From: Noviherbaspirillum saxi
Lineage (GTDB): Bacteria; Pseudomonadota; Gammaproteobacteria; Burkholderiales; Burkholderiaceae_D
Assembly: GCF_003591035.1 (NCBI RefSeq)
Contig: NZ_QYUO01000001.1
Span: 2,728,001 to 2,792,000, forward strand
Length of the DNA: 64,000 nucleotides
Direction of reading: 5' to 3'
Shown: positions 1 through 64,000 of the stretch, in pieces
How positions within the stretch are numbered: position 1 is the stretch's first letter
Layout of the letters: each line of letters begins with the position of its first letter
Made by a program: the position numbers and the translations under genes
The notes under the pieces: generated by a model
The model's database searches: none
The model's input: the letters and a program-made list of their open reading frames with translations, nothing else
Told to the model about the DNA's origin: nothing

Positions 1-58
1 CGGGCTGACAAAAGAACGAGGCATGTCGCATGACACATCGGTCGATCTTGCGTCATGG

Positions 59-228
59 ACCAATCCCGACCCATAACGTGGCAAATGACATCGATGGATT
101 TTTTTGACTGGCAAGGCGCAGGAGGAGTCCATAGCGGTGCTATGGACGACGAGTGCAACGCAGGCAGGCGGCTTCGGCGCGCCCGGAAAAAGACGCGATG
201 GCATGTCACGCTATGGGCCGGGATTGGT
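59..228. repeat. MITE-like element, copy 1 (about 170 bp)
   Basis: The ends are inverted repeats: ACCAATCCC at 59-67 and its complement at 220-228. The similarity continues inward as an imperfect arm of about 24 bp (CCCATAACGTGGCA against CCCATAGCGTGACA). The left 50 bp also resembles 3406-3458 and the right 45 bp resembles 3470-3514, so this is a longer relative of the element at 3403-3515. Its middle holds an 8-bp perfect hairpin (TCCATAGC/GCTATGGA, 128-146) and an AGGAGGAG motif at 120-126. No transposase is encoded. It underlies the apparent 5' end of the first gene. Confidence 0.6.
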
Positions 229-1728
229 ACCAAGCTCCTGCTCTGCGTGACAGCGGCTGCCATGCTGCTGGCATCGTTCGCCGCGCAAGGTGCCGACGTT
301 CTGCGCGTCGGCTCAAAACGCTTTACCGAATCTTACCTGCTCGGAGAGGTCATCCGCCAGACTGCCGCGCCGCATACCCAGGTGGAACACAAGCAAGGTC
401 TCGGCAATACCGCCATCGTCTTTGAAGCGCTGAAGTCCGGCAACATCGATATCTATCCCGAATACCTGGGCACGATAGATCAGGAAATACTCAAGCATAA
501 GTCACCCGTTTCTCTGCAAGAAATCAATCGCGAGCTGGCGTCGTTCGGACTGGCCGCAGCGGTGCCGCTCGGTTTCAACAACAGCTATGCGCTGGCGGTG
601 CGCGGCAGCGATCGCCAGCTCGGGTTGGAAACGCTGGGCGACCTGTCCCGCCATCCCGGCTTGCGCCTTGGCCTGTCGCATGAGTTCATCGGTCGCGCCG
701 ATGGCTGGGCGGGATTGGCCGCGCGTTACGGGCTGCCGCACACACCGACCGGGCTGGACCACGGTCTTGCTTATCAGGCCTTGTCGGCGCGCCAGGTCGA
801 TGTGATCGACATCTACGCGACCGATGCCAAGATCCGGCAGTACGGATTGCATGTGCTCAAGGACGATGCAGGCTATTTTCCCCGTTACGATGCCCTGCTG
901 CTGTACCGGCTGGATATCGCACAACGCTTTCCCGATGCCTGGCGGGCGTTGCAGCAATTGCAGGGAAAAATTTCCGCTGACGATATGCTCGCAATGAATG
1001 CAGGCGCGGAACTGGAAGGCAAACCGTTTTCCGAGGTTGCCGCCGGCTTCCTGTCGAACGGCAAGCAGCAAGCCAGGCAAGCCGGCGGTGTGCAGGCCAG
1101 GCTGTTTGACGGTCAATTGTGGCGACTGACGCGCGAGCATTTGCTGCTGGTACTGCTGTCGGTATTGTCCGCCACCGCAATCGGCGTGCCGCTCGGCATC
1201 CTTGCCGCCTATGTACCGCGTGTGCGCCATGCCGTGATGGCTGTGGTCGGGGTACTGCAGACCGTACCGTCGCTGGCGCTGCTGGCCATGCTGATTCCGC
1301 TGCTGGGAACCATCGGCGTGGTGCCGGCACTGATTGCGCTCTTTCTCTATGCGCTGCTGCCCATCGTACGCAATACCAGTATCGGCATCGAACAGGTGCC
1401 GGGCGGCTTGCGCATGGCTGCCTTGGCCCTGGGCATGACCAAACGCGACCGGCTGCTTCATGTCGATCTTCCGCTTGCTCTGCCGGTCATCCTCGCCGGC
1501 ATCAAGACCGCCGCCGTCATGAGTGTGGGCACCGCCACCATCGCCGCCTTTATCGGTGCCGGCGGTTATGGCGAACGCATCGCGACCGGCCTCGCCATCA
1601 ATGACAATGACATGTTGCTCGCAGGCGCACTGCCGGCGGCGGCGCTGGCCCTGCTCACGCAGTTTGCGTTCGACATGCTGGAACGCATGCTGACCCGATA
1701 TCGCCGCATGCCGTTCGATCGGCACTGA
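142..1728 (+). CDS. Osmoprotectant (OpuC/ProWX-type) ABC transporter, fused substrate-binding protein and permease
   Basis: Import of glycine betaine, choline or a related compatible solute is the family role. With the start used here the protein is 528 aa. A hydrophobic signal segment (KLLLCVTAAAMLLASF) precedes an OpuAC-like binding domain (about residues 52-310, beginning DVLRVGSKRFTESYLLGE, with GLGNTAIVFEALKSGNIDIYPEY). A BPD-type permease domain follows (about 330-528, with the EAA-like loop ALALGMTKRDRLLHVDLPLALP). The binding domain comes first, whereas many fusions in this family put the permease first. The start is unsure: the frame is open back to 55, but 59-228 is a MITE-like element. 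ATG 142 has AGGAGGAG 15 nt upstream and gives an Arg/Lys-rich N-region; ATG 262 would leave a very short leader. The ATPase gene is not in the window. Confidence 0.8.
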   Translation: MDDECNAGRRLRRARKKTRWHVTLWAGIGTKLLLCVTAAAMLLASFAAQGADVLRVGSKRFTESYLLGEVIRQTAAPHTQVEHKQGLGNTAIVFEALKSGNIDIYPEYLGTIDQEILKHKSPVSLQEINRELASFGLAAAVPLGFNNSYALAVRGSDRQLGLETLGDLSRHPGLRLGLSHEFIGRADGWAGLAARYGLPHTPTGLDHGLAYQALSARQVDVIDIYATDAKIRQYGLHVLKDDAGYFPRYDALLLYRLDIAQRFPDAWRALQQLQGKISADDMLAMNAGAELEGKPFSEVAAGFLSNGKQQARQAGGVQARLFDGQLWRLTREHLLLVLLSVLSATAIGVPLGILAAYVPRVRHAVMAVVGVLQTVPSLALLAMLIPLLGTIGVVPALIALFLYALLPIVRNTSIGIEQVPGGLRMAALALGMTKRDRLLHVDLPLALPVILAGIKTAAVMSVGTATIAAFIGAGGYGERIATGLAINDNDMLLAGALPAAALALLTQFAFDMLERMLTRYRRMPFDRH

Positions 1729-1815
1729 ACCAAGCCGCCTGATTTCCTCTCAAACCGATGAAGCGGTGTGCAGGTTTGGTATGCTTCGGCATCCGCATGA
1801 TCGCGGCAAGGAGAC

Positions 1816-2142
1816 ATGATGAACCGTAAGGCCCGTTTCGGATTTTTGGCGCGCGTATTGATCTGCGTGACGGTGATTTCCGCGCTGATTATTTATTTCG
1901 CCCAGAAAACGATTCCGGACGTGTCATTAGTGACGGTATTCGCTTGGCTTACCGCCGCAGTCCTGCTTGCGCTGACGGCCATAGCGCTCGGCTTCCATGT
2001 GACGATGCGCTGGCATACCTGGTGTCTGAACCGCGGCGCGACCGATCCGCAATGGATGTGGTTCGGCGGCGAGCCGCCTGGATTGCAACGCCTGCGCCGC
2101 GATGCGAAGGCTAAGCGCGACGAGGATCATTCCTCGAGATAA
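1816..2142 (+). CDS. Small two-helix inner-membrane protein of unknown function
   Basis: The protein is 108 aa with two predicted membrane segments (about residues 12-30 and 38-62). A basic cytoplasmic-type tail rich in Arg/Lys/Asp and the stretch DPQWMWFGGEPPGL follow. AAGGAGA lies just upstream, and ATG 1819 is an equally possible start. It sits 87 bp downstream of the osmoprotectant transporter gene on the same strand and may be cotranscribed. I do not recognise a family. The clear RBS and membrane topology support it as a real gene. Confidence 0.6.
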   Translation: MMNRKARFGFLARVLICVTVISALIIYFAQKTIPDVSLVTVFAWLTAAVLLALTAIALGFHVTMRWHTWCLNRGATDPQWMWFGGEPPGLQRLRRDAKAKRDEDHSSR

Positions 2143-2263
2143 ATATTGTCTGAAGGCATATCAAAGCAAGTTGCCGTTTCCGCTTGAGCTTCAGCAAAGC
2201 TACTAGTCAGCAGCTGCGTAAAATCATCGCATCGATCATCGGATCGCTTCCTCCTTTCATTCA

Positions 2264-3334
2264 ATGACGAAACCTCGTACCGGGCAGGCTCCTCCCACAC
2301 TGGAGCGCGAGGAATTTCGCATCCGCTTTCATCAATCGTTCAAGGATCCCACCTTCGACCAGGCGAAAGATGCTTTGCGCGTAGTCGAAGAAATCGCCTG
2401 GGAAAACTATAGCCATAGCCGCAAGGCGCCGGTGACCGTCAAGGCCGGTCCGGGCTATGCCGATCCGGATTACGATCTCTCGATCGAGTGGCGCGAAGCC
2501 CACGAGCGGCTGCTGGCAGCGGAAGCGCGGCAAAAGGATCCGGCCACGCGCTCGCGCGTATTGCTGATATGCGCGTCGGCCCGCAACGATGGCTCTTGCC
2601 CCGGCGAAATTTCCAAGACCTTCCGCCTGACCCGCATCGCCGAAGAAATCCTGACCGCACATGATATCGAAGCCGATCTGCTCGACCTGAGCCTGCTCAC
2701 CTCGGATTACGACCGCCACATCCATCCCTGCAAGGGCTGCGTATCCACCGCGATGCCGCTGTGCCACTGGCCATGCAGCTGCTACCCCAATCATGCGCAG
2801 CGCATGACCAATGACTGGATGAACGAGATCTATGAAAAATGGGTCTCCGCGCATGCCATCATCATCCTCACCCCGGTCTACTGGTATCAGGTACCCAGCG
2901 TGCTCAAGCTGATGATGGACAGGCTGGTCTGCGCCGATGGCGGCAATCCGGACCCGACTACCACCTCGGGCAAGAACGCCGAAAAAGCAAAAGCCATTGA
3001 AAACGCAGGATGGCCTTATCCCAAACACCTTGCCGGCCGCGCATACGGTTTGATGGTGCATGGGGACGTCGCGGGTATTGAAGGCGTGCGGCGCGGACTG
3101 TCCGACTGGCTGGACTGGATGGGCTTGATCGATGCCGGCAAGCAATCGCGTCTTGATCGCTATATCGGCTATTACGAATCCTATGCGCAAAGCCACGAAG
3201 CCCTGGACCACGATATCGCGGTGCAGGAAGAAACGCGCAACGTCGCCCGTGCGGTAGCGGCGGCCGTATGCGAGGTGCGTGAGAACCGTCTGTCTTCCCC
3301 CGGCAGCGACCTTCAGGATCCACGGCCCAAATAA
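2264..3334 (+). CDS. Flavodoxin-like NADPH-dependent FMN reductase family protein
   Basis: The protein is 356 aa. A flavodoxin fold starts near residue 97 (RVLLICASARNDGSCPGEISK), where the phosphate-binding loop for FMN is expected. It continues with a CKGC motif and the typical ILTPVYWYQVPSVLKLMMDRL segment of FMN reductases. The first 95 residues form an extension rich in charged residues that is not part of the core fold. A Cys cluster (HPCKGCVSTAMPLCHWPCSC) is notable and could bind metal or be redox active. No good Shine-Dalgarno precedes ATG 2264, so the start is less certain. The likely role is flavin-dependent reduction of quinones or xenobiotics; the substrate is unknown. Confidence 0.75.
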   Translation: MTKPRTGQAPPTLEREEFRIRFHQSFKDPTFDQAKDALRVVEEIAWENYSHSRKAPVTVKAGPGYADPDYDLSIEWREAHERLLAAEARQKDPATRSRVLLICASARNDGSCPGEISKTFRLTRIAEEILTAHDIEADLLDLSLLTSDYDRHIHPCKGCVSTAMPLCHWPCSCYPNHAQRMTNDWMNEIYEKWVSAHAIIILTPVYWYQVPSVLKLMMDRLVCADGGNPDPTTTSGKNAEKAKAIENAGWPYPKHLAGRAYGLMVHGDVAGIEGVRRGLSDWLDWMGLIDAGKQSRLDRYIGYYESYAQSHEALDHDIAVQEETRNVARAVAAAVCEVRENRLSSPGSDLQDPRPK

Positions 3335-3402
3335 GCAGGCAACGGGTGCCGCCATGTGCGGCATGCATGCATGCGCCAATGCCGGTAAGATGTCCGCAAG
3401 CA

Positions 3403-3515
3403 ATACCAATCCTGACTCGTAACATGACAAATGAAGTCGTTGGATTTTTTCGACTGCAACGCCGCCAAACGGAAAAACGTAAATGTCATGTTGAGTTAGG
3501 GATGCGGATTGGTAT
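3403..3515. repeat. MITE-like element, copy 2 (113 bp)
   Basis: ATACCAATCC at 3403-3412 is the exact reverse complement of GGATTGGTAT at 3506-3515. A second shared inverted word, AACATGACA, lies inside each end. The left half resembles 61-110 and the right half resembles 183-228. There is no ORF of its own. It ends 15 nt before the Shine-Dalgarno of the SMP-30 gene, so that gene's promoter must lie in, or be replaced by, the element. Confidence 0.6.
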
Positions 3516-3539
3516 AAGACATCATGTTGAGGAGAGCAG

Positions 3540-4391
3540 ATGGTGCAAGACGTACACATCGAAACGGTGGTCGACGGGCTCGCTTTTGCGGAAGCGCCGC
3601 GCTGGCACGAGAACATGCTGTGGTTTTCCGACTTCTACACGCACAAGGTGATGCGCCTGCGCCTGGGCGGCGAACCGGAAACGGTGTGCGAAGTCGCGGG
3701 CCAGCCCTCGGGGCTGGGCTGGCTTCCGGATGGCCGCATGCTGGTCGTGTCGATGAACGACCGCCGCCTGCTGCGCCTCGACCATGACGGGCTCAATACG
3801 GTAGCCGATCTGAGTGACCTGACACCGCACCATTGCAATGACATGGTGGTGGACCGTAAAGGTCGTGCCTACATCGGCAACTTCGGCTTCGACATGCTCA
3901 ACCGTGCACCGGTGCAGTCGACCGTGCTGCTGATGGTTGATGTCGACGGCAGCATACGGCCGGTGGCTGACGAATTATTGTTCCCCAACGGCGCTGTCAT
4001 CACCCCTGACCAGTCGACGCTGATCATTGCCGAAACCTTCGGCAAGCGGCTGACCGCTTTCGATATCGCGGCCGATGGCTCGCTTGGCCGGCGCAGGGTA
4101 TGGGCAAACTTAGGCGAAGCCTCCCCCGATGGTATTTGCCTCGATGCGGAGGGCGCAGTCTGGGTCGCTTCGCCGACCACGTCGGAATTCCTGCGTGTGC
4201 GTGAAGGCGGCGATATCGCGGATCGCATCAGTGTGCAGGATCAGGCCATCGCCTGCACGCTCGGCGGCCCCGAAGGCAATACCTTGTTCATGGTGACAGG
4301 ACGCGTTTCCAGAGAGACGCGCGCACTCGCCGAAAGAAATGGCCGTATTCAGGCAGCCCGGGTGCAGATTCCCGGCGCGGGCTCCCCTTGA
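3540..4391 (+). CDS. SMP-30/gluconolactonase-like family protein
   Basis: The protein is 283 aa, a single six-bladed beta-propeller of the SGL/SMP-30 family with no signal peptide. Family hallmarks are visible: FAEAPRWHENMLWFSDFYTHKV at the start (Glu metal ligand), HHCNDMVVDRKGRAYIGNFGFD in the middle (Asn/Asp ligands), and SPDGICLDAEGAVWVA near residue 195. Members hydrolyse sugar lactones or related esters in a divalent-metal site; the substrate cannot be read from sequence. GAGGAGA 4-10 nt before ATG 3540 supports the start. The MITE-like element directly upstream may influence expression. Confidence 0.85.
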   Translation: MVQDVHIETVVDGLAFAEAPRWHENMLWFSDFYTHKVMRLRLGGEPETVCEVAGQPSGLGWLPDGRMLVVSMNDRRLLRLDHDGLNTVADLSDLTPHHCNDMVVDRKGRAYIGNFGFDMLNRAPVQSTVLLMVDVDGSIRPVADELLFPNGAVITPDQSTLIIAETFGKRLTAFDIAADGSLGRRRVWANLGEASPDGICLDAEGAVWVASPTTSEFLRVREGGDIADRISVQDQAIACTLGGPEGNTLFMVTGRVSRETRALAERNGRIQAARVQIPGAGSP

Positions 4392-4543
4392 AGCCGCGCA
4401 CCGGCTACTTGCGCGACTTGTATCAGCCGGTCATACCGGTGATGAACTTTCGTGCATCCACATGTCTTAATTATCAGTTTGACCATGTCAGGCGTGTTCC
4501 CGTTTGACAAGCTCCCATCCACCTAACTCTATCCCTCCTGCGT

Positions 4544-5164
4544 ATGGCTGAAATTTCCGTCGAAAATGTAGTCAGCACCTACCGTTTCTATGCGCCGCTG
4601 TACGACAGCCTGTTCGGGGCCGCATTCGAACCTGGCCGCCGCGCATTGACTGCTGCAGTCAACGCGGTTCATCCCACCTCCATTCTTGAAGTCGGCGTCG
4701 GTACCGGCCTCACGTTGGGAAATTATCCGGCTACGTCGTCCGTTGTCGGCATCGACATTTCCAACGAGATGCTTGAGATTGCGCGAGAACGTGCGAAGGC
4801 CCTGCACAGTCGCAATATTCACCTGGTGGCGATGAATGCCGAGATGATGGACTTTCCCGACGGATCTTTCGACTGCGTGGCAATGCCTTATGTGCTGTCG
4901 GTAACGCCGCATCCCGAACGCCTGGTCGCGGAGATCCGGCGCGTATGCCGCAAGGGCGGGACTATCCTGATCCTGAACCACTTCAGCGGCAGCCGCTTCT
5001 GGTGGTTTCTGGAACGGGCAGTCCGCTCGCTGGCCAATCGCATCGGTTTCCGTTCGGACTTTTGCTTCGACGAACAGATCATGAAATACGACTGGGAAGT
5101 GCAATCGGTCAAGAAGGTCAACCTGTTCGGCCTGTCGCGACTGGTGGTGATTCGCAATACCTGA
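4544..5164 (+). CDS. Class I SAM-dependent methyltransferase, PmtA-like phosphatidylethanolamine N-methyltransferase
   Basis: The protein is 206 aa. The SAM-binding motif I is ILEVGVGTGLTL (about residues 46-57), motif II is GIDISNEML, and the post-motif is SFDCVAMPYVLSVTPHPERLVAEIRRVCRKGG. The N-terminal VVSTYRFYAPLYDSLFGAAFEPGRR block is typical of Rhodobacter-type PmtA enzymes, which methylate phosphatidylethanolamine towards phosphatidylcholine. The family assignment is firm for a methyltransferase and moderate for the lipid substrate; a ubiquinone-type methyltransferase is the main alternative. It stands alone between the SMP-30 gene and frmA. Confidence 0.75.
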   Translation: MAEISVENVVSTYRFYAPLYDSLFGAAFEPGRRALTAAVNAVHPTSILEVGVGTGLTLGNYPATSSVVGIDISNEMLEIARERAKALHSRNIHLVAMNAEMMDFPDGSFDCVAMPYVLSVTPHPERLVAEIRRVCRKGGTILILNHFSGSRFWWFLERAVRSLANRIGFRSDFCFDEQIMKYDWEVQSVKKVNLFGLSRLVVIRNT

Positions 5165-5283
5165 TCCCTGATCGGACACGACGGACAAACCGGCTCCGGC
5201 AGGATGAAATAAATATGGTCATACTTCGAGGACTGTGCATCGCAGTTTCTCGTCCAATTAAATTCATCTGCAAGGAGGGTCCG

Positions 5284-6390
5284 ATGAAGACCAAAGCCGC
5301 AATCGCCTGGCAAGCCGGCGCACCGCTATCCGTGGAACAAGTGGATCTTGACGGCCCGCGTGCCGGCGAAGTCCTCATCGAAGTCAAGGCGACCGGCATC
5401 TGCCATACCGATTACTACACCTTGTCGGGCGCTGATCCGGAAGGCATCTTTCCCGCCATACTCGGACACGAGGGAGCCGGCGTCGTAGTCGACGTTGGTC
5501 CCGATGTGCGCTCGCTCAAGCAAGGCGACCATGTGATACCGCTGTACACGCCCGAATGCCGGCAATGCAAATTCTGTCTGTCGCAAAAGACCAACCTGTG
5601 CCAGGCGATACGCTCGACGCAGGGACGCGGCCTGATGCCCGACGGCACCAGCCGCTTCTCCATCGGCGGCAAACCCCTGTTCCACTACATGGGCACATCG
5701 ACCTTCGCCAACCATATCGTCGTGCCGGAAATCGCCGTTGCAAAGATCCGTTCCGATGCCCCGTTCGACAAGGTCTGCTACATCGGCTGCGGCGTGACCA
5801 CCGGTGTCGGTGCGGTGCTGTTCACTGCCAAGGTCGAAGCCGGTGCGAATGTGGTGGTGTTCGGCCTTGGCGGCATCGGCCTCAATGTGATCCAGGCCGC
5901 AAGAATGGTCGGCGCCGACAAGATCATCGGCGTGGACATCAACCCGGCACGCGAACAAATGGCACGCAAGTTCGGCATGACGCATTTCATCAATCCTAAG
6001 GAAGTGGAGAACGTGGTCGATGCGATTGTGCAGCTTACCGATGGCGGCGCCGATTACAGCTTCGAATGCATAGGCAATACCACCACGATGCGCCAGGCGC
6101 TCGAATGCTGCCACAAGGGATGGGGCCAGTCGGTCATCATCGGCGTGGCTGCTGCCGGACAGGAAATCAGCACACGTCCGTTCCAGCTCGTCACCGGGCG
6201 GGTGTGGAAGGGTTCGGCGTTCGGCGGTGCGCGCGGACGAACTGATGTACCGAAGATTGTCGACTGGTATATGGAAGGCAAGATCAATATCGATGATCTG
6301 ATCACGCATAAGCTGCCGCTGGAGCGGATCAATGAGGGGTTTGATTTGATGAAGAGCGGGGAATCGATCAGGTCGGTGGTGATGTATTGA
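5284..6390 (+). CDS. frmA: S-(hydroxymethyl)glutathione dehydrogenase (class III alcohol dehydrogenase)
   Basis: This is a zinc- and NAD-dependent enzyme that oxidises S-hydroxymethylglutathione (the formaldehyde-glutathione adduct) to S-formylglutathione in the cytoplasm. The protein is 368 aa, the usual class III length. Visible features are the catalytic-zinc region (ATGICHTDYYTLSG, then GHEGAGVV), the structural-zinc cysteines (CRQCKFCLSQKTNLC) and the Rossmann motif VFGLGGIGLNVIQAA with Asp near VDINP. AAGGAGG lies 6 nt upstream of ATG 5284. It works with the S-formylglutathione hydrolase at 6815, from which it is separated by repeats. The last ~80 bases use many G-ending codons, unlike the gene body. 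Confidence 0.95.
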   Translation: MKTKAAIAWQAGAPLSVEQVDLDGPRAGEVLIEVKATGICHTDYYTLSGADPEGIFPAILGHEGAGVVVDVGPDVRSLKQGDHVIPLYTPECRQCKFCLSQKTNLCQAIRSTQGRGLMPDGTSRFSIGGKPLFHYMGTSTFANHIVVPEIAVAKIRSDAPFDKVCYIGCGVTTGVGAVLFTAKVEAGANVVVFGLGGIGLNVIQAARMVGADKIIGVDINPAREQMARKFGMTHFINPKEVENVVDAIVQLTDGGADYSFECIGNTTTMRQALECCHKGWGQSVIIGVAAAGQEISTRPFQLVTGRVWKGSAFGGARGRTDVPKIVDWYMEGKINIDDLITHKLPLERINEGFDLMKSGESIRSVVMY

Positions 6391-6421
6391 GGGGGATGGG
6401 GAGCAAGAGGTCTTGACGAAC

Positions 6422-6463
6422 GCCCTCACCCCCTGCCCCTCTCCCGCTTGCGGGAGAGGGGTT
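6422..6463. repeat. CCCTCACCCC-type hairpin repeat
   Basis: A GCCCTCACCCC leader is followed by perfect 12-bp arms, CCCCTCTCCCGC (6436-6447) and GCGGGAGAGGGG (6450-6461), with a 2-nt loop. Near-identical units occur at 45302-45420 and 45854-46018. It lies just after frmA. It has no T-tract, so I call it a repeat rather than an intrinsic terminator. Confidence 0.8.
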
Positions 6464-6511
6464 CTGGCGGCGTCAATAGTGGAATGAGTCAATTCTGCAT
6501 CACTCAGCACT

Positions 6512-6790
6512 TATAAAGGCTTTGGCAGTTTCCCCCTCTGCCGACGCCAAAAGGGCGCTGTCTAAAGCGGATAAAGAAGCGCAGTTGTTTGGGCCCGCCG
6601 AGGGGAGCCGAAGGCGAGTTCTGCGCTTCCCGCTTTAGACAGCGCCCTTTTGGGAACCCCGAAGGGGCGCGGCAGTGGGGTCGCCTTTCTTTGCTTACTT
6701 TCTTTGGCGAAGCAAAGAAAGTGAGTGGCCCGCCGGGGCCAGTCCCGGCTAGGTTGACCGAAGAAATGCCCCCCAGAATCACCGAAGAGA
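6512..6790. repeat. Large dispersed hairpin repeat, copy 1
   Basis: This is homologous over its length to 40479-40743. The main hairpin has 22-bp perfect arms (6549-6570 and 6630-6651) plus an inner 9-bp pair GAAGCGCAG/CTGCGCTTC (6576-6584, 6621-6629) around a 36-nt loop. A second hairpin has arms CTTTCTTTGCTT (6685-6696) and AAGCAAAGAAAG (6710-6721). A third short GC stem is GGCCCGCCGGGGCC. The ORFs inside are not conserved in frame between copies. The repeat fills most of the 424 bp between frmA and fghA. Confidence 0.9.
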
Positions 6791-6814
6791 CACCCAAAAC
6801 ACGAGGACCACACC

Positions 6815-7663
6815 ATGCTACAAATCCTCTCCGAACACCCCTGCTTCAACGGCATCCAAGCCTACTACCGCCACGACTCCCGAACCACCGGCCTCCCCAT
6901 GCAATTCTCCGTCTTCCACCCCCCGGTCGAAGAAAAAGAACTAGTCCCCGTACTGTTCTACCTGGCAGGCCTGACCTGCACCGAAGAAACCTTCATGATC
7001 AAAGCCGGCGCGCAACGCATCGCCGCACAACTCGGCATCATGCTCGTCACCTGCGACACCAGCCCGCGCGACACCGGCATACCCGGCGCCGACCAGGATT
7101 GGGACTTCGGCCACGGCGCCGGCTTCTACCTCGACGCCACCGAAGCCCCGTGGAGCAAACACTTCCGCATGGAGTCGTATGTCACCGATGAACTGCACGA
7201 ACTGATCTTCAGCGAATTCAATGCCGATGCAGAGCGCACCGGCATCTTCGGCCATTCGATGGGAGGACACGGCGCACTGGTGCTCGCGCTGCGCCATCCG
7301 GACAAATACAAATCGGTATCGGCATTCGCGCCAGTCACGGCGCCGTCCCATTGTCCGTGGGGTCAAAACGCCTTCAGCCGCTATCTGGGCCATGACGGGA
7401 ACCAATGGCTTGAGCATGATGCCTCAGCGCTGATGAAGCACCGGCAAACGCCTTTTCCGCATGGCATCCTGATCGATCAGGGACTGGGCGACACATTCCT
7501 GCACGAGCAACTGCTGCCCGAGCAGTTCGAGCAGGCATGCAGCGCGGCCGGGCAGCCGCTGACGCTACGCCGGCATGAAGGCTACGACCATGGCTACTAC
7601 TTCATCTCCACGTTTGTCGAAGACCATCTGGCGTTTCATCATCGCGTGTTAAACGCAGCCTGA
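6815..7663 (+). CDS. fghA: S-formylglutathione hydrolase
   Basis: This is an esterase D family serine hydrolase that splits S-formylglutathione into formate and glutathione, the second step after FrmA. The protein is 282 aa. The nucleophile elbow is GHSMGG (near residue 147), the acid region is DQGLGDTFL and the catalytic His is in HEGYDHGYYF. The oxyanion region is YLAGLTCTEE. The gene is in the same direction as frmA but separated by a 280-bp repeat, so co-transcription would include the hairpins. The first ~300 bases are strikingly C-rich and G-poor on the coding strand compared with the rest of the gene. Confidence 0.95.
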   Translation: MLQILSEHPCFNGIQAYYRHDSRTTGLPMQFSVFHPPVEEKELVPVLFYLAGLTCTEETFMIKAGAQRIAAQLGIMLVTCDTSPRDTGIPGADQDWDFGHGAGFYLDATEAPWSKHFRMESYVTDELHELIFSEFNADAERTGIFGHSMGGHGALVLALRHPDKYKSVSAFAPVTAPSHCPWGQNAFSRYLGHDGNQWLEHDASALMKHRQTPFPHGILIDQGLGDTFLHEQLLPEQFEQACSAAGQPLTLRRHEGYDHGYYFISTFVEDHLAFHHRVLNAA

Positions 7664-7676
7664 GGCTGCATCCGAT

Positions 7677-8909
7677 TTACAGCAATGTCTGCGCAAGGGC
7701 TTCGAGCTGCGCGCGGTACTGTGCTGCATCGATCTGCCGGCGCGCCACGCCGCTTGCCTGAGCGGCAACGGCGATCTGCGGCGTCACGCCGGTCAGCAAG
7801 CGCTTGTCGAGCAGCGTCGGCACGATGTACTGCTTGCCGAACTGGTCGTCACTGCGTGCCATTTCCGCCAGCGCCACCACGCAGGCACGCTTCATTTCCT
7901 GATTGATCGTGGTCGCGCCGGTATCGAGCGCGGCGCGGAACAGGTAAGGAAAGCACAAGGCATTGTTGATCTGGTTCGGATAGTCGGAACGGCCGGTCGC
8001 GATGATGGCATCGGGCGCGACTTCGCGGATCAGTTCCGGTCGCAGTTCGGGTTCCGGATTGGCCAGCGCGAACACGATGGGACGAGCCGCCATTTTTTTC
8101 ACGTCGTCCTGCTTCAGCAAACCCGGACCTGACAGGCCGAGAAACACATCCGCCATGCCGATCACGTCCGACAGCGTCTTCGCATCGGTCGCTTGCGCCC
8201 ATGCGCGCTTTTCGGCGGTCAGTTCGCGTTCGGTGGTGAGCACGCCACGGCTGTCGCAGACATAGACATTCTCGCGCCGCACACCCAGGTCCACCAGCAT
8301 GTCGAGGCAGGCGATAGCGGCCGCACCGGCGCCGGAACATACGACCTTGACCAGCGAGATATCGCGGCCGGTCAGATGCAACGCATTCAGGAAACCGGTG
8401 CCGACCACGATCGCCGTACCATGCTGATCATCATGGAATACCGGAATCGACAGCCGCTCGCGCAGCGTGCGCTCGATCTGGAAACACTCCGGCGCCTTGA
8501 TGTCTTCGAGGTTGATGCCGCCGAAGGTCGGATGCAGCGCGGCGATGATATCGATCAGCTTGTCCGGGTCGGTTTCATCGATCTCGATGTCGAATGCGTC
8601 GATACCCGCGAACTTCTTGAACAGCACCGCCTTGCCTTCCATGACCGGCTTGCCGGCCAGTGCGCCGATGTCGCCCAGGCCAAGCACTGCGGTGCCGTTG
8701 GTGATCACACCAACGAGATTGCCTTTCGCGGTGTACTCATAGGCTTTTGCCGGGTTCTTGTTGATTTCAACGCAGGGAACGGCTACGCCTGGCGAATAGG
8801 CGAGCGAGAGATCGGCCTGGCTGGCGACCGGCTTGGTGACCTGGATCGCGATCTTGCCGCGCTGTCCGGCGGCATGGTAATCGAGTGCTTGTTGTTCCAG
8901 CTTGTTCAT
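7677..8909 (-). CDS. NADP-dependent malic enzyme, short form
   Basis: This enzyme decarboxylates malate to pyruvate with reduction of NAD(P). The protein is 410 aa. An N-terminal malic domain ([16 protein letters not shown]; the metal-binding segment [17 protein letters not shown]) is followed by an NAD-binding domain with [17 protein letters not shown]. The sequence matches the MaeB type, but those proteins usually run to about 760 aa with a C-terminal phosphotransacetylase-like domain, which is absent here. The C-terminus ([12 protein letters not shown]) ends cleanly at a stop with no residual domain downstream. It is convergent with fghA, leaving 13 bp between the stops. Confidence 0.9.
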
Positions 8910-9506
8910 GTCGTCTTCTTATAAAAAGTAGGTGTGGTCTTGGCCGCAGCCCGAAGCGGACGATGAAGAAAGCGGCGGCAAATGCGCCGATGGCGCCGGC
9001 CGGCAGCGCAGCGTTTCGTCATGCAAGTCCGACGCAGCGGGGCGTCAAGTCAAAGCGTCAAGCATCCTCACGACCGCATTGGTAGCTGCGGCTTGAGAAC
9101 ACAACATGGGGGGGGTGGTTGTGCAAACGTCTTCGCCATCGTTTGCGGTATGCGACTGGCCTGGTAAGGCGAGTGCATGCCGTGGACAGGTCGATGCCGC
9201 GCAATTGCCCGCAGCACGCCCGGAGTTTTCCCGCGATAAGGGAAAGTGATCAAACAGCGTTGCTTCCCGCCAGGCCAGCCACCTTGATTCAGGGCGGCGG
9301 CGGGAGGCCGTAGCCTAGCATACTCCGGAGACTGTGGCGAACCCGGCATGAACCGGACCGGTGCACGGCAGTAGAACTGCCCTCTCGTGAAGCATTCGGC
9401 TGCCCTGTTCGGCAATACGTGCAACCAATTGCGTTGCAAGGCATGGCGCATTATGCAGGCATGGAAAATGCTATCCACAAAGCAATAATCTTATCGAGGA
9501 ATGCTT
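8910..9506. other. 597-bp gap between divergent maeB-like and mini-receptor genes, no gene recognised
   Basis: Short frames are open here on both strands, but none has a convincing RBS together with a recognisable protein. A small hairpin GGCAG-TAGAA-CTGCC occurs near 9366-9380. The region should carry the promoters of both flanking genes. I compared the 9290-9420 stretch with riboswitch consensus sequences from memory and could not match it. Confidence 0.4.
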
Positions 9507-10190
9507 ATGAGTTCGCTTGCCATTGCAAAGAGGCCAGATACTGCCACCACGACCGGAGGCGTCAAAATTTCCGGCGAAGTCTTTGCCGCAATGATCAACC
9601 TTTCCGGACGTCGTCGCTTCACCTCGCAGCGGCTGGTGCTGTATGCGGTGCTCGCATCGCTCAGCCATGACGATGCGGTAGCGACCGCGCGCAGTGCGCT
9701 CAAACTGTTCGAGGATGCGCATGTTGCGCTGGTGGACGAGGCTCGCAAGCTTCCGGATGATTTTTCCGGCGAACTCAAGAACGCTTACTTCGGTACGCCG
9801 CAGGCCGACCGCAACATCCGCGATTTCGCCTCGCTGGCCCAGCGTGCGCTCACCGCGATCGAATCCGGTGCTCGCCAGGCGCCTGCCCTCCTAGATGAAC
9901 TGGTGCGCGGCGCGACGCCGATGCTGGCGGTACTGAATCAGCTGACGCAAATCTACGAAGACCTGTCCAAGCGCCATGCTCTACACGTGCGCAAGCATTT
10001 GCACGGCATCATGAACGATATCGAATCCATCGCCCGGCAAGCACGGATGGTGTCATTCAACGCACAGATCGTGGCGGCCCGCGCCGGGCACGCAGGACGC
10101 GAATTCTCGGTGGTGGCCGGCGTTTTGTCCGACATTACCGGTGAAATCGATGGACTGGTGCACGAAGCCTTGAACAGTTCGGTCGCCTGA
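9507..10190 (+). CDS. Soluble mini-chemoreceptor: PilJ-like N-terminal domain plus short MCP signalling tip
   Basis: The protein is 227 aa with no membrane segment. Residues about 25-110 carry the PilJ-type motif INLSGRRRFTSQRLVLYAVLA (family form NLAGRQRMLSQR), normally found in periplasmic sensor domains of PilJ and NarX-type proteins. Residues about 165-225 match the hairpin tip of methyl-accepting proteins: SIARQARMVSFNAQIVAARAGHAGREFSVVA. GAGGA at 9496-9500 fits ATG 9507 better than ATG 9501. The methylation helices and HAMP domain of a full receptor are missing. It may couple to CheW/CheA-like partners encoded elsewhere; no che gene is present here. A large secreted-type protein gene lies 144 bp downstream. 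Confidence 0.7.
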   Translation: MSSLAIAKRPDTATTTGGVKISGEVFAAMINLSGRRRFTSQRLVLYAVLASLSHDDAVATARSALKLFEDAHVALVDEARKLPDDFSGELKNAYFGTPQADRNIRDFASLAQRALTAIESGARQAPALLDELVRGATPMLAVLNQLTQIYEDLSKRHALHVRKHLHGIMNDIESIARQARMVSFNAQIVAARAGHAGREFSVVAGVLSDITGEIDGLVHEALNSSVA

Positions 10191-10334
10191 TCGATAGCCT
10201 TAGGCACCGCGCAGGAAGAACGCCGCTACCCTACATGTTGAGTGAATCGTGCCGTAAACAGGGGATACGGGCAGTCACGGCTGTCCGCGATCACCGCTGT
10301 TTCGGCGGCAGGCATCACTCGACATCAGGACATC

Positions 10335-13211
10335 ATGGCACTGAACAGCACGCAGCTGGAACTTATCAAACTGTACATGGCCAGCTTCAACCGCGCGCCT
10401 GAAAAGGGCGGGTTCGATTACTGGAGCGGCCAGCTCGCGGCGGGCAAGACTTTCGCGCAAGTCGTCGACATCGTCTTCAATCTCGGCATCGTCAAGGCCA
10501 TCTATCCGGATGCAATGCCCAACGATGCCTTCCTGACGCTTATCTACATCAACATCTTCAACAAGCTGCCCGACGACGAAGGCCTGGCGTACTGGACGAG
10601 CCAGCTCAGCGGCGGGCGCAGCCGCAGTTCGCTGGTGCTGGACATGATCAATGCCGGCCTGAATACGCCGGACGGTACCGCCGGCAAGACCTTCATCGTC
10701 AACCGGTATGGGGTCGCGCAGCATGCGGTCGAACAGCAGCTGGCCAAAGGCAAGGAAATCAGCATCGACACGCTCAAGGTCATCATGGGCAGCGTGTCCG
10801 ATACTTCGGCCAGTGTCGCGGCGGCGAAAGAGTCCATCGACAACGACAATTCCGGCGGTTTGCGCGCGCCGACCGCGCCGCTGACCGTACCGGCAGGTGC
10901 AAACGGCATCAGCCCGGCGGAAAAGACAGCGGGCGTATCCGTGGTCGCCGATCTCGCCGGCACCAATGCGGTCGCCGGCAATATCGTCGAGTTGCTGATC
11001 AACGGCGTGCCGTTTGCCACCCCGCTCAACAAGACATTGGCGGCAGCCGACATCACGGCAGGTAAAACGACGTTCACCATTCCTTCGGCGGCGAGCTGGG
11101 GCGGCGATGGCGAGAAACTGATCACGATGCGCCTGAAGGATGCGGCCGGCCATGTCGGACCGGCTGGCGGCGGCGTGACGGTGGTGCTGGATACCACGGC
11201 TCCCACGGCCCCCACCACCGCACTGGTAGTGGCTGCAGCCGCGAACAGCATCAGCGCAGCGGAAAAGGCATCCGGCGTCGATGTCGTGGTTGCACTGGCC
11301 GGCACCAATGCGGCGGCCGGCGACACCGTTGAAATTCTGATCGGCGCGCTGGCTTTCTCTGTTCCAGCGACCAAGGTGCTGACGGCGGCTGATATTACCG
11401 CCAATAGTGCGACCGTCACCATCCCGGCCGGCGCGAACTGGGGTAACGACGGCAACAAGGTGCTGACCGCGCGAGTCAAGGATGCGGCCGGCAATATCGG
11501 TGCAGGAGGCGGCAGCCTGACGGTGGTGCTGGATTCCACCGGACCGGCCGGTCCGGCCATCACCATTGCGGCCGCGACGAATGGCATCAGCGCCGCCGAA
11601 GAAGCCGCCGGTGTCGCCGTCGTCGCAGCACTCGGCAGCAGCAATGCGGTTGCCGGCGATGTGCTCGAAATTTTGATTGGCGGCGCATCGTTTTCGACGC
11701 CGGTCACCTATACGCTGACCGCCGCCGACATTACCGCCAAGGCGGCAACCGTCACCATTGGCAATAGCGCCGGCTGGGGCAGCGACGGCACCAAGCTCAT
11801 CAGCGCAAAGATCAGGGATGCCGCCGGCAACCTGGGTACCGAAGGCAAGAGCGTCTCCGTCGTGCTCGATACGGTGACACCTGGCGCACCTGGCGGCGCC
11901 CTTACTTCCGCAGCCGCCGCGGGCGGGATCAATGCCGCGGAAAAAACAGCGGGCGTGGCGTTCAGCGTCGACTTGACCGGCGGCTCGGCCGTGGTCGGCG
12001 ATATCGTCGAACTGATGATCGATGGCGCCGCATTCGCCACGCCGGTAGTCCGTATGCTCACGAGCGGCGATGTAGCCGGTCACAGCGCCGTACTGACCGT
12101 CGGCGGCACCGCCACCTGGGGAGCGGACGGCAGCAGGGTGCTCACGGTCCGGATCAAGGACGCGGCCGGCAACGCCAGCCCGGCGGGCGGCAGCCTGACT
12201 GTAACGCTCGACACGTCGGTGCCGACCGCGCCCGCCAATGCACTGGCAGTCGCCGTCGCCAGCAATGGAATCAGCATCGCGGAAAGAAATGCCGGGGTCG
12301 ATGTCGTGGTCGATCTCACCGGCAGCGGAGCGGCCGTCGGAGACAGTGTCGCGATACTGCTGGGCGGCACGGCGTTCGGCACGCCGGTGACCGCGACCTT
12401 GAATGCATCCCATCTCACCGCCAATAACGTGACCATTACCATTCCTGGCGCAGCCGTATGGGGTGCGACCGGCGACAAGACATTGACCGCGCGCGTCACC
12501 GATGCCGCCGGCAATGTCGGCACAGCCGGCGGCAGTCTCACGGTCGCGCTCGATGCAACAGCGCCCGGCGCGCCGACGTCGGCTATCACGATGGCAGCCG
12601 CGACCAATGGCGTCAATGCGACCGAGCGCACGGCAGGTGTGGCCGCCGTAGTCAACCTTACCGGTACCAGCGCCGCCGCAGGCGACACCGTCGAATTGCT
12701 GCTGGGCGGCTCGCCGTTTGCGACGCCGGTCACTCAGGTATTGAATGCTGCTCACGTCTCGGCAACCAATGTGTCGATTGCCATACCCGCGGGCGCCAAC
12801 TGGGGAAGCGACGGCAGCAAGACGCTCACGGCGCGCGTGATCGATGTCTCGGGCAATGTCGGTAGCGCCAGCACCGGGTTGACGTTGAACCTCGATACCG
12901 TGGCGCCCGCTGCGGGCACGCCGGCGATCACTTACACGGATTCAGGGACGGCAGGAATTTCTGCAGGAGATACATTCGCATTGCTATTTAACGAAGCAAC
13001 GGATGGCGCCATCGCGCTCGGCGGGCTGACGCTGACCAATTCCCATAATTTTGGAAGCTCTGCAACCGCCGACTGGAATGGTGCTAAAACAATATTGACA
13101 GTTACTTTGGGCGGAACCGGTATTTCAATAGCATCGGGAGATGTGATCGGCATCGTAGGCGTAGCCGATACGGCGGGAAACACCGCGAACATCAACTTTA
13201 CGGTCGCATAA
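10335..13211 (+). CDS. DUF4214 domain protein with six tandem bacterial Ig-like repeats
   Basis: From ATG 10335 (AGGA 5 nt upstream) the protein is 958 aa; upstream in-frame codons to 10242 lack an RBS. Residues about 5-130 hold two DUF4214 units (LYMASFNRAPEKGGFDYW, then IYINIFNKLPDDEGLAYW). From about residue 178 there are six repeats of roughly 112 aa. Each begins with NGIS-AEK-AGV, contains GTN--AGD-VE-LIGG--F, and ends in LTARVKDAAGNIG--GGSLTVVLDTTAP. A distinct final domain follows (about 855-958, TPAITYTDSGTAGIS to ADTAGNTANINFTVA). There is no signal peptide; DUF4214 proteins are often type I secretion substrates, but no RTX glycine repeats or T1SS genes are seen. A surface or matrix adhesin is the best inference. 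Confidence 0.8.
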   Translation: MALNSTQLELIKLYMASFNRAPEKGGFDYWSGQLAAGKTFAQVVDIVFNLGIVKAIYPDAMPNDAFLTLIYINIFNKLPDDEGLAYWTSQLSGGRSRSSLVLDMINAGLNTPDGTAGKTFIVNRYGVAQHAVEQQLAKGKEISIDTLKVIMGSVSDTSASVAAAKESIDNDNSGGLRAPTAPLTVPAGANGISPAEKTAGVSVVADLAGTNAVAGNIVELLINGVPFATPLNKTLAAADITAGKTTFTIPSAASWGGDGEKLITMRLKDAAGHVGPAGGGVTVVLDTTAPTAPTTALVVAAAANSISAAEKASGVDVVVALAGTNAAAGDTVEILIGALAFSVPATKVLTAADITANSATVTIPAGANWGNDGNKVLTARVKDAAGNIGAGGGSLTVVLDSTGPAGPAITIAAATNGISAAEEAAGVAVVAALGSSNAVAGDVLEILIGGASFSTPVTYTLTAADITAKAATVTIGNSAGWGSDGTKLISAKIRDAAGNLGTEGKSVSVVLDTVTPGAPGGALTSAAAAGGINAAEKTAGVAFSVDLTGGSAVVGDIVELMIDGAAFATPVVRMLTSGDVAGHSAVLTVGGTATWGADGSRVLTVRIKDAAGNASPAGGSLTVTLDTSVPTAPANALAVAVASNGISIAERNAGVDVVVDLTGSGAAVGDSVAILLGGTAFGTPVTATLNASHLTANNVTITIPGAAVWGATGDKTLTARVTDAAGNVGTAGGSLTVALDATAPGAPTSAITMAAATNGVNATERTAGVAAVVNLTGTSAAAGDTVELLLGGSPFATPVTQVLNAAHVSATNVSIAIPAGANWGSDGSKTLTARVIDVSGNVGSASTGLTLNLDTVAPAAGTPAITYTDSGTAGISAGDTFALLFNEATDGAIALGGLTLTNSHNFGSSATADWNGAKTILTVTLGGTGISIASGDVIGIVGVADTAGNTANINFTVA

Positions 13212-13231
13212 GGCGACGATGATGAAAACAC

Positions 13232-13263
13232 AAAGGCGGACCGCATGGTCCGCCTTTTTTTTC
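13232..13263 (+). terminator. Rho-independent terminator after the DUF4214 gene
   Basis: AAGGCGGACC, loop GCAT, GGTCCGCCTT, then a run of at least eight T. It lies 21 bp after the stop codon. It is the best intrinsic terminator seen in the window. Confidence 0.92.
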
Positions 13264-13290
13264 TTATGCAGTCCGACTAACTGCGTAGGC

Positions 13291-13653
13291 TCAGCGATAC
13301 GCTTCCGCCAGCGACATTACGCGCGGCGTAAAGCTCACATCGAACTTGCCGAGCACCTCCTGCATCAGCGCGAGATTCGCGTTCTTTTCCGCGTCCGTCC
13401 ATCCTTCGAAAATATCGGTGCCGGCCTTCTGGAAATGGATGTCCATGATCTTCTTGCCATCATGGTGGGTATACGGCTTGGTCAGCACCTGCTTGAAGCC
13501 CATGCCTTCGACCGCGCCAATGAAATCCGTGGGCGGATTGGCCGCATCGACCGCAATGTAAATCATGAAGGTCTTGCCTGGCGGCTTGGCTGCGACATCG
13601 ACCGTGAAGACACCAGGCGCAACGGGCACTGCCGTACTTTTCAGAAATAACAT
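13291..13653 (-). CDS. Conserved-looking small cytoplasmic protein of unknown function
   Basis: The protein is 120 aa from ATG 13653; an upstream start at 13686 would add MLPKREEKERV, which looks like translated RBS sequence (AGAAAGAGAG). There is no signal peptide or membrane segment. Composition is balanced with Phe/Asp-rich stretches (FMIYIAVDAANPPTDFIGAV, IFEGWTDAEKNANLALMQEVLGKF). I do not recognise the family. It is a single-gene unit, convergent with the DUF4214 gene, whose terminator lies between them. Confidence 0.6.
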   Translation of the reverse strand: MLFLKSTAVPVAPGVFTVDVAAKPPGKTFMIYIAVDAANPPTDFIGAVEGMGFKQVLTKPYTHHDGKKIMDIHFQKAGTDIFEGWTDAEKNANLALMQEVLGKFDVSFTPRVMSLAEAYR

Positions 13654-13807
13654 GACTCTCTCTTTCTCTTCTCTTTTTGGCAACACCGCTTGTCGCGCTT
13701 AGGTTTATTTACAGCAATATGCCATAAATATGTTATGGCTCAAACCCTTGTGATCCGGTTTAATTTGCGCACAACACATTCGCGACAAATGAAGGAGAAA
13801 ACCGTTC

Positions 13808-14467
13808 ATGTTCATCGGTCACTACTCGGCGGCATTTGTCGCCAAACGGCTTGCGCCCGCCCTGCCGCTGCCGCTCCTGTTTATCGCCTGCCAGCTGATC
13901 GACCTGTTCTGGGGGGCGTTTGTGCTGCTTGGTGTCGAGAAGCTGCGGATCGTGCCGGGGTTTACCGCCTCGAACGGTCTGGATCTGTATTTCATGCCCT
14001 ACACCCACAGCCTGTCGAGCGCGCTGGTATGGTCGCTCGGTGCCGCGCTGCTGTGCTGGATGTGGGCGCCTGCATCAAGATTGCGCGCGACTATGGTGAT
14101 CGCAATGGCGGTCGCGTCGCACTGGGCACTGGATCTGCTGGTCCATATTCCTGACCTGCCTCTTTGGTTCGACAGCATCAAGGTCGGCTTCGGCTGGTGG
14201 AATTACCGCGGCTTTGCGCTGCTGCTGGAGCTTGTGCTGCTGTGGACCGGGATAGTGCTGTGCCTGCCGGTCGCGGGCGCCAACCGCAACCGTTTCCTGT
14301 TGCTGGGCGTAGGGATGAGCGGCTTGCAGGTCTTCAGCCTGCTGCACCAGCCCGATACCGGCAACGCGGTGGCGCAGCAGTTGCTGATGACTTACTTGGG
14401 ACTGGCCGCCGCCGCGTGGTGGGTAAGTCGCATCAAAGCGGAAAGGAAGCAAGCGGCGCTGCCTTAG
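13808..14467 (+). CDS. YdjM-like membrane protein (metal-dependent hydrolase family)
   Basis: The protein is 219 aa with about six hydrophobic segments. The pattern HYSAAFVAKRL at the N-terminus, MPYTHSLSSAL in the first third and SHWALDLLVHIPDLPL in the middle resembles the His/Asp-containing membrane motifs of the YdjM/DUF457 group, often named membrane-bound metal-dependent hydrolases. GAAGGAG precedes ATG 13808. Enzyme activity is unproven for these proteins, and the true role here is unknown. The 3' end overlaps the convergent gene at 14433 by 35 bp. Confidence 0.65.
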   Translation: MFIGHYSAAFVAKRLAPALPLPLLFIACQLIDLFWGAFVLLGVEKLRIVPGFTASNGLDLYFMPYTHSLSSALVWSLGAALLCWMWAPASRLRATMVIAMAVASHWALDLLVHIPDLPLWFDSIKVGFGWWNYRGFALLLELVLLWTGIVLCLPVAGANRNRFLLLGVGMSGLQVFSLLHQPDTGNAVAQQLLMTYLGLAAAAWWVSRIKAERKQAALP

Positions 14468-15032
14468 CATCCTGCATCGGCGGCGTGCGGGCAACATTCA
14501 TGATCATCGACACGGTCGTGAAGTAGCCAACCAGGCCAAGCAGGTCGACCACGCCACGCTCGCCGAAAGTAGCGACCGCACGCGCATAGGTACCGTCCGA
14601 CACGCCATGCATGCGCGCCAGTTCATCGCATATTTCGTATGCGAGTTCTTCATCCGGCGCCATCCCTTGCGGCCGGCGTCCCTGCGCCAGCGCATCGAGC
14701 ACTTCCTGCTGCACGCCTGCCTGCAGCGCCAGCGGGTAATGCATGCACCATTCGAATTGCTGGGTCCACTGGCGTGACACGACCAGCATCGCGAACTCGC
14801 TGATGCGTTTGTCCAGCGCGCTGCCGAAGCGCAGGTACTCTCCGACTTTCTGCAGACGGTTCAGCAGCTCGGGACTGCGCATCAGCGGAATGAAGGGACC
14901 AAACACCGCACCGCGCGGACCGGCGATCAGTTCCTGCGCCGCTGCGCGTTGCGCATCGTCCATCGCTTCCATCGTCAAGGCTGGCATGCGCTCCGGGCCG
15001 GGCATGCAATTGTGAAGTTCCGGTTTCGCCAT
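14433..15032 (-). CDS. Carboxymuconolactone decarboxylase (AhpD-like fold) family protein
   Basis: The protein is 199 aa from ATG 15032 with AGGGGA just upstream. The fold is recognised from GPRGAVFGPFIPLMRSPELLNRLQKVGEYLRFGSALDKRISEFAMLVVSRQW and the helix pair TQQFEWCMHYPLALQAGV. Only one cysteine is present in the active helix, so the CxxC pair of true AhpD peroxidase partners is missing and a gamma-carboxymuconolactone decarboxylase-like role is more likely. It follows the MFS gene by 46 bp on the same strand and may be cotranscribed with it. Confidence 0.8.
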   Translation of the reverse strand: MAKPELHNCMPGPERMPALTMEAMDDAQRAAAQELIAGPRGAVFGPFIPLMRSPELLNRLQKVGEYLRFGSALDKRISEFAMLVVSRQWTQQFEWCMHYPLALQAGVQQEVLDALAQGRRPQGMAPDEELAYEICDELARMHGVSDGTYARAVATFGERGVVDLLGLVGYFTTVSMIMNVARTPPMQDAKAAPLASFPL

Positions 15033-15078
15033 CGTGTTCCCCTGGTTGTTGATCGTTGAAGTTGCTGAATTCGTTGAA

Positions 15079-16278
15079 TCAGGATTGCTGCGGTTTGTCG
15101 CGCATCGCCAGCAGAAAGGCGCTGCCGGCAATGAGTACCGCCGCGATTATCAGTCCGACCGAAAAATTGCCGGCGCCTGAAGTGCCGGCGCTGACCGTCA
15201 ATGGGCCGACGATCTGGCCGGTCGCAAACGCCGAGGTCATCGCGGCCAGCAGCACCGTGGCATCGCGTCCGGCCACGCGTTTGGCTTCCTGCAAGGCAGC
15301 CAGCGTAATGACCATGAAGGTGCCGCCCACGCACAATGCCGCCGCGAAGATTGCCGCAATGCCGGAAGAAATCACCGGCAGCAGGATACCGGCCGCCATG
15401 ATGAAGTGACTGATCATCCACAGCCGGCGATTGCCGATGCGCGCGACCAGCGCTGCCACCGTCAGCGTCGACAAGGCGGCGGCAAGGCCGAACACCGGCC
15501 ACGACCAACCGAAGGCCACCGATCCCTGCAGCGCATTCTTTGCCATGACCGGCAGGAAGGTCGCCGGAATGATGTAGCCGAAGCCGAAAATCCCGTAGCA
15601 GGCCACCAACCGCAGTGCTTGCGCGTTCCAGGAATATCGGCCCGATGGTGTGCCATGGGCCTGCTGAGCCGGCACCACCGGTGTCTGTCGACGGAAAAAG
15701 CGCCAGATCAGCGCAGTGACGCCGACCGAGACGACGCCGAGCGTCATCCAGGCATGAGACGCCGCAGCGCCGCCTTGTATCAGCGCGATGCACAGCAAAC
15801 CGGCGCTGGCGATGCCGGTGCCCACGCCCGCGAACACCAGACTATTGAGAAACGGCCGCCGGTATTTCGCCAGGGTTTCCATGCACCAAGCGGACACTGA
15901 AATCAGCACCCACGCACTCGCGATGCCCGCCGCCAGCCGCAACAGCAGCCAGCCCGCATACGGCAGAGGCAAGGCCATCGCTACGGTCGTGAGGCCAATG
16001 GCAGTCAGGCCGGCACGGATTGCTTTTTCGGGCGGCACACGTATCCACATCGCGCTGAGTGCGCCAAGCAGATAACCGAGATAGTTCGCCGATGCCAGCA
16101 AGCCGCCGGACGCGATGGAAAGACTGCCGTCCTGCAGCATCATCGGCAGTACCGGCGTGAAGGCGAAACGCCCTATGCCCATCGCGACGGCCAGTGCGGC
16201 AAGACCGGCGAAGGCCTTGGCCACACCGGTCGGAGCAGCGGTGGCGGCACAGCCGGAAACAGAGATCTTGTTCGACAT
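15079..16278 (-). CDS. YbfB/YjiJ family MFS transporter
   Basis: The protein is 399 aa with 12 predicted membrane helices. The family-specific start GLAALAVAMGIGRFAFTPVLPMML and the ANYLGYLLGALSA segment in helix 2 are visible, as is the large central loop around RRQTPVVPAQQAHG. It is an inner-membrane transporter whose substrate is unknown for most of this group. It is divergent from the LysR gene at 16344 with 65 bp between start codons, so it is a likely target of that regulator, and it is followed by a carboxymuconolactone decarboxylase-like gene. Confidence 0.85.
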   Translation of the reverse strand: MSNKISVSGCAATAAPTGVAKAFAGLAALAVAMGIGRFAFTPVLPMMLQDGSLSIASGGLLASANYLGYLLGALSAMWIRVPPEKAIRAGLTAIGLTTVAMALPLPYAGWLLLRLAAGIASAWVLISVSAWCMETLAKYRRPFLNSLVFAGVGTGIASAGLLCIALIQGGAAASHAWMTLGVVSVGVTALIWRFFRRQTPVVPAQQAHGTPSGRYSWNAQALRLVACYGIFGFGYIIPATFLPVMAKNALQGSVAFGWSWPVFGLAAALSTLTVAALVARIGNRRLWMISHFIMAAGILLPVISSGIAAIFAAALCVGGTFMVITLAALQEAKRVAGRDATVLLAAMTSAFATGQIVGPLTVSAGTSGAGNFSVGLIIAAVLIAGSAFLLAMRDKPQQS

Positions 16279-16335
16279 GGCAGCAAGTCTACCTTGACCG
16301 AGACATCCTGAAAAATGAATAATAAAGAACGGAGG

Positions 16336-16350
16336 TTCTCAAAATGAGAA
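16336..16350. promoter_or_regulatory. Palindrome over the lysR start codon (possible operator)
   Basis: TTCTCA-AAA-TGAGAA is a perfect 6-bp inverted repeat. It overlaps the ATG at 16344 and begins 1 nt after the GGAGG RBS. LysR-type sites are usually T-N11-A with dyad symmetry, so an autoregulatory site in the shared MFS/lysR intergenic region is possible. This is inference from symmetry only. Confidence 0.35.
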
Positions 16351-17216
16351 ACATTGACCTTGAGTCGCTGCATATTTTCAAGACGGTCGTCGATTTTGGC
16401 GGGATCACCAAGGCGGCCAGCCAGCTTAACCGCGTGCAATCCAACATCACTACCCGGGTCAAGAATCTGGAAGACCGTCTGGGCGTCAAACTGTTTCAAC
16501 GCCAGGGCGGCAAACTGGTGCTGTCGTCCGAAGGCAAGGTGCTGCTCGCCTATGCGGAACGCCTGCTGCGCCTGTCGTCCGAAGCCGAGACCGCGATCCG
16601 CAGCGGCACCCCGCGCGGGGTATTGCGCATCGGCACCATGGAAAGCACGGCCGCAGCACGCCTGCCGCCGCTGTTGTCGCGTTATCACCAGCAATATCCC
16701 GATGTGCAGATCGAACTGGTGACGGGCACTTCAGGCGCGCTGGTCGACAAGGTACGCCGTTTTGAAGTGGAAGCGGCCTTTGTCGCCGAACCCTTCGCCG
16801 CAACGGACCTGGAAATGATCGATGCTTTCGAGGAAGAACTGGTGTTGATCACGCCAAAGAATTCGCCCTCGATCAAGACACCGAAGGATTTGCAAAAACG
16901 TACGCTGATCGCGTTTTCCACCGGATGCTCGTACCGGCGCATTCTGGAAGACTGGCTGGGCATGTCATCCGTTGTCCCCGATCGCGTGCTGGAACTGGCG
17001 TCCTATCACGCCATCGTCGCCTGTGTTGCGGCCGGCTCGGGGATTGCCATTGTCCCGCGTTCGGTACTGGGCGCGGTGCGCGCGGAAGCGGAAGTCGAGG
17101 CGTTCGCCTTGCCGAAAAAAGTCGCCTGCGCAAAGACGAAGCTGGTGTGGCGCAGCGGGCATCATTCGGTTGCGCTCGATGCCTTGCGCGGGGAATTGCC
17201 GCCGAAGAAGCATTGA
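16344..17216 (+). CDS. LysR family transcriptional regulator
   Basis: The protein is 290 aa. The N-terminal winged helix-turn-helix (residues 5-65) reads LHIFKTVVDFGGITKAASQLNRVQSNITTRVKNLEDRLGVKLFQR. A substrate-binding domain of about 200 aa follows (RGVLRIGTMESTAAARLPPLLSRY). GGAGG lies 8 nt upstream of the ATG. It is divergent from the YbfB-type MFS transporter and presumably controls it. The inducer is unknown. Confidence 0.92.
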   Translation: MRNIDLESLHIFKTVVDFGGITKAASQLNRVQSNITTRVKNLEDRLGVKLFQRQGGKLVLSSEGKVLLAYAERLLRLSSEAETAIRSGTPRGVLRIGTMESTAAARLPPLLSRYHQQYPDVQIELVTGTSGALVDKVRRFEVEAAFVAEPFAATDLEMIDAFEEELVLITPKNSPSIKTPKDLQKRTLIAFSTGCSYRRILEDWLGMSSVVPDRVLELASYHAIVACVAAGSGIAIVPRSVLGAVRAEAEVEAFALPKKVACAKTKLVWRSGHHSVALDALRGELPPKKH

Positions 17217-17230
17217 GGCGTGATCTTCGA

Positions 17231-17557
17231 TCAGGCCTGCCATACCCCATAACCAGCTTCGCGCAAGCCGATGGCCAGCTCCACCTCCATGTCGCGCGCG
17301 CCGTCATAGGGCATGGGGTTATACATTTCGTAGAGCTGGGGCAGTAGTCGCAATCCATATTCCTGAACGAAGCGGTTCGCCTGCATGCCGGCCTTGTGCT
17401 TGTCGAAACGCACGTCGGGATTGAGTCCAGTCATGCCGACATAGACGCAGGGTTTGCCGCTCACGTAATCGGGATTGGATTTGCGAAAGCGCGCTTCGTA
17501 CAGCACATCCTGCGACAGTTCGATGACATACACATGGTAGTGATAACGACGTCTCAT
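17231..17557 (-). CDS. Small protein resembling a degenerate GIY-YIG nuclease domain
   Basis: The protein is 108 aa. HVYVIELS and CVYVGMTGLNPDVRFDKHKAG mirror the YVY-L / YVG-T-DL-RR--EH layout of the GIY-YIG fold, but spacing is longer and the canonical second Tyr and Arg pattern is altered. The C-terminal helix ending ARDMEVELAIGLREAGYGVW has the right place for the conserved Glu. Activity is uncertain. It is a single gene, convergent with lysR, 14 bp after that stop. Confidence 0.55.
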   Translation of the reverse strand: MRRRYHYHVYVIELSQDVLYEARFRKSNPDYVSGKPCVYVGMTGLNPDVRFDKHKAGMQANRFVQEYGLRLLPQLYEMYNPMPYDGARDMEVELAIGLREAGYGVWQA

Positions 17558-17675
17558 GGCTAATTATCGACAAGCGCCGCATGCAGACAATACCCGGAAG
17601 AAATCTTGCGTTGTGTCAGCATGCCTATGGCGCAATGCATGCATGCTATCCTAGCAAGTCGCTTTCCGAAACCTC

Positions 17676-19385
17676 ATGTACACAGAATTTTTCCGCCTGC
17701 ACCAGGCCCCCTTTTCCATCTCTCCCGATCCGCGCTACCTGTTCATGAGCGAGCGCCACCGGGAAGCCTTGGCGCACCTGCTGTATGGCGTGGACAGCGG
17801 TGGCGGACTGGTGCTGCTGACCGGCGATATCGGCACCGGCAAGACCACGATCTGCCGCTGCTTCCTGGAGCAGGTGCCGGCCAACTGCAATGTCGCCTAC
17901 ATCTTCAATCCCAAGCTCAGCGTCAACGAGCTGCTGCAGGCGATCTGCGACGAGTTCCATATCACCTTGCCGGATGGACGGCAAACGGCGCCCAGCATCA
18001 AGGAATACATCGATGCGCTGAACGCTTACCTGCTGGCCGCGCATGCGAACGTCCGTAACAACGTGCTGATCATCGACGAGGCGCAGAACCTTTCGCCCGA
18101 TGTGCTGGAACAATTGCGCCTGCTGACCAATCTGGAAACCAACGAGCGCAAGCTGCTGCAGATCATTCTGATCGGCCAGCCGGAGCTGCGCGAGATGTTG
18201 TCGCGACCCGAACTCGAACAACTGGCGCAACGCGTGATCGCCCACTACCACTTGACGGCGCTGTCGGAACAGGAGACCGCAAGCTATATCCAGCATCGTC
18301 TGGCGACTGCCGGCCTGAATTCGGCTTCGCCCTTCCAGCCATCGCTGACAAAACAGATTCACCGGCTCACCAAAGGCGTGCCGCGTCGCATCAACCTGCT
18401 GTGCGACCGCGCGATGCTAGGCGCGTATGCGCGCAATACACATGCGATCGACCGCAACATGATTGAAACCGCCGGTGCGGAACTGTTCATTAACCAGAGC
18501 AGGCAAGGCACAGGTACCGGGCCGCGGCCACGGCCACGGCCACGGCGGCGGGCGATGACAGCCGGCTTGCTGGCAGGCGCCGCATTGGCGGCCGGCATAG
18601 GCTATCTGCTATATGACCCGACGATCGTGCGAACGCTTGCCGCGTCACCCGTTTCCATGGCAACGCCGGAAGCCCCGCCTGCCGTTGCCGCACCCGCGCC
18701 TGCCGCACCCGCCGCCACGCCATCTGCTGCCCGGCCCGGCAGCGATGACACGCCATTGGCCAGCGCGCCGGCATTATTGTCCGAACAGGACGGCAGCGCG
18801 CTGGCCGGCCTGGGCAATGAAAACACGGCGATCGCACAACTTGCCGCACTATGGGGTCTGCCGCCGGCCGGCGGCAATCCCTGCGAAGCGGTCAGGCAAT
18901 CCGATGTGCGCTGTTACTGGGGCAGCGGCGGCTTTGGCGAGATTCGCACCCTGGACCGCCCGGTTGCGATCAAGCTGCAAGACCAGAAGAAACGTATCGC
19001 GCATCTATTGCTGACACGGATAAGCGATACCGAAGCGACACTGCGCGCGGGCGAGTTGAGCCAGGACGTGAGCCTGGCCGTGCTGGCTCGGTACTTCCAT
19101 GGCGAGTTCGTTACCTTGTGGCATACGCCGCCCGGATTCAGCGGCGCGGTCAAGCCCGGCGATTCCGGACCCCATGTCGACTGGCTGGCGCAGCAACTGT
19201 CGAAGCTGAACGGTATCGAAGCCCCGGCCGCCGGGGAAAAATACGGGCCGCATATGGTCAGGCAGGTAGGCCTGTTCCAGCAGGCGCATGGCTTGCATGT
19301 CGATGGCATCCTGGGGCCGGTGACCGCAATGCATATCAATCGCGCTGCAGGGGTGGAAGAGCCCCGCCTGCGCGACCGCAGATAA
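17676..19385 (+). CDS. exeA: ExeA/GspA-type AAA ATPase with C-terminal peptidoglycan-binding domain
   Basis: The protein is 569 aa. The start MYTEFFRLHQAPFSISPDPRYLF is typical of ExeA proteins. Walker A is TGDIGTGKTT (near 48-57), Walker B is VLIIDEAQ and the sensor is ILIGQPEL. A single membrane helix follows (about 288-308, MTAGLLAGAALAAGIGYLLY). A Pro/Ala-rich periplasmic linker and a C-terminal peptidoglycan-binding domain (PGDSGPHVDWLAQQLSKL to VDGILGPVTAMHINRAAG) complete it. ExeA with ExeB remodels peptidoglycan and aids assembly of the type II secretion secretin. The other gsp genes are not in this window. gspB starts 10 bp downstream. Confidence 0.93.
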   Translation: MYTEFFRLHQAPFSISPDPRYLFMSERHREALAHLLYGVDSGGGLVLLTGDIGTGKTTICRCFLEQVPANCNVAYIFNPKLSVNELLQAICDEFHITLPDGRQTAPSIKEYIDALNAYLLAAHANVRNNVLIIDEAQNLSPDVLEQLRLLTNLETNERKLLQIILIGQPELREMLSRPELEQLAQRVIAHYHLTALSEQETASYIQHRLATAGLNSASPFQPSLTKQIHRLTKGVPRRINLLCDRAMLGAYARNTHAIDRNMIETAGAELFINQSRQGTGTGPRPRPRPRRRAMTAGLLAGAALAAGIGYLLYDPTIVRTLAASPVSMATPEAPPAVAAPAPAAPAATPSAARPGSDDTPLASAPALLSEQDGSALAGLGNENTAIAQLAALWGLPPAGGNPCEAVRQSDVRCYWGSGGFGEIRTLDRPVAIKLQDQKKRIAHLLLTRISDTEATLRAGELSQDVSLAVLARYFHGEFVTLWHTPPGFSGAVKPGDSGPHVDWLAQQLSKLNGIEAPAAGEKYGPHMVRQVGLFQQAHGLHVDGILGPVTAMHINRAAGVEEPRLRDRR

Positions 19386-19395
19386 AAAGGCCCTG

Positions 19396-20028
19396 ATGTC
19401 CTATATCCTCGAAGCATTGAAAAAAGCGGAATCCGAACGCAATGGCTCCGCGCACCGCACCGCTCCGCTACCGCCGCTCGCCGCGGCTTCGCACAATCAC
19501 CCTGCCTGGCGCCGCGCCCTGCCCTGGGCTGCGGTTGCCGCGCTGACCGTCTCGCTGGCGGGTGCCGCATGGCTCACGGTAAACCGCAATGACGCCGGCA
19601 AGGCCACCGTCAAGCCTGCGCCGGTACAGCCAGGCCCGAGTCCTGCGCCGGAAACAGTTCCCCCGATCGCTGCAGTCCCCGCCCCCCCTGTGGCCGCGGA
19701 GCCGGAACAACCAAAAGAAAAACCGGCACCGAAAAAGCCCGCCGAGAAAAAACGCGCCGTCGCCGCGGAAGAACCGAAGGCGGCCAAGGCACCCGAGCCA
19801 GCAATCGGCACCTTGCAAGATCTGCCGGACACCATACGACGCGAAATCCCGCCACTGACCGTCGGCGGCTACATTTACTCCGGCAACAAGGCGGACCGTT
19901 CGGTGCTGATCAACAAGCGGCTCCTGCGCGAGGGCGACGAAGCCGCTCCCGGTCTCGTGCTCGAAAAGATGACGCCGTCCGGAATGGTCCTTAACTACAA
20001 GGGCTATCGCTATCGTCGCGGTTACTAG
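19396..20028 (+). CDS. gspB: General secretion pathway protein GspB (ExeB-like)
   Basis: The protein is 210 aa. The N-terminal cytoplasmic SYILEALKKAESERN motif is diagnostic of GspB/ExeB. One membrane helix (about residues 42-62), a Pro/Ala/Lys-rich periplasmic linker (about 70-138) and a C-terminal domain (LPDTIRREIPPLTVGGYIYSGNKADRSVLINKRLLREGDE) follow. It forms the inner-membrane complex with ExeA. Its stop region overlaps the convergent lysR gene by 38 bp. Confidence 0.92.
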   Translation: MSYILEALKKAESERNGSAHRTAPLPPLAAASHNHPAWRRALPWAAVAALTVSLAGAAWLTVNRNDAGKATVKPAPVQPGPSPAPETVPPIAAVPAPPVAAEPEQPKEKPAPKKPAEKKRAVAAEEPKAAKAPEPAIGTLQDLPDTIRREIPPLTVGGYIYSGNKADRSVLINKRLLREGDEAAPGLVLEKMTPSGMVLNYKGYRYRRGY

Positions 20029-20956
20029 GCGAGGCCGAGGCGAGCCGCACCCACACGATCGACTCGGCCGCCTCATCCTGTATCCATTTGACGAAGTCGA
20101 TGATCTTTCGGCTGCTTGCCATCCGTTTCTGAAACAGCACCAGGTAAGAATCCTCGCATGGCAGCGTGTGCGAAAACGGCCGCACCAGCTGGCCCTGCCG
20201 CAATGCATCGACCGCCAGCAGTTCGCGCATGATGCCGACGCCCTGATTGCCGATCGCGCTCCTGATCACCAGGTCGCCATTGTTAAAGCACGGCCCGGTC
20301 CGCGGCGCGGTATCGCCAAGATAGTGACGGAAAAAGCGCTGCCAGTGGTCGGTGTCTTCATGCCAAAGCAGCGTCGCCTGTGTCAGTTCGCGGATGTCGG
20401 CGCCGCATTTCCAGCGCTGTGCATAGGCAGGGCTGCACACCAGCACCAGCCGTTCATCCTTGAGCAAGGTTGCCGCGCCCAGATCGTCGTCGAGCCGCGC
20501 CCGATGCGGCGTCAGGCGCACTGCGAGATCGACCGTTTCGCGCGCGAGGTCGACGAAGCGGTTGGTCGCCGACAGTCGCAGATCAATCTCCGGATGCGTC
20601 TCCCCAAACAATGACAGACGTGCAACCAGCCAGGTCGCCGCAAACGATGGCGAGACGCTGACGCTCAACTGGTTCAACGCCACATTCTGGATTTCGGACG
20701 AAATGTTTTCGATCTCTGTGAGCAGCGCGCGCACGCGTGCATAGAAGTGATGGGTGGTTTCCGTCCATTCGAGCGTCCTGGTGGTGCGCGTAAACAACTC
20801 GACCGACCAGCGCTGCTCCAGTTCGCGAATGCGGTAGGTGACGGTCGGCTGCGAGCAGGCAAGCTCGGCCGCAGCGGCCGAAATCGAGCGCAACCGCGCA
20901 ACGGCCTCGAAGGTTCGCAACTCGATAATGGTCGGGATGAACTGGCCGCGGAGCAT
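19991..20956 (-). CDS. LysR family transcriptional regulator
   Basis: The protein is 321 aa from ATG 20956; the frame extends to 20995 but that sequence (SYLLTDSIYNL) lies in the AT-rich divergent promoter. The HTH reads LRTFEAVARLRSISAAAAELACSQPTVTYRIRELEQRWSVELF. The effector domain includes LSVSVSPSFAATWLVARLSLFGETHPEIDLRL, the form seen in GcvA-like regulators. It is divergent from the amino-acid ABC operon starting at 21122, with 165 bp between starts, and probably regulates it. Confidence 0.88.
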   Translation of the reverse strand: MLRGQFIPTIIELRTFEAVARLRSISAAAAELACSQPTVTYRIRELEQRWSVELFTRTTRTLEWTETTHHFYARVRALLTEIENISSEIQNVALNQLSVSVSPSFAATWLVARLSLFGETHPEIDLRLSATNRFVDLARETVDLAVRLTPHRARLDDDLGAATLLKDERLVLVCSPAYAQRWKCGADIRELTQATLLWHEDTDHWQRFFRHYLGDTAPRTGPCFNNGDLVIRSAIGNQGVGIMRELLAVDALRQGQLVRPFSHTLPCEDSYLVLFQKRMASSRKIIDFVKWIQDEAAESIVWVRLASASPSNRDDSDSPCS

Positions 20957-21121
20957 CCGCAGATTATATATAGAATCAGTTAATAAATACGACAAGAAAT
21001 TTGATTGGACTGACCGGATTTTGCGGTGTTAGCCTCTGGCGCAAGTGAACGCTCGCGACATTACATGCTTCGCCGGGAATGCCGCGCCCTTCAACCAATT
21101 CCAACGACCTGGAGACATTTC

Positions 21122-21955
21122 ATGAAAAAAATTCAACACATTGCAGCAGGTGTACTGGCAACCGCCATGTTCGGACTGAGCGCTTCCTGCGCCGTCGCGG
21201 GAGAGACACTGAACACGGTGCTCAAGACCAAGGAACTCAAGGTCGCGACCAATTCCGACTATGCGCCGCAGGCATTCATGAACAAAAACAACCAGCTCGA
21301 CGGCTTCGACGTCGACGTTGCCAAGGAAATCGCCACGCGTCTTGGCGCCAAGGCCAGCTTCGTCACGCCGGGCTGGGAAATCATGACCGCCGGCCGCTGG
21401 TCTGGCCGCTGGCACATGGTGGTCGGCTCGGTCACGCCAACCAAGAAGCGCGCCGAAGTGCTCGACTTCCCGGCCGTGTATTACTTCACCCCGGCGGTGT
21501 TCGCGGTGCACAAGGAGTCGAAGGCGCAGAAAGTATCGGATCTGAACGACAAGACCATCGGCGTGGTGTCGGCATCCACCTTCCAGGGCTATGTCGACCG
21601 CAAGCTGGTGATCGATGCAGTCGACACACCGAAGTTCGAATATCAGGTGACGACCAAGAAAGTGCGCGGCTATGGCGACGCCAACGAGCTGGTCGATCTG
21701 GCAATGGGTGACGGCGTGCGCCTCGACGCCGTGCTGCAGTCGCTGCCGACGATCAAGGCCGCGATCGACAAGGGCATGCCGCTGAAGATGCTCGACAAGC
21801 CGGTGTTCTATGAGCCACTCGCAATCGCCACCGACAAGGGCGACAAGGAATTCAATGACAAGGTCGCCGAAATCGTCGCCGCGATGAAAAAAGACGGCAC
21901 GCTGAAGAAGCTGTCGGAAAAGTGGTACGGCATCGACTACACGACAGCGCAATAA
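21122..21955 (+). CDS. Polar amino-acid ABC transporter, periplasmic substrate-binding protein
   Basis: The protein is 277 aa from ATG 21122, with signal peptide MKKIQHIAAGVLATAMFGLS up to about ASCAVAG. The mature part is an SBP family 3 domain (LKVATNSDYAPQAFMNKNNQLDGFDVDVAKEIATRLG). The usual signature is at about 107-125 (GSVTPTKKRAEVLDFPAVYY). The frame is open to 21026, but no RBS lies there. It is the first gene of an operon with a permease, a gamma-glutamyl hydrolase-like enzyme and an ATPase. A glutamate/glutamine-like or gamma-glutamyl ligand is an inference from the hydrolase. Confidence 0.9.
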   Translation: MKKIQHIAAGVLATAMFGLSASCAVAGETLNTVLKTKELKVATNSDYAPQAFMNKNNQLDGFDVDVAKEIATRLGAKASFVTPGWEIMTAGRWSGRWHMVVGSVTPTKKRAEVLDFPAVYYFTPAVFAVHKESKAQKVSDLNDKTIGVVSASTFQGYVDRKLVIDAVDTPKFEYQVTTKKVRGYGDANELVDLAMGDGVRLDAVLQSLPTIKAAIDKGMPLKMLDKPVFYEPLAIATDKGDKEFNDKVAEIVAAMKKDGTLKKLSEKWYGIDYTTAQ

Positions 21956-21970
21956 GCAAGGCGACCTCCC

Positions 21971-22912
21971 GTGCAGATCATCCGTCATGACGGCGGACTG
22001 CGGCAGCCGAGCGTGGTTGCCGCATTCGCCCTTACCCTGCTGATCGCGGTGCTGGTGCCGCTTGAGCGAACCGCGCTGGGCACCGCATTGCAGTGGACCG
22101 ACTGGCCGCGACTGGCAGCGGCGCTGCTGGTCGCCAGCGCCGCTGCACTTTATCTGTTTGTGCTGCTGCGCCTGCCGACGCGGCGGCAGATGCAGCTGGT
22201 GTGGCTTTCGCTATTGATCCTGTTCCTTGCGTTCTTTTATTCGTTCCAGCTAAACGCCGGTTTCATTATCGAAAAGCTGCCATTCCTGATCAGCGATGGC
22301 ATGGTGACGACGCTGTATATTTCGGCCATGGCGATTGCGATCGCGTTCGTGCTGGCCATTGTCGGGGCACTTGCAAAGCTGTCGGGTAACGGCATCGCAA
22401 TGGGAGTTGCCGCGTTTTACACCTCATACTTCCGCGGCATTCCGCTGCTGATGCAGCTGTTCCTGATCTATGTGGGCTTGCCGCAGATCGGCTTCGTGAT
22501 CGATCCGATTCCGGCCGGCGTGATCGCGCTGTCGACCTGCTACGGCGCGTACATGACCGAGATTTTCCGTGCCGGCATCGAAAGCATTCCGCGCGGCCAA
22601 TGGGAAGCGGCGGAAGCGCTGGGACTTTCCCGCGCAATGACCTTACGCAAGGTCATCATGCCGCAGGCAATGCGCGTGATCATTCCGCCGACCAGCAACC
22701 AGTTCATCGCGATGCTGAAGGATTCGTCACTGGTGTCGGTGGTCGGCGTATGGGACCTGATGTTCGTCGCCCGTGCGCAAGGCAGGGCGGATTTCCGCGT
22801 GCTCGAAATGCTGATCACCGCGTCGCTGATCTACTGGGCGCTGTCGATCGTGCTTGAACTCGCGCAAACCCGTATCGAACGACATTTCGCCGCATCGGAT
22901 CGCAGCAGATAA
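21971..22912 (+). CDS. Polar amino-acid ABC transporter permease
   Basis: The protein is 313 aa with a GTG start. The C-terminal 210 residues form a HisM/GlnP-type permease (MVTTLYISAMAIAIAFVLAIV, then the EAA loop GQWEAAEALGLSRAMTLRKVIMPQAMRVIIPP). The N-terminal 100 residues add about three extra hydrophobic segments, as seen in some longer permeases of this class. Only one permease gene is present, so the transporter is probably a homodimer. It starts 15 bp after the binding-protein stop. Confidence 0.9.
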   Translation: MQIIRHDGGLRQPSVVAAFALTLLIAVLVPLERTALGTALQWTDWPRLAAALLVASAAALYLFVLLRLPTRRQMQLVWLSLLILFLAFFYSFQLNAGFIIEKLPFLISDGMVTTLYISAMAIAIAFVLAIVGALAKLSGNGIAMGVAAFYTSYFRGIPLLMQLFLIYVGLPQIGFVIDPIPAGVIALSTCYGAYMTEIFRAGIESIPRGQWEAAEALGLSRAMTLRKVIMPQAMRVIIPPTSNQFIAMLKDSSLVSVVGVWDLMFVARAQGRADFRVLEMLITASLIYWALSIVLELAQTRIERHFAASDRSR

Positions 22913-22950
22913 ACCACCAATCCAAACAATCATCAAAGCGATAAAACGAT

Positions 22951-23757
22951 ATGGATATCGGACTCAAGCACGCGCCTGCGTCGCGCAACCGGCCGGTCGT
23001 CGGCGTGCTGTCGAACGCCATCATGGATGGCACATTGCCGGCGCAATCGGTCGATCACAAATACCTCGATGCACTGATGCAGGTTGCCGATGTTGCGGTC
23101 GTGATCATCCCGGCGCTCAATCCGCACAGGCATCTGTCCGAAGACATCCTGCAATCGCTCGACGGCGTGATGCTGACCGGCGCGGTATCGAATGTGCACC
23201 CGCGGCATTTCGATCCGGACGCCGACGAACATCGCCATCTGCCGTTCGACCAGGAGCGCGATAACGCCGCGCTCGAACTGATCAGCCATGCGCTCGCGTA
23301 TGACGTGCCTTTGCTGGCGATCTGCCGCGGCATGCAGGAATTGAATGTCAGCCGCGGCGGCACATTGACCCCGGACATCCATAGCGACGACAAGTTCTTC
23401 TGCCATGATGCATGGGACAAGAGCGACCCGCCGCATGTGCTGTATGCGCCATCGCATGCGGTCACCATTGCCGATGGCGGCATCCTCGGTGGCGTGCTCG
23501 GCGCCGGCACGCGCCAGGTGAATTCCCTGCATGTGCAGGCGATCGATCGTCTCGGCGATGGCCTGATGATCGAGGCAGTCGCGCAGGATGGTACGGTCGA
23601 GGCGGTCAGCATCCCGGACAAGCGCTTTGCGCTCGGCGTGCAATGGCATCCGGAATTCATGGCTTCCGACAATGACGTGTCGCGCCGGATCTTCCAGGCG
23701 TTCGGCGCAGCGGCACGCAGCTATCAGATGTTCAAGGCGATGGAGCCGACGCGATGA
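22951..23757 (+). CDS. Gamma-glutamyl-gamma-aminobutyrate hydrolase (PuuD-like) family protein
   Basis: The protein is 268 aa, a class I glutamine amidotransferase-like (peptidase C26) fold. The nucleophile Cys is in [14 protein letters not shown] (near residue 118) and the His-Glu pair is in [10 protein letters not shown] (near 233). Family members cut gamma-glutamyl amide bonds, for example in putrescine catabolism, but no other puu gene is present. Its place inside an amino-acid ABC operon, with a 4-bp ATGA overlap to the ATPase gene, suggests processing of an imported gamma-glutamyl compound. Confidence 0.88.
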
Positions 23758-24494
23758 ATCCCGGCGCGGCGATCGAGCTGGCGGGCGTCAGCAAATGGTT
23801 CAGTAATTTCCAGGTATTGACAGACGTCAGCCTGACCGTCGCGCGCGGCGAGCGCATCGTCGTCTGCGGGCCATCCGGCTCCGGCAAGTCGACGATGATC
23901 CGATGCATCAACCGGCTGGAACAACACCAGTCCGGCCGCATTATCGTTGACGGAACCGAACTGACCGGCGATATCGGCCGCATCGATACGGTACGACGCG
24001 AAGTCGGCATGGTGTTCCAGCAGTTCAACCTGTTTCCGCATTTGACCGTGCTGGAAAACTGCATGCTCGCGCCGGTCTTCGTCAAGGGTATCCCGCGCGG
24101 CGAAGCGGAGCACATCGCGATGCAGTACCTCCTGCGCGTGCGCATTCCCGAGCATGCGCACAAGTACCCGCGCGAACTGTCCGGCGGCCAGCAGCAGCGC
24201 GTCGCGATCGCCCGCGCATTGTGCATGATGCCGAAGATCATGCTGTTCGACGAGCCGACCTCGGCGCTCGATCCGGAAATGGTGAAGGAAGTGCTCGACA
24301 CCATGCTGGCGCTGGCCGACGAAGGCATGACGATGATCTGCGTCACGCATGAAATGGGTTTCGCGCGGCAAGCAGCCGACCGCGTGGTATTCATGGACGG
24401 GGGCCGCATTGTCGAGATGAACACGCCGGCGGAATTCTTCGATCATCCGCAGCACGAACGCGCGCGGCACTTTCTCGGCCAGATACTGCATTGA
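23754..24494 (+). CDS. Polar amino-acid ABC transporter ATP-binding protein (GlnQ-like)
   Basis: The protein is 246 aa. Walker A is GPSGSGKST, the Q-loop region is [19 protein letters not shown], the signature is [16 protein letters not shown], Walker B is [14 protein letters not shown], and the H-loop is [21 protein letters not shown]. All catalytic motifs are intact. It is the last gene of the operon beginning at 21122 and is translationally coupled to the hydrolase gene. Confidence 0.95.
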
Positions 24495-24543
24495 CGCGAC
24501 GCCGAGCCTCGTGCAGCGCATTGAAGCCCGTGCCAGCAGGCTG

Positions 24544-25434
24544 CTAGGCGGCCGCGGGACGACGCTGCCGTACCGGCAGGAATGCCAACAGGTTGCCGCC
24601 CAGGACGCAAGCCAGTCCGGCAAACGCGAGCAGACTCCACTGATAGCCTTCGTAAAAGGTCGAGATCGTCAGCGCCACCACCGGGAACAGCACCGTGCAA
24701 TACGCTGCCTTCTCGGGACCGAGCCGCCCGACCAGCAACAGGTAAGCGGTAAAACCGATCACCGATCCCGGAATCGCCAGATACAGCAGCGACCCGATAT
24801 AGCGCGGGCTGGGGTCGATCACAAACGGCAGACCGAGCAGCAAGCCGATCACGGTCAGAATCGCCGCACCGAAAAACATGGCCCAGGTATTGGTCAGCCA
24901 TGGTGTCAATCCCAACGACTGCATCTTGCTCGACAGCAGATTGCCGGTCGAGAAAAACAAGGTGCCGAGCAAGGCAAGTCCTAGTCCCTGCAGCATCGTC
25001 GCCTCGCCCCAATGTCCGCTCATCTGCGGCAAGAAAAGCATGACGATTCCCGTCAGACCGAGCAGCGCACCGACGATGACTTGCGGCTGGATGGTGCGGC
25101 CCAGAAAGAGTCGCCCATTGATTGAATTCCATAGTGGCGCGGTAGAAAACACGACCGCCACCAGACCGCTGGGCACCCATTGGCTGGCATAGTAAAAACA
25201 GAGGAAGTTACAGCAGAACAGCGCCGCGCCCTGCGCCAGCAGATAACGCCATGCCGCACGCGGCGGTCGCACCGGCTTGCGCAGAACGGCCAGGATCAAT
25301 AGCAGCACAACTGCCGCAATCCAGAACCGGAAAGCGATCGACACCGGCGCAGGAACGACACCAAGCTGCCACTTGATGGCAATCCAGGTCGAGCCCCAGA
25401 TCAGCACGGTCAGTACGTAAAGAAAGGAATTCAT
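24544..25434 (-). CDS. EamA/DMT family transporter
   Basis: The protein is 296 aa from ATG 25434 (AAGGGG upstream); the longer frame up to 25677 runs into the divergent AraC gene. It has ten predicted helices in two EamA repeats: VLIWGSTWIAIKWQLGVVPAPVSIAFRFW in the first, and LLYLAIPGSVIGFTAYLLLVGRLGPEKAAY in the second. It is an inner-membrane metabolite exporter or importer of unknown substrate. It is divergent from the AraC regulator at 25641 with 206 bp between them, a common arrangement for a regulator and its target. Confidence 0.88.
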   Translation of the reverse strand: MNSFLYVLTVLIWGSTWIAIKWQLGVVPAPVSIAFRFWIAAVVLLLILAVLRKPVRPPRAAWRYLLAQGAALFCCNFLCFYYASQWVPSGLVAVVFSTAPLWNSINGRLFLGRTIQPQVIVGALLGLTGIVMLFLPQMSGHWGEATMLQGLGLALLGTLFFSTGNLLSSKMQSLGLTPWLTNTWAMFFGAAILTVIGLLLGLPFVIDPSPRYIGSLLYLAIPGSVIGFTAYLLLVGRLGPEKAAYCTVLFPVVALTISTFYEGYQWSLLAFAGLACVLGGNLLAFLPVRQRRPAAA

Positions 25435-25640
25435 GGCAATGCCCCTTGATAGCTTGCAGTCAGCATGAGGCAGGCAAGCAGCGTGGACTTGTCTGAAATT
25501 GCTGCATTTCGACGCGAACAAAAACGGCGTCCGGGGTTGCCAAAACAACCAGCGTTCCACTTGTCGATTCTTGCGCTTATTGTCGTGTGCGTCATGGGCA
25601 AAAACACGCGCTCGTCGGGGAGGTGTTACAGTGAGCCGAT

Positions 25641-26558
25641 ATGCACGCTTCCTCCAACATCCCTGCCGACCTACCACCTGATTCAGGCGGCATCACCCAT
25701 GCGGTGTTTAATACGCTGCGGGGAACCAATGCCGAACTGGAACGTTTTGCCTGGCTCGGCGACGATCTGGCCGTAGCGATCTGGACGCGCGAAACCGATG
25801 AAGAGGAAACCGCCTATATTCGGCCGGGCCATCACACGCTGTCGTATTACCTCGGCGGCGGCTACCGTACCGAACGCAATGAATTGCCCGGCGTTTTCGG
25901 CAGTCCCGGACGGCTGTGCACGCTGCCCGACGAACACGAATCGCGCTGGCTGGTGCGCGACAGGCTGCGCTTTTTGCATGTCTATTTTCTGCCCGAGCAT
26001 TTCACCCGGCGCGCGGTGGTGGAACTCGACCGAGAACCGCGCGAACTCACGCTCGCCGACCGTACCTATTTCGAACACGCGCACATCGCGCAACTGTGCG
26101 CGGGCCTTGAAAAAATGTCGTGGCAAGGCCCGGATGCGCTGCTGCGCGTCAATGAAACCACGCATGAAGCGCTCAGTCATCTGTTGCACTCACAGGGTGC
26201 ACTGCGACGCGATCCGGTATTGAAAGGCGGTCTCGCTCCCGCGATTCGGCGGCGTATGGCCGACTATATCGAGGCAAGTCTCGACCAGCAGATCACGCTT
26301 GGCATGCTCGCAGCGATTGCCTGCATGTCGGAATATCATCTCGCACGCATGTTTCGCATTTCATTCGGCATGCCGCCATATGCATGGATCGCGGCGCGCC
26401 GCATCGACCGCGCGCGCGAGCTTCTCAAAACTTCGACGCTACCGCTGCAGCACATCGCCGATGCCTGCGGCTACGCCGACCTCAGCCACTTCAGCCATCG
26501 TTTTCGCGACAGTGTCGGCGCATCGCCGCGCCAGTTTCGCAGCGCATTCCGGGATTAA
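25641..26558 (+). CDS. AraC family transcriptional regulator
   Basis: The protein is 305 aa. The C-terminal double helix-turn-helix (about 205-303) reads LGMLAAIACMSEYHLARMFRISFGMPPYAWIAARRIDRARELL, then LQHIADACGYADLSHFSHRFRDSVGASPRQFR. The N-terminal 190 residues are a cupin-like sensor region without a motif I can assign to an effector. It probably regulates the divergent EamA transporter. Confidence 0.92.
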   Translation: MHASSNIPADLPPDSGGITHAVFNTLRGTNAELERFAWLGDDLAVAIWTRETDEEETAYIRPGHHTLSYYLGGGYRTERNELPGVFGSPGRLCTLPDEHESRWLVRDRLRFLHVYFLPEHFTRRAVVELDREPRELTLADRTYFEHAHIAQLCAGLEKMSWQGPDALLRVNETTHEALSHLLHSQGALRRDPVLKGGLAPAIRRRMADYIEASLDQQITLGMLAAIACMSEYHLARMFRISFGMPPYAWIAARRIDRARELLKTSTLPLQHIADACGYADLSHFSHRFRDSVGASPRQFRSAFRD

Positions 26559-26577
26559 AGACTACCGTTGCAACGGC

Positions 26578-27618
26578 CTAATTCAGCTGTGCCGGCGCGG
26601 GGAATACATGCGTCCCCTGCCCGCGCAACTCTGCACCGACGGCCGTGGCCGCCTGGTCGATTGCCGCCATGACTTCCTCGGGCGCGAGATGATGCACCAT
26701 ATGCCCGGCCTCGGTCGTGATATGCAGCGTGCTGTGCGGCAGTTCGCCATGCAACTGTTCGGATTGGCCATGGGTATCGACATGGCGGTCGCTATCGCCT
26801 GCCATGATGACAACCGGCATGGTCAGCTCATGATAACGATCGCGCAGCGAATACGCGGCTGGAATCATGAGCACGGCTTCGGCGGCACTCGCGCGCAGTT
26901 GCGACGGACGCAGCGCCATCCATACCGGGTAATCGGCCTTGAAACGCTCCGGCACCGGCGCCGGACCGAAAATCCGGTGCAGCATTATTGCCGGCCAGAT
27001 CGCGCGGCCAAGCAAAGGCGATATGGTGAATCGCATCAGGTCGCCGATGACGGGTATGGCTGGCGGCGATGCCAGCGGGACATCCATGCGCGCGGTCGGA
27101 TAGTAATAACCCGACAGCAATACCAGCCCCTTCACATAGTCGGGCTGCTCCAGCGCCAGTGACAAGGCGACCAGCGTGCCCCAGGAATGACCGACGATGA
27201 CGGGATTCTCAATGCCCAGTTGCAGTAATGCGCGATGCAGCAGGCGCGCCTGGGCTTGCGGTGTCCAGAGAGTGGTGCGCGGTCTTTCGCTGTATCCATA
27301 GCCCGGGCGGTCGAAGGTAATGACACGATAATTTTTCGACGCGAGGTCGATCAGACCGCTGGTTTCGAAATCCTGAATCATGCTGCCGTTGCCGTGCAAT
27401 AGCACGACCGGCTGTCCCTGCCCGCGATCGACATAATGCAGGCGCACGCCATCGATCTGCAAAAATTCTCCTATCGGCGGATTTTCCAGCTCTGCCTGTC
27501 GAGTGCGCTGCCGGACGAAAAATGCAGACGCCGCGAGTGCGGCAGCACCGGCGATCAGCCAGGTATTGCGGCGTCCGGTCGACGGCGCACCGATTGTATG
27601 CTGGATGGAATGATGCAT
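26578..27618 (-). CDS. Alpha/beta hydrolase with N-terminal membrane anchor
   Basis: The protein is 346 aa from ATG 27618, which has GGGAG 8 nt upstream; ATG 27636 has no RBS. A hydrophobic segment (NTWLIAGAAALAASAFFV) near residues 18-37 anchors or exports it. The hydrolase core shows the oxyanion strand VVLLHGNGSMIQDF, the nucleophile in VGHSWGTLVAL, the acid near MAGDSDRHVD and the catalytic His in TEAGHMVHHL. The substrate is unknown. It is convergent with the AraC gene. Confidence 0.85.
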   Translation of the reverse strand: MHHSIQHTIGAPSTGRRNTWLIAGAAALAASAFFVRQRTRQAELENPPIGEFLQIDGVRLHYVDRGQGQPVVLLHGNGSMIQDFETSGLIDLASKNYRVITFDRPGYGYSERPRTTLWTPQAQARLLHRALLQLGIENPVIVGHSWGTLVALSLALEQPDYVKGLVLLSGYYYPTARMDVPLASPPAIPVIGDLMRFTISPLLGRAIWPAIMLHRIFGPAPVPERFKADYPVWMALRPSQLRASAAEAVLMIPAAYSLRDRYHELTMPVVIMAGDSDRHVDTHGQSEQLHGELPHSTLHITTEAGHMVHHLAPEEVMAAIDQAATAVGAELRGQGTHVFPAPAQLN

Positions 27619-27736
27619 TCTTGTTACTCCCGACATATTGGCAAACCGATTGGAAGTGCCGCCATAGCCTGAAGTTCAATGCCATTTCGTCTATCTGCAC
27701 AAGCTCTGGTGTTCCGCATGCCGCGCAAGCCCCGGT

Positions 27737-27765
27737 TTGACATTAGATGTACATGCATATATATT
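27737..27765 (+). promoter_or_regulatory. Sigma-70 promoter for the marR-thioesterase genes
   Basis: TTGACA (27737-27742), a 17-bp spacer, and TATATT (27760-27765). The spacer contains the palindrome ATGTACAT (27747-27754), a plausible autoregulatory site for the MarR protein. Its presence means the open frame that begins at 27737 cannot be the true coding start. Confidence 0.75.
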
Positions 27766-27799
27766 CTTTTCATTCATTTTTTTACTGACCCGATCATCC

Positions 27800-28222
27800 G
27801 TGGAACCCCTGCGTCTGCCCTGCTATTGCGGCTCTATCCGACAGGCGTCACGCGTCGTGACGCAAATGTATGACCAGGCACTCAAGCCTTCCGGCTTGAA
27901 GATCACGCAGTTCGGCATCCTGCGCGTGCTTACCGCATTTCCCGGAGCGACCACCGGCGCAATGGCGGAACGGATGGCGATGGACAGCACCACGCTGACC
28001 CGCACGCTGAAGATCATTCACGACAGCGGCTGGATCGAGGTAACGCCGGGCGAAGACCGCCGTGAGCGTCACTGGCGCGTTACCAAGGCGGGCGAGGAAA
28101 AGCTCAAGCAGGCCGTGCCGCTATGGAAGCATGTACAAAAGGAATTTGCGCAAATGGTCAGCGACGTCGACATGGACGCACTGACGCGCACCGTATTTCA
28201 ACTAGTGAAGAAAGCGGCATAG
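27800..28222 (+). CDS. MarR family transcriptional regulator
   Basis: The protein is 140 aa from GTG 27800, about 28 nt after the predicted transcription start. It opens EPLRLPCYCGSIRQASRVVTQMYDQAL, the usual first helix of this MarR subgroup. The winged helix is TTGAMAERMAMDSTTLTRTLKIIHDSGWIEVTPGEDRRERHWRVTKAGE, with the DRRER wing. The open frame extends to a TTG at 27737, but that codon is part of the -35 box. No clear Shine-Dalgarno precedes the GTG, so translation may be near-leaderless in type. The thioesterase gene follows 16 bp downstream. Confidence 0.88.
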   Translation: MEPLRLPCYCGSIRQASRVVTQMYDQALKPSGLKITQFGILRVLTAFPGATTGAMAERMAMDSTTLTRTLKIIHDSGWIEVTPGEDRRERHWRVTKAGEEKLKQAVPLWKHVQKEFAQMVSDVDMDALTRTVFQLVKKAA

Positions 28223-28238
28223 CCGCGATGGAGGTTGC

Positions 28239-28658
28239 ATGGAGTCGTCGAAAAATCTCACGCATTTCAACAAGATAGGCGAAGGTTATCTTCCCGGTTT
28301 GCTGGGTATCGAAGTCACCGAGGTCGGGCAGGGTTTCCTGCATGCCGAACTGACGGTGCAGCGCTCGCATCTTGCGCCGAATGGCTATCTGCATGCAGGC
28401 AGCGTAGTGACGCTGGCTGATACCGCATGCGGCTATGCCTGCGTCGCCCATCTGCCTGAAGGTGCGCAAAACTTTACCACCATCGAACTCAAGAGCAATT
28501 TCCTTGGCACTGCGCGCGAAGGCGTGATCGACTGCGAAGCAAAGGCTGTGCATCTCGGCCGCAATACCCAGGTCTGGGATGCGCTGGTGCGTCATCGCGA
28601 CACCGGCAAGCTGATGGCAACTTTCCGTTGCACGCAAATGGTGTTGTGGCCCAAGTAG
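28239..28658 (+). CDS. PaaI-like hotdog-fold thioesterase
   Basis: The protein is 139 aa. The hotdog helix motif HLAPNGYLHAGSVVTLADTACGYAC (near residues 40-65) and the strand FTTIELKSNFLGTAREG are family hallmarks; the Asn and the Asp in these motifs are the usual catalytic region. It hydrolyses acyl- or aryl-CoA thioesters in the cytoplasm. GAGG lies 5 nt upstream of the ATG. It is probably cotranscribed with and controlled by the upstream MarR gene. Confidence 0.88.
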   Translation: MESSKNLTHFNKIGEGYLPGLLGIEVTEVGQGFLHAELTVQRSHLAPNGYLHAGSVVTLADTACGYACVAHLPEGAQNFTTIELKSNFLGTAREGVIDCEAKAVHLGRNTQVWDALVRHRDTGKLMATFRCTQMVLWPK

Positions 28659-28701
28659 GCCGCTGCACGTTCCTATTTTTCGACACGGAAACGATATCGA
28701 C

Positions 28702-28926
28702 ATGGCTGTGCCCGCACTGACTCCCGGCATTTACGAGCATTACAAAGGCAAGAAATATTTCGTGCTCGGCCTGTCGCGCAATACGGAAACCAATGAAGTC
28801 TGCGTCGTGTACCGCCCCTTGTACGAGACCGACTGGCCGCAACTGGTACACCGTAATGCCGAGATGTTTTTCGAGCAGGTGACGGTAGACGGAAAAACCA
28901 TGCCGCGCTTCCGCCTGCTCGGCTGA
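28702..28926 (+). CDS. DUF1653 family protein
   Basis: The protein is 74 aa. PGIYEHYKGKKYFVLGLSRNTETNEVCVVYRPLY followed by WPQLVHRNAEMFFEQV and FRLL is the full-length DUF1653 pattern. It is a small soluble protein whose function is not established. It lies 43 bp after the thioesterase gene and 37 bp before alkB. Confidence 0.9.
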   Translation: MAVPALTPGIYEHYKGKKYFVLGLSRNTETNEVCVVYRPLYETDWPQLVHRNAEMFFEQVTVDGKTMPRFRLLG

Positions 28927-28963
28927 ACGCCGGGTATCCTGCGGGCGCAGTCCCCGATGCATC

Positions 28964-29593
28964 ATGAACGACAGCTTTTCACTGTTTGACGACGCGCCGG
29001 CGCTCGAACCGATTCCTATGGTCGATGCGGATGTGAGGTTTATGCATGGGTTCTATCGCACGCCGCAATCGCAAGCCTTGATGCAAGCGCTGCTTGCAGA
29101 AACGCCATGGCGGCAGGAAAGCATTGTGTTGTGGGAAAAGGAATATCTGCAACCGCGCCTGTCTGCCTGGTATGGCGACGCGGGCAGCGTGTACGCCTAT
29201 TCCGGAAAACGCTTTCATCCGTTGCCCTGGACAGATACGCTGCTGGCCATCAAGCATGATGTTGAAGCTGCAACGTCACAGCGGTTCAACAGTGTGCTGT
29301 TAAACCTGTATCGCGATGAAAACGATGGCGTCGGATGGCATAGCGACGCCGAGCAGGAACTCGGACGCTTGCCGGTGATCGCCTCGCTCAGCCTCGGGGA
29401 AACACGGACATTCCGCCTTCGTCACAGGACGCGCAAGGACATCACACCGGTGTCGATCGAACTGACCGACGGCAGCCTGCTGCTGATGGCAGGCGAGACG
29501 CAAAGAAAATGGCAGCATACGATCACAAAAGAACGCATGCCGCGAGAGGCGAGAATCAACCTGACTTTCCGGACGATTCTCGTTCCCGCTTAG
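28964..29593 (+). CDS. alkB: AlkB-type 2-oxoglutarate/Fe(II)-dependent DNA repair dioxygenase
   Basis: The protein is 209 aa. The iron ligands are HSD (in DGVGWHSDAE) and the later His in KWQHTITKE, and the 2-oxoglutarate-binding Arg pair is in EARINLTFRTI. The SVLLNLYRDENDGV segment and the length resemble the ALKBH2-like subgroup rather than E. coli AlkB. It removes alkyl groups from 1-meA and 3-meC in DNA by oxidation. No ada gene is adjacent. Confidence 0.92.
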   Translation: MNDSFSLFDDAPALEPIPMVDADVRFMHGFYRTPQSQALMQALLAETPWRQESIVLWEKEYLQPRLSAWYGDAGSVYAYSGKRFHPLPWTDTLLAIKHDVEAATSQRFNSVLLNLYRDENDGVGWHSDAEQELGRLPVIASLSLGETRTFRLRHRTRKDITPVSIELTDGSLLLMAGETQRKWQHTITKERMPREARINLTFRTILVPA

Positions 29594-29647
29594 GCGCCCT
29601 GCATAACCGTTGCAGTTATGCGACGCCGATGTACAGCAATGGCTCGC

Positions 29648-29905
29648 TTAGTCGCGATCGACGCTGGCCAATGCGCGCAGTTCTTGCGCCAGGCTCGGCT
29701 GGATCGAATCGTAGCCGCCTGCAAGGCGATAGAGTTCTGCGACGGAGCCGACATCGCGCTTGGATTTTGCAGCAGGTGCAGCCTTGACGCCCGGCGTGAC
29801 GGCGAGCAGCGCAGCAAGAAACGCGCGCGCGGCGCGGCCAAGGTTTTCGGTGTAGCTCAGGCCAGCGGAAGTATGCGCGGACGAAGTATAGGTTGCGGTA
29901 GACAT
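29648..29905 (-). CDS. Small protein of unknown function
   Basis: The protein is 85 aa. AGAGGAA precedes ATG 29905. The middle is Ala-rich (RAARAFLAALLAV), and the C-terminal half is hydrophilic (DVGSVAELYRLAGGYDSIQPSLAQELRALA). There is no clear signal peptide. I do not recognise a family, but the RBS and normal codon use favour a real gene. It is convergent with alkB and divergent from sirB2. Confidence 0.6.
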   Translation of the reverse strand: MSTATYTSSAHTSAGLSYTENLGRAARAFLAALLAVTPGVKAAPAAKSKRDVGSVAELYRLAGGYDSIQPSLAQELRALASVDRD

Positions 29906-29971
29906 GATCTGTTCCTCTCAATAGTGTCTAAGTACGGTACTAGTGTAGGTAGGGACCAGATATAAATCCAA

Positions 29972-30013
29972 TTGACAGTTCGGATATCTGACATTTTTAT
30001 AGTGAATATCTGA
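29972..30013 (+). promoter_or_regulatory. Putative promoter with paired ATATCTGA sites upstream of sirB2-like gene
   Basis: TTGACA (29972-29977), 18-bp spacer, TTTATA (29996-30001). ATATCTGA occurs twice in the same direction (29984-29991 and 30006-30013), 22 bp apart, which is two helical turns and flanks the -10 box. The surroundings are AT-rich compared with neighbouring DNA. Confidence 0.4.
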
Positions 30014-30167
30014 TTCTCTGTTCGGCATACCATAAGACCGCATTTTCAAAGCGGCAATGCTTCTGTGAATACCAGTCATGTGGATCGCGAACAAGCATTG
30101 TTAAAATGTCAGCCGCGGCCCATTCATACTGCCGTCGCCCTCTCCCATTCACTTACTTCTTCATTTC

Positions 30168-30539
30168 ATGAGCTATCTCGCCGTCAAGCACTTTCACATG
30201 ACTTTCGTCGCCTTGAGCGGCATTCTTTTCCTGATTCGCGGCTTGCTGATGCTGGCCGATTCACCGGCGCTGCAAAAACGCGTATTGAAAATCGCACCGG
30301 ATGTGGTCGATTCGCTGCTGCTGGCCAGCGCGATCACCATGGTGGTATGGAGTGCGCAATATCCTTTCGTGCAGAACTGGCTGACCGCAAAGGTCATCGC
30401 GCTCGTCGCCTATATCATCCTCGGCACCGTCGCGCTCAAGACCGGAAAGACCAAGGCGATTCGCGTTACCGCATTTATCACGGCCTTGCTGATTTTTGCG
30501 TACATCGTGAAAGTCGCGCTGACGCGGCAAGTTTTCTAA
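30168..30539 (+). CDS. SirB2-family membrane protein
   Basis: The protein is 123 aa with four hydrophobic helices. The N-terminal YLAVKHFHMTFVALSGILFLIRGLLML and KRVLKIAPDVVDSLLLASAI are the SirB family pattern. SirB was first named as an invasion regulator, but the molecular role is unclear. The mutarotase gene follows 52 bp downstream on the same strand. Confidence 0.88.
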   Translation: MSYLAVKHFHMTFVALSGILFLIRGLLMLADSPALQKRVLKIAPDVVDSLLLASAITMVVWSAQYPFVQNWLTAKVIALVAYIILGTVALKTGKTKAIRVTAFITALLIFAYIVKVALTRQVF

Positions 30540-30591
30540 AGTGTGCATCGACTACAGGCAGCACTGAACACCTCGACTTATCAAGGCAAGC

Positions 30592-31632
30592 ATGCTTACT
30601 CTCTACGAATACACGCAGCAGCCGCGCTTCTGGGTCGCGCGGGATGAACATGGCTACTGGCTGGTGCCGGCGCGCGACAATGGGTGGCAGGAACGCAGCC
30701 CTTTCGTCGGCCATGTGACCGCGCTGCGCGAAGTCGCTGACCTCGGCGGCATCGATCTCGGCATTCCGGCAGACGGCTTCACTGAAACCTTGCAGCAATT
30801 GCCCGGACTGTCGCTGTCCAACGAACTCGGCGAACAGGCATTCGTCACTGCCCAAGGCGCCCAGGTCGTCTCCTGGAAAACGGCCGACGGCAAGGAACGC
30901 ATGTACCTGTCCGCCGCCACCGGCGGCATGACAGCGTCCGACATGAGCGTGCCTGCAGCCGCGATACGCGCCGGCATTCCAGTCTGCTTCCCGCAGTTTT
31001 CGGATCGCGGAACCATCGTCAAGCATGGCTTTGTGCGCAATATGCCGTGGACGCTGGCGGAAGGGCGAACGCCGGCAGCGGTGACCATGTTCATCGACGA
31101 CGATGCGATGACGCGCGCGATCTGGCCGCATGCCTTCCATGCGGAAGTCGGCGTGACGCTGGAACCCGGCCGCCTGATCGTGTCGCTATCCGCGCTCAAC
31201 CGCAGCGACCAGCCATGGCAATTTACCGCGGCGCTGCATACCTACCTGCGGGTGGACGATGTGCGCCAGGCCAGCCTGGAAGGTTTGCAGCAGGTGCGCT
31301 ATCAGGACGCGACCGCAGCCAATGTCGTGGTGCTCCAGGAAGATCCGGCGGTGAGGATAGGCGCGGAACTGGACCGGGTTTATATGTCGCCACCCAAAAA
31401 GCTCATGCTGCTTGAAAACGGCGTGCCGTCGCTCCAGATCGAGCAGGAAGGCTTTGCAGACACGGTGGTCTGGAATCCGGGACCGCTCAAGGCGGCCGCG
31501 CTGAGCGATTTTCCAGACGAGGGCTGGCTCCATATGTTGTGCGTGGAAGCGGCTTGCGTGATCGAACCAGTGGTATTGCAGCCTGGACAAGGCTGGACCG
31601 GTCGGCAACTTCTGAGCGTGCCGGTCGCCTGA
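30592..31632 (+). CDS. D-hexose-6-phosphate mutarotase (YeaD-like) with an extra N-terminal domain
   Basis: The protein is 346 aa against about 290 for typical YeaD. The mutarotase part (about 75-346) has WKTADGKERMYLS, the substrate loop IRAGIPVCFPQFSDRG, HGFVRNMPW (catalytic His region), HTYLRVDDV and VWNPGPLKAAALSDFPDEGW with its Glu-containing C-terminus. It interconverts alpha and beta anomers of glucose-6-phosphate-type sugars. The first 58 residues form a compact unit (FWVARDEHGYWLVPARDNGWQERSPFVGHVTALREV) that is not part of the aldose-epimerase fold. Confidence 0.85.
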   Translation: MLTLYEYTQQPRFWVARDEHGYWLVPARDNGWQERSPFVGHVTALREVADLGGIDLGIPADGFTETLQQLPGLSLSNELGEQAFVTAQGAQVVSWKTADGKERMYLSAATGGMTASDMSVPAAAIRAGIPVCFPQFSDRGTIVKHGFVRNMPWTLAEGRTPAAVTMFIDDDAMTRAIWPHAFHAEVGVTLEPGRLIVSLSALNRSDQPWQFTAALHTYLRVDDVRQASLEGLQQVRYQDATAANVVVLQEDPAVRIGAELDRVYMSPPKKLMLLENGVPSLQIEQEGFADTVVWNPGPLKAAALSDFPDEGWLHMLCVEAACVIEPVVLQPGQGWTGRQLLSVPVA

Positions 31633-31645
31633 GTTAGCGTAGTGC

Positions 31646-31672
31646 TGTCACACACCGGGCTGCTGAAACGTC
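31646..31672 (+). promoter_or_regulatory. ECF41 promoter upstream of the sigma factor gene
   Basis: TGTCACA (31646-31652), exactly 16 bp, then CGTC (31669-31672). This equals the described ECF41 target pattern TGTCACA-N16-CGTC. It lies 48 bp before the sigma gene start and implies autoregulation. Confidence 0.88.
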
Positions 31673-31720
31673 TGGCGAGAGATGACTCGATTTCTCGCCA
31701 TTCAACAAAAGGAGCATTCA

Positions 31721-32608
31721 ATGCAGCAACGCACCCGGGATTTCACTGACTGCCGACCCAAACTCTTCGGCATCGCCTACCGCATGCTGGGCTCGCGCAC
31801 CGACACCGAAGACGTATTGCAGGATGCCTATCTGCGCTGGCATGCGGCTGACGTATCGGAGATCCGCAGCGGCGAAGCATGGCTGGTCACGATCGTCACC
31901 CGTCTTTGCCTGGACCGGTTGCGCCACGCAAAGATCGAACGGGAAGCGTATATCGGCCCCTGGCTGCCCGAGCCGCTCGTCACGGCCGAACCGCAGACGC
32001 CGGAAGCGGCGGCAGAACTTGCCAGCGACGTCTCGGTCGCGTTCATGCTGGTGCTTGAACGACTGTCCCCGGAAGAACGTGCGGTATTCCTGTTGCATCA
32101 GGTATTCGACCTCGACTATCCCGATATTGCCGAGATGTTGGGAAAAACGCAGCCGGCCTGCCGCCAGATCGTGCATCGTGCGCGCGAGCGGGTGCAGCAG
32201 GAAAGACGCCGATTTGTCGTCAGCAAGGATGTGCACCTGCGCCTGCTCGACCGCTTCATGGCGGCCGCGAAATCCGGCGATCGCGCGCAATTGAGCGCGC
32301 TGTTTGCCGACGACGCCACGCTGACTGCCGATGCCGGCGGCAAGGCCGTATCGGTTACCAATATTCTGCATGGTGCCGATCGCATTGCGCGGCTGTTTCA
32401 CGTGGTGGCGCGCCGTGCCGGACCGCACATGGCATTCCGTCATGCGACGATCAACGGCGAACCGGGATTGCTGCGTTTCATCGACGGGCAGCTCGACTCG
32501 GCGATGTCCTTCATGACCGATGGCAATCGCATCACCGCGTTGTTCACGGTGCGCAATCCGGACAAACTCAAAGCGATTCCAGCGGAGCTGCAACTTGTGA
32601 GTGACTAA
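31721..32608 (+). CDS. ECF41-type RNA polymerase sigma factor with SnoaL-like C-terminal domain
   Basis: The protein is 295 aa from ATG 31721 (AGGAG upstream). The sigma2 region is RPKLFGIAYRMLGSRTDTEDVLQDAYLRW, and the sigma4 region is LSPEERAVFLLHQVFDLDYPDIAEMLGKTQPACRQIVHRARERV. The C-terminal SnoaL-like domain (about 178-290) carries DAGGKAV and VRNPDKL, matching the conserved motifs of group ECF41. In this group the C-terminal domain modulates sigma activity, replacing a separate anti-sigma factor. Its own promoter and that of the next gene carry the ECF41 consensus. Confidence 0.93.
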   Translation: MQQRTRDFTDCRPKLFGIAYRMLGSRTDTEDVLQDAYLRWHAADVSEIRSGEAWLVTIVTRLCLDRLRHAKIEREAYIGPWLPEPLVTAEPQTPEAAAELASDVSVAFMLVLERLSPEERAVFLLHQVFDLDYPDIAEMLGKTQPACRQIVHRARERVQQERRRFVVSKDVHLRLLDRFMAAAKSGDRAQLSALFADDATLTADAGGKAVSVTNILHGADRIARLFHVVARRAGPHMAFRHATINGEPGLLRFIDGQLDSAMSFMTDGNRITALFTVRNPDKLKAIPAELQLVSD

Positions 32609-32620
32609 CGCCTTGAGCCT

Positions 32621-32647
32621 TGTCACAAAACAGAAGGCTGCACCGTC
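32621..32647 (+). promoter_or_regulatory. ECF41 promoter upstream of the carboxymuconolactone decarboxylase gene
   Basis: TGTCACA (32621-32627), 16 bp, CGTC (32644-32647), 45 bp before the gene start. The spacing is identical to the promoter at 31646. Confidence 0.9.
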
Positions 32648-32692
32648 TAGTGGTTGAAGCATTTCATTACCACTAGAAGAAAGGACCGCAGC

Positions 32693-33151
32693 ATGTCAAG
32701 CATTCGCCTTCCCTACCAAACGCTTTCTCCCGAGGCCTACCGCGCGTTCGCTGGGGTCAACGCGGCACTCGAGCAGTCACCCCTTGGCAAGCCACTGATT
32801 GACCTGGTGTTCCTGCGCATATCGCAAATCAACGGCTGCGCCTATTGCGTGGACATGCATGCACGCGACCTGATACGGCAGGGAGAAGATTTTCAGCGGA
32901 TCAATAGCCTGGTCACGTGGCGCGAAACCACTTTTTACAGCGCACGCGAACGTGCCGTCCTGGCATGGACCGAAGCGGTGACGCTGATCGCCGACAGTCA
33001 CATGCCGGATGCGCTGTTTGAAGCGCTCAGTTCGGAATTCTCCGAGCGCGAAATTGCGGATCTGGGTTTTGCGATTGCAGTCATGAACGGCTGGAACCGG
33101 ATGGCGATCAGTTTCCGGCAGCCGGTGAAGAAAGTCGCATTGCATGCCTGA
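32693..33151 (+). CDS. Carboxymuconolactone decarboxylase family protein (AhpD-like), ECF41 target
   Basis: The protein is 152 aa. The redox motif is INGCAYCVDMHARD (Cys-x-x-Cys with downstream His), as in AhpD-type peroxidase partners. GAAAGGA lies upstream of ATG 32693. Location directly after an ECF41 sigma factor and behind its cognate promoter matches the known linkage of this sigma group with carboxymuconolactone decarboxylase, oxidoreductase or epimerase genes. The physiological substrate is unknown. Confidence 0.92.
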   Translation: MSSIRLPYQTLSPEAYRAFAGVNAALEQSPLGKPLIDLVFLRISQINGCAYCVDMHARDLIRQGEDFQRINSLVTWRETTFYSARERAVLAWTEAVTLIADSHMPDALFEALSSEFSEREIADLGFAIAVMNGWNRMAISFRQPVKKVALHA

Positions 33152-33190
33152 ATACCAGCCGCAATAGCGGTCACAACACAAATACCGTGC

Positions 33191-33916
33191 TCAAAAACTC
33201 CCGGCAAACTGATAACGGCTGCCCGGATGCCACATCGTCACAACCGAAGCCACCTGCCCTTTCGACAGCGTACGGCGCTTGAGCACCAGGCAAGGCTCTT
33301 TCTGTATCTGCAGCATGTCGGCGATATCGCGCGGCGCGAGCAAGGCTTCGATACTGTAATTGACGCCTTGCAGCGGCGCGGCCGCCATTAGATATTCATT
33401 CGGCGTGATCGCTGAGAAATCCTGGTGCATGTAATCCGGCGCGACCTCCGGATTGACCCAGCGGTCTTCGACCTGGATCGGTACCTCGTTCTCGAAATGC
33501 ACGATCACCGAGTGAAACAGCGGATGACCCACCTTCACTTCGAATGGCGGCGCCATATGGTCGGATGCCTTGCTGCGTTCCAGCAGATGCAGTTCGCTGC
33601 GATGCACATGGCCGCGCATGCGCACTTCATCGGCGATGCTCCGGATGGCCACCAGTGTCGACTGGTACTTCTGTTGTGCCACATACGTCCCCGATCCCTG
33701 GATGCGGCTAAGAACTTGCTCGTCGGTCAATGCCCGCACGGCCCGGTTGACCGTCATCCGGGAGACGCCGAACTGCTTGGCGAGCGCTTGCTCGGACGGG
33801 ATTGCATCGCCTTCCTTCCAGTGTCCGGCATGAATTTCCGATAGCAAATAATTCTTGATATGCAGGAATGCCGGTATCCGTTCCGCTTCGCCGCCCTCGT
33901 CTGCTTCCACTCGCAA
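33191..33916 (-). CDS. hutC: GntR-family histidine utilisation repressor HutC
   Basis: The protein is 241 aa from TTG 33916 (AGGAGA 5 nt upstream); GTG 33910 is an alternative. The GntR winged helix is IPSEQALAKQFGVSRMTVNRAVRALTDEQVLSRIQGSGTYVA. The UTRA effector domain begins near residue 90 (IADEVRMRGHVHRSELHLL) and contains HFENEVPIQVEDRWVNP. In studied systems urocanate is the inducer that releases HutC from DNA. It is divergent from the hut operon, with a strong palindrome in the shared intergenic region. Confidence 0.93.
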   Translation of the reverse strand: MRVEADEGGEAERIPAFLHIKNYLLSEIHAGHWKEGDAIPSEQALAKQFGVSRMTVNRAVRALTDEQVLSRIQGSGTYVAQQKYQSTLVAIRSIADEVRMRGHVHRSELHLLERSKASDHMAPPFEVKVGHPLFHSVIVHFENEVPIQVEDRWVNPEVAPDYMHQDFSAITPNEYLMAAAPLQGVNYSIEALLAPRDIADMLQIQKEPCLVLKRRTLSKGQVASVVTMWHPGSRYQFAGSF

Positions 33917-33998
33917 ATTCTTCTCCTGATGCCGCTCAACACAATGCGCCCGATTCTATGGTTTTAATTTGTATTGTCAACTCACTTTTTTGTTGCGC

Positions 33999-34016
33999 AA
34001 GTTGTCTATACAACTT
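33999..34016. promoter_or_regulatory. HutC operator palindrome
   Basis: AAGTTGT-CTAT-ACAACTT is a perfect inverted repeat with 7-bp arms. It sits in the hutC/ABC-hut intergenic region and contains TATACA, a possible -10 box. It resembles the TTGT-N4-ACAA type of HutC sites. Confidence 0.78.
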
Positions 34017-34135
34017 ACACTTTATTCCGCGGCTCCATCCGGCACCTGGTGCGGATGGCTGTAACAGCTTCGAGAGTGCCGGCATCAGTGGCAAACCCGG
34101 TATATGCAGATATCAGTATCCTGAGGAGACAATCA

Positions 34136-35284
34136 ATGATTAAGTTTCAACGTAAGCAATTACTTACTGCCGTGCTGGCAAGCCTGGCATTTTCGGCACC
34201 AGCATTTGCCGATCTCAAGATCGGATTCAATGTTCCTTTGACCGGCTTTGCCGCTGCCGACGGCAAGTCCGCACTCGAAGGTGCAAAACTGGCCGTTGCA
34301 CAAGCCAATGCCAAGGGCGGCGTCGCCGGCCAAAAGCTTGAACTGGTGATTTACGATGACCAGGCATCGCCAAAAGAAGCCGTTCCGGTCGCCACCAAAC
34401 TGGTGGAAAAAGACAAGGTTGTGGGTGCGGTGTCCGGTTCCTATTCCGGTTCGACCCGTGCGGCAGCAGGCATTTTCCAGCAAGGAAAAGTGCCTTACGT
34501 CGTCGCCTACGCCATCCATCCCGAGATCACGCTGACCGGCGACTACATGTTCCGCACCGCCGCGATGGGCGAAGTACAGGGGCGTGCCGGCTCGATGCTG
34601 GCGCACAATCTGGGCAAGAAGCGCGTCGCTGTCATCACGCTGAAGAACGACTTCGGGCAGGCACTGGCCGCCGGCTTCAAGGAAGGCGCCGCCAAGTTCG
34701 GCCTGCAGATCGTCAATGAATACGAATACGGCATGCAAGACCGCCAGTTCGGCGCGCTGGTCTCGAAGGTGAAGTCGGACAACCCCGACATCATTTATGC
34801 ATCCGGTTATTTCTTTACCGCTGGCCCGCTGGTCAGCCAGTTGCGCGCGGCTGGCGTGACAGCGCCGATCATCGGCCAGGAAGGCTATGACTCGGACAAG
34901 TTCATTGAAATCGCCGGCGCCGCGGCCGAAGGCACTTACCTGACCACTTCACTGGACCGCGATTCGGATTCGCCAGCGACCAAGAGCTTCATGGCCGAGT
35001 TCCGCAAGGCAACCGGTGTGAATGCCGATATGGTGGCCGCCGGGACGTACACCGCCACCAGCGTGCTGATCGAAGGTCTGCAAAAGACCGGCGGCAAAGG
35101 CGGCGATGCACTGAAGAATGCCCTGGCTGCAGGCACGTTCGAGACGCCGATCGGCAAGCTCGCGTTCAACGATTTGCATGAAGTGAAGAAGGATGTACAA
35201 GTGCAGATCGTGAAGGACAAGGCATTCCGCCGGCATTCGGTGATTTCGGGTCCGTTGCTGTCGCCGCCGAGCAAGGCGAAGTAA
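34136..35284 (+). CDS. Branched-chain-type ABC transporter binding protein in the hut operon
   Basis: The protein is 382 aa from ATG 34136 (GAGGAGA upstream). The signal peptide is MIKFQRKQLLTAVLASLAFS through APAFA. The mature part is a LivJ/LivK-type periplasmic binding fold (LKIGFNVPLTGFAAADGKSALEGAKLAVAQANAKGG). The frame upstream to 33974 crosses the operator and is not coding. It is the first gene of a long hut operon, so histidine, urocanate or a related imidazole is the inferred ligand rather than leucine or valine. Confidence 0.9.
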   Translation: MIKFQRKQLLTAVLASLAFSAPAFADLKIGFNVPLTGFAAADGKSALEGAKLAVAQANAKGGVAGQKLELVIYDDQASPKEAVPVATKLVEKDKVVGAVSGSYSGSTRAAAGIFQQGKVPYVVAYAIHPEITLTGDYMFRTAAMGEVQGRAGSMLAHNLGKKRVAVITLKNDFGQALAAGFKEGAAKFGLQIVNEYEYGMQDRQFGALVSKVKSDNPDIIYASGYFFTAGPLVSQLRAAGVTAPIIGQEGYDSDKFIEIAGAAAEGTYLTTSLDRDSDSPATKSFMAEFRKATGVNADMVAAGTYTATSVLIEGLQKTGGKGGDALKNALAAGTFETPIGKLAFNDLHEVKKDVQVQIVKDKAFRRHSVISGPLLSPPSKAK

Positions 35285-35363
35285 GAAAGCATTGCCGTCG
35301 CTGCACGGTTCCCTCCCCCTCAGAGGGCTGATCATTACCCATAAGTTGGCAAGACCTAGAGTT

Positions 35364-35386
35364 CCTTCCCCCTCGTAGGGGGAAGG
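35364..35386. repeat. Small GC-rich hairpin between binding protein and livH-like genes
   Basis: CCTTCCCCC (35364-35372) pairs with GGGGGAAGG (35378-35386) around TCGTA. A related hairpin, CTTCCCC/GGGGAAG, occurs at 40438-40454. Placed between the first and second gene of the transporter, it could adjust relative expression by mRNA processing. Confidence 0.6.
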
Positions 35387-35453
35387 AGTTGGCCGGTAAA
35401 GCATTAATCACCGTCTACCACCCGTCTTACCTTATTCACACCAAGGAATCATC

Positions 35454-36317
35454 ATGCTCTTCCTCGAGCTGATCGCACAAGGCCTGGTCCAGGGCAGCAT
35501 CTACGCGCTGGTGGCGCTGGGGCTGACACTGGTCTATGGCTTGCTGCGCATCCTGCATGTCGCACATGCAGCACTATTTACTCTCGGCGGTTATCTCGGC
35601 GTCATGGTGACCAATGCCACCGGCAGTCTGTCGCTGGCATTCGTCATCGCCATGGTCGCCGCCGGCCTCACCGGTGTTGCGATGTACCGCCTCTGCTACG
35701 AGCCGATGCTCAAGCAACCGCCCTTCGTCGCACTGATCGCGTCGATCGGCCTGTATATCGCCTTCGAAGAAATCTTCCGTATCGTGTTCGGCGCATCCGG
35801 CCTGTCCTACATGGCCCCGCCGCTACAGCAACAGGTCGAACTGTTCGGCGGCCTGCAATTCAAGCAGGCGGAACTGATGGTGATGGCCGGTACCGCGGCC
35901 ATCATTGCGGTCCTCGCCTACCTGCAGACGCGCACGCGAATCGGCGTTGCCTGCCAGGCTACGGTCTCCGATCCGCAAATGGCGCAGTCGTTCGGCATCA
36001 AGCTGCAACAGGTACGCGACATCAACTTCTTCGTCGGTTCCGCACTCGCGGGCTTCGCCGGCGTCTGGGTCGCATTGCTGAACAACCTGGTCGAACCGAC
36101 GATGGGCAGCGTGCCTTCCTACAAGGGTCTGGCGATCATCGTGCTCGGCGGCATGGGCTCGGTGCGCGGCACGCTGATGGCCGCGCTAGTGCTGGGCGTG
36201 GTCGAATCCTTCGGCACCATCTACCTCGGCAAGCTGCTCGACCGTAACGCGATTGCCTTCGCTTTCCTGATCGTGGTGCTGATGTTGCGCCCGCAGGGTT
36301 TGTTTGCACGGAGCTGA
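35454..36317 (+). CDS. Branched-chain-type ABC transporter permease (LivH-like)
   Basis: The protein is 287 aa with about eight membrane helices. QGLVQGSIYALVALGLTLVYGLLRILHVAHAALFTLGGY is the classic LivH start, and GSVPSYKGLAIIVLGGMGSVRGTL is the conserved cytoplasmic loop that contacts the ATPases. It is the second gene of the hut-linked transporter, 169 bp after the binding-protein gene. Confidence 0.93.
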   Translation: MLFLELIAQGLVQGSIYALVALGLTLVYGLLRILHVAHAALFTLGGYLGVMVTNATGSLSLAFVIAMVAAGLTGVAMYRLCYEPMLKQPPFVALIASIGLYIAFEEIFRIVFGASGLSYMAPPLQQQVELFGGLQFKQAELMVMAGTAAIIAVLAYLQTRTRIGVACQATVSDPQMAQSFGIKLQQVRDINFFVGSALAGFAGVWVALLNNLVEPTMGSVPSYKGLAIIVLGGMGSVRGTLMAALVLGVVESFGTIYLGKLLDRNAIAFAFLIVVLMLRPQGLFARS

Positions 36318-36327
36318 AAGGACAGCC

Positions 36328-37179
36328 ATGGAATACGAAATTTCTCTCCTGACGTCGATGTGCATCAGCGTGCTGTTCGCATTGTCGCTCAACCTGATCA
36401 CCGGCTTCTGCGGCCAGATCAGCCTTGGTCATGCGGCTTTCCTCGGCATTGGCGCCTATCTCTCTGCGCTGCTGTGCAAGGCCGGAATACCGTTCCTCGC
36501 CACGCTGCCGCTGGCCATGCTGCTGGCCGGCTGCATCGGCGTGGTGGTCGGCCTCGCCAGCCTGCGGGTGCGCGCCGACTTCCTCGCGATCACCACCATG
36601 GGCGTCGGTTTCCTGTTCGTCGGCATAGTGCGCCAGCAGGATTGGCTGGGCGGCGAAATGGGCGTGTCGGCGATTCCCGATTCCGGCTTGTCGAAGATGG
36701 GCTTCATGCTGTTGACGCTGGCGCTGTGCATCGCCACCGCGCTGCTGTGCCTGTATATCCGCAAATCCTGGATGGGCCGCGTGTTCAACGGCGTCGCCGA
36801 AGATGAAGACACGATGCGCGTGCTCGGCATCGACGTGCCGCGCTACAAGCTGGCCGCGTTCGCGATCGGCACTGCGCTGGCTGGACTGGCCGGCGGCCTG
36901 TATGCGCAGCACCTGAAGTTCATCGGTCCCGACAGCTTCGGCTTTGTCGAATCGATCACCGTGCTGTCGATGGTGGTGGTCGGCGGCATCGGTTCCGTAA
37001 CTGGTGTTGCGATCGGTGCGGCGGTGCTGAGCGCCCTGCCCGCCTGGTTCCAGTTCATCGGTGATTACAAGCTGCTGGTGTATGGCGGCCTGCTGTTCCT
37101 GATGATGCGTTTCTCGCCGGGCGGCATGGCGGCGCTGGTCACGCGCATGATAGGCGCGGCCAAGGGAGGACGAGCATGA
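36328..37179 (+). CDS. Branched-chain-type ABC transporter permease (LivM-like)
   Basis: The protein is 283 aa from ATG 36328 (AAAGGACAG upstream), with about nine helices. ALSLNLITGFCGQISLGHAAFLGIGAY and FVESITVLSMVVVGGIGSVTGVAIGAAVLSALP are LivM hallmarks. Its stop overlaps the LivG start by 4 bp (ATGA). Confidence 0.93.
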   Translation: MEYEISLLTSMCISVLFALSLNLITGFCGQISLGHAAFLGIGAYLSALLCKAGIPFLATLPLAMLLAGCIGVVVGLASLRVRADFLAITTMGVGFLFVGIVRQQDWLGGEMGVSAIPDSGLSKMGFMLLTLALCIATALLCLYIRKSWMGRVFNGVAEDEDTMRVLGIDVPRYKLAAFAIGTALAGLAGGLYAQHLKFIGPDSFGFVESITVLSMVVVGGIGSVTGVAIGAAVLSALPAWFQFIGDYKLLVYGGLLFLMMRFSPGGMAALVTRMIGAAKGGRA

Positions 37180-37973
37180 ATCCACTATTGAAAGTCGACG
37201 GCGTCACCGTGCGTTTCGGCGGACTGACCGCGATCGATAATGTGTCCTTCGAGGTACACCAGGGCGAACTGCTGGGCTTGATCGGTCCCAACGGGGCCGG
37301 CAAGACCACGATGCTGCGATCGATCACCGGCGTGGTCCGCGTGACCGAAGGCAAGGTCGAGCTTGCAGGCGAGGACATCAACGCACTGCCGACGCACAAG
37401 CGCATCCAGAAAGGGCTGTCGCTGTCGCAGCAACTGGTCCGTCCGTTCCGCGAGATCTCGGTACTCGACAACGTGGCGCTGGCCGCCGGCGCGCAATACA
37501 CGCGCTCGCCGCTGAAGGCGCTGATGCATGTCTCGCAAGACAAGGAAGAAACCATCGGCCGCGAACTGCTCCAGCGCGTCGGCATTGAAGCGTACGCCGA
37601 CCAGAAGCCCGGCATTCAGCCGCTAGGCATCCTGAAGCGTCTCGAAGTCGCACGCGCGCTGGCGTTGAACCCCAAACTGCTGCTGCTCGACGAACCGCTG
37701 GCCGGCCTCAATTCGAAAGAGGCTCATGCACTGGCAAGCACCATCGCCGACATCAATCGCCAGGGCGTGACGATCGTGCTGATCGAACACAACCTAGGCG
37801 AAGTCATGCGTATCTGCCAGCGCCTGGTGGTACTCGACAATGGCCGCAAGATCGCCAGCGGCGATCCGCGTGCGGTGATGAACGATCCGGTCGTGCGCAG
37901 CGCGTATCTGGGCGGCGACACCTTGTCGGCGCAGCATGCCGAACCCACCGCTGCAGGAGGCATCCATGCTTGA
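37176..37973 (+). CDS. Branched-chain-type ABC transporter ATP-binding protein (LivG-like)
   Basis: The protein is 265 aa. Walker A is GPNGAGKTTM, Walker B is LLLLDEPLAGLNSKEA and the H-loop region is VLIEHNLGEVMRICQRLVVLDNG. The ABC signature is unusual: where LivG proteins usually have a G-x-Q motif before RRLEIARAL, this protein has PLGILKRLEVARAL. The start codon overlaps livM by 4 bp, and the stop overlaps the LivF start by 8 bp. Confidence 0.92.
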   Translation: MNPLLKVDGVTVRFGGLTAIDNVSFEVHQGELLGLIGPNGAGKTTMLRSITGVVRVTEGKVELAGEDINALPTHKRIQKGLSLSQQLVRPFREISVLDNVALAAGAQYTRSPLKALMHVSQDKEETIGRELLQRVGIEAYADQKPGIQPLGILKRLEVARALALNPKLLLLDEPLAGLNSKEAHALASTIADINRQGVTIVLIEHNLGEVMRICQRLVVLDNGRKIASGDPRAVMNDPVVRSAYLGGDTLSAQHAEPTAAGGIHA

Positions 37974-38670
37974 ACTGAACAATCTTTCCTGCGGCTATGG
38001 CGTGTTCCATGCAGTCGGCGATTTGTCGCTGTCCTTGCAGCCGGGCACCATCACCGGACTGCTTGGCGCGAACGGTGCGGGTAAATCGTCGACGCTGATG
38101 TGCATCGCCGGCCATGTCACCTTGCAAGGCGGCAGCATCCGTTTCGACGGCCATGACATCAGCACGCTGCCACCGCATGAACGGGTCAAGCGCGGCATCG
38201 CGATTTCGCCGGAAGGCCGCCGCCTGTTCAAGGACCTGACGGTGGAAGACAACCTGCGTGTCGGCGGCCTGATCCAGCCGGCCAGTCATTTTGCGAAAGA
38301 CCGCGACTATGTGATCGGCCTGTTTCCGCGCCTTGGCGAACGCCTGACTTCGCTGGCCGGCAACCTGTCCGGCGGCGAACAGCAGATGCTGGCGATCGGC
38401 CGCGCACTGATGACGCGCCCCAGGCTGATCATGATCGACGAACTCTCGCTCGGCCTGATGCCCAAGGTCATCGACCTTTGCTATGCCGCGCTCAAGCAGT
38501 TGCAGGCAGATGGCATGACGATTTTGCTGGTGGAACAAAACACGGAGCGCGTGCTGTCGGTCGCGCAGGACGTGTGCGTGCTGGAATCCGGCCGCACCGT
38601 CTGGCAAGGCAAGGCGGCCGACGCCCGCAACAACCATGAACTCACGGAAGCCTACCTCGGCTTGCAATAA
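37966..38670 (+). CDS. Branched-chain-type ABC transporter ATP-binding protein (LivF-like)
   Basis: The protein is 234 aa from ATG 37966 (AGGAGG upstream, inside the livG 3' end). Walker A is [10 protein letters not shown], the signature is [17 protein letters not shown], and Walker B is [13 protein letters not shown], the normal LivF form. It completes the five-gene importer. hutU starts 15 bp after its stop. Confidence 0.93.
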
Positions 38671-38684
38671 TGGAAGGAAGACAA

Positions 38685-40403
38685 ATGAATACCGTTAACG
38701 ACAACATCGAACTGAACAATGACCCGCGCTGGGATGCAAGCCGCGAAATCCGTGCGCCGCGCGGCAGCGAAAAAACCTGCAAGAGCTGGCTGACCGAAGC
38801 CGCCTACCGCATGCTGCAAAACAACCTCGACCCGGAAGTCGCCGAAAACCCGAAGCATCTCGTGGTGTACGGCGGCATCGGCCGCGCCGCGCGCAACTGG
38901 GAATGCTTCGACAAGATCCTGGAAACGCTGCGCGACCTGAACGACGACGAAACCCTGCTGGTGCAATCGGGCAAACCGGTCGGCGTATTCCAGACCCATG
39001 CCGATGCGCCGCGCGTGCTGATCGCCAATTCCAACCTGGTGCCGAAATGGGGCAACTGGGAACACTTCAACGAACTCGACCGCAAGGGCTTGTTCATGTA
39101 CGGCCAGATGACTGCCGGCAGCTGGATCTATATCGGCAGCCAGGGCATCGTGCAAGGCACTTATGAGACCTTCGTCGAAGCCGGCCGCCAGCATTACAAC
39201 GACGACTGGGCCGGCCGCTGGATCCTGACCGCTGGCCTGGGCGGCATGGGCGGCGCACAACCGCTGGCCGCAACCCTGGCCGGCGCGGTGTCGCTCAACA
39301 TCGAATGCCAGCAAAGCAGCATCGACTTCCGTCTGCGCACCCGCTATGTCGACAAGCAGGCCAAGGACATCGACGATGCGCTGGCGCTGATCAAGCACCA
39401 CACCGAACGCAAGGAAGCGGTATCGATCGCTCTGCTCGGCAACGCCGCCGAGATCCTGCCGGAACTGGTCAAGCGCGCAAAAGCCGGCGGCATCAAGCCC
39501 GACCTCGTCACCGACCAGACTTCCGCGCACGACCTGATCAACGGCTACCTGCCGATCGGCTGGACCGTCGCGCAATGGAAAGCCGCGCAGCAAGACCATG
39601 GCCAGCAGGCGCAGTTGACCGCCGACGCAGCGAAATCCTGCGCGGTGCATGTGCAAGCGATGCTCGACTTCCACGCGATGGGCATTCCGACCGTCGACTA
39701 TGGCAACAATATCCGCCAGGTCGCATTCGATACCGGTGTAAAAAATGCTTTCGATTTCCCAGGCTTCGTCCCCGCATACATCCGTCCCCTGTTCTGCGAA
39801 GGCAAGGGCCCGTTCCGCTGGGCCGCCTTGTCCGGCGATCCGGAAGACATCTACAAGACCGATGCCAAGATCAAGGAACTGTTCCCGAACAACAAGCACG
39901 TGCACCAATGGCTGGATATGGCGCGCGACCGCATCGCCTTCCAGGGCTTGCCCGCGCGTATCTGCTGGCTGGGCCTGGGCGAACGCCACATCGCCGGCCT
40001 CGCCTTCAATGAAATGGTAAAGAGCGGCGAACTCAAGGCCCCGATCGTGATCGGCCGCGACCACCTCGACACCGGCTCAGTCGCCAGCCCGAACCGCGAA
40101 ACGGAAAGCATGAAGGACGGCACCGATGCGGTGTCCGACTGGCCGCTGCTCAACGCACTGCTCAACACCGCAGGCGGCGCAACCTGGGTATCGCTGCACC
40201 ATGGCGGCGGCGTCGGCATGGGATATTCACAACACTCCGGCATGGTGATTGTTGCCGACGGTACGGATGCGGCTGCAAAACGTCTGGCACGGGTACTGGT
40301 CAATGACAGCGGCTCGGGTGTGATGCGTCACGCGGATGCCGGGTATGAAAGCGCGGCGGAGTGCGCGAAGCGTAATGGGTTGAAGTTGCCGATGGTGAAG
40401 TAG
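38685..40403 (+). CDS. hutU: Urocanate hydratase
   Basis: The enzyme adds water to urocanate to form imidazolonepropionate, using tightly bound NAD as an electrophile (second step of histidine degradation). The protein is 572 aa, within the normal range. Conserved segments include [10 protein letters not shown], the glycine-rich [16 protein letters not shown] for NAD binding, [15 protein letters not shown] and the catalytic-region [21 protein letters not shown] precedes ATG 38685. The last ~70 bases are G-rich. A hairpin repeat separates it from hutH. Confidence 0.97.
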
Positions 40404-40478
40404 TAGTAAGCGGAGGGTTTGAGCGCCCCCTTCCGATCTTCCCCGAAGGGGAAGGAGCCGCCCCCGACTCCGCCAGCG

Positions 40479-40743
40479 CATAGAGGCTGTAGCTGTTCCC
40501 CCTCTGCCGACGCCAAAAGAGCGCTGACTCAAGCGGATAAAGAAGCGCAGTTGTCTGAGCCGCAGGCGAGTTCTGCGCTTCCCGCTTGAGTCAGCGCTCT
40601 TTTGGGAACCCGAAGGGCGGCGGCAGTGGGGTCGCCTTTCTTTGCTTACTTTCTTTGGCGAAGCAAAGAAAGTGAGTGGCCCGCCGGGGCCAGTCCCGGC
40701 TAGCATCCACGAAGAACAAACCGCACTGAATCACCGAAGAGCA
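40479..40743. repeat. Large dispersed hairpin repeat, copy 2
   Basis: Homologous to 6512-6790 in the same orientation. The main hairpin has 22-bp perfect arms at 40515-40536 and 40582-40603 and inner GAAGCGCAG/CTGCGCTTC arms (40542-40550, 40573-40581) around a shorter 22-nt loop. The second hairpin, CTTTCTTTGCTT/AAGCAAAGAAAG (40636-40647, 40661-40672), is identical to copy 1. The three differences in the 22-bp arms are all matched by complementary changes. It lies between hutU and hutH, so operon transcripts would contain the structure. The rest of 40404-40859 holds only the small 40438 hairpin. Confidence 0.9.
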
Positions 40744-40859
40744 AGTCAAAAGAAAAGATATAAGCTGAGCTACACCAACCGACATCGACAATTCAAGCGC
40801 ATCACCCCCACCCTAACCCTCCCCCTACAAGGGCGAGGGAACCGGACAGAGAAGACACC

Positions 40860-42398
40860 ATGAGCAAACTTACAATAGAACCTGGACAACTCACTCTCAA
40901 CCACCTGCGCCAAATCTGGCGCGGCAACGTCACGCTAACCCTGGCCCCCACCGCCTACACCGCCATCAACACCTCCGCCGCCACGATCCACAAAATCGTC
41001 GAACGCGGCGCCCCCGCCTACGGCATCAACACCGGCTTCGGCAAGCTCGCCAAAACCCACATCCCCAACGAGCAACTGGAAGAACTGCAACGCAACCTCA
41101 TCCTCTCGCACTCGGTAGGCACCGGCGAACTGATCGAAGACAACGTCGCCCGCCTCATCCTCGCCACCAAGATCGGCAGCCTGTCACGCGGCTACTCCGG
41201 CATCCGCGCCTCGGTGATCGACACCATGATCGCCCACTTCAACGCCGGCATCATGCCCTGCATCCCCAGCAAGGGATCGGTCGGCGCCTCCGGCGACCTG
41301 GCACCGCTGTCGCACATGACGCTCGCACTGATGGGTGAAGGCAATGTCCGCGTCGACGGCAAGATCACACCGGCCAAGGAAGCGCTGGCCGCCGCCGGCA
41401 TCACACCGGTCATACTGGCCGCCAAGGAGGGCCTGGCACTGATCAACGGCACCCAGGTATCGACCGCACTGACCCTCAACGGCCTGTTCCTCGCCGAACG
41501 CATGCTGGAAGCCGCCACCGTCGCCGGCGCACTGTCGGTCGATGCGGCAAAGGGCAGCGACGCGCCCTTCGATCCGCGCGTGCATAGCGTGCGCGGCCAG
41601 CCAGGGCAGATCGCGGTTGCGAAGATTTATCGCGAACTGCTCAAGGGCAGCGAGATCCGTCGCTCGCATCTGGAAAACGATGAACGCGTGCAAGACCCGT
41701 ACAGCCTGCGCTGCCAGCCGCAAGTCATGGGCGCCTGCATCGACCTGATCGGCAATGCGGCACGCACGCTGTTGATCGAAGCCAACGCTGTCACCGACAA
41801 TCCGCTGGTGTACGCAGAAGAAGGCGACGTGATTTCCGGCGGCAATTTCCACGCGGAGCCAGTCGCATTCGCCGCCGATACGCTGGCGCTGGCGATCGCC
41901 GAAATCGGCGCGCTGTCCGAGCGCCGCATCGCGCTGCTGATCGATGCCACGCTGTCGGGCCTGCCGCCTTTCCTGGTCGCGTCGTCCGGCCTCAATTCCG
42001 GCTTCATGATCGCGCACGTGACCGCGGCCGCGCTCGCTTCCGAAAACAAGTCGCATGCGCATCCGGCCAGCGTCGACAGCCTGCCGACGTCAGCCAACCA
42101 GGAAGACCATGTCAGCATGGCGACCTTCGCCGGCCGCCGCCTGCACGAGATGGCGCACAATACCGCGACCATCATCGGCATTGAACTGCTGGCTGCGGCA
42201 CAAGGCGTCGATTTCCATCGCCCGCTCGCAACCTCGCCGCTGCTGGCCGATGTGCACCAGCGCCTGCGTCAGCGCGTAGACTTCTATGACAAGGACCGCC
42301 TGTTCGCACCTGACATCGAAGCGGCGAAGCAACTGGTGTTGCGCGGCGATCTGGGCGCGACCTGCCAGCCGCTGTTTGAAGAACTTTACGCCGCTTGA
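40860..42398 (+). CDS. hutH: Histidine ammonia-lyase
   Basis: This enzyme deaminates histidine to urocanate, the first step of the pathway. The protein is 512 aa, the standard length. The self-processing Ala-Ser-Gly that forms the MIO electrophile is in [15 protein letters not shown] (near residue 143). The catalytic Tyr region [11 protein letters not shown] and the SRGYSGIR loop are present. The first ~350 bases are very rich in C-ending codons and poor in G, unlike the rest of the gene. It follows the large hairpin repeat rather than being tightly coupled to hutU. Confidence 0.97.
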
Positions 42399-42407
42399 GG
42401 AGGCAAC

Positions 42408-43370
42408 ATGCATGAACCCGCCGACATGACGCGCTGGCAAGGCCGCATCGATGCCGAGGAAGGCGCGGCCGGCAAACGCTGGCATCAGGTAGTGCAGCCG
42501 CTGGCGCCGGACCGCACCGGTCCTGCCGGCCAGGGCGTTGCCCTGCTCGGCTTCGCCTGCGATGCCGGTGTTGCACGCAATCATGGCCGCACCGGCGCCA
42601 AGGCCGGCCCGGCCGCCATTCGCCGCGTGCTGGCCAATATGCCGGTACGGCGCTGCACTGCCATCGCCGATGCGGGCGATGTGCAATGCGACGACGATGC
42701 GCTGGAGCCGGCGCAGCAAGCGCTGTCCGATGCGATCACGGCTCTGCTGCAACGCGGTTACCTGCCGCTGGTGATGGGCGGCGGCCATGAGATCGCCTTC
42801 GGCTCCTTCGGCGGACTGGCCCAGCATGTTGCATCGGTGGAAAACATGCCGCGCATCGGCGTGATCAATCTCGATGCGCACTTCGATTTGCGCATGGCCG
42901 AACGCGCCAGTTCCGGCACGCCGTTCCGGCAAATCGCCGAAGACTGCGCGCGCCGCGGCTGGCCCTTCAAATACTGCTGTCTCGGCATCAGCGACTTTGC
43001 CAATACCCAGGCCTTGTTCGACCGCGCACGGCAATTCGGCGTGCGCTGGCTGCTCGACGAAGAAATGCATATCGGCCGGCTGGAGCAGGTGCAGACGATG
43101 GTCGCCGCGTTCCTTGAAGAAGTCGACCATGTCTATCTGACCATTTGCCTCGATGTCTTGCCCGCAGCCCAGGCACCGGGCGTGAGCGCGCCGGCGGCGC
43201 GTGGCGTACCATTGGAAGTCGTCGAACCGGTGGTGGACCTCGTGGCAAACAGCGGCAAGCTGCGACTTGCCGATGTCGCCGAACTCAATCCCGGTTACGA
43301 CATCGATCACCGTACCGCCCGCGTCGCCGCACGGCTGCTGACACGGATTGCCGAGCGCGCGGGCCATTGA
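42408..43370 (+). CDS. hutG: Formimidoylglutamase (arginase family)
   Basis: This enzyme hydrolyses N-formimidoylglutamate to glutamate and formamide using two manganese ions. The protein is 320 aa. Metal ligands appear in GGGHEIAFGSFGGL, INLDAHFDLRM and LTICLDVLPAAQAPGVSAPA, the ureohydrolase signature set. The last is slightly divergent from the usual S-x-D-x-D-x-x-D pattern. GAGGAGG precedes the start, and ATG 42412 is not in frame. Its presence implies the four-step pathway that releases formamide, rather than the HutF route. Confidence 0.93.
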   Translation: MHEPADMTRWQGRIDAEEGAAGKRWHQVVQPLAPDRTGPAGQGVALLGFACDAGVARNHGRTGAKAGPAAIRRVLANMPVRRCTAIADAGDVQCDDDALEPAQQALSDAITALLQRGYLPLVMGGGHEIAFGSFGGLAQHVASVENMPRIGVINLDAHFDLRMAERASSGTPFRQIAEDCARRGWPFKYCCLGISDFANTQALFDRARQFGVRWLLDEEMHIGRLEQVQTMVAAFLEEVDHVYLTICLDVLPAAQAPGVSAPAARGVPLEVVEPVVDLVANSGKLRLADVAELNPGYDIDHRTARVAARLLTRIAERAGH

Positions 43371-43376
43371 GGCCAT

Positions 43377-43982
43377 ATGCAGAAATTTACGCCGGAACAG
43401 TTTGTAACCATGCCCTGGAAGAATGGTGGCGGCAGCTCGACCCAGATCGCGGTGTATCCGCCCGGAGCAAACCATTCAGGCTTCGAATGGCGGATCAGCA
43501 CCGCCCGGGTTGAAAGCGCCGGACCGTTTTCGCTGTTCGCCGGCTTCGACCGTTCGCTTGCCATCGTGGAAGGCAATGGCATCGCGCTCGCCATAGACAG
43601 TCTGCACGCAACCATCCTGAGCGCCGATACCAGGCCGTTCGCCTTTCGCGGCGAACAGCAGGTGCATGCTTCGCTGCTCGATGGCCCAGTAGTTGATCTG
43701 AACATTTTTACCCGCCGCAGCAGCTGGACGCATACTCTGGAAAAACTGGAATTCAGCGGCACGCTGCAATGCGGAATGCAGGCCGACCTCATCTTCATCT
43801 ATAACGCGCGCGGTGCCGGCGTCCATTGCCGCACCTTGGCCGGCCGCGAACTTGACTGCGGCAGCGGCGAGGCGGTGCTGATCGACAGCAGCGACGGCGA
43901 TCATGTCGCACTGTCGGCACCGACGACGGCTACGTTGTACATCGCGCGCCTGACCGAAAAACACCATGCCGACAACCAATAA
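43377..43982 (+). CDS. hutD: HutD family protein
   Basis: The protein is 201 aa. [20 protein letters not shown] and [34 protein letters not shown] are strongly conserved HutD segments. It has a bicupin fold; HutD is thought to moderate hut expression or sense a pathway intermediate, but its biochemistry is not settled. It starts 6 bp after hutG and overlaps hutI by 17 bp. Confidence 0.93.
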
Positions 43983-45240
43983 ACAAACACTTTCCTGGGA
44001 CAGCTTGTGGACCAACGTCCACCTGGCCACGCTCGCCGATGGCGACAGCTATGGCGAGATACCCGACGCCGCGATCGCGGTACGCGATGGCCGCATCGCC
44101 TGGCTCGGACCACGCGCCGAACTGCCGGCCGGCCACGACAGCAAGGTCGAATACGATGGCGCGGGTTGCTGGCTGACGCCCGGCCTGGTCGATTGCCATA
44201 CGCATATCGTCTACGCCGGCAATCGCAGCGCGGAGTTCGAAGCAAGGCTCAATGGCGCAAGCTATGAAGACATTGCCCGCAGCGGCGGCGGCATCATGTC
44301 GACCGTGCGCGCGACCCGGGCCGCAACCGAACAAGCTTTGTACGACGCCAGTGTGCCGCGTGTGCGCGCCTTGCTGGCCGAAGGCGTCACCACGCTGGAA
44401 ATCAAATCCGGTTACGGGCTGGACTTTGCGACAGAAGCCAAGATGCTCAGGGTCGCGCGCCGCATCGGCGTCGACCTGCCGGTGCACGTGAGCACCACTT
44501 TCCTGGGCGCGCATGCCTTGCCGCCCGAATACGCCGATGCGCCGGAGCGCTACCTCGATAGCGTGTGCGACCAGATGCTGCCGGCACTGGCCGCCGAAGG
44601 CTTAGTCGACGCGGTCGATGCCTTTTGCGAAAAGATAGGCTTCAGTGCGGCGCAAACCGAACGCGTGTTCCAGGCGGCGCAACGCCATGGCTTGCCGGTC
44701 AAGCTGCATGCGGAGCAATTGTCCGATCAGGGCGGCGCCGCACTCACTGCCCGTTATCGCGGCTTGTCCGCCGATCATCTGGAATACCTGTCGCAGTCAG
44801 GCATCGATGCCATGGCGGAGGCCGGCACGGTGGCGGTACTGCTGCCAGGCGCATTCTATTTTTTGCGCGAAACCATGCTTCCGCCGCTGGCCGCATTGCG
44901 CACCGCGCGCGTACCGATCGCGCTATCCACCGATTGCAATCCCGGCACCTCGCCAATGACGTCGCTGCTGCTGGTAATGAACATGGCTTGCACCCTGTTT
45001 CGCATGACGCCGCTGGAAGCATTGGCTGGCGTCACCAACAATGCGGCGGCGGCGCTTGGCCTGCAGCATGAAATCGGCTCGCTGGCAGTCGGAAAACGCG
45101 CCGATTTTGCGCTCTGGGCAATCGACCGCCCCGGCGACCTGGCGTATGGCATAGGCGGCAACCCTTGCCGCTGGGTGGTCAATGCTGGACGGCGGCGTGG
45201 TCGTGATGCGATCGCCGCAGATCGGCAATCAGGCGCGTGA
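43966..45240 (+). CDS. hutI: Imidazolonepropionase
   Basis: This metal-dependent amidohydrolase opens imidazolone-5-propionate to N-formimidoylglutamate. The protein is 424 aa. The metal motif is [13 protein letters not shown], the second-His region is [31 protein letters not shown] carries a third His, and [10 protein letters not shown] holds the catalytic Asp. The last 17 residues ([16 protein letters not shown]) look unlike the family; the neighbouring frame reads [18 protein letters not shown], so a small 3' frameshift is possible. It is the last gene of the operon. Confidence 0.94.
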
Positions 45241-45301
45241 GTTTTTCTCAGCGCGGCGGTTCGTTTTACGACGGGTGGACGGGCTTTAGGAATTGGCGAG
45301 C

Positions 45302-45420
45302 GCCCTCACCCCCAGCCCCTCTCCCGCTCGCGGGAGAGGGGAGTTTGATGCGAAATTTTGGCTAAGGTGATGACTTCCGGACTCCCTCTCCCGCAAGCGG
45401 GAGAGGGCTGGGGTGAGGGT
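45302..45420. repeat. Inverted pair of CCCTCACCCC-type hairpin repeats
   Basis: The first unit (45302-45341) has arms CCCCTCTCCCGC (45316-45327) and GCGGGAGAGGGG (45330-45341). The second (45384-45420) has arms at 45384-45394 and 45397-45407, then GGGGTGAGGG, so it is in the opposite orientation. Together they could form one larger fold. They lie just after the hut operon stop and before a convergent gene, where they may act in transcript end formation. Confidence 0.8.
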
Positions 45421-45440
45421 GCCTGCCAAACCACCCACCA

Positions 45441-45809
45441 TCAAACCAGCGCCGAATAAATCACCTCCAGCACCGCCTCAGTCTCGCTCAATACCTCATT
45501 ATTCCAAAAGCGCAATACACGAATCCCCCGATTTTCCAGCCATGCATCGCGTGTCTGATCATAGACCAGCGCCTCGCCATGCTGACCGCCATCCAGCTCG
45601 ACCGCCAGACGCTTGTCGTCGCAATAAAAATCGAGGATATAGCGGCCGACCGGATGTTGCCGCCGAAACTTGGCGCTGGCAAGGCGGCGGTTGCGCAGCA
45701 GTTGCCACATCAAGGCTTCCGCATCGGTCATGTTGCGTCGCATCTGTCGGGAGAAGGTTCGCAGATCCTCGGGTAGACGTGCTGGGTGGTGTGGGCTTGG
45801 GGTTTCCAA
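45441..45809 (-). CDS. DUF559 (VSR-like endonuclease fold) domain protein
   Basis: The protein is 122 aa. The DUF559 pattern is clear: MTDAEALMWQLLRNRRLASAKFRRQHPVGRYILDFYCDDKRLAVELDGGQHGEALVYDQTRDAWLENRGIRVLRFWNNEVL. The Asp, Glu-Leu-Asp-Gly and Gln-His residues match the PD-(D/E)XK-type site of Vsr-related nucleases. The frame starts at TTG 45809; ATG 45743 is a possible shorter start. Such genes are often found singly next to repeats; the function is not established. It is bracketed on both sides by hairpin repeats. Confidence 0.88.
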   Translation of the reverse strand: METPSPHHPARLPEDLRTFSRQMRRNMTDAEALMWQLLRNRRLASAKFRRQHPVGRYILDFYCDDKRLAVELDGGQHGEALVYDQTRDAWLENRGIRVLRFWNNEVLSETEAVLEVIYSALV

Positions 45810-45853
45810 TAAATTTATCGATATAGGTTTTTACGTTGAGCTGTCTTGACTAC

Positions 45854-46018
45854 CACCCTCACCCCTCTCCCGCTGAGGTTTACCCACAAATCAGCGTTGT
45901 GTTTTTCTCCCTTCTCCCGTAGGCGGGAGAAGGGTTGGGGATGAGGGTGATTGCCAAGTCAAGTTACCGTTGCAGGCACCCTCACCCCCAGCCCCTCTCC
46001 CGCCAGCGGGAGAGGGGT
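45854..46018. repeat. Cluster of CCCTCACCCC-type hairpin repeats
   Basis: Three units are present: a half unit CACCCTCACCCCTCTCCCGC near 45854-45873; a hairpin CCCTTCTCCCG/CGGGAGAAGGG at 45909-45934 followed by GGGGATGAGGG; and a full unit with arms CCCCTCTCCCGC (45992-46003) and GCGGGAGAGGGG (46006-46017). Orientation alternates between units. The cluster occupies the whole gap between the DUF559 gene and waaF. Confidence 0.78.
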
Positions 46019-46038
46019 AATATTCCATACAGCGTGCA

Positions 46039-47085
46039 CTAGTCTTTTTGCATCATCCTGCTCACCGGTTGCCACACCATCTCCGGCGTAATCTCCCGCA
46101 TGCAGCGATGATGCCCAAGCGGACATTCGCGCTGTTTGCAGGGCGCGCATTCCAGCGTCAAGTACAGCGATTCGGCCACATCGGAAAACGGCGGCGCGTG
46201 CAGCGGATCGGTGGGGCCATAGATCGCGACGATGGGACGGTTGAGCGCCGAGGCGATATGCAACAAGCCGGAATCATTGCTGACCATCGCATCGGCCCGC
46301 GCAATCAACGCCACCGCTTCATCCAGCGCAGTCACCCCGGCCAGATTGAACAGGCCCGGCGCCTGCGCAAGAATTTCATCACAGACTTCCTTATCCTTGC
46401 CCGAACCCATCAATGCAATCTGCACCTGCGGACGGTCCTGCATGATGCGCATCGCCAGTTGCGCGAAATGCGCAGCCGGCCAGCGCTTGGCCGTACCAAA
46501 TTCGGCGCCGGGTGCAAACAGGACCAGCGGCCGGTCGACACGCAAGCCGGCCCGCGACACCACTTCCTGCATGCGTTCGTCGGAAACGTAAAGAGCCGGT
46601 CGCGGCAGCGCGGAGGGCGCCGGCACATCGGCACGCGGCATGTCGGCGAGCGCCGCATAAAACGACACCATCGGACGCTGCGCATCGCGATTGTCGTGAT
46701 GCATCACATTCAGCAAGCCATACCGCATCTCACCCTTGTAGCCGACCCGTTTCGGAATACCGGCCAGCCAGGGAATCAATGCAAACTTCAGTGTATTCGG
46801 CAACACATAGGCATCCGCATAGCCACGCTGCTTGAGCATGCGCGCATATTCGCGCCGTTCGCGCAATTGCAGCGCGCCATGCCGGAACGGCGCTTCCAGC
46901 ACGGTATCGACTTCGCGCATTGCGCGCCATACCGGCGCCACCCATTTCGGCGCCAGCACATCGATAGGCCGCTGCGGATGCTGGTCCTTGAGCACGCGCA
47001 GCAGCGGCTGGGCCATCACCGCATCGCCGATCCAGTTGGGTGAAATCACCAGCGTACGGGCCACATCTTGGAGCGGGACGGTCAT
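46039..47085 (-). CDS. waaF: Lipopolysaccharide heptosyltransferase II
   Basis: This GT9-family enzyme adds the second heptose to the LPS inner core at the cytoplasmic face of the inner membrane. The protein is 348 aa. Characteristic segments are LVISPNWIGDAVMAQPLLRVL at the N-terminus, LFAPGAEFGTAKRWPAAHFAQLA, SNDSGLLHIASALNRPIVAIYGPTDP and the terminal CAPCKQRECPLGHHRCM cysteine cluster typical of WaaF. Its start overlaps the upstream gene by 4 bp, so it is the last gene of the msbA operon. Confidence 0.95.
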   Translation of the reverse strand: MTVPLQDVARTLVISPNWIGDAVMAQPLLRVLKDQHPQRPIDVLAPKWVAPVWRAMREVDTVLEAPFRHGALQLRERREYARMLKQRGYADAYVLPNTLKFALIPWLAGIPKRVGYKGEMRYGLLNVMHHDNRDAQRPMVSFYAALADMPRADVPAPSALPRPALYVSDERMQEVVSRAGLRVDRPLVLFAPGAEFGTAKRWPAAHFAQLAMRIMQDRPQVQIALMGSGKDKEVCDEILAQAPGLFNLAGVTALDEAVALIARADAMVSNDSGLLHIASALNRPIVAIYGPTDPLHAPPFSDVAESLYLTLECAPCKQRECPLGHHRCMREITPEMVWQPVSRMMQKD

Positions 47086-47663
47086 TTGCGCGGCACGCGG
47101 CCCATCAGGAAGAATTCTTCGTTCGGCCGCATCGAGATCACATTCGCCATGCGGTTGGACAAGCCGAAGAAGGCGGTGATCGCCGCAATGTCCCAGATGT
47201 CTTCGTCATCGAAGCCATGAGCGCGCAGGGCTGCATAGTCATCGTCATTCACCGCTTGCGAATCGAGGCAGACTTTGATCGCAAAATCCAGCATCGCCTT
47301 CTGGCGCGGTGCGATATCGGCCTTGAGATGATTGACTGCAACCTGGTCGGCGACCAGCGGCTGCTTGGCATAGATGCGCAGTAAGGCCCCATGCGCAACC
47401 ACACAGTACAGGCAATTGTTCTTGGCACTGGTGGCGGTGACGATCATTTCGCGGTCGGCCTTGCTGAGGCTGCCGGTTTCCTTGAGCATCAATGCATCGT
47501 GATAGGCAAAGAAGGCGCGGAATTCCGCAGGCCGGTGAGCGAGCGTGATGAAGACATTCGGCACGAAGCCGGCTTTTTCCTGCACCGCCAGAATCGTCGT
47601 GCGTATATCCTCCGGCAAGTCTTTCAGTTCGGGAACGGGAAAGCGGGATATGGCTTGGCTCAT
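47082..47663 (-). CDS. Peroxidase-related enzyme of the carboxymuconolactone decarboxylase superfamily
   Basis: The protein is 193 aa. The redox helix is NNCLYCVVAHGALLRIYAKQP (Cys-x-x-Cys and downstream His). The long-form features FDDEDIWDIAAITAFFGLSNRMANVISMRPNEEF are typical of the uncharacterised peroxidase-related subfamily. Start and stop each overlap a neighbour by 4 bp (msbA upstream, waaF downstream), so it is translated as part of an envelope operon, which is an unexpected partner for LPS genes. Confidence 0.9.
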   Translation of the reverse strand: MSQAISRFPVPELKDLPEDIRTTILAVQEKAGFVPNVFITLAHRPAEFRAFFAYHDALMLKETGSLSKADREMIVTATSAKNNCLYCVVAHGALLRIYAKQPLVADQVAVNHLKADIAPRQKAMLDFAIKVCLDSQAVNDDDYAALRAHGFDDEDIWDIAAITAFFGLSNRMANVISMRPNEEFFLMGRVPRK

Positions 47664-49399
47664 GATGCGATTTCCTTTGCAAATTGCAGGTGGTAGAGGT
47701 TGGCATACACGCCATTCTTTTCCAGCAGCCCGGCGTGGGTGCCGCTTTCAACAATATGTCCGCCGACCAGCACCACGATGCGGTCCGCGCGTTCGATGGT
47801 GGACAGGCGGTGCGCAATGACCAGCGTGGTGCGGCCCTGCATCAGTTCATCGAGCGCAGCCTGCACCGCGCGTTCGGATTCGGTATCGAGCGCCGAGGTG
47901 GCTTCGTCCAGAATCAGGAGTGGCGCATCCTTGTAGATGGCGCGGGCAATCGCCAGGCGCTGGCGCTGGCCGCCCGACAACCGGCTGCCGTTGTCGCCTA
48001 TCATCGTATCCAGCCCCTCCGGCAGCCGGGCCACGACATCGCTCAGGTGCGCGGCGCGCACCGCTGCCTCGATGCGTGCACGATCGGGCGCCACATCGCC
48101 GTAGGCGATGTTGGAAGCCAGCGTGTCATCGAACAGTACAACGTTCTGGCTGACCATCGCAATCTGCGCGCGCAGACTGTCGAGCGCGATCGATCCGATA
48201 GGCTCGCCGTCGAGGCGGATTTCGCCAGCGCTGGCGCGATGGAATTCCGGCACCAGGTTGACCAGCGTGGACTTGCCCCCGCCCGACATGCCGACAAAGG
48301 CCACGGTTTCACCGGGTTGCACGCTCAGGTTGATGCCAGCTAGCGCCGATTGCGACTGACCCGGATAGATAAAGCCGACATCGACAAAATCCAGACGGCC
48401 CTTGGCGCGGGCGGCGAGCTTCTTGCCGCCGGTGCGTTCGGGATGGGCATCGATCAGATTGAACACCGCCTCGGCTGCCGCCAGTCCGCGCTGCAGCGGA
48501 CCATTGACCTCGGCCACGCGCTTGAGCGGCGCCAGCAGCATCAGCATCGCCGTGATGAAGGAGACGAAGCCGCCGACCGTGGTCTGGTTCTGGCTCGACT
48601 GGATCAAGGCGATCACGATGACCACCGCGACGGCAGTCGCAGCCATCACCTGGGTGATCGGCACGGTCGCCGCATAGGTGCTGGCCATGCGCATCGAATA
48701 GCGGCGCAGCTTGCTGGCACGGCGTTCAAAGCGGTCTTGTTCATAACGGCTGCCGCCGAAAATCTTGATCACCTGGTTGGCGCGGGTCGTCTCTTCGATG
48801 ACCTGGGTCAGTTCATTGTTGACCTCCTGGAATTCGCGCGTCAGCCGGCGCAGCCGCTTGCCGGTCTGCCGCACCACCACTGCGGTCAGCGGCAACAGCA
48901 CCAGCGCGATGATGGTGAGCCGCCAGTTCAGCCAGATCAGATAGCCCATCAGTCCAACCACCGTCAACGCATCGCGGATCGCCGAGGTCAATACATTGCG
49001 GATCATGTCGACGATCTGCTGTACTTCAAACATCATCGAGTTGATGATTTTGCCGACAGAGTTGGTCGTGTAATAACTCGCCGGTACATCGAGCATGCGC
49101 GCGAACATCTGCCCGCGCAACAGGCTCAGCAGTTGCGTGGTAATCCAGGTCATCAGGTAACTGGTGGCAAAGGTGGAGATGCCGCGCAGTACGAAAATGC
49201 CGACAATGGCGACCGGAACCAGCCAGAGCTGGAACGTCGGCTGGCCGCCGAAACCCTTGTCGAGCAAGACCTTCAGCACGGCGGGAAACATCGGCTCGGT
49301 GGCGGCGGTGATAATCATGCCGATGAACGCCAGCAGCAGGCGCCCCTTGTACGGCCCTACCATGCGAAACAGCCGTATCAGGTTTGGGGGCAAATTCAT
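47660..49399 (-). CDS. msbA: Lipid A/LPS flippase MsbA
   Basis: This homodimeric ABC exporter flips lipid A-core across the inner membrane. The protein is 579 aa, the standard length. The six-helix domain (about 1-320) includes the YTTNSVGKIINSMMFEVQQIVDMIRNVLTSAIRD coupling region. The ATPase domain has Walker A GMSGGGKST, signature RLSGGQRQRLAIARAI, Walker B LLILDEATSALD and H-loop IAHRLSTIERAD. It is the first gene of a three-gene operon with the peroxidase-related gene and waaF. Confidence 0.95.
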   Translation of the reverse strand: MNLPPNLIRLFRMVGPYKGRLLLAFIGMIITAATEPMFPAVLKVLLDKGFGGQPTFQLWLVPVAIVGIFVLRGISTFATSYLMTWITTQLLSLLRGQMFARMLDVPASYYTTNSVGKIINSMMFEVQQIVDMIRNVLTSAIRDALTVVGLMGYLIWLNWRLTIIALVLLPLTAVVVRQTGKRLRRLTREFQEVNNELTQVIEETTRANQVIKIFGGSRYEQDRFERRASKLRRYSMRMASTYAATVPITQVMAATAVAVVIVIALIQSSQNQTTVGGFVSFITAMLMLLAPLKRVAEVNGPLQRGLAAAEAVFNLIDAHPERTGGKKLAARAKGRLDFVDVGFIYPGQSQSALAGINLSVQPGETVAFVGMSGGGKSTLVNLVPEFHRASAGEIRLDGEPIGSIALDSLRAQIAMVSQNVVLFDDTLASNIAYGDVAPDRARIEAAVRAAHLSDVVARLPEGLDTMIGDNGSRLSGGQRQRLAIARAIYKDAPLLILDEATSALDTESERAVQAALDELMQGRTTLVIAHRLSTIERADRIVVLVGGHIVESGTHAGLLEKNGVYANLYHLQFAKEIAS

Positions 49400-49624
49400 A
49401 AATCAGCTCGGTGCCCGGACGCGTACGCCGTCATGCCGACGACGCGCCTCCGGAAGGTGAATAAGGGAAACCCGGGAGGTCCCGGGTCGCTGGCCGTAGA
49501 TTATAGAGGAAGCGATGGCCGGCAACAGTGCCTACATGCTCGGACAGCCCGGTCCGGTATACTGCGTCCCGGCCCGGTGTTGCCTGCCGGGATAAACGCA
49601 ATCCATCCTTGCCAATCAGTCATC

Positions 49625-50485
49625 ATGCTCATTTCGGTCATTGTCACCACCTATAACCGCCCCGATGCGCTCGCGGCGGTGGTCCATGCCCTGCTGGCCC
49701 AGACCGACCCGGATTTCGAGGTCATCATCGCGGATGACGGCTCGAAGCAGCAGACACGCAATGCGCTGCAGGCATTTGCGGCAGTGCCGCATGGGCCCGG
49801 CCTGCGGCGGCTGGTCCATGCTTGGCAGCCGGATGACGGTTTCCGGGCATCGGCTGCCCGCAACCTCGGCGTATTCGCAGCCAGGGGCGATTATCTGGTA
49901 TTCCTGGATGGCGACTGCATACCCCGGCCGGATTACGTCGCGCGTCACCGCCTGCTAGCCGAGCGCGGCTTCATGGTGTCGGGCAGCCGGGTATTGCTGT
50001 CCGAACAATTCACCGGCGAACTCCTGTCCGGGGCTGCGACCACACCGGCGCACCGGCGCGGTTTCGCTTACTGGCTGATGCAACGCCTGACCGGCAAGAC
50101 CAACAAGGTCGTCCCGCTGCTGCATTTTCCCGATACGCCGATGCGCCATTACCGCGCCGTCAAGTGGAACCGCATCAAGAGCTGCAATCTGGCGATCTGG
50201 CGGGACGACTACGCGGCGGTCGATGGCTTCGATGAAAGCTTCGTCGGCTGGGGCCATGAAGACGCCGACCTGGTATTGCGCCTGGCGCGTCATGGCGTAC
50301 GGCGCAAGGGCGGCGCTTTTTCGACTGAAGTCTTTCACCTCTGGCATCGAGAGAATACGCGTGCCACCGAATCCGAAAACCGCAAGCGGGTGGAAGAACG
50401 CATGAAGACCGGCGTTACCCTGGCCGAGGTCGGTCTGTCCGCGCATCCGAAGGCGGAGGATAAGCTCATTACGATAGTTGAATGA
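49625..50485 (+). CDS. Family 2 glycosyltransferase with galactosyltransferase-like C-terminus
   Basis: The protein is 286 aa from ATG 49625; the open frame reaches back to 48350 through msbA, but only this start gives the GT-A fold opening LISVIVTTYNRPDALAAVVHALL. The nucleotide-binding IADDGS, the metal motif FLDGDCIPRP (DxD) and the acceptor segment GFDESFVGWGHEDADLVLRLARHG are visible. The W-G-H-E-D motif is typical of the N-terminal-galactosyltransferase-like GT2 group in LPS or capsule synthesis. It is divergent from msbA with 225 bp between them. Confidence 0.9.
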   Translation: MLISVIVTTYNRPDALAAVVHALLAQTDPDFEVIIADDGSKQQTRNALQAFAAVPHGPGLRRLVHAWQPDDGFRASAARNLGVFAARGDYLVFLDGDCIPRPDYVARHRLLAERGFMVSGSRVLLSEQFTGELLSGAATTPAHRRGFAYWLMQRLTGKTNKVVPLLHFPDTPMRHYRAVKWNRIKSCNLAIWRDDYAAVDGFDESFVGWGHEDADLVLRLARHGVRRKGGAFSTEVFHLWHRENTRATESENRKRVEERMKTGVTLAEVGLSAHPKAEDKLITIVE

Positions 50486-50516
50486 CGCCGGCTTGTCGTA
50501 TTGACGATTCGATAAT

Positions 50517-52202
50517 CTACTGTGTTTTCTCGTTCAAGAAGCGCGGCGCCAGCACCCGATATCCATCCGTAGTTGCGGCATAATCCACGCTATCTCGCTG
50601 TCGCTGCGCCACTTCCCACAACTCGTCATTCTCGAACACGTACAAGGTATCCGCACTCAGCTTGCCGGTCCGAACCGCTTGTTCCACCTGCTGGCGTGCC
50701 TGGGTTTGCCTTGCCTCGCTCACCCTGGCGAAATAGCCGACATTGATCGTCATACCGTTACTTCCCACAAAATACGCCAGTTGCACATAACCCTTGGGGG
50801 CGTTGTACGGCAGCACATACACGACGTGTCTGTACTTCCGTGCGAACTCATTCCATATCGGCGACTGCAGCTCGGCGGCGCGCGCCGGGGCGTGGCCGAA
50901 TTTGTCGCGGAAGAAGCGGAAGGCATCGTTGGTATCCGCCAGTTGCACGCATAGCAAGCCGAGCGACAGCAGCAATGCGGGCCGTTTCGGCAAGCGGGTA
51001 AAGATGGCAACCAGTACGCCGAGATACAACAGGTAATACGCCAGCCAGGCCATCCTGCCGGTCGCACGAAAGGTCGCGGCAATTCCGGCAAGCGGCGCCG
51101 GCAATGCATACGAAAACCACTCCGTGCCGCCCAATGCCACCTGGTTCGATACCGCATAGACGAGCAGCGCGACGGCGATCAGCAGCAAAGGAAACCATTG
51201 GTACGAAGTCCTGTTTCTGTGCGACCCGCGCAAGTAAAGAACCAGGGCCACCGGCGTCAATAACAACATGCCCAGTCCGGGAAACGCAAAACCTTCGTAG
51301 TCGCCGTCGGTCTGCGGCAAATTGGGCGCCAGACGCGACCAGATTTCTTCCGGGTCGAATACCGACAACAGATTCATCCGGTAGAGCACGGTTGCACTGC
51401 CCTTCAGCCCTTCACCTTCGATCATGAAATAGCCGGCCGCCCACATCACGAGCAACACGCCCGCGCCTCCCGCGGCGAGCGACAGGACAGCCCGAACCAT
51501 GCCGATTTCCTTGCGAACCAGCTTTTGCAGGAGGTCGGCGGCCCAGATCGCGCCTGCCAGCAATAACAGATAGGCATGCACCAGCGCAGCCGCCGACAGG
51601 AGCAGCAGCCATCGCGTGAATGAAAATGATCTGGAAAAATACAGGCACAAGCCCGCAATCAATATCCATTGCCCGCATAGCGCATAGTGTCCATACAAGC
51701 GCCAGAGAAAAACCGGCGCAACGGCAAAAAATGCACAGCCGACCACGCGCAGCCAGCGGTCTTCGGTAAAGCGCGCGAGCAGTCTGCCGGCAAATACCGC
51801 CTGCAATACAAAGCACAGCAGCAGCCATAAGCCTATGTATTGAAAGGTCGCAGGCAGCAGCGCGGCAAAGGGCTTGAACAACAGCGCAAGCAACGGTATC
51901 GAATCGCTGAATACCACCGAACTGCCGATCTCGGCGCCATATGCCGGATTGGCTCCCAAGGGCCATTGCAGCAATGGCGTACTACGGAAAAAATGCCAGC
52001 CCAGAAAAAACGTCGCCGGATCCTGTTGCCATAGCCAGTCGATATACTTTGGCCTGAGCAGGCGCCCGCCCGTGCTCAGCAGAAACGCGGCAATGCCGAC
52101 CAGAACAGCCAATGCGGTATCGAACCAATCCGTCGTCCGGCCTTCCCGTTCCGCATGAAACGGAGCCGCCTCGAACGCGGCGCCTTGTGAAAATCGCTTC
52201 AT
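50517..52202 (-). CDS. DUF6311-type multi-pass membrane protein, probable glycan assembly
   Basis: The protein is 561 aa from ATG 52202, which overlaps the GtrA stop as ATGA; GTG 52214 is also in frame. It has eleven or more predicted helices. The early periplasmic loop DPATFFLGWHFFRSTPLLQWPLG and the Tyr-rich PTFQYIGLWLL stretch match the DUF6311 pattern, and the layout is that of GT-C type transferases. The C-terminal periplasmic part (about 440-561) is soluble. It is the last gene of an overlapping chain with GtrA, a methyltransferase and a GtrB-like GT2, suggesting addition of a sugar from a polyprenyl carrier. Confidence 0.82.
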   Translation of the reverse strand: MKRFSQGAAFEAAPFHAEREGRTTDWFDTALAVLVGIAAFLLSTGGRLLRPKYIDWLWQQDPATFFLGWHFFRSTPLLQWPLGANPAYGAEIGSSVVFSDSIPLLALLFKPFAALLPATFQYIGLWLLLCFVLQAVFAGRLLARFTEDRWLRVVGCAFFAVAPVFLWRLYGHYALCGQWILIAGLCLYFSRSFSFTRWLLLLSAAALVHAYLLLLAGAIWAADLLQKLVRKEIGMVRAVLSLAAGGAGVLLVMWAAGYFMIEGEGLKGSATVLYRMNLLSVFDPEEIWSRLAPNLPQTDGDYEGFAFPGLGMLLLTPVALVLYLRGSHRNRTSYQWFPLLLIAVALLVYAVSNQVALGGTEWFSYALPAPLAGIAATFRATGRMAWLAYYLLYLGVLVAIFTRLPKRPALLLSLGLLCVQLADTNDAFRFFRDKFGHAPARAAELQSPIWNEFARKYRHVVYVLPYNAPKGYVQLAYFVGSNGMTINVGYFARVSEARQTQARQQVEQAVRTGKLSADTLYVFENDELWEVAQRQRDSVDYAATTDGYRVLAPRFLNEKTQ

Positions 52203-52591
52203 CGGTAGGTCCACCTGCTATGCAATACGAAGGTGACCGGCGGGACCACCATCACGACAGCCGCGATGCCGATCCAATATGACCATCCGTAAGCGTCAGC
52301 CAGGCCGGACACTCCCATCGCCAGCAGACAGCCGGCGAGCGCCACCATGCAAAACCGATAGAAGCTGCGCGAGCGGAAACTACTGGAAAAACTCCAGCGG
52401 GTATTGATGAGGTAAGACGCGACCGTTGCGGTGACAAAGGCGATGCCGTTGGCATAGGCCGGATTGGGCCACAGGAAACGGATCACCGAAGCGGCGACCA
52501 GTACATGCAATCCCGTCACCAGCACACCGGAGACGAAAAAGCGCTGCGCCTGCCGCCATCGAAGGCCTGGTATCTGCCGGCTCATCGTCAC
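52199..52591 (-). CDS. GtrA family membrane protein (probable flippase of lipid-linked sugar)
   Basis: The protein is 130 aa with four helices. RFFVSGVLVTGLHVLVAASVIRF, FVTATVASYLINTRWSFSSS and VVPPVTFVLHSRWTYR are the GtrA pattern. GtrA-like proteins are thought to move polyprenyl-phosphate-linked sugars across the inner membrane. The GTG start overlaps the methyltransferase stop by 4 bp (GTGA); ATG 52585 is an alternative. Confidence 0.92.
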   Translation of the reverse strand: MTMSRQIPGLRWRQAQRFFVSGVLVTGLHVLVAASVIRFLWPNPAYANGIAFVTATVASYLINTRWSFSSSFRSRSFYRFCMVALAGCLLAMGVSGLADAYGWSYWIGIAAVVMVVPPVTFVLHSRWTYR

Positions 52592-53319
52592 GCGTGGCTG
52601 AGGACGGTAAGCACCGACACGCCGAACGGAAGGCTTAAACGCGGCAGCAGGAAACGTTCAGCGCCGAATACCGTGCGAAACGCATGATTGACTGCGGCAG
52701 GTGGCACCGCCGTGCCAGCCGGCGCACCGCGCGTCAGGCGCTCCTTGATGCGTAGTGCAGCAGCGAGCGGAAACAGCAGGGTATTGAAATAGGAAAGCCG
52801 CTCCACCGTGAAGCCGGCCTGCAGCGCCTTGGCTTTCAGTTCGGAGGCGGTATACCGGCGCTTGTGATGCAGGGCTTCGTCATGCCGACTCCATAGCCAC
52901 TGATAGGCGGGCACGGTAATGACGGCCCGCCCGTCGGGCCCAAGCAGCGTCTTGATCGCGGACAGCGTTTGACGGTCGTCATCGATATGCTCAAGCACGT
53001 CGAACAGGCACACCAGATCGAATTGTTGTCCGGCGAAGGGAATGTTTGCGGGACAGCTGCCGGCGCGAATATCGACACGGCCGGCGCTCTTGGATTGCGC
53101 GATGCCGCGCGCGACCTCGTCCATTTCCATTGCGCTGACCCGGCCAAGACCGGACAGCATCTCCAGATTGCCGCCGGTGCCGCACCCGAGTTCCAGGATG
53201 GCCGGATTCGGCGGCAACGGGAGCGTGTCGAGCAACGCCGACAAAATTGTGCGGCGGGCGGCGAACCACCAGTGCCGCTCTTCCGTCTCGGCCATCTCCA
53301 GATAGGCTTCAGGACTCAT
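52588..53319 (-). CDS. Class I SAM-dependent methyltransferase in the glycan cluster
   Basis: The protein is 243 aa. Motif I is AILELGCGTGGNL (near residue 40), with Asp/Glu at SAMEMDEVA and the post-motif FDLVCLFDVLEHIDDDRQTLSAI. The segment VPAYQWLWSRHDEALHHKRRYTASELKAKALQAGF is characteristic of methyltransferases found beside DPM1-like GT2 enzymes. The acceptor is unknown. It overlaps the GT2 stop by 11 bp and the GtrA start by 4 bp. Confidence 0.9.
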   Translation of the reverse strand: MSPEAYLEMAETEERHWWFAARRTILSALLDTLPLPPNPAILELGCGTGGNLEMLSGLGRVSAMEMDEVARGIAQSKSAGRVDIRAGSCPANIPFAGQQFDLVCLFDVLEHIDDDRQTLSAIKTLLGPDGRAVITVPAYQWLWSRHDEALHHKRRYTASELKAKALQAGFTVERLSYFNTLLFPLAAALRIKERLTRGAPAGTAVPPAAVNHAFRTVFGAERFLLPRLSLPFGVSVLTVLSHA

Positions 53320-54280
53320 CGGGCGTACCGTGTTCGCGGCGGACCAGATAGGTGGGCCGCTGCTTGGTTTCGAGATAGATGCGTCCGATGTATTCGCCGA
53401 GCAGGCCTACGCTGATCAGCTGCAAACTGCCGAAGAACAGGATGGCGACCAGCAGCGATGCATAGCCGGGCAAGTCTATGCCATGGATCAGCGTGCGCGT
53501 GATGATGAAAAGCGCATAGGCCACCGTGAGCAAAGCGCCGATGCCGCCGACATAAGTCCAGATGCGCAGTGGCGCGGTACTGAAACTGGTGATGCCTTCA
53601 AGTGCGAAATTCCATAATTTCCAGCCCGAGAACTTGGTCTCGCCGGCCATGCGCGGTTTGCGGACGTAATCGACCACGACGGTCTTGTAACCTATCCAGG
53701 CGAACAAGCCTTTCATGAAGCGCTGACGTTCGGGCAGGCTCTTGAGCGCATCGACGGCGACGCGATCCATCAATCTGAAATCGCCGACGTTGTGCGGAAT
53801 CTTTACGCTGGAAAGTCGGTTATGAAAACTGTAAAACATTTCCGCCGTCTTGCGCTTGAGGAAGGAATCGGTGCCACGGTCGGCGCGCCGGGCCAGCACC
53901 ACTTCCGCGCCCTTGCGCCATTCGTCGATCAGTACCGGAATCAGTTCAGGCGGGTCCTGCAAATCGGAATCGATGGGAATCACCGCATTGCCGCGGGCGA
54001 AATCGATACCCGCAGTCAGTGCCGCTTCCTTGCCGAAATTGCGGGTCAGTTCAACCACGCGAAAACGCGGATCCCGTGTTGACAATGCGACCAGTTGCGA
54101 CAGCGTACTGTCCTTGCTTCCATCGTCGACACAGACGATTTCAAACCGGACATCGGCGATGCCCTCCATCACGGCGAGAATCGCCTCCCGAAAATATTCG
54201 ATGCCTTCCGCCTCGTTGTAAAACGGCGCCACGATGGAGATCAGCGGCGTGGTCGTTGGCTCGGTTGCGGTTGTGGTCAT
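53309..54280 (-). CDS. GtrB/DPM1-like family 2 glycosyltransferase
   Basis: The protein is 323 aa. The GT-A domain (SIVAPFYNEAEGIEYFREAI, VCVDDGSKDST, IPIDSDLQDPPELIPVLIDEW with its DxD) is followed by two C-terminal helices (about 240-300). FKRKTAEMFY-type and YLETKQRPTYLVR segments match GtrB. Family members make polyprenyl-phosphate-glucose or a similar lipid-linked sugar, the donor for the GtrA/GT-C pair downstream. It heads the four-gene overlapping unit. Confidence 0.93.
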   Translation of the reverse strand: MTTTATEPTTTPLISIVAPFYNEAEGIEYFREAILAVMEGIADVRFEIVCVDDGSKDSTLSQLVALSTRDPRFRVVELTRNFGKEAALTAGIDFARGNAVIPIDSDLQDPPELIPVLIDEWRKGAEVVLARRADRGTDSFLKRKTAEMFYSFHNRLSSVKIPHNVGDFRLMDRVAVDALKSLPERQRFMKGLFAWIGYKTVVVDYVRKPRMAGETKFSGWKLWNFALEGITSFSTAPLRIWTYVGGIGALLTVAYALFIITRTLIHGIDLPGYASLLVAILFFGSLQLISVGLLGEYIGRIYLETKQRPTYLVRREHGTPDES

Positions 54281-54423
54281 GATGGAAAGGACTAGTCTGT
54301 CAAGCAGCGGTGGCGCGTCATCTTACCCGATTATGGACGGAGATTCGGCCGTGACCATGGATTGGCCGGCAAACGGGATGATATGCCGGCACCGGCTTCC
54401 ACCATGCTGCCAATAGCACAATA

Positions 54424-55416
54424 TCAGGCCGAATAGGAGGCCGGCTGGGGCGATGCCCGCTTCACCCTCAAGCGCCGCCGCAATCGCAATACCGGTCGCT
54501 CGACCAGTCCTTGCGTCAGCGCCGCGATCAACAGGCTGGCCAGCAGGTACAAGGACATGCCCACCATCCCTGAGGGTTGGCCGATGCCTGTCCATTGCAC
54601 CAGGAAATGATTCAGAAACACGCCATACGACAAATCGCCAAGCCGGTCATCCAGCCAGTGCTGCGGCAGCCGGCCGAGCAGATACAGCGCCGGCAATCCG
54701 ATCGCCATGCCGAGCAGGGTTTCGCGGTTGTAAAGGAGCGGCAATCGTTCATAAGTACCCAGGATGAACCATGCAAGTGCCGCTATCGCGATGCCGCCGA
54801 TCACGATAGATACGGCGCGTCCGCCGCCACGCACTTCATACAGCGCAGATCCTATTAAAAAGAAAACCAGTACGCCAGGCAGCAGACGGTAACCAAAGGT
54901 ATCGGTATTGAGCATGCCCCATGCCGCCATGCCGAATACGACAAGGCCGACGGCGAAAGTGAGCAATCGCAGCCGCCATAACAGCAAGAAGGGAATCAGC
55001 AGATAAAACTGGATTTCCGCACCGAGCGACCATGCCGGCGGCACCAGCGTGAACTGGTCGCTGCCGTTGAACATGAAATAATTCAACGGAACGACCACCA
55101 GGTTATTGAAGAGATCGTGCCAGTTGGGTGCGTGCTGCAGGAAATCGGTACGACCTCCGCTCAAGGCGAACCATGACAAGGTCAGCGCAGCAATCACCAG
55201 ATACTGCGGAAACAGCCTCAGTGCGCGATCGAGATAAAAGGCCGGCACCCGCGGCAGGCTGGCGTAATGCGAACGCAGCAGCCCGGTCATGACATATCCC
55301 GAAATCAGGTAGAAACACACGACCGCCACGACGCCGGGGTTGAGCCCGGAGATGGCAACGCCGGCATGGCTGAGCGCAACCAACAATGCCAGCAAGAGAC
55401 GAAAGGTGCCAAGCAT
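54424..55416 (-). CDS. Acyltransferase family 3 (OafA/YrhL-like) membrane protein
   Basis: The protein is 330 aa with about ten helices. It has the early LVALSHAGVAISG (catalytic His equivalent), FYLISGYVMTGLL, FYLDRALRLFPQYLVI (R-x-x-R) and LSYGVFLNHFLVQW features of acyltransferase 3. These enzymes move acetyl or other acyl groups to exported sugars. It lies in the glycan gene region on the same strand as the GT2-GtrA unit, separated by 143 bp. Confidence 0.9.
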   Translation of the reverse strand: MLGTFRLLLALLVALSHAGVAISGLNPGVVAVVCFYLISGYVMTGLLRSHYASLPRVPAFYLDRALRLFPQYLVIAALTLSWFALSGGRTDFLQHAPNWHDLFNNLVVVPLNYFMFNGSDQFTLVPPAWSLGAEIQFYLLIPFLLLWRLRLLTFAVGLVVFGMAAWGMLNTDTFGYRLLPGVLVFFLIGSALYEVRGGGRAVSIVIGGIAIAALAWFILGTYERLPLLYNRETLLGMAIGLPALYLLGRLPQHWLDDRLGDLSYGVFLNHFLVQWTGIGQPSGMVGMSLYLLASLLIAALTQGLVERPVLRLRRRLRVKRASPQPASYSA

Positions 55417-55440
55417 CGGAACGTATCGGTATCAAGCAGC

Positions 55441-56826
55441 TCAGGCGGCCGGCGTTGTCGACGGCAATGCTGCCGGTTGCGCGGGCTCGGGCAACGCGGC
55501 GGTTTGCATCGATTCTGCGGTTTCTGCCCTTGCTGCCGGCAATGCATGGTTTTTCCAGCCGAGTATTGCAAAATCCTGCGGGCCATAGAACAGATGGTTG
55601 AGGCGGCGCGCCAGATCGGTATCTTCGTGAATGCGCTGATCTTCGGCAAACGGATGCAGGCGCAGGATTTCGGCATGAGCGAAGCCGCGCTGGCGCGCGA
55701 GGAATTCGATCACGGTCGGCACCAGCGGATGCTGGTGAGTCGGGTCGTAATAAAAATTGCAAGAACCGACGATGACGTTTTCCGGGTTGGGCGTTTCAAA
55801 AATGATCAGGCCGTCCGGCCTCAATGCGCGCAATGCCGCATCGAACAACGCGACCATCGTGCCGAACGGCAGATGTTCAATGATATGGAAGCCCGTCACG
55901 GCGGCAAGGCTGCCTTCCCGCTGGCGTCGCAGCCAGGCGATCGCGTCGTCGCATTCGGCTTGCAAACCCATGTCCTGGCATACCTTGACCATCGCATGGT
56001 TGAGATCGACTCCGGTGGCGGCGATGCCTTGCTGCCTCAGCAGGTCCAGCCATTCGCCACGGCCGCAACCGATATCGACGACACGCGCATCCGCTTGGCC
56101 GGCAAATGCGGTGACATAAGGCAGGTAGACGCGCAAACGGTTCTGGATATCGTCATGCGTGCCGCGGAATTTGTCTTCGAAGGCAACGTAAAAGCTTTCC
56201 ATGTCGAAGGCGGAGGCTTCATTGGCGGCGCTGTCGACTTGCGGCGAGGCTACCGCCGGTGGAGAAGCCTGAGCGGCGTTCTGCATCGCAAACTGTTCGA
56301 ACAGGCGCACTTCGCGGATCAATGCAGCGATACGGTTTTCAAGTTCCGCATTCCCCGAGCGTATCGTTGGCAGGACGGTAGGAATAATAGTCGACGGAAA
56401 GGCCGCGACAGTTGCTTCAACCTGCGCCAGGCGCATGTCAAGTTGCTGCAAGCGCTGGCCGACTTGCGCGTCAAGTGCGTGCAATTGACCTTCGAGCGCT
56501 CGCTGCTGGCTTTCCAGCATGCCGATCTGGTTGCGTGCATCCTGAAGCTGGTGCTCGGCGCTGAGGATCTGGCTGTCGAATATGACGAAGCGGTTTTCAA
56601 TGCCGAGTGCGTCATAGCGGTCAATGCGCTTGGTGAAATGCTGGAGATGCGCTTCTTGCACGACACTCAAATGTTTGAGTTCTTCTGCGGTCCGGGCATG
56701 GATGGCGCGAATATGCACAATGGACGATACCCAGTTGAGCACTGGCCCGACCACCGGCAAGCGCCGGAGGCGCTGTCGAAGAGTCTGGGAAGCTTGCTGA
56801 AAATCGGATTGCTGAGGAGACGGCAT
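55441..56826 (-). CDS. Coiled-coil protein with C-terminal SAM-dependent methyltransferase domain
   Basis: From ATG 56826 the protein is 461 aa; ATG 56895 or TTG 56907 would add up to 27 Ala/Pro-rich residues, and no start has a clear RBS. Residues about 55-190 are heptad-rich (LESQQRALEGQLHALDAQVGQRLQQLDMRLAQVEATVAAF), a likely coiled coil. The methyltransferase (about 220-400) has VVDIGCGRGEWLDLL and AVTGFHIIEHLPF, then FETPNPENVIVGSCNFYYDPTHQHPL. The fold order recalls polysaccharide chain-terminating methyltransferases of the WbdD type, which couple methylation to a coiled-coil ruler. A chain-length role is therefore possible but unproven. Confidence 0.8.
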   Translation of the reverse strand: MPSPQQSDFQQASQTLRQRLRRLPVVGPVLNWVSSIVHIRAIHARTAEELKHLSVVQEAHLQHFTKRIDRYDALGIENRFVIFDSQILSAEHQLQDARNQIGMLESQQRALEGQLHALDAQVGQRLQQLDMRLAQVEATVAAFPSTIIPTVLPTIRSGNAELENRIAALIREVRLFEQFAMQNAAQASPPAVASPQVDSAANEASAFDMESFYVAFEDKFRGTHDDIQNRLRVYLPYVTAFAGQADARVVDIGCGRGEWLDLLRQQGIAATGVDLNHAMVKVCQDMGLQAECDDAIAWLRRQREGSLAAVTGFHIIEHLPFGTMVALFDAALRALRPDGLIIFETPNPENVIVGSCNFYYDPTHQHPLVPTVIEFLARQRGFAHAEILRLHPFAEDQRIHEDTDLARRLNHLFYGPQDFAILGWKNHALPAARAETAESMQTAALPEPAQPAALPSTTPAA

Positions 56827-57016
56827 GGCTATGAAAAGAGGCGAGGCAAGGAGGTGATGCGCGAGCGGTCCGGCAACAGGTCCGGCTGGCGCCATCAAAG
56901 GCTGCAAGTATAAAGGAAGTCGTCAGCCATGCTCTTCAAGTAAAGCAAGTACTTGCCATACAGACATGTCCGCGCGTACATCGCCGGGCTTGTATGCCCG
57001 GCAATACAGGTACCCA

Positions 57017-57718
57017 TTACGCGGGCAAATCAAAGACAAGTACCTCGGCCGCACAGCCTTTCTCCAAAGTAATGTGCGTTTCATCGACCGCTTTGAGCGC
57101 ATCGCCTGCACGCAGCACCGTGCCATTGACAGTCAGTTCACCGCGCGCCACGTGAATATAGGTGCGGCGGCCTGCGGCAAGCTTCAGCACCGCACTTTCA
57201 TTGCCGTCGAACAGGCCGGCATAGACACTGGCATCCTGATGGATCGTAACCGAACCGTCGCGCGCATCCGAGCTGGCGATCAGGCAAAGCTGGCCGCGCT
57301 TGGCCGATTCGTCAAAGCGTTTTTCCTCGTAGCCGGGTGCGATGCCGAACTGGTTGGGCTCGATCCAGATTTGCAGGAAATGGGTGCGCCGGTCCTTCGC
57401 ATGATTGAATTCCGAATGCATGATGCCGCGGCCGGCGCTCATGCGCTGCACATCGCCGGGGCGGATGACGCTTCCGTTTCCCATGTTGTCTTTATGCGCC
57501 AGTTCGCCATCGAGCACATAACTGATGATTTCCATATCGCGATGCCCGTGCGCGCCGAAACCGGCGCCGCCATCGACCCGGTCTTCGTTGATGACGCGCA
57601 GCGGCCCAAATCCCATATGCCTGGGATCGTAGTAATCGGCAAACGAAAAGCTGTGATACGAATCCAGCCATCCATGGTTTGCGTGACCCCGCTCTTCGCT
57701 TCGGCGCAGTTCGATCAT
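57017..57718 (-). CDS. Pirin family protein (YhhW-like quercetinase fold)
   Basis: The protein is 233 aa, a bicupin. The metal-site His cluster is in [28 protein letters not shown], followed by [21 protein letters not shown] (His and Glu ligands). The N-terminal [37 protein letters not shown] is the usual pirin start. Bacterial YhhW has quercetin 2,3-dioxygenase activity in vitro; the cellular substrate is unknown. It is divergent from gluQ. Confidence 0.92.
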
Positions 57719-57921
57719 GTTGCGTCCTTTCTGGAATGAATGCCGGTAGTGGGCAATATGCGACCAGGTTTACCTTTTACGTAACAGGCTGCCGGTGGCT
57801 TCCTGATCATTCCCAGATGGGGCCGATCCGGAGGTTTACAATGTCGGGGACCGGCCAGTCGGCTGCCTGCCGGTTTTTCTGTTACCGATATCTTGTTCTT
57901 GTCCACACCATCTTGCATTGC

Positions 57922-58803
57922 ATGACTAACACGTCACCCAGCACCCGACCTGCCTATGTCGGCCGATTCGCACCCTCGCCCACCGGCCCCCTGCACCAGG
58001 GTTCGCTGGTTGCGGCAATGGCAAGCTTTCTGGATGCGCGTGCGCATCATGGCAGCTGGCTGGTGCGTATCGAGGATGTCGACGAAGCGCGGACGGTCGC
58101 CGGCGCGGCGGAAGCGATATTGCAATGCCTGCGGGTGTTCGGCATGCAATGGGATGGCGAGGTGGTTTGGCAAAGCAGGCGCACACCCCTGTACGAGACC
58201 GCATTCATGCGACTGGGGAGCCATGCCTATCCCTGCGGCTGCACGCGCAAGGAAATCGCCGATTCGCAGCGAGGCATAGCCTGCGACGGCGCAGCGGTCT
58301 ATCCCGGCACCTGCCGCGCCGGCCTGGCGCCGGGCAAGACAGCACGCGCCTGGCGACTGAGGGTGCCGGACGAGGCAGTGATTCTGTTCGAGGACAGGAG
58401 GCTGGGGCTGATATCGCAACAGCTTGATACCGAAGTCGGCGACTTCGTACTGAAGCGCGCGGACGGCTTTTGGGCTTATCAACTGGCCGTGGTGATCGAC
58501 GATGCGGATCAAGAGATAACCGATGTCGTACGCGGCGCCGATCTGCTTGATTCGACGCCGCGGCAGATCCTGCTGCAACGTTTGTTGGGCCTGCCTACGC
58601 CACGCTATCTGCACGTGCCGGTGGTTGCCAATGCGGCAGGGAAAAAGTTATCGAAGCAAACCGGCGCGCAGGCTCTAGACTTGCTCAAGCCACTCGACGG
58701 CTTGCGGAAGGCGGCGCATTTCCTGCAACTGGAAATCGATGCGCCTTCTTCGGTGGAGAATTTCTGGCAGCGGGCGATTGCTGCCTGGGCCGCGCGCTAC
58801 TGA
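57922..58803 (+). CDS. gluQ: Glutamyl-Q tRNA(Asp) synthetase
   Basis: This truncated glutamyl-tRNA synthetase homologue attaches glutamate to queuosine at position 34 of tRNA(Asp). The protein is 293 aa from ATG 57922; the frame is open upstream to 57679 but there overlaps pirin. Motifs: [15 protein letters not shown] (HIGH-type), [11 protein letters not shown], the zinc-site [10 protein letters not shown] with a later YPGTCR, and KKLSKQTGA (KMSKS-type). The anticodon-binding domain of GltX is absent, as expected. It is also named gluQRS or yadB. Confidence 0.95.
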
Positions 58804-58855
58804 ATAGGGCAGCCGGTTCTCACCGGACATGCCGAATTACCGAAGTGCCGAGATA

Positions 58856-60298
<1,443 letters not shown>

Positions 60299-60603
60299 AG
60301 TCGGTCTGAATGGGCTTGAATAACAGCCTCTGGTTAAGCGCCGCCGGCCCTGCAAGGGTCTGGCTTTGCCTGAATGAACAACCTTTCATTATACGCCTGC
60401 ATGTTATACACCGTTGATTTGTCAGCTTGATGACGTAGCATCCAAAAAGTACGGTCGAACATACATACGCAAAAACAAGCGCATATGGGAAGGGGGAATA
60501 GTGTTTTCTGACAGTTAGGCTCCTCAAAAATTGCGTCCCTTTGCATTCTGAAGAGAAAATCTTTCGCAATCTGTCCAAATCTGGAATAAACATTGAAATA
60601 ATT

Positions 60604-60626
60604 CTATAAATGGACTAATTTTATAG
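60604..60626. promoter_or_regulatory. Inverted repeat upstream of the Xre-RES pair (possible antitoxin operator)
   Basis: CTATAAA (60604-60610) pairs with TTTATAG (60620-60626) across a 9-nt spacer, in an AT-rich stretch starting 38 bp before the antitoxin ATG. The rest of the 365-bp gap 60299-60663 contains no gene that I can support and should also hold the rhlE promoter. Confidence 0.45.
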
Positions 60627-60663
60627 GCAGAATATGAGTTATAGACCGAGGTAGAGATCGTTT

Positions 60664-61068
60664 ATGGGCGTACATGCCGAAGCACCAATTGCCAAATCGG
60701 CATCGGAAGCAATGTCCGCTGCCGGCCTTCGCGCGTTTGCCAATATCGCGCAACTCTGGCAACTGGATATGGATGCGCAACTGACCTTGCTGGGCTCTCC
60801 GCCGCGCTCGACTTACTATAAATGGAAAAAAGATCCGAAATCCGCCCACCTTGGCCGCGATACGCTGGAGCGCATTTCTTACATTCTTGGCATTTACAAA
60901 GCGCTGCAAATTCTGCTGCCTGAAGCCGTAGCGGCCGATAACTGGATCCATAAACCCAACGCCGCGCCGCTGTTTGGCGGCAGGAGCGCGCTGGATCGCA
61001 TGCTGTCCGGCAATGTCTCGGACCTCTATGTAGTTCGTCAATATCTTGATGCAATGCGTGGCGGTTGA
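60664..61068 (+). CDS. Xre/MbcA/ParS-type antitoxin
   Basis: The protein is 134 aa. The N-terminal helical DNA-binding part (GLRAFANIAQLWQLDMDAQLTLLGSPPRSTYYKWKKDP) is followed by DTLERISYILGIYKALQILLP. The C-terminal toxin-binding domain (DUF2384) is PNAAPLFGGRSALDRMLSGNVSDLYVVRQYLDAMRGG. The last region occupies the RES active site in characterised pairs. It is followed almost without gap by the toxin gene and is preceded by a candidate operator. Confidence 0.93.
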   Translation: MGVHAEAPIAKSASEAMSAAGLRAFANIAQLWQLDMDAQLTLLGSPPRSTYYKWKKDPKSAHLGRDTLERISYILGIYKALQILLPEAVAADNWIHKPNAAPLFGGRSALDRMLSGNVSDLYVVRQYLDAMRGG

Positions 61069-61070
61069 GC

Positions 61071-61742
61071 GTGACCTATCCCGTCACCAATATCGAATGG
61101 CATCCAGCCTTTCGGATCATCCCTACCCGTTTCCCCACTATCAACCTGTTCGACCGTGTCGCCTCGCCGAAAGACTTCGACGCACTGTACGCGCTCGAAG
61201 CCATGACCAACGACCGACTGCGCGATGAACTCGGTGAGATCCAATTGGTGCCGCGCGACGAACGCTTGTATGGACCGGGCTGCGGCCCGATCATGGCGGC
61301 GTTCACCCACCTGAATCCGGCCGGCAGCCGCTTCAGTGATGGCAGCTACGGCGTGTTCTACGCAGCGCGTGAAAAGCAAACCGCCATTGCGGAAACGACT
61401 TACCACCAGGGCCGATTTCTTGCCTCCACTTCGGAAGCCCCGATCCAGTTGCAGATGCGGGTCTACCATGTTGAAGTGTCCGGCGCGATGCATGACCTTC
61501 GCACGGTCGGCCTCGACGACCCGATCTACAGTCTCGATGTTTATGCTGCGTCACAGGCGCTCGGCAAGCGCTTGCGCAGCGAAGGCGCGGACGGCATCAG
61601 TTACCGCAGCGTGCGTTTCGAACGTGGTGAATGCATCGCAGCCTTTCGCACCCGGGTACTGGCCAATTGCCGGCATGGCAGCCAGATGCTGTATCAATGG
61701 GACGGAGAAAAATTTTCCGGCGTATTCGAGAAAGTGATGTGA
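61071..61742 (+). CDS. RES-domain toxin
   Basis: The protein is 223 aa from GTG 61071, 2 nt after the antitoxin stop; TTG 61065, overlapping that stop, is an alternative. The RES pattern is visible: Arg in LVPRDERLYGPG, then GSYGVFYAAREKQTAIAETTYHQ with the catalytic-type Tyr and Glu, and the conserved Ser in DGISYRSVRF. RES toxins such as MbcT and ParT degrade or transfer from NAD+. The Arg, Glu and Ser residues all look intact, so the toxin is probably functional. Confidence 0.92.
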   Translation: MTYPVTNIEWHPAFRIIPTRFPTINLFDRVASPKDFDALYALEAMTNDRLRDELGEIQLVPRDERLYGPGCGPIMAAFTHLNPAGSRFSDGSYGVFYAAREKQTAIAETTYHQGRFLASTSEAPIQLQMRVYHVEVSGAMHDLRTVGLDDPIYSLDVYAASQALGKRLRSEGADGISYRSVRFERGECIAAFRTRVLANCRHGSQMLYQWDGEKFSGVFEKVM

Positions 61743-61774
61743 AGCGAAGGCAGCGAAAAGAAATGCGTGCTGGT

Positions 61775-61962
61775 CTAGAGCAGATTGCATATCAGTGTAT
61801 GGGTTCTGCCGCGTTGCCTGGGGCGATTGCGGCGTTGCCAATGCTCGACAGGGAACGGCCCTTACGCGGGCCGCCCTGCCTCCGCTTGGCGCCTTGCACT
61901 CACCTCCAGGAAACGCAGCAGACCGCTTCGCTACCCTCACACCGATACGCAATCTGCTCTAG
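61775..61962. repeat. MITE-like element, 188 bp
   Basis: CTAGAGCAGATTGC at 61775-61788 is matched by its exact complement at 61949-61962. The arms extend imperfectly to about 30 bp, with TATC-GTGTA-GGGT aligning on both sides. CTAG lies at both ends. There is no coding frame with a recognisable product. It lies 33 bp after the RES toxin stop and is unrelated in sequence to the elements at 59 and 3403. Confidence 0.7.
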
Positions 61963-62033
61963 GAAAGTGGGAATCCATAAGCCGGTGCGACAAGGCAGCT
62001 ACCTGAATCGTCGTAGTCGAATTGCAGGCTCAG

Positions 62034-62172
62034 TATGGATACCCGATTTCTCGGGTATGACGGGGAAGAGCAGGTGGTATGTCTGATTGACCATGGCCCG
62101 CCTGCGGGCCCTGAAGTTATTCCAGTCCTTTTACTCTTCCCCGTCATCCTCGCGCAAAGCGGGGATCCATGG
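62034..62172. repeat. Inverted pair of ATGACGGGGAAGAG-type repeats
   Basis: The left unit at 62034-62070 (TATGGATACCCGA, then CGGGTATGACGGGGAAGAG) is matched on the opposite strand by 62134-62172 (CTCTTCCCCGTCATCC, then GGGGATCCATGGTG). The 63-bp middle contains a GCCCGCCTGCGGGC palindrome. This type of GGATCCCCGC-ATGACGGG repeat is common between genes in proteobacteria. It fills part of the 488-bp gap between the RES toxin and the minus-strand gene at 62231. Confidence 0.6.
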
Positions 62173-62230
62173 TGACGTTGGGTTTCAGCGACGTTCATAT
62201 CGAAGCGTGCAATTAAATAATGCTCGAAGG

Positions 62231-63439
62231 CTATCCCGCCGACTGCGACGTCAGCTTCCTCTGCATCAAAATATCTGCCAGCTCTTTCATCACCCTGCGG
62301 TTACCTTCCTCATTGAAGTGCCAGTCGTTGGGCCCGGAACTAAGCGCCTTGTCGGCATGAATATCGAAGGTAATCAGCTGATTCTTCAACGGCGTTGCCT
62401 TCAGGTGCCGTAACCAGTCCGAGCCGTCATACGCATAGCGCTCGCCATCCGCCGTTTTTATGCAGCGGATTTCTCTGAATGCCGCATCCAGGTCGTGGCG
62501 GTAAGGATGGAACATGAAGAAGGATGCGCGATGCGAACGCGCGACGTTTGCAATTTCTTGCAGCAATCGATGAGTGATCGCGACTGCATAACGATCGCGT
62601 TCCGACATGTTTTTGAGGAAGGGAGAAAAGTGGCTGCGTCCTGCCCCCAGATTTTCGTCAGTGACCAGCGTGTAGCCACGGCTGCCACTCATATAGGCGC
62701 CGATCAATAGTTTTTGATCGAGCTCTGCCGCAGGACAATCTGCGGCGTTCGCATGCAGCGAATGCGGAGACGGAAGCTGTGAAGACCAGCGATCAAGTTC
62801 ACCCTGCTCCAGCGTGAACTTTGCGCCATGCTTGATACGGCCATCTGCCAGCGCAACCAGATTGACCAGCCTCGAATCGAATGCCGCTGGCATTACCGTC
62901 TGTAAATGCTTGCCACCCGCAAGCGTATAGGTGGGCTTGAGCCTGCCGGCTTCGGGTGTGACGCTACGGTCAACGAAAGTGTTTTCCCAATAGTCGTTGA
63001 CGGGTGTCAGCCAATTCAGCACCAGGTCCGCGCGATAGTGGCGAAAGTATTCCTTGAGCCATACCAGCTGCTGGTCTTGCCCCCAACCTGCGCCCGCGAC
63101 GGAAAAGACCTTGATCTTGCGCATGCCTGCGCGCTCGAGTTCCTGGCGCAGCACGACTTCCGGCAACTTGTCGGCAGTCTGGGTACCCGACTCTACCTGA
63201 GAGTCACCGAGCAGCAGCACGACAAAATCGTCGGCGCCGTACTCGACGCGATTACCGCGCAAACCTAGCTGGTTGGTTCCATGATCGTCGGCATTGAATG
63301 GTGCGCGATAAGGACTCTCATCCCAGCGCCAGCCGATCGGCGGCGCAGGTGGATAATCTGCCAGGCGTAGCACGCCTTCCACCGCCAGCAAGGTCAGGAC
63401 CAGACTCAGCAGTGTCAGGAATACATTCTTAAGCTTCAT
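62231..63439 (-). CDS. Membrane-anchored SGNH-hydrolase-like protein
   Basis: The protein is 402 aa from ATG 63439. An N-terminal hydrophobic segment (KNVFLTLLSLVLTLLAVEGVLRL) acts as signal anchor. Block I of the SGNH fold is VLLLGDSQVESGTQ (Ser nucleophile). A block V-like DWHFNEEGNRRVMKEL carries the Asp-x-His pair near the C-terminus. Blocks II and III are less clear (VAGAGWGQDQQLV, LNWLTPVNDYWEN). An esterase or O-acetyl handling role on exported glycan is possible. Its start lies 2 bp after the carbamoyltransferase stop, so the two genes form an operon. Confidence 0.78.
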   Translation of the reverse strand: MKLKNVFLTLLSLVLTLLAVEGVLRLADYPPAPPIGWRWDESPYRAPFNADDHGTNQLGLRGNRVEYGADDFVVLLLGDSQVESGTQTADKLPEVVLRQELERAGMRKIKVFSVAGAGWGQDQQLVWLKEYFRHYRADLVLNWLTPVNDYWENTFVDRSVTPEAGRLKPTYTLAGGKHLQTVMPAAFDSRLVNLVALADGRIKHGAKFTLEQGELDRWSSQLPSPHSLHANAADCPAAELDQKLLIGAYMSGSRGYTLVTDENLGAGRSHFSPFLKNMSERDRYAVAITHRLLQEIANVARSHRASFFMFHPYRHDLDAAFREIRCIKTADGERYAYDGSDWLRHLKATPLKNQLITFDIHADKALSSGPNDWHFNEEGNRRVMKELADILMQRKLTSQSAG

Positions 63440-63441
63440 GC

Positions 63442-64000
63442 TCAATCCAGTTCGAATGCATTTTCGTAACTTGCCTGCAGCGATGCATCCTGCATTTCCT
63501 TGCGCAAGTAGCAATTACCGATTGCGAGCGCTTCGATCCCGGTGCCCATGAAGCAGCGGAATGCATCTTCCGGTGTGTTGACGATCGGTTCGCCGCGCAC
63601 ATTGAAGCTGGTGTTGACCAGCACCGGACATCCGGTCAGACGCTTGAACTCGCTCAGCAACGCGTGATAGCGGGGATTCGTTTCGGCGTAGACCGTTTGT
63701 ATGCGTGCCGAATAATCGACATGGGTCACTGCCGGAATGTCGGAACGCGGCACCTTGAGCTTGTCGATGCCGAACAGTTGCGCGGTATGGTCGGGTAACG
63801 TCTTGCGTCGCTTGTCAGCAACTTCGGCCACCATCAGCATGTAGGGACTGTCGCCATTGAACGCAAACCAGTCATCGACATCTTCACGCAAGACCGAAGG
63901 CGCAAACGGACGGAACGATTCGCGAAACTTGACCTTGAGATTGAGCGTCGATTGCATCGACGGCGCGCGCGGATCGCCAAGAATCGAGCGACCGCCCAAT
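63442..64000 (-). CDS. NodU/HypF-type carbamoyltransferase, C-terminal part (runs off the window)
   Basis: At least 185 residues of the C-terminal domain are present, and the gene's 5' end lies beyond base 64000. GRSILGDPRAPSMQSTLNLKVKFRESFRPFAPSVLRE and LTGCPVLVNTSFNVRGEPIVNTPEDAFRCFMGTGIEALAIGNCYL are the diagnostic segments of O-carbamoyltransferases (NodU, TobZ, CmcH type). These enzymes transfer carbamoyl from carbamoyl phosphate via an adenylated intermediate. Together with the SGNH-like gene it suggests glycan or secondary-metabolite decoration. Confidence 0.92.
   Translation of the reverse strand, partial: LGGRSILGDPRAPSMQSTLNLKVKFRESFRPFAPSVLREDVDDWFAFNGDSPYMLMVAEVADKRRKTLPDHTAQLFGIDKLKVPRSDIPAVTHVDYSARIQTVYAETNPRYHALLSEFKRLTGCPVLVNTSFNVRGEPIVNTPEDAFRCFMGTGIEALAIGNCYLRKEMQDASLQASYENAFELD

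What the first reader, a model, noticed from the sequence alone, without database searches (positions are those of the whole stretch)
6512..6790. Covarying long hairpin in a dispersed repeat (copy 1 of 2)
Copies at 6512 and 40479 share about 270 bp. In the 22-bp main stem they differ at three positions per arm, and every difference is matched by the complementary change in the other arm, so both stems stay perfect. The loop, by contrast, differs in length (36 against 22 nt). Three compensated changes in two copies mean the pairing itself is maintained, by function as RNA or DNA structure or by arm-to-arm gene conversion. The repeat also has a second fully conserved hairpin. It sits inside what would be the frmA-fghA transcript.
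Basis: seen in the sequence. Interest (0 to 1): 0.75.

Follow-up and report, generated by a model that had tools for sequence, protein, structure and literature searches.

The report
Dispersed hairpin element, fast-changing paired stem
A roughly 220-nucleotide non-coding repeat scattered between bacterial genes keeps a 24-base-pair hairpin stem whose letters differ almost freely from copy to copy while the two arms stay matched on one particular strand, which points to a structured, probably mobile element of still unknown function.

Summary
The window's genome has 12 copies with both arms of the main hairpin; the 24-bp stem is Watson-Crick in 283 of 288 cells, while in the nine main-type copies the stem core differs at 46% of positions and the loop part at 4%. 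A covariance model hits 55 of 145 family genomes. At orthologous loci the stem core is no more alike (0.39) than between unrelated copies (0.40), yet stays paired. Departures are G.U rather than A.C (187:27; 31 of 36 genomes, none reversed, 5 ties), whichever way the neighbouring genes run. One strand is therefore kept as a folded single strand; symmetric arm-to-arm conversion, a cruciform, or read-through mRNA alone do not explain it. The element is a three-way junction (P1-P3) with a second hairpin (P4) and two overlapping covarying helices (P5). Empty sites show insertion. Its cap motif recurs in hairpins of other bacteria and in two attC-like sites. Best reading: a mobile element acting as folded single-stranded DNA (0.5); an autonomous RNA is the main rival. 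No enzyme was found.

The parts
6532..6749 (+). copy 1, core element P1-P5 (frmA-fghA gap)
6538..6543 (+). copy 1 P1 5' strand CTGCCG (pairs 6670-6675)
   Evidence: folds; P1 covariation
6547..6570 (+). copy 1 P2 5' arm, 24 nt, variable core
6576..6584 (+). copy 1 P2 inner stem 5' strand (pairs 6621-6629)
6585..6620 (+). copy 1 cap, 36 nt, with the GCC-GAA-GGC tip
6630..6653 (+). copy 1 P2 3' arm
6657..6667 (+). copy 1 P3 hairpin CCCC-GAA-GGGG
6670..6675 (+). copy 1 P1 3' strand CGGCAG
6694..6725 (+). copy 1 P4 hairpin
6726..6749 (+). copy 1 P5, overlapping helices S1 and S2
6754..6788 (+). copy 1 partly conserved 3' extension ending CACCGAAGA
   Evidence: seen by eye in genus copies
40500..40700 (+). 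copy 2, core element P1-P5 (hutU-hutH gap)
40504..40509 (+). copy 2 P1 5' strand CTGCCG (pairs 40621-40626)
40513..40536 (+). copy 2 P2 5' arm, 24 nt
40551..40572 (+). copy 2 cap, 22 nt
40582..40605 (+). copy 2 P2 3' arm
40609..40617 (+). copy 2 P3 hairpin CCC-GAA-GGG
40645..40676 (+). copy 2 P4 hairpin
40677..40700 (+). copy 2 P5, overlapping helices S1 and S2

Best explanation
A non-coding, mobile, dispersed element whose one strand (reading CGG-ATAAA-GAAGCG ... TTCCCG) works as a folded single strand, most likely single-stranded DNA exposed by replication or transfer and read by a recombinase or transposase not yet identified. Shown by sequence: it sits at sites that are empty in sisters; it is kept folded on one strand independently of host transcription; its outer stem has constant length (24 bp) and nearly free core sequence; the tip of P2 is nearly always a C(GNA)G triloop. 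Inferred: that the constant stem is a ruler between the junction and the cap; that the molecule is DNA; that stem letters turn over by compensated steps through G.U plus exchange between copies.
For: Strand bias G.U 187: A.C 27 in 157 unique stems of 36 genomes, also in P4, 41:5 over its first 12 pairs, equal in sense and antisense copies, 35:1 and 36:1. Single copies between co-directional genes lie 12 sense and 11 antisense. Presence/absence at frmA-fghA. Up to 68 model hits in one genome. C(GNA)G tip in 203 of 216 parsed rows; such tips are very stable in DNA hairpins (recalled). The 19-nt cap also sits in the tip of two attC-like sites, and attC recombines as folded single-stranded DNA (PMC2727003, abstract and passages). 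Scan for sigma-70-like promoters around copy 1: none.
Against: No enzyme found: Y1/RAYT fails. G.U tolerance is at least as typical of RNA, and P5 could be an RNA pseudoknot. Old copies at shared loci keep their fold, which a dead transposon copy need not. The G.U excess is unclear outside the family (24:23, 48:28, 34:18 in noisy local alignments). Element ends and target duplications were not mapped. P3 tips were GNA in only 52 of 156 by a crude finder.
Confidence: 0.5

Rival explanations
1. An autonomous structured RNA family: each copy is transcribed on its own, and the RNA (three-way junction, P4, P5) carries the function, perhaps with processing of the long stem by RNase III.
For: Strong covariation, G.U on one strand regardless of host transcription, two overlapping covarying helices in P5.
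Against: No sigma-70-like promoter found around copy 1; no Rfam match at gathering score; dozens of copies per genome with presence/absence between sisters; GNA triloop rather than GNRA or UNCG tips.
Confidence: 0.25
2. A 3' end element of neighbouring mRNAs (terminator, stabiliser or processing site), as proposed for other palindromic repeats.
For: 93 of 94 copies with both neighbours called lie downstream of at least one stop codon, 45 of them between convergent genes.
Against: No orientation preference; same one-strand bias in antisense copies; the scan of the frmA-fghA gap gave 2 terminator-like sites against 0.6 expected, neither of them P2 or P4; inverted pairs point tails out at 21 loci and in at 8. 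Avoiding promoters is expected of any insertion.
Confidence: 0.15
3. No function of the fold: arms are kept alike by template switching or arm-to-arm conversion in a palindrome, and copies are fossils.
For: Saturated stem core with matched arms; an exchange product with unmatched arms exists (L246); one copy has its loop inverted between perfect arms (L067).
Against: Conversion treats G.U and A.C alike, but 187:27 is seen; inner stem, cap and tail stay much more alike than the stem core. Strand-biased deamination could mimic part of the bias and was not excluded.
Confidence: 0.1

Closest known systems
REP / BIME / REPIN palindromes with TnpA-REP (RAYT) transposases
   Same: Dispersed intergenic hairpins, often in inverted pairs, thought to move as folded single-stranded DNA read on one strand (PMC8266576, passages).
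   Different: About 220 nt and several helices; no conserved GTAG (GTAGC in 12 of 96 P5 segments); no Y1 transposase nearby.
Integron attC sites
   Same: Structure kept while sequence varies; some attC tips are a GAA triplet (PMC2727003, passages); the same 19-nt cap in two attC-like sites.
   Different: Single dispersed copies or inverted pairs rather than cassette arrays; no bulged extra-helical bases in the 24-bp stem; integrase not looked for.
Pseudomonas fluorescens intergenic repeats (R0, R2, R178 and others)
   Same: Repeats with hairpins, biased to convergent gene ends (PMC2718517, passages).
   Different: Described there as identical inverted repeats around a variable core region; here the stem itself is variable and compensated. 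Sequences were not compared.
NEMIS/Correia and ERIC elements (recalled, not looked up here)
   Same: Mobile non-coding palindromes near gene ends that form long hairpins.
   Different: No effect on mRNA shown here; a multi-helix layout and a hypervariable stem.

Membership tests
REP/RAYT | conserved GTAG tetranucleotide by the hairpin (PMC8266576 passages) | tested here: not met
   GTAGC in 12 of 96 P5 segments, otherwise GTGGC, GCGGC, TGGCC and others; no other place was scanned for GTAG
REP/RAYT | Y1 transposase gene in the genome and near copies | tested here: not met
   G055 (68 hits) and G058 (7 hits) have no Y1 match, three genomes without hits (G023, G128, G146) have it; no R1 hit in 5 own-genome and 30 other Y1 loci fetched with 1.5 kb flanks
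integron attC | extra-helical bases in the stem that choose the strand (PMC2727003) | tested here: not met
   arms align without gaps: 1 gap cell in 157 unique stems and 1 one-base insertion (L243)
integron attC | integrase gene and core sites | not tested
   no integrase search was made
Rfam RNA families | match at gathering score | tested here: not met
   0 matches in the window; in 4 further loci only sub-threshold matches up to E 1, mostly microRNA hairpin models
intrinsic terminator | GC-rich hairpin followed by a T run | tested here: inconclusive
   copy 1 region: 2 sites against 0.6 expected, neither of them P2 or P4
MITE | insertion with empty sites in relatives | tested here: met
   frmA-fghA: element or remnant in 4, tight junction in 9 of 15 genus genomes
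MITE | terminal inverted repeats and target-site duplication | not tested
   the ends of the element were not mapped

The most novel reading that the evidence does not exclude
The cap (TGTYTGAGC-GNA-GCGAGTT on a short GC stem) is a portable recognition module for folded single-stranded DNA that has moved between otherwise unrelated palindromes, including integron attC-like sites and dispersed repeats in several phyla; the repeat described here is an elaborate form of it, a strand-specific recombination substrate whose ruler stem may take nearly any sequence and is continually rewritten by hairpin-templated copying or exchange between copies.
Probability: 0.2. Interest if true: 0.9.

Novelty: new variant of a known kind. 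Interest (0 to 1): 0.72.

Why it matters
It is a natural mutagenesis experiment: many copies in which the stem letters are saturated but pairing, length and strand are kept, so what is recognised must largely be shape. It poses a testable question: which enzyme or ligand reads this fold, and how do both arms of one stem change together at the same locus in sister species.

Tried and rejected
Y1/RAYT association: none. Rfam: none at gathering score except a tRNA in an unrelated stretch. Plasmid collection: 5 records, each covering at most 34% of the query, from query base 161 onward. G.U against A.C outside the family: 24:23, 48:28 and 34:18, from local alignments too noisy to use. Changes within the near-identical G055 pairs: 12 G.U, 3 A.C, 3 other single changes from a Watson-Crick pair, and 43 compensated double changes, many of them shared by several copies; too dependent to decide.

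Literature, 9 of 10 searches used: searches returned no paper; some searches gave listings. From those listings I saw term-found passages only of PMC2718517, PMC8266576, PMC2727003 (its abstract too) and PMC8632094; the other papers are titles and abstract starts. 'Not found described' means by these searches in that library only.

Correction: my notes called the gene before copy 2 ilvD; NCBIfam shows hutU.

Rows dropped: of 45 copy pairs with both flanks matched in the visible part of the cut output, one search used 42 (left out: a tandem duplicate with N, and two pairs with L259) and one search used 41. leave out L067, L068:2786 and L073 (inverted, truncated or broken stems); one search also L071:2296. 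One search lost 2 of 27 G055 stretches in orientation; one duplicate more., the first strand count (133:12 in 95 rows), was superseded, which includes those genomes. In one search I left the mis-oriented L067 row in. The gene caller is my own codon-usage script trained on 33 ORFs of the window. The P5 parse used a pattern that asks for the S2 letters, so S2 conservation is partly selected.

Full report
WHAT IS THERE. The two copies are as described. A search of the window's own genome (6.5 Mb, three contigs, unnamed) with copy 1 gave 38 matches, 13 of them with E of 1e-29 or less; 12 copies have both arms of the main hairpin. Aligned, the 24-bp outer stem of P2 is Watson-Crick in 283 of 288 cells, with 3 G.U and 2 mismatches. 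Among the nine copies of the main type the stem core differs at 46% of positions and the inner stem plus loop at 4%; of 229 stem-pair differences summed over the copy pairs, 205 are Watson-Crick in both copies. Covariation exceeds all 500 shuffles on every measure, and sliding the partner by one column drops pairing from 99.5% to 40-47%. On 118 distinct genus rows 98.5% of cells pair and 864 cells are changed on both sides, against 241 in shuffles (that alignment was fitted to the model).

THE WHOLE ELEMENT. Read across the family: P1 (closing helix; true partners score 5.5 on average against 4.2 with partners shuffled, 156 elements), P2 (24-bp outer stem, short A-rich bulge, 9-10 bp inner stem, cap), P3 (short hairpin), so P1-P3 make a three-way junction; then P4 (long hairpin), then P5, in which two overlapping 5-bp helices are both kept: S1 as GTGGC/GCCAC, GCGGC/GCCGC, GTAGC/GCTAC and others (77 of 96 fully Watson-Crick, 2 with a G.U, 17 with a mismatch), S2 as GCCGG/CCGGC or GTCGG/CCGAC (94 of 96 fully Watson-Crick, with a pattern that partly selects S2). 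They may be a pseudoknot or alternative hairpins. The tip of P2 is a C(GNA)G triloop in 203 of 216 parsed rows of two overlapping alignments; for P3 a crude finder gave GNA in 52 of 156. Energies do not tell RNA from DNA.

DISTRIBUTION. A covariance model of the hairpin (R1) hits 55 of 145 genomes of the family, 12 of 15 of the genus and 26 of 300 of the order, many of these weakly. One genome, matching N. suwonense, has 68 hits; the 20 stretches that I chose there as likely pairs each hold one copy per strand, 457-479 bp apart. In that genome pairs have tails inward, in the window's genus tails outward.

IT MOVES. At frmA-fghA the element is present in G000, G145 and G148, and as a remnant without the 5' arm in G115; nine others have the two genes almost abutting; for G150 and G151 no frmA match was listed. 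Copies avoid promoters: of 104 copies 45 lie between convergent genes, 24 sense and 24 antisense between co-directional genes, 1 between divergent genes, 10 had a neighbour not called. Of 42 single copies 12 lie sense and 11 antisense between co-directional genes.

THE STEM IS REWRITTEN. For 42 pairs of copies at the same locus in two species, 623 of 1008 stem pairs are the same, 304 changed on both sides and still pair, 81 changed otherwise. The stem core is as different between orthologues (0.39 identical, 41 pairs) as between unrelated copies of the same genomes (0.40, 2364 comparisons; chance about 0.25), while inner stem plus cap are 0.82 against 0.79 and the tail 0.81 against 0.76; copies within one genome give 0.36-0.75 for the core and 0.81-0.95 for inner stem plus cap. 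The clearest case is frmA-fghA in G145 and G148: tail 109 of 111, loop part 47 of 49, but 8 of 24 stem pairs changed, 5 of them on both sides with pairing kept. One copy in G148 (L246) joins a 5' arm of one type to the exact 3' arm of another copy of that genome, so exchange between copies with a joint near the cap seems to happen, and breaks the pairing.

ONE STRAND MATTERS. In 157 unique stems from 36 genomes the departures are G.U 187, A.C 27 and other 48; 31 genomes have more G.U than A.C, none the reverse, 5 tie; counted once per genome, pair and letters, 129 against 24. P4 shows 41 against 5 over its first 12 pairs in 56 distinct hairpins. A cruciform or symmetric conversion predicts equality, since a G.U on one strand is an A.C on the other. 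The bias is the same in copies sense to both neighbours (35:1, 23 stems), antisense to both (36:1, 24 stems) and between convergent genes (62:7, 42 stems), so it does not come from read-through of the neighbours. Caveats: copies are related, so cells are not independent events; the rows were found with a model that scores G.U above A.C, though most scores lie far above the cut; strand-biased deamination could add G.U; outside the family the test was unclear.

READING. Mobility, indifference to host transcription, a strand-specific fold, GNA tips and a stem of constant length and free sequence fit a substrate of a DNA-processing enzyme that reads a single-stranded fold, as for REP or attC, better than a 3' UTR element; an independently transcribed RNA remains possible. 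The constant stem looks like a ruler between junction and cap (inference). The obvious enzyme candidate, Y1/RAYT, fails: no Y1 match in the genome with 68 hits, Y1 present in three genus genomes without hits, and no R1 hit beside 35 Y1 loci.

THE CAP ELSEWHERE. TGTYTGAGCGNAGCGAGTT occurs in 20 of 398 genomes sampled from the phylum, with 0 for the reversed control in the rows shown, and in 87 stretches of viral contigs. By eye at least 12 of the 30 phylum loci have a P4-like hairpin downstream. Two loci (L523, L524) have the cap in the tip of attC-like sites, with further such sites nearby (the attC label rests on recalled core-site letters). Against a strict hairpin rule: in the viral set many hits share AT-rich contexts without a matching arm.

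VERDICT. Real, strong and widespread; function unproved. A new variant of the known kind 'dispersed bacterial palindromic elements', with a combination of features that I did not find described in the searches made.

Noticed in passing
window 6420-6462 and 40808-40842: Other short palindromic repeats of the CCCTCACCCC...CTCTCCCG-CGGGAGAG kind lie next to both copies; in inverted pairs a related CCATCCCCACCCTGG...GGGGAGGG repeat fills the space between the two elements.
   Followed up: no
L067:2287-2400 (G115:C8, near a contig end): A copy whose loop and inner stem are inverted between perfect outer arms; real inversion or assembly artefact (this assembly has N joints).
   Followed up: no
L246:1579-1690 (G148): A copy with non-complementary arms, the 3' arm identical to that of L238:6243-6354: a likely exchange product between copies.
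   Followed up: partly
L523:1-3019 and L524:1-3019 (G669, G672): attC-like sites (TAACGC...TTGTTA) in arrays; one site in each carries the 19-nt cap of the repeat at its tip.
   Followed up: partly
L096-L101 and L132-L151 (G055): Near-identical converging element pairs flanked on both sides by hexamer repeats of the GTTGCC / GTTGCAGTT kind.
   Followed up: partly
L088 after 5352 and L089 (G100): P4 of two copies is interrupted by the same foreign sequence (TGTACAGACTCGGGACATGGG...), probably an insertion sequence that targets the repeat.
   Followed up: no
G000:C3:575209-575302 (L014): A divergent relative of the tail part (P4/P5) with a different upstream part; the hairpin model R1 does not match there.
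   Followed up: no
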